DNA of 43,306 nt from Chromera velia (taxonomy: Eukaryota > Sar > Chromeraceae), in the NCBI GenBank assembly GCA_018398765.1, contig JAHBMJ010000521.1:1-43306 (forward strand), in the 5' to 3' direction. Below, in pieces: positions 1-43,306 of this stretch. Under the pieces are notes generated by a model. The model had not been told where the DNA came from. It ran no database searches and saw nothing but the letters and a program-made list of their open reading frames with translations. The translations under genes were made by a program, and so were the position numbers. Each line of letters begins with the position of its first letter. Position 1 is the stretch's first letter.

Positions 1-807
1 CCCCCCCCCCCCCCCCCATAAAATGGCCACTGCCGATGCCGTTCCCCATTCCTCTGAAGAAACCGCTACGCCCCCTCTGTCTGCTACCCCACCCCTGGGC
101 CTGACCCTCAAAAATATTGGGCGGCATCGTCACAGGGGCCGGCGGCGGCACAGAGACCGGTGCCGGTGGTGCACCAGCAACCGGACGCGGGTGGATCAAC
201 GCGCCGCCCCCCATTCCCCCTCCTCTAGAGGCCCACCGGGTGGCGGCGGCGCTACCACCACGCCCCCCACTCTGCGCCGCCGCAGACCCTCCACGCTTCT
301 TCTCAAACGTGGGGGGCGGTGGGGGTGCTGCTGCCGGTGTTGCTGCTGCTGCAGGAACAGGCGGAGCCGCTTGTGTGTGGGAGTCCCCTGCTTTCAGAGA
401 CGCCGTGAGCGAAGCGGGGGGGCAGACAGGGGCAGCCTTCGCGCCGCCGCAATTCGCAGTGCCCGTCCCCCCCGCAGGGCGCCGCCGCGTCCGTCTCCCC
501 GCCACAGGCCTTCCAGTCGCTATGCTTCCCGGAGCTCCTGCTGTCTGAGAGCTTGCCAAGCTCTCGCTTGCATAGGGTGGCCTTCTCGACCCTCCCTCTC
601 TTTCCCCTCTTTCTCCTTTGGTGCTTGCCAGATGCACCGCATTATTTTGTTGTTTCAATTTTCGGAGCTGGGCGGCGTCACGTGTCTGGGGCAAACACAA
701 ATGACAGTGGCTGCACAGCCAACCCTTCGAACAGGTATGCTTCGAGCAGTGCCAATAGCACCGCTTTCCCTGCATAAACACATCAGCACACACACACACA
801 CACACCG

Positions 808-839
<32 letters not shown>

Positions 840-1213
840 ACACACACACACATACACACACATACACACACACGCAGAAACATAAAATGAGGGTCTGCCT
901 CCCTCCTCGGTTCCTTCAGTAGAACAACTGAGGCGAAGAAAGGAGAGTAGCAAGAAAGTGAGCGAGTGAGTGAGTGAGTGAGTGAGAGTGCAAGAAAGTC
1001 AACAGAAAGACCGAATTAATGTCTTAGCATTACATGCAACTAACTGCCATGCAGGTAAGAGTAGTGCAATGAGCTGAAAGGGAGGGAGAGAAAGGACTAG
1101 CACAGAGACGCCAGCGAAAGACAAACACTTGCAGTGACCCTGCGTAGCATCCGCATTCCACCGAACTCATCAAAAAACACATGCATCAATCGCCTGTCAT
1201 GAAGACGACTGAA
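1..1213. other. Non-coding stretch at window start
   Basis: The window opens with a 17-base C run. It is followed by GC-rich DNA (about 20-550) that is open in several frames at once, which reflects base composition and not a gene. A long CA microsatellite and a GAGT repeat (about 960-988) follow. Nothing from 1000 to 1213 looks coding. It lies downstream of the minus-strand gene at 1214-2696, so part may be that gene's 3' UTR. Confidence 0.5.
787..873. repeat. (CA)n microsatellite
   Basis: A CA dinucleotide run of about 85 bases, interrupted by a few CATA and CCGA units. It generates spurious His-Thr and Cys-Val reading frames on both strands. Confidence 0.95.
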
Positions 1214-2696
1214 TCATAAGAATGAAGATGCAATTGCCTGCCGACCCACCGGACACGAGACGTGTTGGTAGGATCTACACAGTCGATTGAAGCACGTGGC
1301 ACTGTGGGAATGTCCGAAGGAGCCGATACTCTGAAGGGTGCTCATGTAGGACAATTTGTCCGAGGGAATGTGGGGGAGCAGTTCTCGGAGGCGTTCAAGT
1401 GAGACAATCCGCCCCTCCGACGTCACTGCGAACGTCACGGGGATGCTCGGCACAGACCGGGATCGGCGCAGTTGTCGGCTCTCCTTCACCTCCTGCCACG
1501 ATCGCACAGCTATTACCTGCAGGAGAAGAGTCCGTCCAGATATGCAGAGAGAGAGAAAGAATAAACAAATGTCGACTCAGGCACTCCAGCGGAAGAAAAG
1601 AGAAGGATGTTCGGATTCTTTCCACCAGGTAGAGAAAGCGGATTGATCGATGCGGGAGGGAACCATCAAGAGGAACAAACCTTCTACTCACATGAACATT
1701 CAGGCAGCTCTCAGAGGAAGGAGGAATAGGAGGGAGGAAAAGATTCTCTAAAGCAGTGCGGGAGGGTGATTCAGAAAAAGGGAGGCTCCCTCCCCACGGT
1801 CAGAGGGTGATGGAGGCAGCAAAAAGACCCAGGGACAGCCTGGCAGAGAGAGGCATAGACGAATATATACAGGCAAAAGTGAGATCTACGTTTCCCCTTA
1901 CCTGAGCGCTGTGGGAGCGACAAATGGGTTTTGCTTCTGCATCTCCGCCTATTCGTGTTTTCCCTCTTCCTCTTCCCCCCTCAGGCCCAGCTACAAAAAG
2001 ACTGTCCTCAATACTCTTCAGACACACATGACCAGGCGTGCTTGCTTCCCCTCCGTGCTCTCCCTTGCTGGGTGGAGGTATAGACTTCAGCCTCTGCCGG
2101 CTGGAAGAAGAGGACGAGGAGGAGGAAGAAGAAGATGCAGAAGCAGAAGACGAAGCAGCAGCAACACGCAGTCTGCTTGATGAAGAGGAACAGGAAGCAA
2201 CCGCTACGGGCGCTTCGGGGGTCACGGCTGCAGCCGCATCGTTTCCCTCACCTTCTAACACGGGAGGGGCACCATCTGGGTCTTTCGGGTTTGTGGACGC
2301 TTCCTCCTTTTCTGTGTCTTCTTGCGGTTGCGCTTCTGATTGTTGTGGGGACTTCACATCTTTCCCCTCTTCTGCTTTTGCGTCAGGTGATGGATCAGCG
2401 ATGTGGAGGGTTTCCTCCTTCTCGGCTTCTTCTCCGTTTTCTATCAGCCGATTGACTGCGGAAGGAGAGGGGGGAGTGCCGGAGGATTCAACTTCACCCT
2501 CTTGAAGAAGAAACGAACCGGCGCAGACTGGAGAGGCAGCAGCAGGGGTGAGAAAGGACGATGAGAAGGAAGGGGGCTCCTCCTTCTCTCCCTCTCTTTC
2601 CCCTTCTGTCTCTGTGGGTGGATTACCCACTTCCTCTTTGGATTCTTCCTCTGCCTTCACTCTTTGCTCCTCTGCACCTCCAGACAACTCTGCCAT
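1214..2696 (-). CDS. Acidic, Ser-rich protein of unknown function (2 exons)
   Basis: Exon 1 is 2696-1902 (265 codons) and exon 2 is 1516-1214 (100 codons plus stop), giving 365 aa. The donor is CAG|GTAAGG and the acceptor is TCTTCTCCTGCAG|G. Both junctions fall at phase 0, and reading on past the donor gives an unrelated hydrophobic tail, so the splice is well supported. Residues 1-150 are Glu/Pro/Ser-rich and probably disordered. A poly-Ser run of about 15 follows, then a basic stretch. Exon 2 (about residues 266-365) is more ordered: a charged helix-like start, an SxPSIPVTFAV strand-like segment and a Leu-rich segment. No signal peptide or membrane helix is visible. I do not recognise the family; the conserved part, if any, should be exon 2. 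Confidence 0.7.
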
Positions 2697-3648
2697 TCTT
2701 GCTCCCTCTTTCTGATCGAGTCTCTATCTATCTCTAACTTTATGGACAAGACAAATACTCCGACGAGACGACTTTCACCGAGAAGACAGTTTCACGGCTT
2801 TACCAGAATGACGCGTGGAATGCTGTGTTGCGGGGGAACACACGTTCTGTGGCCTCACCTTGAATGCATGGACTGAAGTTGGTTCACCTTTTGGAGACAA
2901 CTTCAGGCAACAGATAACGCTGGTGCGGCAGGGCAGCCCGAGGGTCTCTGAAGCCGACAAACTCCTCAAACACGCAAGCTGGTACAGGACTTTTAGGTAT
3001 CACAAAAAAAGAAGACAAGTCTGCCAACGAATGAATCGAGTCTTTCACAGCACTTCGTCTTAATTATCACACCGCGGCCAGTCTGATCGACGAGATCAAA
3101 GATTCACGCAGTGTGGGGGGGGGCCGGGCCCCGGCATGCCCCGGCACACATCAGCATATATGCGTCGTGGGCACTGTCCCTCCGCGAGCGAAAAGATGCT
3201 TGAGGGGCACGAATTCAAGAAATTTCAAGAATCCTTAATTGCATGTCATGCAGCTCCGTCAAACCTTCCAAGATCTGTTGCCCGACAATTTAAATTCGCT
3301 GTTGCACAAAACAGAATGAACAGTGGATGTCAGAACGCGCCTTCTGATGAAAGTCACGAAACTCATTAAGACAAGAGGCCCTAAACTTCAAAGCGTCACG
3401 CCTGTGCAAGTACACAACGGGAAAATCTTCGCCAGCTTTTCCAGCTCGTCAAAAGGGAGACCCTATAGTTGAAATCATCAGACGCACAGACTGAACAGCC
3501 AGCACCTTTCTGCCTTAGCCCACAGAGTATAGAAGTGCAGTACCTCGTGGATTGGATTCTTTCCGGATAACGTGCTCTCTCTTTCTGTGAAGCCACAGAG
3601 GCAACGGACAAAGCAAGGAAGACAGGAGAATCCAGTACTGGAGACAAA
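2697..3648. promoter_or_regulatory. Divergent intergenic region between two genes
   Basis: This 950-base spacer separates the start of the minus-strand acidic gene from the plus-strand membrane-protein gene, so it must hold both promoters. A GC-rich self-complementary block lies at about 3113-3146, built around a GGGCCGGGCCCCGGC core. No convincing TATA box is placed for either gene. Confidence 0.35.
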
Positions 3649-5964
3649 ATGGAAACGGTATGGAAACTTTTCTTTACTTCGTGTGACTGTTTCTACCTCG
3701 CTTCCTGCGCGTACCTCCCGCTCCCTGTGTCTTCCTACTGGTCTCCTCTGAGAGCGTTCAGAAGTTTGTCATGTTCAGCAGCAGAGTGTCCGTGTGCCTG
3801 CGTGAGGGTCTAGGTTGGTGCTTGGGTTCACGCAACTTGTAGGGTGTTGCTGGTTGCGCTTCTCTCTGTTTGTTGAAGAATTGGCGTCTGGATCGAACTG
3901 CCCAGGTCGCTTCAGGTGCACAACAGGACATTGGTGTTGATCTTCCTTCGCTGGCCATACTGGAATGCGCGCGGGCAGACGAGACTGGAAAGGCAGTCTG
4001 GATATCTGTAGACGTGTTGGTGCGATGTGTTTTGTCCGTCCCCATCTCTATGTGTCTGCTCGTTTCTCCCTCAACTGAATGCAGGAACAATTGACAAATA
4101 CGGGCAGCACCAGCAGGGAGGACGACACTTACGAGACGAAATGGACTTGGTTGTTCTTTTTTGTGTTCCTCTCCCTGACCGGAGCCACAGTAGCTATTCT
4201 GTCGATGCAGGGAAATCCGTTTAAACTGGAACCTGCGTGCTCAGCAATGTGGACAGTCATGGCGGTAGGTAAGGAGGGTGGGGAATGGAAAAGGAGGAGG
4301 AAACTGTGCGAGAATGTCTGTCTCAATATCTAATTTGGAAGACCATGTGCTTGAGTGTGTGCAAATGTAGAAGTTATCACAAGAGAAGTCATGCAAACGG
4401 TAAGGGCACTGAAGGGTGGGTAGTGAGGGCAGAGTAGCGGTGGTGTTTGTATTGGTGAAAGCCTTAGTGAACTGCTTGTGTGTCGTACGCTTGAAACTCT
4501 CGATCTCGACCATCTCGATCCTGTCATTGCTTTGCCCATTTCTCTCTGTCTTCTGATCTGATCTCAGTATCTGCATTTCTGAACTTGATCTTCTGAGTGA
4601 GAGAAGGGAAGCTGCAACTATTCGTTTCACGTCCACCTGCTTCCGTCTCTTTGGGACAGCAGGCCTGATTATACAGAGAGAGATGTTCTGCACCCATACA
4701 CCATCCTTTTCCTTCTCTCTCTTTGCAGATAGCGGCGGCGGTACAGTTCGCATGGGGTCTTTTCATTTTCAGTTTCCTCCGTGTGCGAAAAGACGGCCCC
4801 CTCCGGTTTTTGGAATTTGTGCTTTTCGGAATCAACCGAGAGTGCGATAGTCCAGGAACACCTATGACTCTCGGCATGCTCACTCTGTCAGTCAGTTAGT
4901 CACTTAATTAGTCAGTCAGTGCAAAGTAGTGAGCCAGTCAGTCCGTCAGTCTGTCTCGTGCAGTCAGTCATTCAGTCAACTGAAGCATCGAGCGAGAAGG
5001 TCGCTGATCGGCTTGCCTGTGCCCACAGTTGGTCTGAAATTTTTGTGTGCACGTGCTGAAGGGAGGGATGTTACGCCCTGTGGCGTTTTCTCTCTCTCTC
5101 TCGCGCGCGCGCTCTGTCGTTACGTAGATGCACAGCTAGGTCCAAAATCATCCATCCATCTGACTGGTTTCTGTTTGTTTGTGCAGCGCGACGGTTGGTC
5201 TGATCGTGGCCTCCCTCTACACGTCTCTCAGCGAGGGCATGCTCGAACCTGAGTGCAAACGTGAGTGCGTGAGTGAGTGAGTGATGCAGTGGAGGAGCCG
5301 ACTGAGGCCTTCAGGCTGGCTGTGTGTCTGTCTCTCTGCGTGTGTCTGTCTGAAGAACTGAAAGGAAAGTGAAAGTGAAGTCCAGATTCGCAGTCGCAGT
5401 AAGTGAGAGACAGGGAGAATGGCAAAGCAAAGAAAGAACGACACAGTCTGTCTGTCTCGTGCACACTGAAAGACTTGGCTGATAGGTCTGACGGCCGGCA
5501 ATTGAGTTTCTTTCTTTGTCAACGCAAACAAGCAAGAAAGTCAGGCAGTTGCATCGAGTCTCTACTACTTAACAGGAAGACGAACGAAGGTGCACGGAAA
5601 CAAGAAGAAGAACGGCACATACTTGTTTTTAGCATGGCTGTAAGCGACATGAGTGCATGTACACATCTCATTTATTTATCGACTGAACCGTCCATTAATT
5701 CCGTTTTCTTTCTTTCATGTGCTGTTTCCTTCCTTCCTTGCAGCCACACTTCTGTGGGGAACGGTTGCCTACGGTGCTCTGTACTCAGTTCTGCTCCTAT
5801 GCTTTGCGATTGCCCCCATCGTGGACGACGCTGACGTCTTCCACGCGGTCTTCCAGGACCGGTGCGAGTGGTGCGAGTGCAGGAAGAGACGCAGACAGGC
5901 TGCTAGAGACGAGTCAGTCAGTCAGTCAGTTGGTGTGCGAGAAGAAGTCAATGATGCAGAGTGA
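3649..5964 (+). CDS. Four-helix transmembrane protein of unknown family (5 exons)
   Basis: Exons are 3649-3657, 4085-4264, 4729-4886, 5187-5260 and 5744-5964. Together they are 642 nt, encoding 213 aa. Exon phases are 0, 0, 2 and 1 and all join in frame. Donors are GTATGG, GTAGGT, GTCAGT and GTGAGT, and every acceptor is TGCAG. The first coding exon is only nine bases (Met-Glu-Thr). A hydrophilic N terminus of about 20 residues is followed by four hydrophobic segments at about 22-43, 58-80, 112-133 and 142-166. A short cytosol-like tail contains CEWCEC followed by a basic RKRRR cluster, which could be a palmitoylation or lipid-contact site (inference). The topology is tetraspan-like, but the CCG signature and large Cys-rich loop of true tetraspanins are absent. 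No catalytic motif is seen. Confidence 0.8.
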
Positions 5965-6249
5965 CGTGAGCCAGACGCCAGAGCGCTCTTCTGGACGCGC
6001 AGGCGAGCTGGCAGATGGGCTGGCAGAGAGAGAGACACGCCATTGAAGTCGTTCAGAAAAGCATAGAGGGGAGAGGGAAAGGGCAAGGGACGCAGGGCGA
6101 AGCACCGAAAGTGAGCAGGTGACACAGAAAGTGCGACAGAACGCCATTGCATGACAAGAAAGAAGGAAGCACTAGTGTTTCTGTTTGTGTGTAGAGTCCG
6201 GGACGTGCATTCTAGACATTTATTTCGTCTGTGTATTCCTCCTCTCTCT

Positions 6250-6290
6250 CTCTGTGTGTGTGTGTGTGTGTGTAAGTAAGTAAGTAAGGT
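6250..6290. repeat. (GT)n-(AAGT)n microsatellite
   Basis: A GT dinucleotide run passes directly into four AAGT units. It lies downstream of the four-helix membrane-protein gene. Confidence 0.9.
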
Positions 6291-9200
6291 TGCGTCTGCA
6301 TGTATGTGTTTATGTGTTTTTTGTTTTTGTGCTTCTCTCTCTGAATGTGTGCTTGCAGGTATGTGAAGAAACGACAGAAGGAAATTGCCTCCTCCTCCGG
6401 GCCCGTCACTTCTTCTTCCTGAGAGGGGGGGAAAGAGAAGAGAAGAGAAAAGAAGAAAAGAAAAGAGGGGTATAATATAATTCAGCCAGCATGTTTGCTG
6501 GAGTTGGAAGGAAACTGGCTCGTTTGTTTTGCTGCTTCTGGGAAGAGGGGGGGAGGGAAGGGAAAGGGGGGGGGCCTGCCAGGGGACCGCACAGAGGCCG
6601 TCCGTCAATCCGCTTGATCCATTACAAGCCGCACGTACACTTTTCCTTCCTTCCATGCACCCGTTTCCCTTAATTCTCTCCATCTTTCTTTCTTTCCATC
6701 ATGGAAGGATCACTCCCTCACGCACTGAACTGATTCACTCACTCATTTGTTTTCCTCTTTCTTTGTTCGTCTGTCTGCGCTGTCTGATCGGATCAACGGG
6801 ATCCCTCGAGATAGAACGAACAGAAGAGTCGTCTCGTTGTCTCTTCGATTGCCTTCATCTTGTGCTTGCTGTGGCTGGTCGGTCTGTGGTTGCAAAGCAC
6901 ATGCAGAGGTAAGGAAAGATCACCTACAGCGTCAACAAAAAAAGGCAGGCAAGCAGTCACGACAGTGATCGATCAGGTACTGAATTCGTTGCCCTGCCTC
7001 CCAATCAACTGATCGAGAGAGGAGAGGTGGTCACAAGGCATGCAGTTTCGATCCATGCAGGCAGGGAGGGAGGTCCGGGTGGGCTTTGGGGGATAGCTTT
7101 GTGGCGTGGGGGGTGGGTGGGAAGGCATCGGCAGGCAGAGGGAAGGGCGGGGGGGGGGGTGGGAATCAAGTGGCTGCGTACGTGGCAGTGTTAGAGGCAA
7201 GCCGGATTAGATGAATGCAATATCTGTGAAGCGGTTTAATTGCATGACAGTTTCGCGGATGGTATTGAATGAACTTAAATCTGATAATTCTGCATGGCAT
7301 TCACTCTGAAATCATTGTAAAATGTTAACCAATTTTCCTTGACTGTTAGTTCTTGAGTCATCAACCCTAAAATTGATCTGTACGATGACAATCATCAGTG
7401 ATCATCACATGTACAATGTATAACTTTAAAATTTCTTTTACTTTATTTTTTTTATTTATAATTAAGTTTGATTAAAATCGAATTATACCTAGAATTATAC
7501 ACATTCATATTTTTTGTATGGGTTTCAAGGGTCCTACAGTTCTTAAAATACGGATGATGATGATGATGTATGAGGTTAAAGCCGGTGAGCCATATAGGTT
7601 CTGGCTAACCTAGTATTTCCTGCATAGATTCAATCCCTCGACCTAGGCCCCACTGGGGCATTTACATGGATCAAAGCCTAGCTGGGGCGGAAATAGAAAT
7701 AGAAACGGAAGATAGCTCCACCCCCATGCAACCAGGGTTAAAATCCCCCTGCATTAAAACAAACTTGCAGTAACAAGGGAAACGACCGAAAGGGGAGACA
7801 AAACCAAAAGGGAGACCGAAAAAGTGATTCAAAAGAACGCGTCTATGTTAGACTGAGAAATGGTAAGGAGTGTAGTCTTTAGGGTAGGAACCCTACGGAA
7901 CACTTCCGTGGATACCGACTCCTGAAGAAGGACTCAGCTGCTGAGTATATATAGTTAGCAGCAAAGAAAAAATCCACACAGGATCAAACGAGACGCAGGC
8001 ACTTCACTTCCCTCGAGCTGACTAGACTGACTGGAGTACGTTATCTATGGTAGTCCTGTCAGTCTCTCCTGTCCTTCGGTAGGACCAGAGGTCAACTTCA
8101 TGAGGCACAATCTATTTTTTTCGAGGCAGTAATATTATAAGCAAAAAACAGGACGAGAAAAAGAAAGAGAAAGAAAAGAGAAAAGATAAAAAAAGATGAG
8201 AGAAGAGAAGAACAGAGAGATTGCCTAAAAAAGCCGTATCCACACTGCACAAGTGCGAGCACCCTACCCCCCCGCAGCGTCTGTACGAGCTCGAGCACGT
8301 CTTCCCCCACGCCCACGCAAGTATGCCATCCATGCCCCAACAGCCTGGACTTTAGTTGGGACCGTCCGTCTCACGTCTCTCTTCCTGTTACATCCTCTCA
8401 ACCCACCCCATACACCCAAATGGAGAAAGCAGGAAATAAACCATCTAGAGGTAATCAGATCAAGACTTTACTGTGTGCGGAGGCAATTTAAAATTGCCCG
8501 TGTGCCGGCAACAAGATGTTTCTCGAGGAGGAGTGTGAAAGTCTCCCTCATTTTCTTTTTGTTCTCGCTCACTGCTGTGATACTGAGCGTCTTAACTGTT
8601 GCTTCGCCATCTGTTGTGCCCACACGATCAAGTCCGACTTAAAGCGTACGTCTCTTACTTTTTCTAAAAGCCTATTCATGCATCCTCTTTCCATTTCTGT
8701 CCCTTTACATTCGGTCAACTTGTGAACAATGTCATTCAATTTGCTACATCCATGCATGTCAAGGGGGTAGTGCTTACACACAGACTCTACTTCCCCATTC
8801 AAAACTCCTCCCCCCCCCCTCCCAACAGCGCACGGGCAATCGGCTTGACATTGGCCTCTGAACAGAGCAGCCTCCTAGGGAGAGGTCTAACTATAGGAAC
8901 CCTTCGCCCGCTTGAGCCTGTCCATCCTTCCAAGATGAGACGGGCCAAGCGCTGTCTAGACGGATGTTCAATTTGGAAGACCGAAAGCCTCACTCCGTTA
9001 GGGAAAACACCCCCCCATCCTGCTTGCCTTCCCTTTCCCTGCCGGCCCTCTTTCTGCAGAGTACGGGAGGTTGCTATAAACCAGTTGTCCAACCATTCTT
9101 ATACCTCTCTACCCCTCCCTTTACTATATGAATAGTATGGTTTCTTTTCTTCAAAACTCGGTACCAGTGCATGACCAGCACTGGCAGTTTGTATAAGTTG

Positions 9201-9712
9201 AGGTCTTCATGCAAACTTCAAATAAGTACTAGTAATGACGCAAAATTCTATAAAAAATGCTGCTAATTCCATCTGAGGCTATCAATAACAAAAAGTATCA
9301 ACAATGTAAAGTTTGTCTCAATTAATATAATACACACTTTTTTGTTTACAGAAGTCTCCCGTTCCCCCCGGGTCCCTTACGCCAGGCATTCGTTCCTGCA
9401 TGCCTGTACTAAGCTCGCTGGAACAATCGATCCGAACGCCCTACACACATGGTTCACGTGCAAGACTGAACAACAAACATGAAAGCACAAGGAAGTTTCT
9501 CAGGTGCGTTCACCATTCAAGTTGAAAACTTCAACTAATCCCGTGCTCAAAGGAGATCTCTTCTGAGCCAAACCGACCCCCCCTCTGCATGGATGAAGCT
9601 CCATGACTGACTTCTGGTGTCAAGTCGCATGCATGCATGGAATCTGCCCCTTTAACAATTAACTTTACCCCAACGGTGACAACTACAAATGTAGTTTCAA
9701 GTTTTTGAGACG

Positions 9713-9860
9713 TCTCTCTCAACTCTATCGCATGCTTCTGGAAGCGCTGACTCAATCCAGAAAGACAGAAGAAACAGATTGGCACCACTCTCGTCCTTCT
9801 CTCTCAACTCTATTGCTTCTGGAAGCGCCGACTCAATCCAGAAAGACAGAAGAAACAGAT
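9713..9860. repeat. Imperfect tandem duplication, about 65 bp, period 85
   Basis: Copy 1 (9713-9779) and copy 2 (9798-9860) share a CT-rich start followed by CTTCTGGAAGCG, ACTCAATCCAGAAAGACAGAAGAAACAGAT and near-identical flanks. They differ by a four-base deletion and a T/C change. The minus-strand reading frame crosses both copies and repeats a Phe/Leu/Ser-rich peptide, but there is no support that it is translated. Confidence 0.9.
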
Positions 9861-10661
9861 GGGCACAGAGACATGCAAAAAAAAAAGATTCTGCCTGAGG
9901 GGCAAAAGTCTTTTTTCCCATCGCAACGAAATTCCTTCCACCTGATCGAATTGGTTGATTGCGTGCATTCAATTCATCTGGGAATACGCTGAAGGGGGGG
10001 AAGATGTCAGAGGCACACCAGAAACACTCCTTCATTCAGCAGAGATCGACTCTTGGATTCAGAACTAAAACAAAACACTCAGGCAGAGGTGTGTGTCGTC
10101 AGGAAGGGAGGGAGGTGGAATAACATGAATGCATGTTCTGCATGCAATCGGTCGGGATATCATGTGACGATCAGATCTTGCAGTGTGACGCATGCATGGA
10201 AGAAAGATATGCTGGCAGTCAATTTTCTTGCAGGCCGTGTGCAAGCGTGTGTGTCTGCCTAGCATCGTACTACGTCCTCTTGACAGAGGGGGGGAGAGAG
10301 AGGAGGAAAGGAAAATTGGCAGGAAAGGCAGTGAAAACCGAGAGTTCCTTCAGGCCCCTTGTACCGTCATGCATGCTGACTGAAGCTTGATTGCCCAAAT
10401 TTCAAGCTAGGGAGAACAATGACTTCGTTGCTGTGGTTCAACAAATTTGAATTAAGAAAGACCGGCTGATTGGTTGACTTGCTGCTTTGCTGTTTGACTG
10501 TTCAGGACCAAAAAACTTTCCAGTGGCCTGAAATAAGGACCAGGCAGGAGTCACAACTTCCAACTCCATCGCTTCCGCCCTGGAGTTGTGTCACTGGTTT
10601 CTGTGGAGGGGGGGTGTCCCGGGGACCTGAATTAGGGACCAGGAAGTAATCAGCCCAAAGA

Positions 10662-10733
10662 ATGAATGAATGAATGAATGAATGAATGAGTGAGCTAGTG
10701 AGTGAGTGAGTGAGTGAGTGAGTGAGTGAATGA

Positions 10734-10769
<36 letters not shown>

Positions 10770-10800
10770 AAAAAGAAGAAAACAAAAAAAAAGAAAGAAA
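10662..10800. repeat. Compound tetranucleotide repeat (ATGA, GAGT, GAAA)
   Basis: Three adjoining tetramer arrays follow one another: about seven ATGA units, about nine GAGT units and about ten GAAA units, then an A-rich tail. The neighbouring motifs differ by single substitutions, which fits stepwise slippage and mutation. Confidence 0.95.
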
Positions 10801-11122
10801 CGGATCATGGAGGGAAAAGAGGCATGCACGTTTTCTGACGGAAGGCGTGTGTCAACACAATGAACAACGAAGCAGAGCATCCATCTACGTACCCAAACAG
10901 GAAAATGTGTACAATGAAGTCGTTCTGTTTAGCTCGGCATGCCCGCCCCTGTGGCATATTCTGATTTAGCTCGGCATGCCAATCCTTGTGGCATATGCCC
11001 ACCTCTCTCTTTTTCACCTTTACCGATCCCCTATCGTTTCACGTGAAAAAAAAAAAGAAGGGGACCTTTCTGTGGATCGAGAGAAACATTGTGAAACCTC
11101 TCTGCCTTTCTTTCTTTCACCT

Positions 11123-11905
11123 TTACTGATTGCCCGTTTCAGGGAAAAAAATGCTGGCGATCTGACGAGAGGCAGTCCTGTTCCCAGTACTGCCGCCTCC
11201 TCTTATCGTTGACTTTATGGGCTTCGGCGAACGCGAAGATATTTGGGTTTTGTTGGCCTCCTCTCCTTTTCTCTCAATAGAAGATGCCCTAACCGTTTTT
11301 TTTGTCTGTTCTGGTACCCTTTGGGTTTCCTCGTCTCTCTCTCTCCCTTTGATCTTCTTTTTCACGAATGTCTCAACACTTCTGCCTACCTCTGCTGCCT
11401 TAGCAGCACGAATGGGTGAGGCCGGGGAGGCGCCTTTTTCGTAGCACAGAACTGAAGTGATGGTCGTTTTGTGAAAGGACACCTGGGCAGAACGAGGAGA
11501 CAGAAAGGACACCTGGGCAGAACGAGGAGACAGAAAGGACACCTGGGCAGAACGAGGAGATGCAGAAATTTTATGAGAATGACGGGGCGAGTAGAGAAGA
11601 TGTTGCCGAAGGGGATCGTGTGACTTAGTCCTCTGCGGTGCGCACTGGGCGGCAAGTGGAGGACTTGGAAGCGTTTGACTCCGATTCAGATTTCTTGTCT
11701 CTCTTTCCTTCTCCTCTTCTTGATCGCTGAGTGGGCTTTCATCCTTTAGAAGAATGGGAGATAAGGGAGCAGACACACGTCTTGGGAAAGACAGCGGTGT
11801 GCTCCGAGTTGACCCAGGAGTCTGTGAAGCATCAGGCGAGGACTCTTTTCCTCCTCCACGACCGTGGTCGTTCAATTCGGAAGGGACTGTTTCTGGTCGA
11901 TTCAT
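11123..11905 (-). CDS. Ser/Pro-rich basic protein with 10-residue tandem repeats
   Basis: The ATG at 11905 gives 260 aa. An acceptor (TTTGTATCTGCAG|A) sits about 20 bases upstream of it, and a strong donor (CTCCAG|GTACGT, around 12142) ends an upstream exon that contains no ATG. The first exon is therefore probably untranslated and this ATG is the start. If the intron is retained, an ATG at 12115 would add 70 residues. The protein is Ser/Pro/Arg-rich and probably disordered. It has about three copies of the decapeptide SPRSAQVSFL and repeated RxxS-type phosphosite-like motifs. A Lys/Arg-rich segment in the C-terminal half could be a nuclear signal. The family is not recognised. Confidence 0.6.
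   Translation of the reverse strand: MNRPETVPSELNDHGRGGGKESSPDASQTPGSTRSTPLSFPRRVSAPLSPILLKDESPLSDQEEEKERETRNLNRSQTLPSPPLAAQCAPQRTKSHDPLRQHLLYSPRHSHKISASPRSAQVSFLSPRSAQVSFLSPRSAQVSFHKTTITSVLCYEKGASPASPIRAAKAAEVGRSVETFVKKKIKGRERDEETQRVPEQTKKTVRASSIERKGEEANKTQISSRSPKPIKSTIRGGGSTGNRTASRQIASIFFPETGNQ
11473..11560 (-). repeat. 30-bp coding minisatellite, three copies
   Basis: Three almost identical 30-bp units with period exactly 30 (unit starts near 11473, 11503 and 11533). They encode the in-frame decapeptide repeat of the Ser/Pro-rich protein. A unit length divisible by three means copy-number change would not shift the frame. Confidence 0.95.
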
Positions 11906-12273
11906 CCTTCCAAGCTTCCCCGTGTCTGCAGATACAAACAGGAAGGAGTGGGAGTGGTGATGATGTTCCGAATTGTTTTTGAGGCAGCTGTTGCTAACAG
12001 CCTTTCTCTTGCATATTCTTGCATGTTGTTGTGTCGTTGACTGGCTGTGCATGAACGAATCCCGACTCATACCGCTCTTTCCTTCTAAGTTAAATCTTAG
12101 CGTATTACCCAGCACAAGAATGAGAGGCTGACTTGTTACGTACCTGGAGAAAGCACGGATATGCGAGGTGTTGACCTCTTCCTGGACGGTCGTTTCCGCT
12201 TGCGTGTTGCTTGGACCAATCCTTGACGAATAAGTTAATGATAGTCAAGAAGCAATTACAACTTCAAAGACCG

Positions 12274-12280
12274 TTTTATA
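12274..12280 (-). promoter_or_regulatory. TATA box for the Ser/Pro-rich gene
   Basis: On the minus strand the sequence reads CATTATAAAACGG. The TATAAAA lies about 130 bases upstream of the CAG|GTACGT donor. A start roughly 30 bases downstream, near 12245, would yield a non-coding first exon of about 100 bases without any ATG, which agrees with the spliced model. Confidence 0.45.
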
Positions 12281-12404
12281 ATGTCGCGCTGCAACAGCTG
12301 TCTATTCCAGGGTGGACGTGGGTAGTCTGCATGGCTTTGGAGCCTGTGCATGCTGAGTTTGGTGTCCTCTTATAATTCTGACTTTGTATGAATATACACG
12401 TTCG

Positions 12405-12960
12405 GCCGGCTACATATATATATAGGATCGATCGTTCGAATATATATATGGGATACACCCAACCAGTTGGGTGAGACTCCCCCGGTGAGTGCCTCGGGGG
12501 GCCATTTGGGGGGTCGGCCATAATTTGATTGATGCAAACCATCATGCGGGGCTTAGGCATGTCTTGCCTGCAATGGCAAGTGGCGGGGGCCACGGCAACG
12601 CGTGCAATTTCGGGACCGCGCGTGTGCACAACTGTGCACATACATGGAACTCCGTGCGAGTTACTTGAGGGGCACGTATCCTGAGAAGCGGAGTATAATT
12701 ATATATAATGCGATCGCGGCTCCGTGCGAGTTGCTTGAGGGGCACATTTTGGAATTAGGGCGACACCGTGACAGACAACACCGAAACCCCCCCCCCCAAA
12801 AATGAAAAAATGCGTTATGCGAATGCGTGCGAGCTCAGGGCCTCTCGGCTGATCTCAGCAGAGCTGAGCTGCCCCCCGAGGCGATGCATGCATGTACGTA
12901 CGCGTACGTACGCATGGATGCGATCCGATTATTCGGCTTTGCTCGCGTGTACATGTGTCT
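12405..12960. other. Island of palindromes and direct repeats, no gene
   Basis: No coding frame is credible here. Visible structure includes two TATATATA blocks flanking GATCGATCGTTCGA (about 12412-12450), a hairpin ACCCAAC-CA-GTTGGGT (about 12467-12482), a C-run/G-run pair just after it, two TGTGCACA words (about 12625-12640), a 70-bp-spaced direct repeat, and a 33-base alternating purine-pyrimidine tract with an 18-base perfect palindrome. Confidence 0.6.
12650..12747. repeat. Direct repeat of about 27 bp, spacing 70 bp
   Basis: The words at 12650 and 12720 match as CTCCGTGCGAGTT, one variable base, then CTTGAGGGGCAC. The intervening DNA contains an AT-rich ATAATTATATATAAT palindrome. This could be repeat termini or paired binding sites; neither is proven. 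Confidence 0.85.
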
Positions 12961-13161
12961 GACCTCTAGCTTTGTATATGTATGCTGCTATATCTCGAAG
13001 ATCAGTACGTGGAACCGCCCGCCCGGAAAACACTTCTGCTCTTCGACACCAAAGTCGTTTGGAAACCTACCCTGCTTTTGTGATCGTTGCGCATTCTCCT
13101 GGGTTTCTGCAGGTCTGCTGCTTTAACACTCCAAACAACACCTGTTCGCTGCAGAGAGAAA

Positions 13162-14815
13162 ATGAAGGCTGTTGTTCTCAGCGCTGCTGGCCTCTTTGCC
13201 GTCACAGAGGGTTTCGGAAACTTCAATTTTGATGTCAGTCTTCTGCATGTTGCATCTCACTGACTCTCGGCCTGGGGTCTTCGCCAAGGCGCACAAGAAG
13301 TTCCAAGAATGAAAACAACGGACTGTTTGTTTTTGTTTTTGTTCCTCTCGCAGGGGTTGTTGTTTGCTCTTCTCCCCTCCCCGATTTCTGGCTTTCCCTT
13401 TCCCCTTCCCCGAATGATTCATCCCTCACTCCCACTGAACTGCTCACGCAGACACTTGCAAAGACTCTGGTTACTCGTTTGACTCTTTTGCCTTCCTGCT
13501 GTTCAACTATTCGGATCTGCTGACCGAGCTAAAGAAAGACTGCTTACACAATACTGCCCACTATTCCAACTTGAACGACCCTGCCTTGACTCGGTTGCCT
13601 CTGAGCTTCATACTGATATGGAGAGAGCTCTATTGTCTTGTGCATATATTACATACGCCTGCTTGCATGCTTACTTGCAGCTCCTCGGCAGGGATAAGAA
13701 TGAGACTGACAAGAAGTTTGACCTTGATGGGTTGAAGTTTGGGTCCGGGGACGGCCTCAAGTTCGAAGGGTTCTCTGGCCTCTTTGGTGGTGACAAGAAG
13801 AACTCGACGGGGGGGCTCTTTGACAAGGACAAGGAGTCAAAGACAGGCAAGGCCGATACCGTCTGCCGTCTCTCGGTGGCTGATTGCGGTCTCGACCTCA
13901 CCCAGTTCACTTCTCTTGTGAACACAACCATCACCGGAGGAGCACAGCCTGCAGATGCCTCTTATATATTCGATCTGACCGTTGAGGCTTGCCCCGTCTT
14001 TCAGGAGTACTTCGAAGCCTTTTACTACACACTTGTGGGGAACCAAGTGGAGGAGGGCACTACCAAGGCTCTTGTTGAACAGGGAGGCTTCGATAGATCC
14101 ATCTCCAAGACCACCAGCGCAAATCAGGAGTATTGCGCACAGGTGATCGGACAACCCGTCTCTGATTCTGGTGACATGTTCGGTTTTGCTGCCAGCACTA
14201 ATGATGTCCTGAAGGACTTCGATGCTGCCATTGTAGATGGAAACGCAACCTTCACCTTCACTCTCCAGGATTGCCCCGACAACGTTGACGAAATGGACAT
14301 CGACGTCGAGGCTTTCTGCGTTAACTATGACTCTCAGGTCAGTAACCAAGATTCCCTCTTAGCAGAAGGTACTGACGCACGCAAGGACAGCTCTGGGTAG
14401 CAGATTTTGCATGTTTGTACGTTACCGCTTCTCTGTTCACTAGGACTACTTTAGTTCCTGAAGAGAAACAGGTTCTTCATCACCCTTCTCTATTCTTTTT
14501 GTTCGTTCTGTCTCCATTCATGAATGAATCTAGATATGTAGCGGCCAATCCTGCCTGCATCCTGTATCCTGCCTGCAGGTGGGGAACCAGCTTTCGTTCC
14601 TCACCAGCCTCACTGAGGTCGCAGATCCTGTCGTCACCTTCGAGCAGGACCCCCACGGAGAAACTTACAAGACCAAGACTGTGGATGCAGTCGTGGGTGT
14701 CAACTTTGACGCCACTGCTCTGTGCCCCCTTCCCACCACAGCGTTCGTCGTCGTGAAGGGCTGCTGCGGCATTGCGGCACAGCTCTTGGTGGTGGATGCC
14801 GTGTTCGTGCTGTGA
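13162..14815 (+). CDS. Secreted Cys-containing protein, 321 aa (3 exons)
   Basis: Exons are 13162-13233, 13681-14337 and 14579-14815, all joined at phase 0, with donors GAT|GTCAGT and CAG|GTCAGT and acceptors TTGCAG and TGCAG. The N terminus is a classic signal peptide: Met-Lys, a hydrophobic core of about 12 residues, then a small-residue region ending near residue 16-18. The mature protein starts with an FNFD/DGLKF-rich Gly/Asp/Lys segment, including a repeated DGLKF at about residues 41-54. A larger domain with about ten cysteines follows; spacing suggests disulfides. Several N-x-S/T sites are present. The last 80 residues are beta-like and end in a CC-containing hydrophobic stretch. I do not recognise the fold; extracellular or cell-surface location is the likeliest role. 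Confidence 0.8.
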
Positions 14816-16876
14816 GGGAAGCAAGTAAACGGACAAAAAGAACGGACAGCAAGCGCCACAGAGAGAAGTGAAGTGGTGTTTCTCTGAGCAAATGGAACGC
14901 ACAAAGTCCTCATACAGAGCCTGTCTAACTGGCAGGCCGAGAGCGCTGTGTTCTTAGCTGCGCCCACCTTGTTTCTCCCACTGTCTGTCTGTCGACGTGT
15001 CTTCCTCTCCCCCCGTTGTGACATCATGCACTGTGTGTACATGCATCATGCATTGATTGATTGTGGCGATTCTCAATTGCGTGTAAGTGACATATCTCCT
15101 TCTGCATGTATCGAGCCTCCCTCCATTCCTGCCTGCCTGCGTGCCCTCCTCATCCATCGCAAGCTGCATGCTCATGCATCCATTTGCGTAACACGCACGG
15201 TCCGTGATCGATCGATCGATCTGATTAGTTGAGGCCGGGTGGGTGTCATTCCCCGATACCGGGGGGAGAGAGAGGTCATCTTCTCAATGCATGCATGTAT
15301 GCATGGGGGAACAAGAGGACATGAGATGTGCTTGACCTGCATGCCAACATTCATTCGTTCACCTATTAATCGACTCACAGACATCCATTTGTCTCGGCAT
15401 CAATATGCTTCGTGTATTCGCGCGAGCATGTGAGAAGAGAAAGGCGACTGACGGACAGTAGGGGTCGGATCCAGTACAGGAGTCAGTTGGTCGGTTGGTC
15501 GGCTTTTTCACTGCATGATGTCCTTCTGTCAGTGTTTGTGTGTCCGTCGGTCAGTGTTTGTGTGTCCGTCGGATTATCATACTCGTTCTTCATCAATTCG
15601 GTTGACCAGTCCGAAGCCTTAATTGAAAAACTCAAATGGAGACTCAATGACGTCATCCGTCACACCTCGCTGGTTTTTATAAATATGCATGATCGCAATT
15701 GACTTGCTTGTTTTCCATGCTTCATTTGACATGATGCCCAAAGGGAGCCTTTCGATCCTTCGCTCTCGACTCGCACTGGTCTCTTTCTCTCTGTCAATCA
15801 GAGCGGAGGAAAGAGAACGTCTAGCTGGCCGGTCTCGGTCTGCAGCTGGTCGGTCGACTGAACGAACGAGTGATCGATTGGTCATGCGAATTAATTAAAT
15901 CAGGTACGTTGCTTTCAAATGAAACGTACGCCAAGCATGAGAACCTATTTCAAGTTCATATTGCGATATGAGCTGAATTGGGGATCAGTCTTGTGCATCG
16001 TGCAAATTCATGTTGCTTTGTCACATATGACTGGCATTGACTGCAGGTCATGCAATATCGCTCAGCTTTTCGAGTTTACCGGATCGGTGCAGTTAGTGCA
16101 CTGCATGCATAGTAATTTAACCACCTCACCAGCCACCTCAATCAACGAGTCACCAATCAATTCTTGTATAATTCTTCTAAACTTGGGTATAGAAACCCAG
16201 TTTTTCTATTTTTAATTGAAATCTGAAGTCAAAGAATTATATAGTGACCATGCATGTTTCATTTGATTATATTTGATTTGATTTGATTTGAGCAGCTGAG
16301 TTTCAAGCTGAAATATTTAATGTGATTGAGGTAAGATAATAAAACTCGGATAATCCTAGGATTTAGCCTTCTAGCTAACCTTTTTTTATTCAATGATATC
16401 TAGAATGATATTATTATTTTTTTTGGCTAAGCCGCTTAGTCTAAGTGACGTAGTGAAACGCTTTAAATAGAGTCTTTAATAGACTCAAATATTGATCTAG
16501 CTATTGTTACAATAGTGACCATACCTAGGACCATACGATATTCATAAGTTGAATCATAAAAATATTTGTCAACATTGATACAATAAACATCTTTACAGGA
16601 TACTCTAGTAGCCCACTAGCTTTTTAACATTAATTTATTAAAGCGAAAAGTTAGATTGAATTCTGGCTAGAATTAAGTAACACATACACCAAGCTAGCTG
16701 AAACGTTCTGTGCAATGAAAACAAACTTGAAGCCAAATGCTAGGCCAAATGTTGATGTACGTTTATATTAATAGTTAGCTAGCTTTGATATTGAGCGTAT
16801 AAACTTAAAAGTGATTGACTTAATTTTAAGCAGTACACCTAGCAATATACTCCAAACATTGAGCCTTAATTTACAC
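14816..16876. other. Convergent intergenic region with AT-rich half
   Basis: This lies between the 3' ends of the plus-strand secreted-protein gene and the minus-strand 1298-aa gene. The first half carries TGCATGCA words (about 15040-15305), a GATC run (about 15208-15222) and a 22-bp tandem duplication. From about 15900 the DNA turns AT-rich, with TTTGAT repeats (about 16262-16290) and a hairpin GAGTCTTTAATAGACTC (about 16470-16486). No credible gene is seen. Confidence 0.5.
15529..15572. repeat. 22-bp perfect tandem duplication
   Basis: Two head-to-tail identical copies of a unit starting TCAGTGTTTG and ending TCCGTCGG. Confidence 0.95.
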
Positions 16877-19800
16877 TTAACAGTTTTCCAATGCGGAGTC
16901 AACGGCTGACAGCATCAATCCCAGCACTGATTTCTCAAAACGGGCAGCAAAATTCCTTCCCAAGCCTCCCGAATCAAATCTGTTCACATGTTCTCTTTCA
17001 CAATTCCTCCCAGCCGACGCTGAACCGTCTTTGGACAGACAACCCTCCTGCTGGTGCACTAAAGACCTTTGACTTTCCGTTTCACAAGTTGTCACACATG
17101 GAGGAGATACAGTCCCGGCACAGCTAGGGGACTTGCGAACCCTTCTCCTCTCGCTTTGACCTTCAAGGGGCCTCTCAGCACTGTCTTCTTTTCCCCTGAA
17201 GAGGCCCAGACTGCTGGGACGGTCTCTTGATTCAATCGAGGAAGACAGACTCCCCTGCACTCTCAGACTGACAGAAGAAGCATCACGAGAGCTGGAACTG
17301 TCAGACTTGCGAGTGGAACCCCCCCCCCTGCCCCCACAACCAGACTGCACCCCCCTCAAACAATGCGACTGCCCCCTCTCCGTCTCCCTCTCCCGACCAC
17401 CGACCATAACAAACTCCCCAGCAGCAGCAGCCCTCAGGTCACCCACCGGGGCCCCTCCATGGAGACCTCCGGAGTCCCCGCCGGTGTTCGCTGACTGTTC
17501 CCTCCTTGGCGGCAAATTTCCAATCGACCTCCCCCCTCTTTCTTCCCTCTCTGTGACGGGCAGAATCTCAGAGGCAAGCTGGTTGGCGTCCCTGTGCGAT
17601 CTTGTTGGAGCAGCAGGAGAGAAGGAGACGGATAGAGCGCCCCCCCGGAGACCTAGAGACCCGACAAGGTCTAAAAGGCCCTGGAGGGCTTCCGTGCGGC
17701 CTCGGAAGGGGTTCGTTTGATTCGGGGGACACTGCACTTTGCTAGAAGGAAGGGTGGAGGACGAATCCTGATCAGCAGACGCACTCGGGGGGGCGTTTCG
17801 TCGCTTGGATGAGGAGCGAGTGGGACGGAGAGAATGCCTCGAAGGTCTTCGGAGCCTTGGGGTGAATCTGGGAGGAGAGGGGGAGGGAGAGGGACTGGCG
17901 GCCTTCCGCTGCGATGTTTGGGGCAGAGGACGGTATCTTGCGGAGGATTTAATGGATGAGTGCCTCGGAACAGAGACCTTCAGAGTGGGTCCCTGTTGGA
18001 CATGTTTGTCTTCGTTTGTCGGTTTTTGAGAGGCGATGGACGGTGTGACGTTGGGAGTCGAAGAATGATTGTGACGTTGTTGCGAAGTGACTCGACTGTC
18101 GGGAGAAAGATTGGGCATCTGCTGTGTTGCTGTGGGAAGCTCAGTGTGGTGAGAGATTGGCTCTGAGGATCTCAGTGAAATTTCATTCGAATGAGATCCT
18201 GGTGGAAGGGCAACAGGGGACTCTGAGGGTGAGGGGGGGTCTGTATGATTGTCAGTCAAACTCAAAAGGAGGTCTCTCTGTGCATTCACAGACGGAAACG
18301 AATGGGAAGAAGTGACACCATGATCTGTCTGAGGTTTCCATTCTTCTTCGTTCTGAAGGACACCCCCCTCAGGCTCTCCCTGCTCTTCTTGCACACCCAT
18401 ACTTTTGACCTGTCTGCCCCGCATCTCCACCCCCTCCCCTGCTGAGACAGTGCTGGGCCCGAGGTCCTGTAAGGGAATGTCGGGGTCCTCTGTCGGACTC
18501 CCCACTCCGATCATCATTGAGGGGGAGGGATCCTCAACTGCTCTATTAATAGCGATGGGGGGGGTGGGAGGGACACAGAGGGGCTTCCGTTGAGGGGTAG
18601 AATGGGACAGGCAGGGAGCAGTGGAGTGAGAGGAGACGGGAACTGGAGGTGGCTCTGCTGTCGGGATATGGGGCAGTTGGGTCTCTGCTGCGGTTTCCGT
18701 TGAAGAAAGAAGAGGGAACACCTTCTTGACCTCTTCTTCAACTTGAAGAGAAGGAGGGAAGGGGGAGACGGAGCCTGAGAAGGGAGGGGACTCGAGTCTT
18801 CTGCTGCTTTTACTAGTCTCAATCTCTTTCTTTTTCTCCCACTCTCCCTCGTCCCTTCTACTTAACAAAAACTCCCGTCCCCCCTCTAGGAACTCCTCCA
18901 AAATCCTATCCTCCTCACTCAAATTCTTCAAAAGAGTTCCGTTCGAAACACCAACTTCAGCTTTGCTTTTCTTGACAAATGCCCTTTCAAAACTCTCCTC
19001 CTCGCCGCCCCCATTTCTCTTATTCTCTTCGGCATCCTGGTTCTCTATATATACTCGATACGCAAGGGGGCGAGCCAGGAAAGACGAAAAGCTTTGTTCC
19101 TCGATCTCTACCCCTCTTCCTGCTGCACCGCCTGATCCCTCTGCAACAATATTTGTTCGACAAGCCTGTCTCATCTCTGCAAAAGAACTCAAGGACACAT
19201 CAGGGGAACGAGAAGAAGAAGAAGAAAGCGCTACGTGGTCTGGAACAGCACGATGATCAGACAAAAGATCACGCCGATTCTCCCACCATGAGCCGGCCTC
19301 TCTCTGCATGGGCTTTCCCTGCACACAACTCGCGGCCGTACCACCGTCTGACTCATTCCCCCCAAGCCAGTCAGACTTCCCAACAAACCGAACCTGGCCT
19401 TTCTTTCCTCTTCCGTCATGCAAAGGGGTACAAAGCTCTGAGGAAGAGAACTTTGAAGTCTTCGCAACTCCCATTCCCATTCTGACATTTCCCCCTTCCC
19501 TACCCTCTGACAGACACAAAGTCTCCTTCCTGGGCGTAAAGGGACTGGCAGTGCCCCTGAGGGACAAACAACACCCCGAGAAATCGTCTGTTAGCGTCTC
19601 TGTCTCCGTTTCTGCGGTGCTCCTTCGACTCACCGGAACGCGCTCATTCTCTTGAAACTCTGCTGTATGATTGACAGCAATATACGCAGCCGTTTGAGTT
19701 AAAAGAGGAGAACCATACCCCGACTCTGCTGCCTCTGAAGGTTTCAAACGATGATGGATAGTCTGAAGAGGCTTTCCATCAGGGCAACTCTCGTGACCAT

Positions 19801-20773
19801 GTACTTCAACCGAATCCTCTGATGGGCCCCTTTCCACATTTCCTGTCCGCACACGAGAAGGGCGGGAGCTCTGGAGGCGGTGCTTCAACTTCTCGGGGAG
19901 CCAGAGGGAGAGGGGCACTGCAATTTCACTCGCAGGCGGCGCGGGGACGGGGGGACAGGGGAGGACGGTCCCGCGATTATCTCTCTCCCCCACCTCGTGG
20001 TTATTCTCAAAGCAACACTCAGAGTCCAGTCTTAAATCCTTCTGTTTGGCTTCACGGGATGCTGCGCTTGCTCGATGTAAAGAATGCTGCGGGACGCAAC
20101 CTCTCATAGTGTTGTGTGACACACCAGCACGAGAGTGTACGCGGGGCACGGGGGGATCGGGGGGAATGGACACACCTTTCCAGCACGGTGCTTTGAAGTA
20201 TGTATTTTGGCGGCCTCTGCCACTCATGGCCTCGGCCAGACTCACTGGAGTCTCCGCATTACTGCGTTTGGGCGGCAGGGAGTCTGAGGAAACAACGGAG
20301 AGAGGTAAGGGAACGGAATTGATTTGAGTGTTTTGGGACTTGGGGCCGAAAGATGGACTGGACAATTGGAATGGAATTGGGTCGCTATTTTCTGCTGCAC
20401 GGAATGCACAGGACCACTCTGCCGAGAAGGAGATGACGCTTTCAGGAGGAGAGCCTTCGCATGACAGGATTTGAACGTCCTCCTCTTCTTTGGATCTGTT
20501 GTCTGTACAGGGGACTGCAGAGACAAGAGGCCAAGCTTTAGATCCCTCCCGCTCCACATGAAAACGCGATTTCTCGGTCTGTCCTTTGGAATTCTCTTCT
20601 CGGGTATGGTGGTGACGGTGGAAGGGGGATCTCTGCAACACATTTCTGTCAGTTGAAGTTTTGCTGTCTCTGTTGTACAACACGTTGGTAGACGGAGCGG
20701 ACAGTCCCATCACGTGCACGTCTTCAGTGCAGGAGGAAATGCAGTAAAGAAGGTTCTGATCAGGCAGCATCAT
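16877..20773 (-). CDS. Large intrinsically disordered protein, 1298 aa, single exon
   Basis: One uninterrupted frame from an ATG in good context (ACCAATGATG) to a stop next to AT-rich DNA. Its length against a random background in this composition makes it clearly coding. The protein is rich in Ser, Pro, Glu and Arg with few hydrophobic blocks. Notable parts are a TETETET run near residue 395, an acidic and hydrophobic helix-like segment at about 650-690 (EEDRILEEFLEGGREFLL), a Pro/Ser-rich central third, an SR/KR-rich segment at about 1000-1050, and a Leu-rich segment near 1085-1105 (LQGLLDLVGSLGL). The extreme C terminus (about the last 40 residues) is predicted to be helical. There is no signal peptide or membrane span. 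I recognise no family; a scaffold or nuclear role is only a guess. Confidence 0.75.
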   Translation of the reverse strand: MMLPDQNLLYCISSCTEDVHVMGLSAPSTNVLYNRDSKTSTDRNVLQRSPFHRHHHTREENSKGQTEKSRFHVEREGSKAWPLVSAVPCTDNRSKEEEDVQILSCEGSPPESVISFSAEWSCAFRAAENSDPIPFQLSSPSFGPKSQNTQINSVPLPLSVVSSDSLPPKRSNAETPVSLAEAMSGRGRQNTYFKAPCWKGVSIPPDPPVPRVHSRAGVSHNTMRGCVPQHSLHRASAASREAKQKDLRLDSECCFENNHEVGERDNRGTVLPCPPVPAPPASEIAVPLSLWLPEKLKHRLQSSRPSRVRTGNVERGPSEDSVEVHGHESCPDGKPLQTIHHRLKPSEAAESGYGSPLLTQTAAYIAVNHTAEFQENERVPVSRRSTAETETETLTDDFSGCCLSLRGTASPFTPRKETLCLSEGREGGNVRMGMGVAKTSKFSSSELCTPLHDGRGKKGQVRFVGKSDWLGGNESDGGTAASCVQGKPMQREAGSWWENRRDLLSDHRAVPDHVALSSSSSRSPDVSLSSFAEMRQACRTNIVAEGSGGAAGRGVEIEEQSFSSFLARPLAYRVYIENQDAEENKRNGGGEEESFERAFVKKSKAEVGVSNGTLLKNLSEEDRILEEFLEGGREFLLSRRDEGEWEKKKEIETSKSSRRLESPPFSGSVSPFPPSLQVEEEVKKVFPLLSSTETAAETQLPHIPTAEPPPVPVSSHSTAPCLSHSTPQRKPLCVPPTPPIAINRAVEDPSPSMMIGVGSPTEDPDIPLQDLGPSTVSAGEGVEMRGRQVKSMGVQEEQGEPEGGVLQNEEEWKPQTDHGVTSSHSFPSVNAQRDLLLSLTDNHTDPPSPSESPVALPPGSHSNEISLRSSEPISHHTELPTATQQMPNLSPDSRVTSQQRHNHSSTPNVTPSIASQKPTNEDKHVQQGPTLKVSVPRHSSIKSSARYRPLPQTSQRKAASPSPSPSPPRFTPRLRRPSRHSLRPTRSSSKRRNAPPSASADQDSSSTLPSSKVQCPPNQTNPFRGRTEALQGLLDLVGSLGLRGGALSVSFSPAAPTRSHRDANQLASEILPVTEREERGGRSIGNLPPRREQSANTGGDSGGLHGGAPVGDLRAAAAGEFVMVGGRERETERGQSHCLRGVQSGCGGRGGGSTRKSDSSSSRDASSVSLRVQGSLSSSIESRDRPSSLGLFRGKEDSAERPLEGQSERRRVRKSPSCAGTVSPPCVTTCETESQRSLVHQQEGCLSKDGSASAGRNCEREHVNRFDSGGLGRNFAARFEKSVLGLMLSAVDSALENC

Positions 20774-21447
20774 TGGTCCTTTTTTGGCGACGTACGCGGA
20801 ATGGAACGAAGCGGACAGCGAGGGTCGCCCGAATGTTGAGTATCTATGTATTAGAGTGAAATTCTGTCAAAGCAACTGTTGCACATGACAGATTGACCTT
20901 GGCCGATCGGCTCTCCAACGTGAGCTGTCCTTATCTTCGATGGCTTTCTGTTGAAGTGCTACATATGTGCAAGCCAGATATATATACATGATTGTTTGTG
21001 ATTGCAGCACGCTCACTGCTCAGCTATATATATATATATAGCTGGATGGAACTTGGCAAGGCCCAGAGCTGCAAACTGACTGCATAACATACAATGATAA
21101 CAGATGCAACAATGCGCGCAAACATGCAATCACTTTGAAACAAACTTGTATCGATTTCATACGTGCATGCAGCGTACGCATGCAACAGTGCATGCAACAG
21201 TGCATGCAACACTATATATATATATATATATATGTAAATACAGCTCGTGCAACACAGTATATATAGATAGATCGAACATTGAATTTAATAATTAAATCGA
21301 ACCTGCACGGATCAAACTATTCATCCTAGCTGCGTGTGTGTAGATCGCGATTCAGATGTCCAGGTCTTTCGCAGCTTGATGTACCAAGGAGAAACAGAGA
21401 ATCTCTGATTTCCCTAGCTGATCCATCAAAGCCGGCGCGGCCATTGC
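20774..21447. other. AT-rich spacer with TA and TGCATGCA repeats
   Basis: Contains TA runs at about 21025-21042 and 21211-21234 and three tandem copies of a 12-bp unit CAACAGTGCATG (about 21181-21211). It separates the 1298-aa minus-strand gene from a weak plus-strand ORF and probably includes the former's promoter. No TATA box is confidently placed because the whole stretch is AT-rich. Confidence 0.4.
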
Positions 21448-21468
21448 ATGCAGCAAAGGCGCGTCAGG

Positions 21469-21954
21469 ATGGCAGAGGACAACCGCTACCGAAAGGTGGT
21501 GGCTCGGGAGTGTAAGCTCGGAGCTGACGGAACGTGGAAAGTGAAGCCAAACGGAAGAGAGATTGAGTTTGCCTCGCCGGCTGTCGCACTTTGGGTTCTT
21601 TCGCCCGAGTCCCTCGTGACTCATGAAGCACACACCAGCGACAGATACCTCAGACAGCGTGCCGATGAAGGAGTGGTCGTCGCCCCAAGAGCGCTCAAGA
21701 GCCTCTTGCTGCTCCAAGCACCACTGGCACCTCCACTCAAAAGATGTGACGAGAGGAGAGCAGGATGCTTCGCCACCAGTTGTGCACAGGAACTGGACCA
21801 TGCCCATTGGTTGCAAGATGCTGTGACTCCTTTTTATCACGCTGGCTGTCCGGCTTTGTTACTGGATGGCACAGCAGACGGACGCAAAGATCTCGGCAGT
21901 CAGTTTTTGCAGCTTGAAGCTCCCGGGCCGCCTTCTTCGTTCCCGTGCCGCTGA
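21469..21954 (+). CDS. Possible small hypothetical protein, 161 aa
   Basis: The frame opens at ATG 21448, but the ATG at 21469 (CAGGATGGCAGAG) has better context. The first 60 residues are charged and look like a small folded domain (ECKLGADGTWKV, then EIEFASPAVALWVL). The rest is less distinctive. The opposite strand is open for a similar length (21352-21840) and reads a Cys/Trp-containing peptide, so strand choice is uncertain. There is no intron evidence and no recognised family. It could also be a decayed mobile-element fragment. Confidence 0.3.
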   Translation: MAEDNRYRKVVARECKLGADGTWKVKPNGREIEFASPAVALWVLSPESLVTHEAHTSDRYLRQRADEGVVVAPRALKSLLLLQAPLAPPLKRCDERRAGCFATSCAQELDHAHWLQDAVTPFYHAGCPALLLDGTADGRKDLGSQFLQLEAPGPPSSFPCR

Positions 21955-24900
21955 TCATCCCTCCGAACTGGCGCCTTCCCGCCCCTGTTCCTCCGCTACC
22001 CTTGGCGGGAGAACCCCTCCCTGACACACTGGAGGGGAGACTCTTTTGCCCTCTCTGTACCCGCGAGAGAAGGGGGTGGGAATGAAGAGCACCTCAATAA
22101 GTGCGCTCAAGAGGAAGAACGGTGTTGGTAGGGATTGGTTGCTAGGTGGGTTGTTGGACCTCACTCATTTCTTTTTGTTATTCTCTCAGACTGTTCTTTT
22201 ACGAAAAGGTCTGATCAGAGAAGGACGGAATGAGCCTGGAGACACTTCGCAGCGATGCGTGGGAGGGAAAGGAAGCGATAAGAATAGGAGGGGGGACAGG
22301 TAGCGAGGCAACTGACGTTCCGTCTCAATTCTGTACAACCAGAAACGAACGTCTCCCTTTCTTGAATTTCCTTTCCACTTTGGGTTTCCCTTCACCCATT
22401 CTCCTGTCTTCTCGGCATGTATTCCAGATGTTGTCTTTTTTGTATCCCTTTATTGTACTCTCTTGTCAGATATCTTTTGTTTTGTCCTCACTGTCTTTGC
22501 CATAAAGACAGAAAAGGAAAGGATGTGAGATGCTGGAGCTTCTTACAGCCACGCGGCAGCATCAACTGTCTACAAATCATTTTTCCTCCCAAGAACCACA
22601 AAGAGTTAGAAGCTCATATTAAACGTGCTAAGATCGAGATCAATAGTTGGTAATGAGATTAGATAATGACTCAGCTTGACTGTTGAGCGTTGTGAACTTC
22701 TAATCTTTTTTTTCTCATTTTTTTCTAGAACTTTTTATAGTTCTACAAAAAAAATATCATTATCATCATCATACGTCTGACGTCCGTCCATTTCTGAATT
22801 TCCACTAACTTCCAGCATTAAACATAGGTCAGTCAGTGTCAATTAAAGACTCAATTTTTAATCTAGTCTAGGCATCCGCTAAAGAAAAAAAAAAAAGATC
22901 CCCCAAAACCCTTTACTTTTTTTCTTTTTCTTTTTCAGTCAAACACTGGCAACTGTTGTTCCAGTGTTGCACAAGTGTTGTTCATGTGTTGCACAACTGT
23001 TGTTAAGTGTTGTTCAGGGCCAAAAAGTAAAAAAGAAAAAAAAAAAAGATCTCCTCCGATCACTTATTTTTTTTCTTTAATCGACGCCTAGAAACTAGTT
23101 TTTGATACATTCTTTGTGTATACTTAATAGGGGTACACTTTTAAAGGAAATGATAAGTCAAAACTTTGTAACTTGATCTTAGTGAAAATTAGGCTGTACG
23201 TACGTTTGTCAGAGCATATTGATATACATGTATCTAGCTGGATGTCATCGCGATCTGAAAATGCTTGCACATGCACACGAGAGCCTTCGACCTCCGGGTC
23301 ACCTCATGGTCACCTCCCTTTGGACCTTCCTTTGTTTCTAACACTCTCACCAGCAACGGGTGGCATTGGGTGCAAAGCTGCTCTAGAAGCTGCAGCTTGC
23401 GCATGCATGCAGTGATGATCGATGCGCGTGTAATGCCCCTCTCATGGTGAGTACCCTGCCTGCATTCGTCTACATCTGTGCGGCTGAGACGGTACTGTGC
23501 AGGGCCCCTCCATGTGCTTGAAGGATCTCTGTGGCATGCATGCAACCGGAGTCCTTCCTGCAGCTGGCCGGTCCATTGGAGGAGGGATTCCTGAAGGAAG
23601 CCCTTGCGGGATCTAGAGGAAACAGTGGAAGGAAACGAGAACGAAGAGGCCGGCCGATCGAGGCACTACCGGTCGACTTTGGACCGGCACGATGAAAATG
23701 GAACAATCAACGACAGCTTCCATGGCTGATCGAGTGAAGAACAAATGGATTAATTCCCCTTGGAGGATTCATTCATTCATTCATGCAGCCGTCTGTACGT
23801 CCTCTCTACTCGCCCGCTTCTTTCCCCACTCCAATCAACTCTTAATTCTGCTCATGCAGTTTGATTTTTGTGGTTCGTGATCGTCGACGCCGGATTGGAG
23901 AGAGAAGAACGAATTGAACAAACGGTTCCCTCCACGGACAAATTAAACGAAAAAGAAGAAAGAACAAAGGAAAGAAGAGGAGATGTGAATGGATGGAGGG
24001 AGCTTCACTTTTGCTCGATCGACTGGGTAACCATGCAGTGATGAGGGCTTGCCGTCCGACTCTTTCCACTCCTTCGTTCATCGATTGACATTCATCGATT
24101 CACCTATTTATTCATTCGATCGGCCTGCTTCCCTTCTGAGGACTTCTCCATGTCTTCGGAGCAGTTCAGGGACAAAAATTCTTACTCGATCCCTCCCCTC
24201 TTTTTTGTATGCGCACTTGTTTGGAAGCACCTGGAAGGAACCAAACACCAACGTCTTTTGCTCTCTCTCTCTCTCTCTCACGCACACAAATACACGAAGG
24301 CACGCACATGAACATGCAGCGGAAAGAGGAAAGGAGCAAGAAGAATAGTTAGTGAGGGGGAAATGAATTAAGAAGGCCTGTACGTCGAGCATCATCGAAA
24401 GGACGGCCAAACCAATGCCCACCAGAGGGAACCGGAAGAGAAGAGAACAGAAGAGAAGCGCCCGGCGTTTCTCCTCTCTTCTCCATCCATCCATCCATCC
24501 ATCCACCACCCTGTAGTGTGTGATGGAAAGATAGGGAGGAAGGGAAGAAGGGAGGGAGAGGAGACACTCCCTCCCCTCCCCCTCCCTCCAAAGGGACACG
24601 AGAAGAGGATCGAGAGGGATTCTCTCTTCTCTCGAGTGACGGAATTTTGAGGGAAGGAACGAAGGTGCGAAGCAGGAAGCTCAACGGTGCATGCGGGCAG
24701 GCGGCGTGTGCAAGCTTGCCGTGAAATTATTTATTTGTTCAACACAAGAAAGGCATGAACAAACACACGGGGATCACAGTCAGTGATCACCGACATGCAA
24801 GACGTGGACGTGAAGCACTGTTCGAGTCATTCATTCGTTCACTGACTCATTCAAATGCATTCATTCGGTGAACTAATTGTTCGTTCACCTGGCTGTACAG

Positions 24901-25208
24901 AGAGAGGATGAGAAATTAAGAGAGGAGCCTGAAGCCGAAACGGAGCAATCGGATCAATTAGAATGGAGCAAAACGGATGCTACCGCTCTTTCAAGGTTTC
25001 CTCTCTCTTCATTCTCTTCGTCTCAGTTAAACTCTCTCGAAGGTCACCGAAGGAGAGAAAGGAAGGAACCGCAAAGCACTGAGGACCTCTCCCTCCCTCC
25101 CTCCCTCTTTCCGTGCACGTCCCTTCTCCCTTCTTGTGTGCAAAAAAAGCCTGCAGGGACCGCAGGCTGATTTCCTTCCTTTCCGCGCACGCTCCCTTCC
25201 CTTTTTAA
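21955..25208. other. Repeat-rich region downstream of the KNL1-like gene
   Basis: No full gene can be supported. Contents: an AT-rich block with a MITE-like element (about 22680-23100); two short open segments flanked by splice-like signals around 23362-23590; a series of ATTC/TTCATTCA-type repeats (about 23770-24130 and 24820-24870); a CT run (24262-24282) and CCAT repeats (about 24483-24504). The segment at 24900-25005 is open and acidic after a TACAG acceptor-like site but has no convincing donor. Confidence 0.4.
22880..23090. repeat. MITE-like element with poly-A/T arms and 22-bp tandem core
   Basis: Both arms contain an AAAGAAAAAAAAAAAAGATC word followed by an ACTTTTTTTC or ATTTTTTTTC tract, so the arms are direct and partly inverted repeats of one another. 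The core holds tandem variants of GTTGTTC...GTGTTGCACAA at about 22-bp spacing (22955-23025). No coding capacity is seen, consistent with a small non-autonomous element, although transposition is not shown. Confidence 0.5.
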
Positions 25209-26491
25209 TTAATTCTGCACCCGCAGCAATCGGTCGATGGCCGCCTGTCTCATCTCATACAGCAGCATGTTGGACTTGCCGATCGCCGACCGCTGCACGA
25301 AAGTCTTGGAGGCGTCTATCGCCGCACCGCAGCCATGCGTCCCCCCCAACTTCCATCGCAGCTGGAGGCCCTCCCCGAGACCCTCCTTCTCCTTCTCCTT
25401 ATTCTCTCCTTCCCCCCACTGCAAAAGGGGAGCTTCCAGGGGCGTTGGGGAAGCGTCCAGCACTTTGTTGTTGTTGTTGTTGTTGTGAGCTGTGCTCTCC
25501 TCACGCAACCGCGGCATCGGGGCCCCTTTCTCGAACAACTCCGGAGACAAGGGAAGCTGCACAGACGCACGCACGCATCCACTCTTTCTTTCTTTTTGGC
25601 AGACGACACACAAACACACACGACTGCACCTACCTCGATCCGGACAGACGACTAAAGCAGAAACAGAGCGGTCTGGTGACTATACTTTCTGTCTAGCCCC
25701 CAGCCCCNNNNNNNNNNNNNNNNNNNNNNNNNNNNNNNNNNNNNNNNNNNNNNNNNNNNNNNNNNNNNNNNNNNNNNNNNNNNNNNNNNNNNNNNNNNNN
25801 NNNNNNTCCCCCCTTGACCGACCGACCATGAATTCCAGACGTCCCGAGGAAGCCGTCCGACTTCGGAAGGCGGTGTCCACCTGTGTCTTCAGACTTTCGT
25901 TCAGACCCTCCCGCAGTCTTCCTATCTGCTCAGGCAGCTGCTTCTCCTTCTCCTTCGGGTGGCTGGTGTTGTTGGTGTAAAGAGGGAGAGACGAGAGCGG
26001 GAGAGTGATTCGAAGAGAAAGGGAAGGGGAGCGGGCGGAGGTCCCCTCGCCGGCTTTCCCCTTTCTCGTCCCCCCTCGGCTCGTCCTTTCCTTTTCCGTC
26101 TGTGCTCCTCCTGATGAAATCAGTTAGGACATTGAAAGAGAAGAGAAGAAGAAATGCAGTCACACAGGCAGGCAGACAGACAGAGAGAAGAAAATGAGAT
26201 AAAAACAAACAAAGCCGCCAATGATGCTCCCTCCCTCCCTGTCTGGTTCCAGTCTCGATCAAGTGAGGCCACAGAAAGACATGAAAATAGAAAGAAAGGA
26301 CATCGAAATCGAGTGCCGTTCGAAAGAAAATTAATTTCGGCAGAAAGGTCCTCGCAGAGGGGATAATCTTTCTCTTTCACCCCACCCACACTTGTCACAA
26401 CCAAGAGCAGCTCGAGAAAGAAAAGAAAGAGGCACACACCGGGAAAAAAAAAAAACAGCATACAAAGAAAGATGAACACATAAATGAAAGA

Positions 26492-26522
<31 letters not shown>

Positions 26523-29500
26523 AAGAAAGAAAGAAAGAAAGAAAGAAGAGAAAGCTGACTGACCTCTTTCCAAGGTGACAGCAAACCCTCCAACTTCTCC
26601 CGTGGGGGCTTTCGGAATCTTCAAGTTCGGCCCCTCACTTCTGCTTCCGTTCTTCCACCAAAATGCTCCCGAACTCCGGGCGCAGATCAGACGGACATCA
26701 TGAACCAGACGCCGCGTCCTCACAGAGAGATTCACGGCCTCCGCAACGAAGGCATCCATGTCCAGACTCCCTTTCCCCTCTCTGTTTGTCTGCATGCGTC
26801 TGAAGAGTTCTCGAGAAGCGAAGTCGAACAGAGGAACCATCCAGGAAAGCTCCCACTCAGCAGCCTCCTGCGGTCCCCCCCCCTCCCTCAGGGGTACTTG
26901 AGGAGGGAGGATGCGGGACTCTAGGACCCGGAAACGTTCCTTCGTGTCCCCCGGACGCTGACAGAGGAGAAGGGCGGGAGCATCAGAGGGCGGGTGGAGC
27001 TTCAGATCCAAATCCTCTAATCTGCATTTCATTCATTCAACAGACAGGGGAGGGAAGAAGGAAGTAAGGGAGGGAAATAATAATATGTGCATGGGTGCAG
27101 AGGCAAGGAAGGAATTAAGGAAAGTGGGAAACGAGAATAGAGGGAAGAGGAAAAATGGAAAGGGAAGGCAGCAAGGCAGTCGACAAAAGTCGTTTTTCGA
27201 ATATGCACCGCAGGTCTTCCTGGTCACAGACTTGCAAAGAAAGCAGTCGACCCCATGCAGAGCAAAGAAGGCAGCAGACAAGTGAATCAATTCAAAGAAC
27301 GAATGCACGAGCAGGCAATGAGGCGACAAAGACAACGTACTGTTGTGAAATTGAAGATGCGAAAAAAGAAAGAATGAGCAAAAACAAGAAAAGGAAAGAA
27401 AATGGGGCAAAGAATCCATCAGCCTGTTTCCAAATCCCCCCTTTAATTCTCTCCTCTCTGACCTGACAAGCAAGGAGAAGGCCAAGGTTGCCGAATTTTC
27501 GAGATAGAGGAGTGTCCCCTCGGGTTTTGCCACTTCGAACTCCACTCTGTAGTCGAGCGAGTTCTCCATGTTCAGCGAACTCTGAACGATGCCGAACCGT
27601 CTCCGAACCTCCACCCGTCTCCTCTGTGCCGCCGCTGCCTGCTCCTCCCGCTCGCGTTCGAGTCTCTCTGCAACTGCACGCGTTCGTGCCTCCTCTTCTT
27701 CTCGAAGCAGCTGCAGCAAGCAAAGTGTACAGTCAGTTTGGAAGGAAGAAAATCGACAGGACACGAGAAAGGACCAACGTTCAAAAGATGCCAACAAGAA
27801 GAAGCAAGCTTGCTCTGCCTCACAAACCACCTGGGGCGGCAAAGAGAAGAAGAGGGAGGCGGAATTCATTCTTCTTCGGTCTGTCATCACTCTCTGTTCT
27901 GTTCTGTCTTGAGTGAATCCAGTCAGGAAGGAAAGAGACGAAAAGACAAACCAAACAGCATGAGAAAACAAGAAAGACAGACAGGAAGGAAAAAAAGAGC
28001 GAAAAGGTCCCAAAAGTCCAGCTGATGTCCCTTCACTTCTTGTTCTGACCTGTTCATACACCGCTTCTGCTCTCTTCACTTTCTCCTTTTCCGCCCCAAG
28101 ATCCACAAGCAATTTCGTCTCCTCCTCCAGAAGCTCCCCAGCTTCCTCCCTGCAGACGTAACAGCGCGAAATCGTGTCAAGAAGAAAAGAGAAGGAAGGA
28201 AAGAGGCAGGAGAGCTGATCGGAGAGATCATGCACAGCTAGCCCCGGCAGAAAGAAAAAGCTGAGTCGAAAGAAAATTAATGCACCACAGTTAATCAATG
28301 TCACGCGACACGGCGGAGAACGAGCACGCAGTCCCTCCCACCTTTCAAAAAAAAAAAAAGAGAGCCGCCCCAGAGAGACTCCACCCAGAACCGCATACAG
28401 ACAGAGAGAAGGTCAGACAGACAAACAAGCAAACAAAGAACGGACGGACCGGAATTTGTCCAGAATGACTGCGTGTTTTTCTGCTGAGGTCTGCACAAAG
28501 AAGAAAGAGGTCGGAATGTATCCCCCCCGAGGAAGATATTAATAAATAAGAGAATCTTCAAATGAATCGATCAGGCACCAAGTGGGCGAAGAAGGAAGGG
28601 AAAAAAGAATGCATGAAGGCATCCACACGCATCCGCTACAACCGTCACTGACAGCAAAAAAAAAAAGAACTGGAGCTTGCAGCAGCCCAGAACAGAAGCA
28701 AGCTTGGCTCATTGAACAAACACTTCAGGATTCCACCAAAACCTTGAGCAAACACATAGCCTGTGAAGACACACCCACTTGTTGCCACACAAACATTCAG
28801 ACTGCACCCCTACATCCACTCTCACAGACGGACAGAAAAAAAGAGAACCAGTCACCGTAGCCCACGTGCAAAAGAAAACACACACAGTGAGACCTCGAGA
28901 AGAGAAAAGAAATGCAGAGACACACGGAGAACCACAGAGGAAGAAGAAACGCACCCAATCACCCCATGTTCATGCCCAAGCAAGAAGACAAACAGAAAAG
29001 GAAGCTCACGAACCAACCAGCACGGCAAGTGCACGTCCGCCCAGTACTTTCAGGAGACTGCGTCTGCGTTTGTCGAGTTCCCTCAGGAGTTCTCCCGTTG
29101 CGGCCTTTCTTGCCTCGTTGAGCACTGGGACCAGTTTCTTGCATTCAGTCTGGAAGGCCACTTGCGACTCCCTGATGGCCTCTCGGTCGTGCGACTGAAA
29201 TGGCAACGGGAATGGGAAGGGAAAAGCAAGTGGGGGAAATGTAAGTTATAAATGGGTTGATCCTTGAAGTTTCTGCCCTTAATTCTCTTTCTCTGTCTGT
29301 CTCTCTGCATGTGACGTGATCGATCCACGATGACCATACATACATACGCAAACAAATGACACGAGGACAAAACGACACGACACGACTGAACGAAACAAGG
29401 AAGGTAGGAAGGAAGAACAGGGGGTGGAACTCCCAATTTTGAAGGGATTCAAGCGCAGGGAAGAAGAGTAAGAAAGGAGCAGAAAGGAAGGAAGGAAGGA

Positions 29501-29639
29501 AGAAAGAAAGAAAGAACACGACTAATGTATCATCCTTTCCCTTCCTCAACTTCCCATTCTTTTCGGTTCCTTCGCCTTCCCTGTCTCTCACTTCCCCTCA
29601 ATTCCTTTGCCTTCCCTATCTCTCACACCTGAACGACAT

Positions 29640-29671
<32 letters not shown>

Positions 29672-32600
29672 ATCTGTTTTTCTTTTTTTCTGCTTATTTT
29701 TCTTTCACACACATAAACAGACCGACAGACCGACACACAGACAGACTGACTGACTGGGATCTTCTCCCCCTCTGCGACCACTCTCCTCATTTCATTCAGG
29801 TGGGGAAGGTGGAGAAACCGCAGGGCCTTTCTCTCTGCAATCACTTTCTCCAGGACCTCTGTATCCGCCTTCCATTTCCTCTCCTGAGCGTCTCTTGCCG
29901 CCGTTAACGCAGCGCAAACGGGGCCGAGCACAACGTGATCAGCAGACTCGCCAGCGCCCTGCACAAGCTCGACCGCCTGGTTGGAGGCCAGACGTCTGAG
30001 TGCGGGACGGAAGAGGCTGTTCATGTCGTTCTCGACGTGTCTGGCCATGTGCTTCTCTGCACTGAATCTTTCGCACAGCCACACGAGATCGTTCACTCCC
30101 CCTGCTGTCTCCTCAGGCTCTTCCTCTGCCTCCTCTGCCGGTGGTTGGCCTGGGACTTGTTGGCCTGTTGGGTCCTCAATTTGACGCTCCTCCTCCCCTT
30201 TCCTTTCACCTGCTGCTGCCTGCTTCTCTTCAAAGACATGATTTCTTTTCGGCACCCCCTCATCGTTTTCGTCGTCCTCCCCCTCTTCGTCATCCTCATC
30301 TCCGCTGTCGTCTGGAGGGGCGTTCTCCCTCACCCTTCGCTTGCAGTCTTTCTTCGACCTCTCCTGAAGGACCCTCCTCCCTGTTCTGCTTTCTACTGCT
30401 GTCTTTTCTGCCTCCTCAGACTGCTGCTGTTCTAAGGACTCTCTCTGGTCCTCTCTGATTGCCTCCTCAACAGCATCTGAGGCCCCCCCACGCGCAGACG
30501 GAAGAGGCACTTTGGCCTTTTCGTTTTTCGTCTTCTCCTGCTGCTGCTGCGGCGGCGGCGGCGGCGGGGGGGGATGCACGTTGGCGGGGAAGAGAGCGGT
30601 GTCTAGAGAGTGCACAGCAACTTCGTCCTCAGAGACAGAGGGAAAGAGCACATCCTCTGCCTCCCCATGATCCGAAGCTGTCGGCTGCTGGTGAACGTGA
30701 GGAGGGTGCAAGTTGTCAGTTGAACCTTCCTTCTCTCCCCCCTTCTCTTCCTTCCCCTCTCCCGCCCGCTCCCCCGGGATTGCAATCAGCCTGGAGAGAC
30801 TCGGCAGACTCTTCGTGAAATCCTCCGAAGAGAGGCAAGCCGCTTCCCTGTGTCCCTCTCTCTGAAGCACCCCCCCTGCAGCTGCAGGCTGAGACGGAGC
30901 CGCGGCAGCAGGAGAATGTCTCTGGGCTCTCGTGACGTCTGCTTGCTTTCGGGGCCGTCTCTTGACGGTTTCGTTCTCCTCCAACTTGTCTTCCGCTCTG
31001 TCGGAAGCTTCCGAGCCCCTTTGCCTGCAGAGAGAGAGAGAGAAAACACAGAGAGAGAGAGAGACAGAGGTTCACACAGATGGGCAACCTCCTTGCATTT
31101 CCTCTCCTCTCTGCCCTCCAACTCCTTCTCATTGACAGACGGACAGACGGAGGGGCAGACAGGGAAACCCAATCACGCGCACAAAGACAGGCAGGCAGCA
31201 AGAGGAAGCACGCAAGAAGACATGAGAAGAGAGGAGAAGACAAGAGAAGAGAGGAGAGGAGAGGACAGCGAAAAACGTGACCATCACGATGCAGTGTGAG
31301 TAGAAAGAGAGGTAGGGGGGCGACTCATCTGTCTCACACGAATCTCGGGAGGGAGCCTCTCTTTATCGATCTGTGCATGGAGGGAGAAAAACAGAATGAA
31401 GGACACGAAATGAATTAAGGCGAATGAATGAATATTCAGACGAAGGAAGGGCGGACAGACAAGCAAGAATTGCGAAAGGGCACACACGGAATGAAGACAA
31501 CAAAAAAGCAGGCAGGCAGACCTGAGTGCATTCAGTCTGCTCGAACGTCGAGGCCCTTCCCCACCACTCCCCCTTCCTCCCTCTCGAGACGGACGAGGGG
31601 AGGGAACCTGAGGAGACGACAACACTGCTGCTGCTGCTGCTGCTTTGGGCTGCGGCTGACGACGTGGGTCCGCATCTCTTCCTTTCCCTCCACTCGCGTC
31701 TGCCCTGCTTGCTCGTCGCTTTCCAGGGACCGAGTCTTGAGACGCAGAGGAATTCTCCCTGTTCGCCCCATGCGGAGACGGTGGAAGGGCAGAGCCGTGA
31801 GGAGATTTCTGGGCCCCCTTTCTGCCGGCAGTTCTCCGATCACCGTCTTTGGAAGGAGAGGGGGGTTTGTCCTTCGACGTCCTCTTCTTCTCCTTCTCTG
31901 ACGGTTTCCTTCTGTTTTCTTCGTTGCTTGCTTGGACAGAGAGGGAGTCAGGAAGAATAGCCGAGAGGGCGGGCGGGTTTCGTGTGGGTTGCTCAGGGGA
32001 AAAGGCGTCGGGATTGTGGCGGTTCTTCGGATTTGGAGATTCCGGGTCTGTGGGAGCACGGCGAAGAGGATCAGAGACAGGGAGAGACACACCGCTGTGA
32101 GAGGTCTCTTTACGAGCCGACCTGCTCCCTTCCTCTTTCTCCTGCTCTTGCTCCTTCAAAACAGACAGACGAGGAGAGGTCCTCCGGCCAGCCGGGTTTC
32201 GGCTGGGGCGCTCGTTTGCGTCTTTCTTCTCACGTGAGAGGGAAACGGAGAGGGGTGGAGGGGGCACCATGGACGACTCTGCCCTCTCATCATCCACTCT
32301 CTCCCCCTGCGTGAGGGTGCGTTGTTGAGCCATCTGTGCAGCTTGTGGGGCAACTGCAGCAGCGGCAGCAGTGGAGGGCGCCCCGAATGAGAAAACCTCT
32401 CTTGTTCCTCCCTCAGGGCCAAAGGAAGGCGGACGGACCTCTTTGTCTCCTTCCCCCCACAGTACTCCTGCTGAGGACGCAGAAGCAGAAGAAGAGGCAG
32501 GAGCCCCCTTCGAATTACGCGCCCCCCTTCCTCTCAGTCGCTCGGAGCTGCGGACTGATCGCCTACCTCCCCGTCCCCGTCCTGTCGGCACCCCCCCGGC

Positions 32601-35600
32601 AGTCGACCCCCTTGCTGTCTCCTGAGTCCCCCGCTGCATATCTTCACCCTCCCCCCCTGTCTGGTCTCCAGGAGAGGGTGCTGGGGTCGACTGAGGAGGC
32701 GAGAGAGGGGGAGGGAAGATCGTGTCTGCGTACTCGTTCAGTTGCCTCATCGCTTCAGAGACAGAGCTCGAGGGGGCCTCTGAGGGAGCCGCATGGGCGG
32801 CGTCGGGGGATGCGAAACCTGGCTGCTCCTGCGTCTGCACGCCCTGTTGCTGCTGCTGCTGCTGTGTCTGGCCGCTATCGTCAACGTCCACCATTTCGAC
32901 ATCATGCAGGGATGAGCAGGCACGGGACCCTGCAGACTGACGAGAGAGACGAGGAGACTGTGGTTGCGTCAGGGGCTGTCCCCCGAACATGTTCATGTTC
33001 GTGTGGGGGACAGTTGGGACGTTTCCAGCAAGCTGAGACTGCAGCTGCGGGTCGGGATGATGGGATCGGAATCCGATGACGGATGCGGGGGGGGGCTGGG
33101 CAGCTGAGGAGCTTGCAGACGCTGAGGAGGAATATGCAGGGTGCACTGTGGTCCCCTGCGCTCCCGGTCGGGAGCCACGGCGTGCTTTCTTCTTCGTCTG
33201 CACCAGGTCAGGAGAGACGGAGTCGCGACGACCGAAGACAGTCGCGTACGTTTGAGGGGGAACAGCCGAGTCGGCCCTCGCAGGAGAGGAGCCCCGCTGG
33301 CGCTTGCAGGTGACTCGTCCTCCTGCACCCGCTTGCTTACTGGGTGCAGGAGTCTGGAAGGGCTGTCTTCTCGTCCTTCGCGTCCACTGCCCCCCTCTCG
33401 ATGTTCTCAGGCCTCCGCCCAAACCGGACAAGGGACCAGTGCCGGTATCGGACGCCCCCCCTTCGGTGAAGGGGAAAGGGGTGTGTTGGTGGACAGGGGG
33501 GGTGGGGACTCCATTGAAACTCCCTGCAGCATTGGAAGAGAACACCTGTGTCTCTTCGTACATTCTGGACAGGCGAGCTTTTGCATCCAGAGTCGGTTCA
33601 CCTGAGAGAAACTGTTCGTCTTCTAGGAGGCCGAATTGAGGGGAGACGCCAGACCCCACAAGAATCCGGTCGACCGTCTGTGTGGCCGTCAGCGTTCCCT
33701 GCAGGCATGTATGTGCACATACATATGCATGGGGGGATGATCAAAGGGAGGGAAGGCCTTCTTTTCTTTTCTTTCATGTTCCTGCCACTTTTCGTTCTGC
33801 GTGATGGCCCACGAAAGAGGTGTCAGCTAGGGTTTTCATGCATCATTCTTGCGCAGATCGAAGGAAGGGAAATCGAGAGAGACCAGAAAGAACAATGGAG
33901 GCACCCAGAAAGAACAATCGAGAGAGATTCAGCAGGGTGAAAAGAAAAAAAACAGAAACGGGCCACACACATAGAAAGAGAGAGAGGCGCATGCGGATTG
34001 AACATTTTAGATGAACGCACAGAAGACTGAGAGATGGGACAGCGAAACCCTTTTCTCCTTCCCTTTCTCGATGAGAAAGAAAGAAAGAAAGAAAGAACAA
34101 AAGAAAGAAACAAAGAAAGAAAGAAAGAAACAAAGAAAGAACGGACCTCGCTCCTCTCCTCCGTGGTCGTCACGTCTCTGTTGCTGCCCATCTCTCTCTG
34201 CACATCCCCCCTGCTCGACGAGGAGGAAGAGGAGGATGACGAGGAGCCTCCATCTACTCCAGTGCCCGACACACCCTCAGTCAAATCCTTCTGCTGCTGC
34301 TGCTGAGACGGGGAGGGACTCCAGGGAAAGGACATCTGAGGCCACATTCCCCTTATCGCCCCCCTCCCGCCTGCCCTCTCCTCACCCTCACGATCGGACC
34401 CCTGCCCTCCTGCGGCAGCAGCTGCTGGCGGCCGTGGGGATTCGGCATTCGCGCTCGGCGACCGCCGATGCCGCGAAGGGGAACGCTTGGCGCACGACCC
34501 CAGGGTTTCGGAAACCAGACGCACCAGGCCGGAGCCGCTGCTACTGGAGGACGAGGACGAGGACGAGGAGGAAGAGCACGCGGGGGGAACTCTGCTGGCC
34601 GAAGGGGATCCCTTCCTAGTGTGCCCCCCCCTTCCTAGAAACGTTCTTCCCCTCCCTCCCTCCGGACTCCGTCTGCCGGCGGACCCCCACTCCCCCTCAC
34701 CCCCCTCTGTCTCTCTGCCGATTAGAGGATGGGAGACAGAGAGGGAGGCGTCAGAATCAGCGTCTCCGAAGGGGCTCTGAGGGACCACGGACGGGCGACG
34801 ACGCGCGGGCGGTCCTCCCATTTCGTCTCCCTGCAGACACGCAGGCAGGCAGCAGACAATTAAAGAGAAAGGGAGAGAGCAATCAAGAGAAGGAAAGGAG
34901 AAGAGGAGGGCAGGCAGGCAGGAAGGAAGGAACAAAGGCGTGTCCGTCTCTGTTTGTCACTCAGAGAGCGACGGAAGGAAGGAAGGAAGGAAGGAAGGAA
35001 GGAAGCAAGGACGGAGGGAAGGAAGGAAGGAAGGAAGGAACGAAGGAAGATTCGTTCCTAAATGAGGGACAGCTTTAAGGCTTGGAGGGAGAAAAATTTA
35101 AAGTCAGAGAGAGAGAACCTCAGCGGAGGGCTCTGACAAAACTCTGCCCCCCCCCCGGCCTCTCCCAGAGCCTTACACAGACTTTCTTTCTTGCTTGCTT
35201 GCATGCGGGCTTTGGAGAGGAGAAGATGACGGGCTGATGGATGGATGGATGGATGAATGGTCGGAAAGTAAAAGGGAAGGAAGAATCAGGATGGCAATTA
35301 AAGACAGAAGACGAAAGAAAGCATTCACAGAGACTCGATCGAGCACTGACGATTTCCTCACAGAAGACGCCAACAAGGTCATCGCACACGGGGTTCACTG
35401 CGCGCAGATAGAGACAGACAGACATATACGGCAGGCAGGCAGGTACACACACACACACACACAATCACAGCAGTGAAGGGAAGGGGAAAAGAGGCTCGCT
35501 CAGGAGAGTCGGTGGAGACGCCCCACGAAATACAATGCAGCACGACCGGATGATGTCATGCATGTCTATGTTTTCAAAACTGTCGGAAAGGAAAGGAAAG

Positions 35601-36902
35601 GGGGGAACAACGAACGGGGGGAAAAGGGAGGAAAGGGGGTTGGAAAGGAAGGTGATAGACCCCACCTAATGAGGCTCTCTCCCTCTCCCCATGCAGTTTT
35701 TCTTTCGTTCCTTTTGATTCTCTCTGTCTCTCTGTCTGCTGCAAGTCTGCCTGCCGAGCTCCTCTTCATACACCTGGCACACACTGTCTATTCCATCTGA
35801 GTGGTTGTTGTCTATCAATGAAAGTCGTTTCCACTTTGCTCTCGATCTCTCCCTGACTGCATGTGGGCCGACTGACGCACGCGCGTTCTGTTGTGCCCAC
35901 GGCATCCTCTGACGTTGCTGTGGCGGAGGGGCGGCAGCAGCGGCTCCTCCGAGGTTTTTGTCTCTCGAGAGATGGCTGCAGCAACAAGAAGAAAGGGGAA
36001 CACAGGACAAATTAAAGGGAAGGTGACCGTTGGACAGTGCAGCAGCAGACTCCGGCATGCACCATGAGGGGAAGAGGCGGAATCCTGCGTTGCCTTTTCA
36101 CTGCCGGGATTGCAGTGGCATCTCTGCTCGGAGGGAACGAATTCGGGTCTGAAGAGTGTTTTCGCGACAGAACCTTCAAAAAACGCAGTGCTCAGTGCTT
36201 CAAAAAAGGCAGTCAGTGGTTTGATGAGAGAAAAGAGAGACGTGCCGGAAACATCTGTGCGGGGTTCCCAGGTGTCTGCCAGCGCGTCTGTCTCAGTTCT
36301 CTCTGTCTCTTTTCTTTTCACCCAGCTTTTCTTCCCGGCTTCGGCTGCTTACCTGCGTGCATCCCGATTGTTGTTATTCTCCAGGGACACCGCCCTCCTC
36401 CGTGCAGACCCGACTGTGTAAGACGGGTAATCCCTGCAACGAGGCAGGCAGGCAGGCAGAAAGGGAAGGGAAACAGCCACGGGGAGGGACAGAGGGAGAA
36501 GTCAAGTCTCCAAAAAGCGGGCTGGTTCTGAAAACTGAAGACCGAAATCATCACGGACTATGATAAAAGGGGGCCCATCACAGAGTGTCATGCTGCTACA
36601 AATCGGCAAGACGACTGGGCAAAAAGCAGAGAAAAGAAACAGACGAGCGAGGAGGTAACAGTGATTCCCAGGTTCAGACTGAGCTCATTTACTTACTTGT
36701 TGAACAAAGCGACCTCCGTCAACTGCTCTTCATGCTTCCATCCGATACTCCTCCTGGGAGTGGGGGCCCTATTCGGCGACTTCATTGCAGATCGCCTGGG
36801 CGGAGGCGTCTGCGAAGACGGCCTTAGCCTTGGCGGAGGGCTTTGGAAGCTATCCGCACTTCCGGCCGAATTTCGCTTCTCGGGCTGCTTTGTTGGTGGC
36901 AT
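25209..36902 (-). CDS. KNL1: Putative kinetochore scaffold KNL1/Spc105/Spc7 (12 exons)
   Basis: Exons in transcript order: 36902-36697, 35975-35774, 34830-34147, 33698-31522, 31370-31338, 31024-29755, 29194-29010, 28149-28050, 27710-27463, 27021-26564, 26110-25827, 25556-25209. All phases match, giving 6195 nt and 2064 aa, unless an exon is hidden in the sequence gap in the last intron. KNL1 is the outer-kinetochore platform that recruits PP1 and checkpoint proteins and joins the Mis12 complex. Seen here: a SILK-like SAMK at residues 38-41; an RVxF-like RSIGW at 51-55 followed by LTEVALF; about 1,000 disordered residues with poly-Ser, poly-Gln and RRSSRL-type basic motifs; an acidic block near 1330-1380; coiled coil about 1400-1655; then a strand-rich region (from FGIVQSS, 1658), an LFDF helix and a VRTRRLVHDVRLI helix (1802-1814). 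A second strand-rich unit ends near 1990, as in double-RWD KNL1 tails. No canonical MELT repeat is visible; MYEET at 410-414 is at best degenerate. The gene model is strong; the family call rests on pattern alone. Confidence 0.75.
25462..25486 (-). repeat. (AAC)n run in the last KNL1-like exon
   Basis: Seven to eight AAC codons encode a poly-Asn run in the final exon. The trinucleotide unit keeps the frame open. Confidence 0.85.
25708..25806. other. Assembly gap (99 N)
   Basis: A run of 99 N within the last intron of the KNL1-like gene. The last coding base before it is 25827 and the next exon starts at 25556, both at phase 0. The model is in frame without extra sequence, but a small exon could be missing and the true gap length is unknown. 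Confidence 0.99.
26491..26552. repeat. (GACA)n-(GAAA)n microsatellite in an intron
   Basis: About seven GACA units pass directly into GAAA units, just inside the donor of the KNL1-like gene's exon 10. Confidence 0.95.
31338..31370 (-). other. 33-base symmetric microexon of the KNL1-like gene
   Basis: Flanked by CATGCACAG| on the acceptor side and |GTGAGA on the donor side. Entry and exit are both phase 2, and the neighbouring exons also end and start at phase 2. Inclusion adds 11 residues (SIKRGSLPRFV-like), while skipping still leaves an open frame. It therefore has the geometry of a cassette exon. Confidence 0.55.
34070..34142. repeat. (GAAA)n-rich intron repeat
   Basis: AAAG/AAAC tetramers immediately precede (in plus coordinates) the donor of exon 3 of the KNL1-like gene. 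Confidence 0.9.
34974..35048. repeat. (GGAA)n microsatellite in intron 2
   Basis: Two blocks of GGAA units (about seven and six) are separated by a short imperfect spacer, inside intron 2 of the KNL1-like gene. Confidence 0.95.
36064..36563 (+). CDS. Possible nested secreted Cys-rich small protein, 128 aa (2 exons)
   Basis: Lies wholly inside intron 1 of the KNL1-like gene (35976-36696) on the opposite strand. The ATG has good context (CACCATGAGG). Exon 1 is 36064-36271 and exon 2 is 36385-36563; the donor is CCCAG|GTGTCT and the acceptor TATTCTCCAG|G, joined at phase 1 across a 113-base intron. Residues 1-28 form a plausible signal peptide (basic start, ILRCLFTAGIAVASLLGG core). The mature part has five cysteines in a Lys/Arg-rich chain (EECF, QCF, ICAG, LCK, PCN), followed by a hydrophilic tail. 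It could be a true nested gene or a chance open frame in GC-rich intron DNA. No family is recognised. Confidence 0.4.
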
Positions 36903-37970
36903 AGCGAGGCTGAAGAAGACGCGCTGTCGGGCAACGAGTGGTCTTTCTGAGCTGAGTCTGCACTAAAGGGGCCAGGAAGAAGCCGAACGAGTCCACGAGC
37001 TCGCTTGGCAATCCTCCAACTGCGCTCTCCTGAAGTTTCAGCAGCTGTCGCAAGTACGCCTTGTAGGTCTCCAAAGAAGACGGGCGCCTGATTGTTCTTC
37101 TTTTTTTTGTACAGATACTTCGCAAAGAGCTGCCGTTTCTGTCAAGACTTTCGATCAGGTCCTCACTCACTGACTTTCTGGTGGGGGTCACAATGGGTCA
37201 CAAGATGTGGAAAGATTCTGCATGAGGGAAAATGATCGATTGTTGATGATTGTTGCTCTGCAAAAAAAAAGTCTGTGCGCGGATCGATCCAACTTTTTTT
37301 TCGATCCCGCGTGGCCGCGAGACGGGCGCGCGGGCGGCGCGGGTCCGCGGCATGCATGCATGGGCCTGTATTCGCGGACGCGCGCGGGCCGCGCGGGTCC
37401 GGCCACCCCAATTATGCAGGGTGCATGGCGGCGCCGCGCGGCTCGAATGAATGCACAGACGGCGCCGCCATACGGCGCCGCCTATCATGCCATGATCATA
37501 TGCAAGAGTGAAATTGCTTCGTGAGGCGGGACATCAGGTTTTCATGATGCCGCACCTCGATCTGACATCAGATTGTCCATTCTTTCGTCGTCTAAGCGTA
37601 CACGACAGCCCTCCGTGTGGGATCGACTGGTCTCTCATCCATTGGAATCGGGTCGGCTGTCCACTGCGGAGACGCCAAAAATCTTGTGGCACTGGACACT
37701 GTGCAAAGTGCCAATCACACCATCCTCGCACCATTTCAGGGAAGACTTGACTTAAATTGCCTTTCCTATCCCTCTCCTGAAATCGTATGTGAAATTTTAA
37801 GGGGGTCTGGACCGCTAAGCTGTCGCAAGACTGAATTGAATCACTTTTCGGTCCTCCGGTGTATCCGGCTCCGATCGGACGTCGTGGGTCTTTCGGGTGC
37901 CAGTGCTCCCTTTCATCCACTCCTCAGTTTGATTGTGTGAATCACTGCAACATTCCCCTCGTGAGGCAAG
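36903..37970. promoter_or_regulatory. Bidirectional promoter region between KNL1-like and golgin-like genes
   Basis: A 1068-base spacer between two start codons that point away from each other, so both 5' UTRs and promoters must lie here. It contains a very GC-rich island (about 37305-37495) with a GCGCGGGTCCG word twice, three GGCGCCGC words, and an intact GCATGCATGCATG. Several frames are open across it, but none has an ATG start plus splice signals that hold together. Confidence 0.5.
37305..37495. repeat. GC-rich palindromic island
   Basis: About 190 bases at very high GC. Repeats of GCGCGGGTCCG (about 37336 and 37395) and GGCGCCGC (three times between 37430 and 37483) fold back on themselves. 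A GCATGCATGCATG word lies between them. It sits in the divergent promoter region, so CpG-island-like or regulatory function is an inference. Confidence 0.6.
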
Positions 37971-38165
37971 ATGATGGGCTTTCTCGGAAATGCGATGAGC
38001 AACTTGAACAAAATGCTCGACGAGGCGGATGGAGACGATGAAGACGGTCAGGGTGTGTGCGTGCGTGTTTAGGGGGGCGGGGGGGCGGTAAGGCGGGTGT
38101 GTCTGTGTCTATGTGAGAGAGAGAGAGAGTGTGTTCGGTGTGCGGGTGAGTGAGTGAGTGGGTGA

Positions 38166-38200
<35 letters not shown>

Positions 38201-38299
38201 CGCACACGTGGGTGGGTGGGTCTGTGTCTATCTATGAGGGTGTGTGGGGAAGTATGCACAGCATGTGCGTGCGTTTGTGAGTATGCATTGTGTGTGTGT

Positions 38300-38392
<93 letters not shown>

Positions 38393-41300
38393 CGTGTGCG
38401 CGTGTGTGTGTATGCATGCGTGCGTGCGTGTGTTGGGTGGAGAAAGCAGTCGGGTCTCTCGATCATGAGTCTTCCTCCCCTTCTGCTGTTTGCCTCTCTA
38501 GTTAGTTCCCTTGTGCTCTCCCGTTTCTCCACCGATCTTCTATGTGCGCCCTTCTGCATCTGCACCTTAATTTCCCAATGATCCTTCTTATCTTTGCAGA
38601 AGGAGGACAAAGACGGTACCACGCACAGACTCCCGAGAGGGCCACGGCGCGTCCTTCCCGACCTGTCGAGGAGGACGAGGAGGACCAGAGCCAGGGGGGG
38701 GTGTCTGCTTTCTCGGCCGCCATTCCCGGAAGACTGAAGGGATTGATGCCCAAGCTCCTTGAACCCAAAAAAGGCACCACAGAGACGCACGATAGCCAAC
38801 CGTCCCACCCCCCTCCTGCAGATACAACCGAGGACGAGCCTGAGGATGACGTCACTGTTTCGCATCCTTCCTGGAGTCTCCAAAGGATTTTGCCTGTAGT
38901 GAAGAACCAAATTAGCAGGGCGCAGGGGGCAGCACAGGGGGCAGTCAGGGCAGGGAGAGACGCCCTGGAGGGAGCACTGCACATGGCTGAGGCTGACGAA
39001 GACGAAGAAGATGAGGCGGAGAAAGAAGAACAAGAGGCCCCCCCTTTGAAACAAGATGGGCCGACTGCCGTCCCACAAGTCGTCCACGTCCCAGCTGAAC
39101 CTCCGAGATCAGGCGATAGTCACAGTACACAGCCTCCCGCCGCATCCAACCCCAACCCTCACGAAGGTTTAGGCTTAGGCATAGGGTCCGCCTGGGGCGT
39201 TGAGGAAGCAGAGACGGAAATGCTCGCCCCGTCTCCGCAGAAGCAAGAAGGAGGTCCCGGAGGAGGACGACAGAGCTTTCTTCCCTTAACCACTGCCCCC
39301 CCTCCCCCCCCACCACGATCGTCCTCACATGCCTCTAATGATGCCGTCTCCCCTCCTTCGGCTGTTGTCAGTGACACTCCCGGGCCGCCTCTTGTTCATC
39401 CCGTCTCCTCCTCTCCCTTCTCCGCCCCGTCTCCGTCTCCGTTCCCATCAGCAGTCCGAGCTACTCCCCCGTCTGCAGAGACGGAAAAACGAAGGGAAAC
39501 CCCTCCCCCGTCTCCGTCTCCAGCGTTGTTCGGAGAATCGAGTGACGACAGCGGCGGTTGGAACGTGAACATCCGGGAGGAGCTGGAGGAGACGGCACGA
39601 GGGGGGAGCGTGTCTTCTTTTCCTCTCCAGGAAGCCGGCTTGGGGGCAAATGTAGGTGTGGGTAGAGACACGAGCTCGCTTGCTTATACTCTCACTGCCA
39701 CACATACGGATGCAGAAAGAGGAGTGTCACAGTCTGATTGGGCCCCAGCCAACATAGGCGCCCCTTCAGGTTCAGAGATCGTTACAGAATCTTCCGTCAC
39801 TCTCTTCTCCGCAACGGAAGCAGAACGAGACGGGAGGGGTGACGGAGGTAACGGTCGAGACTTTTCTCAATCGACAGGGAACAGTCCCTTCTCCTTCCAA
39901 CCCAAAAGTTCTTCCCCTGCAGTCCCCCAAGTCTCCGTCTCTCTCTCTTCCCCATCACAGGAGCATGTCGGGGACGGATCTAGCGAGACGGCAGGCACTG
40001 CCCGAGAGGCCAGTGGGGGGTCTCTCCAAGTCCAACAACCTGCTCATGCACGTCCCCCACAGCAGCACCAGAGTCCCCTCAGTTCCCCCTTTGCTGGTGG
40101 CACGAACAGTCTGACAGATCCTTCAGGGGCCGAGCAAGTCTCGCGAGAGAATACAGAGGGAGACGACGAGATCCCGTCTCCGTCTCCGTCTCCTGCGCTG
40201 GCAGGTGGAGGAGAGGCAGAGGCGGCAGCAGAGGGATCAGCTATCCGCACTAGTGAATTCCAACCCCCCCAAGCAATGGCAGCCACGGTGATTCATCACC
40301 CGCCCCATGCCCCAACACAAGAGAGTCATCAAGACGGAGTGCCCTCTTCGTCTGCAACTGCCTTGGGGGCACCTAGCCCGATGTCTGGCGAAATAAGTGA
40401 AGGTGGTGCAGTGCCGCCCCGCCCTCCTGAAGGGAAGAATTCCTCTGCAGCCACCGTTGATGATTTCTTTGGAGAGGGTGAGGAAGATGAGTGGGGTGTG
40501 TCTTTGGGTGCACCCTCTTCGTCTTCGGCCGTTGCGCCTCTTCCTGCTACAGCTTCAGAGAGAGCTGGCTCCTTAGAGTCCCCTCAGGAGAATGCCGCCC
40601 TGGGGGGTGCAGGTGAGATGCGAGGGAATGCAGAGGTAGGGGAGGCAGATGGAGGTTCAGAGCTGCTCTCGATTTCAGGGGCAGATCCTGTGAGTCATCA
40701 GGAAGGGGAGGGAAACGGATTTCTTTTCCATGGCGGTGACAGAGGAGGAGGTCCGACGGGTGCCTCTCCCCAACAGCACGCGCCCTCTGATTCCTCTGTG
40801 CCCCCCTCCCTTTCCCCAGATTCCCTTCCACCCAGACCCTCCGCTCCCCTCCCCTCCCCTGATCCTGATGGCGTCTCCGACCAGCAGAGACACAGAGACG
40901 GGATCTGGACAACGGACCCCGGCCCCGTTCCGTTCTCTCAGCCGAGGGGTGGGATGCATCAATCAGCAGAGACTGACAGAGAAGGAGAAGGAGAGGGGGG
41001 AGAAGAAGACGGGGGCCTTTCGGGACCTGAAGCACCGGGGGGGGGTAGGTCGATGAGACTAGAATCTACGGTCACGGGGTTGCCCCACCGTTGGGGTTCT
41101 GTGAGTGCTAGTGACAAGGGGGGGAGGCCGAGTGACCCACAGGCCCCATGGCAGCAGCCCGACGTTCCGGAAACACAACAACTTGCGGGGGTAGGAGGGG
41201 GAGGGGAGGACTACCCTCCAACGCCTTTGAATAATGAATGGAGTGACATGGGGGGACCGTGGGCATCGGGGGGGGGCAGCGGGTCCGCCCATGCGGCTGG

Positions 41301-43306
41301 AGGGCCCGACAGAGGGGCCCACACCCCCTTAGACGCCGATGGGCGACGGCCCTCTACGTCAGACCCTCAAGCATCGGAGCCGGGGCCCCGGGGGGTTCTT
41401 GAAAGTGCCCCGGCACTAGAGAGAGACGCCCTTCTATGGGGGGGGGACGGAGGGGACAGTTCTGGGTCCGGGGGGATGGGCCCGGGGCCGGGATCCGGGC
41501 CCGCGGCGTCGTCTGTCAGGATGCATCGAAACTTGGGGGGGGACAGGAGGGGCATTTGGGGTCAATCGGCTTTCGGTTCTCCCTCTAATGTTCCCGGAGG
41601 GGGTATGGGAGATCTCTCGGGACTCTCTGATGATCCCCAAGCTGTGGTTGCACACACAGGAGGATCGTGTACCTACAATGGAGATGTGTCACCTCCACCT
41701 GGTCAGGCTGAGCAATCAGCAGCAGGAGACCCAGACCTTCATGGAGGAGGAGGGAGTGCCCAGCCCTCTTCTTCTTCTTCCTCTCCCAATAGATGGGCTG
41801 CAGGGAACGTGCAGCAGACAAGCATAGAGACCGAGGGGGGGGGCGGGGGGTTCCTTGCTCACACAGATGGGGACGGAGGAGGGGGTGCATCGCCCACGCA
41901 TGAACCAAGTGCTCCATTCGCAGGTGGCACAGCAGGGGAGTTTCTACGCCCTCGGTCCCCGGATGTGCGGAGTAATCGCAGTGAAGATCGAAGTGAGAGG
42001 GACAGGGGGGAGGCGGAGAGTGTGGGCCCTGACTTGGGCCCCCAACCCGTCGCCCCACGCCCTGCGCTTTCCGCCGCCGCCTCCTCCAGATTAGAGACGT
42101 CACCAGCGAGGCGGGGGGAAGAAGGGCATCTAGATCCAGGTCAGACACCCATGACTTCCACGGTAGAAGCGAACAGAGAAGTCGAAACGCCCCCCCCCGA
42201 TCCTTCGCCGTCTCCCGCTGCACCTGGGAGTGAGGCATTCGGGCTGACCGAGACACACTCTCCTCGGGGTGTCGGTGCTGCCATCCGATCTCCCAGATTG
42301 GCCCCTGCGCCCCATGCAGATTCGCCGAGTGAGTCTGAACCTTCGCCTTCCTCCGTTCCAGCGCCCCCCACCCAGAGGGTCCCGGAAAGCAGAATTCCGG
42401 ATTCGTCTCTTGTCCAGAGAGAGGGGGCGGACTCAGCAGGTGAATTGCAGTCTGCCCTTGCACGTATTCGTGAGCTGGAAGCAAGGCAGTTGGAGGATCA
42501 GGCTTTGTTGGATGGGTTGCGGTCTTCTGCAGGGAGTGCAACTGAGGAGAGGGAGCAGAGGTTGAGGGCAGAAAGGGAAAGTGAGAACTTGAGAGAAGAA
42601 CTGGGAGCAGTGAGGAAGGAAGCCGAAGAGACGCAGGCGAGGGTCAGTCCTGCTGTCCGTACTTTTGTAGCTGCGTATTGTTGTACAGTGAGTTCACCGA
42701 CTTAACTTTTTCCACAACAAATTGGACCGACCTCTTTCCTCCTCACAATGTGCCCTCCCACTGAATCCTCTCTCTCTTTTCCTTTTTTGCCGCGGCCGTC
42801 TTTTACACTTTCGTTCCGATGTGTATACATGAGTTTCGTGTTTGTCCTGTTCATTGTTTGACTGTGAGATTCCCCCCAATTTTGCGGGAGGGAAACGGTT
42901 GGTGCATAGTTTATGTGCCTCTTCTCCATCGATGGTTTCCCTCCCCCTTTCCCCGGTTCATTGTATTTGCCTCTGCATCCAGTGGGAAGGGGGGCATGGA
43001 GGAACTTGACTGGGTGCTTTTGTTCTTTCGGTTGGTTGTCTGCCTCTGTATGTGTGTGTGCAAGTAACAGATATGTCCCATTGGTCTGTCTGTCCCCTTT
43101 CGGTGTGTGCAGTATCTCTCTCAGCTGCAGAGTTTGCGGTCTGAGAAGGACTCCTTGGAGAGTCAAAAGAGACAAGCAGAGAAGGACGCAGAAGGATGGA
43201 AAGATGTCTCCACGGTCTCAGAGTCGGAGCTTGCCTTGATAAAGAAGGACCTGGAGAGGGAGAAGGCGAAACTTCAGGAACTCTACGCGGAGCTCAACAG
43301 CACCAT
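37971..43306 (+). CDS. Golgin-like coiled-coil protein with long disordered middle, 3' truncated by window
   Basis: Exon 1 is 37971-38046 (25 codons plus one base), exon 2 is 38600-42642, and exon 3 starts at 43113 and runs off the window. Donors are GACG|GTCAGG and AGG|GTCAGT; acceptors are TTTGCAG and GTGCAG; all phases agree. At least 1437 codons are present. Residues 1-21 form a short amphipathic segment (MMGFLGNAMSNLNKMLDEADG), then acid. A related segment recurs near residues 145-175 (DALEGALHMAEADEDEED), preceded by an amphipathic stretch (FSAAIPGRLKGLMPKLLEP). Residues about 180-1300 are disordered and rich in Ser/Pro/Gly with SPSPSP runs and acidic DDFFGEGEEDEWG-type patches. A heptad coiled coil starts near 1306 and continues to the window edge. 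This order (membrane-adsorbing N terminus, disorder, long coiled coil) fits golgin/TMF-type tethers, but it is only a layout match. Confidence 0.75.
38105..38424. repeat. Long (GT)n/(TG)n microsatellite in intron 1
   Basis: More than 250 bases of GT/TG-type repeats with GAGT and GGGT interruptions, inside intron 1 (38047-38599) of the golgin-like gene. It produces Val-Cys and His-Thr frames that are not genes. Alternating purine-pyrimidine GT tracts of this length can adopt Z-DNA, which is known of such repeats and not shown here. Confidence 0.95.

Follow-up and report, generated by a model that had tools for sequence, protein, structure and literature searches.

KNL1 (Spc105, Spc7) has been described as a disordered region followed by a coiled coil and then tandem RWD domains (PMC9252888), and Aurora B phosphorylates both of its docking motifs, repressing the binding of PP1 (PMC6406801). 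In Apicomplexa, for which loss of the Mis12 complex is reported, AKiT1-6 have been placed at the position of the Mis12 and KNL1 complexes (PMC9252888). AKiT1 has been called an inner kinetochore protein (PMC10199041), and the Plasmodium protein has been written AKiT1-KNL1 (PMC10499817). The word KNL1 is absent from the accessible portions of PMC12222016, PMC12946202, PMC10199041, PMC11237077, and PMC11148040, and the words Chromera, alveolate, and apicomplexan are absent from the accessible main text of a 2017 survey of kinetochore genes in 90 eukaryotes (PMC5579357).

A gene in the window (the whole stretch of DNA that was analysed, 43,306 nucleotides) encodes a protein that resembles KNL1/Spc105/Spc7 in two respects: an N-terminal RVxF-type motif accompanied by an Aurora-type site, and a long disordered-type arm followed by a helical stretch and by strands and helices, an order compatible with KNL1. 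Unlike these proteins, the candidate has no detectable similarity to human KNL1, a degenerate SILK motif, and an arm lacking a MELT-type motif, and the tandem RWD domains are represented only by putative units. AKiT1, likened here by description only, is likewise an alveolate protein and would be the expected orthologue of the candidate if AKiT1 is KNL1.

We read the splice sites of this gene from the window DNA and obtained 13 exons on the minus strand, from 36902 to 25209, encoding 2043 residues. The earlier note had joined 12 exons into 2064 codons, a count that was nearly right for the same gene, and its limits stand: the start ATG lies at 36902, the first ATG downstream of an in-frame stop, and the stop at 25209. 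All 12 introns begin with GT and end with AG, their sizes range from 263 to 943 bases, and 10 of the 12 acceptors end in GCAG. Splice sites were picked by eye and retained only if the frame held; that phases agree across the 12 junctions is thus weak, non-independent evidence. The T content, which is an independent check on the division into exons and introns, was 0.140–0.219 in the 13 exons and 0.241–0.414 in the 12 introns, ranges that do not overlap. The joined exons, all on the same strand and of similar composition, contain one in-frame stop, at the end. An alternative donor for exon 11 four bases earlier breaks the frame, and no convincing extra exon between exons 11 and 12 was seen by eye among the 25 best-scored candidates. 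The junction of exons 11 and 12 and the last intron, which precedes exon 13 and contains 99 N, are the least certain parts of the gene model, and because of these 99 N the protein is least certain at the very end of its tail. Sequence signals support the gene well. It is also apparently single-copy: a search of the organism's own genome with the tail matched only its own exons at E ≤ 1, and a search with the N-terminus returned itself and five others, none better than E 0.9.

Upstream of the gene, a GC-rich stretch at window positions 37320–37490 (minus strand) contains GGCGGCGCCGT twice in close succession. The window also holds an open frame of 1329 residues at 16877–20866 (minus strand), Ser- and Pro-rich by eye, and one of 1399 residues at 38506–42705 (plus strand), of low complexity and with a charged end; neither has a Pfam match at E ≤ 1.

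Exon 1 (36697..36902; this and all following exons on the minus strand) encodes residues 1–68, with SAMK at residues 38–41 and RSIGW at residues 51–55, the serine of the latter lying within the Aurora-like site RRSI. Both had been proposed as PP1-docking motifs within the first 55 residues. Their positions were confirmed, and a pattern scan showed that RSIGW fits the RVxF consensus, [K/R]x(0-1)[V/I]x[F/W] (PMC6406801), but SAMK is SILK-like under a relaxed pattern only, and the strict SILK pattern, [GS]IL[KR], has no match anywhere in the 2043-residue protein. RVxF matches were not rare for a protein of such composition (2 observed, 0.98 expected from shuffles). When the whole protein was shuffled 5000 times, an RVxF match fell within the first 60 residues in a fraction of 0.0278 of the shuffles, and the two motifs occurred there in order in 0.0004; when the N-terminal 69 residues alone were shuffled 20000 times, the two occurred in order in 0.0003. 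Both the 60-residue limit and the relaxed form of the SILK pattern were chosen with the sequence already in view. Aurora-like sites of the form [RK].[ST][ILV] numbered 10, compared to 6.0 expected (P 0.07, 2000 shuffles), and a variant pattern with R only, plus RR, gave 12 sites compared to 4.7 expected (P 0.0035, 2000 shuffles); this excess is a weak signal. Exon 2 (36353..36433) is marked by splice signals, and exon 3 (35774..35975) has an unusual donor, gtgtatgaag. Pfam searches at E ≤ 1 found no match for the N-terminal 207 residues or for a piece of exon 5.

Between residue 61 and roughly residue 1430, 60-residue blocks contain 3–23% ILVFWYMC, a disordered-type composition. The very long disordered middle of the earlier note appears here as ~1,370 residues of low hydrophobicity. 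This arm includes exon 4 (34147..34830), which is low-complexity and Ser-rich; exon 5 (31522..33698), the longest exon, with a low-hydrophobicity, disordered-type composition; and part of exon 6 (29755..31024), which is disordered-type at first and then opens the tail with a more hydrophobic, charged part. No match to the MELT-type pattern [MILV][DE][LIVMFAE][ST] was found in the arm, the matches in the whole protein being LDAS at 1961 and IDAS at 2008, both in the tail. A looser pattern matched LSVS/VSLS at three places in the arm, none MELT-like, and no class pattern of 6–8 residues with at least four classes occurs there three times. Plant KNL1, to which the candidate is likened by description only, also lacks a conserved MELT motif (PMC12526889); the absence of MELT therefore does not exclude KNL1.

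Beyond the arm, exon 7 (29018..29194) is charged and helix-like in composition, exon 8 (28450..28490) has 41 bases, and exon 9 (28050..28149) is highly charged and helix-like. Exon 10 (27463..27710) and exon 11 (26560..27021) are followed by exon 12 (25827..25962), which looks helix-like by eye, and by exon 13 with the stop (25209..25556). Pfam searches to E ≤ 10, in which HMMER filters drop most weak matches, found no match to Spc7 (PF08317), Knl1_RWD_C (PF18210), or an RWD family, whether the query was the 619-residue tail, exon 10, or exon 11; a match to one of the first two would point to KNL1 membership without defining it. As a control, human KNL1 matched PF18210 at E 7.9e-29; PF08317 had no positive control, and it matched nothing in the organism's own genome or in any control genome. 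NCBIfam, which covers bacterial and archaeal families, returned nothing for the tail, and a sequence search of the PDB found no solved relative of it. Pfam also matched PP1_bind to 16 residues of the tail (E 0.014; 16 bits, below the cut-off of 27); these include RVEF, which sits in a modelled strand, and we regard the match as chance.

Direct alignment of the tail with human KNL1 gave scores at the level of shuffled sequences (P 0.46–0.94 over six settings, with three matrices and local and global alignment), as did alignment of the exon 11 part (P 0.55–0.88 over three settings). Among 509 pieces of the window, the exon 11 part ranked 234, 234, and 330 against human KNL1, at some disadvantage as a 101-residue part ranked with pieces of up to 160 residues. 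The helix that had been singled out as the most KNL1-like piece, with LVHDVRLI, does align in register with VVHHCRLL of human KNL1 as the best local match with BLOSUM45, but this is the best match of a non-significant comparison.

When exon 10 was folded alone from its single sequence, the model contained a helix at residues 2–29 and strands at 36–47, 51–61, and 67–77 (exon numbering), with a pLDDT of 71 for the best of five models, 50–65 for the other four, and a pTM of 0.30. This model would suit a coiled coil that leads into an RWD domain, and exon 10 is a candidate for the start of the first RWD unit; the observations that bear on the putative coiled coil are the composition of the stretch and the 28-residue helix of this model. 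Exon 11, the candidate end of the first RWD unit and start of the second, was modelled poorly (pLDDT 40), and the putative second unit showed two strands only. Fold searches were unspecific. No KNL1 chain appeared among the best 50 of 57 matches, the best 50 of 1030 matches, or the 50 entries listed in a further search, an absence among listed matches that excludes nothing. Of the RWD-like strand and helix pattern proposed for the tail, a helix and three strands were modelled in exon 10, but exon 11 modelled poorly and the fold searches gave nothing specific.

Profile searches of the same genome found two neighbouring Ndc80 matches (E 1.2e-14 and 8.6e-10) and a Mad3/BUB1 N-terminal domain at G000:C365:95944-96273 (L006; E 9.1e-17), which by its sequence is likely a checkpoint gene. 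None of the four families of the Mis12 complex gave a match over the cut-off: Mis12 and Mis14 had no match, MIS13 had none either here or in the control genomes, and Nnf1 had one match below the cut-off (E 0.90). Because these searches run exon by exon and are insensitive, with no true positive among the control genomes, absence of the complex is not implied. The photosystem family PF00124 had no match in this genome. The one match to PF18210, on contig C1467 (16 bits, E 1.11), was rejected as another KNL1, the locus being a long generic coiled coil; 3 of the 14 control genomes likewise gave PF18210 matches below the cut-off.

We considered three other explanations of the locus. A nuclear or spindle protein other than KNL1 that targets PP1 and is specific to the lineage, with an N-terminal PP1 dock and a helical tail serving as some other anchor, would account for the lack of a KNL1 profile or structure match in the tail and for an arm without MELT-type motifs, and RVxF motifs are common among PP1 partners, occurring in nearly 70% of those identified (PMC6406801). 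The strand-bearing exon 10 lies directly after a charged helical stretch, as KNL1 predicts, which argues against such a protein and leaves it, in our estimate, somewhat unlikely. We also know of no other family with the full order of parts seen in the candidate.

The two remaining explanations question the gene model itself. Two adjacent genes, one with the PP1 motif and one with the helical tail, could have been wrongly joined. The model is drawn from sequence signals, the intron between exons 3 and 4 is the longest (943 bases) and opens with the unusual exon 3 donor, and the intron between exons 2 and 3 is the least intron-like in composition (T 0.241, A 0.231). However, the joined exons read through to their single terminal stop and share strand and composition, and we consider such a fusion improbable. 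The frames could also be open by chance, strung together in low-complexity DNA that yields no protein. This reading could draw on the abundance of simple repeats in the region and on the choice of splice sites by hand; the separation of exons from introns by T content, the prevalence of GCAG acceptor ends, and the best single-sequence model of exon 10, although its four companions scored lower, all speak against it, and we judge it highly improbable.

The chances that the gene encodes a divergent alveolate orthologue of the outer-kinetochore scaffold KNL1/Spc105 appear to us evenly balanced. The part order, together with a single incomplete structural model, makes KNL1 the best single explanation, again at about even odds. 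The KNL1 identity given in the earlier note is thus retained in part, as the order of parts fits but no profile, sequence, or specific fold match was found, and the protein has the status of a KNL1 candidate rather than a member, an identity that is plausible but unproven. If the candidate is KNL1, we infer its binding, its location, the fold of its whole tail, and its orthology as follows. The tail, with a coiled coil and two RWD-like units, would anchor the protein at the kinetochore, and the long disordered arm would serve to carry signalling proteins. The phosphatase PP1 would dock on the RVxF-type motif at the tip of the arm, with help from the degenerate SILK-like motif; before chromosomes attach, Aurora would phosphorylate the serines of RRS-A and RRS-I and so keep PP1 off.

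A further and rather doubtful extension is that a KNL1 with its Aurora-gated PP1 dock kept, its MELT arrays lost, and its Mis12 complex undetectable is intermediate, in a free-living relative of Apicomplexa, between canonical KNL1 and the AKiT1 of the parasites. The value of such a link is limited because apicomplexan AKiT1 has already been named KNL1 (PMC10499817). KNL1 helps to set when phosphatase and checkpoint proteins act at the contacts between chromosomes and the spindle. A readable KNL1 from a relative of Apicomplexa could connect canonical KNL1 with the divergent AKiT1, and the candidate could show which of the signalling parts predate parasitism.
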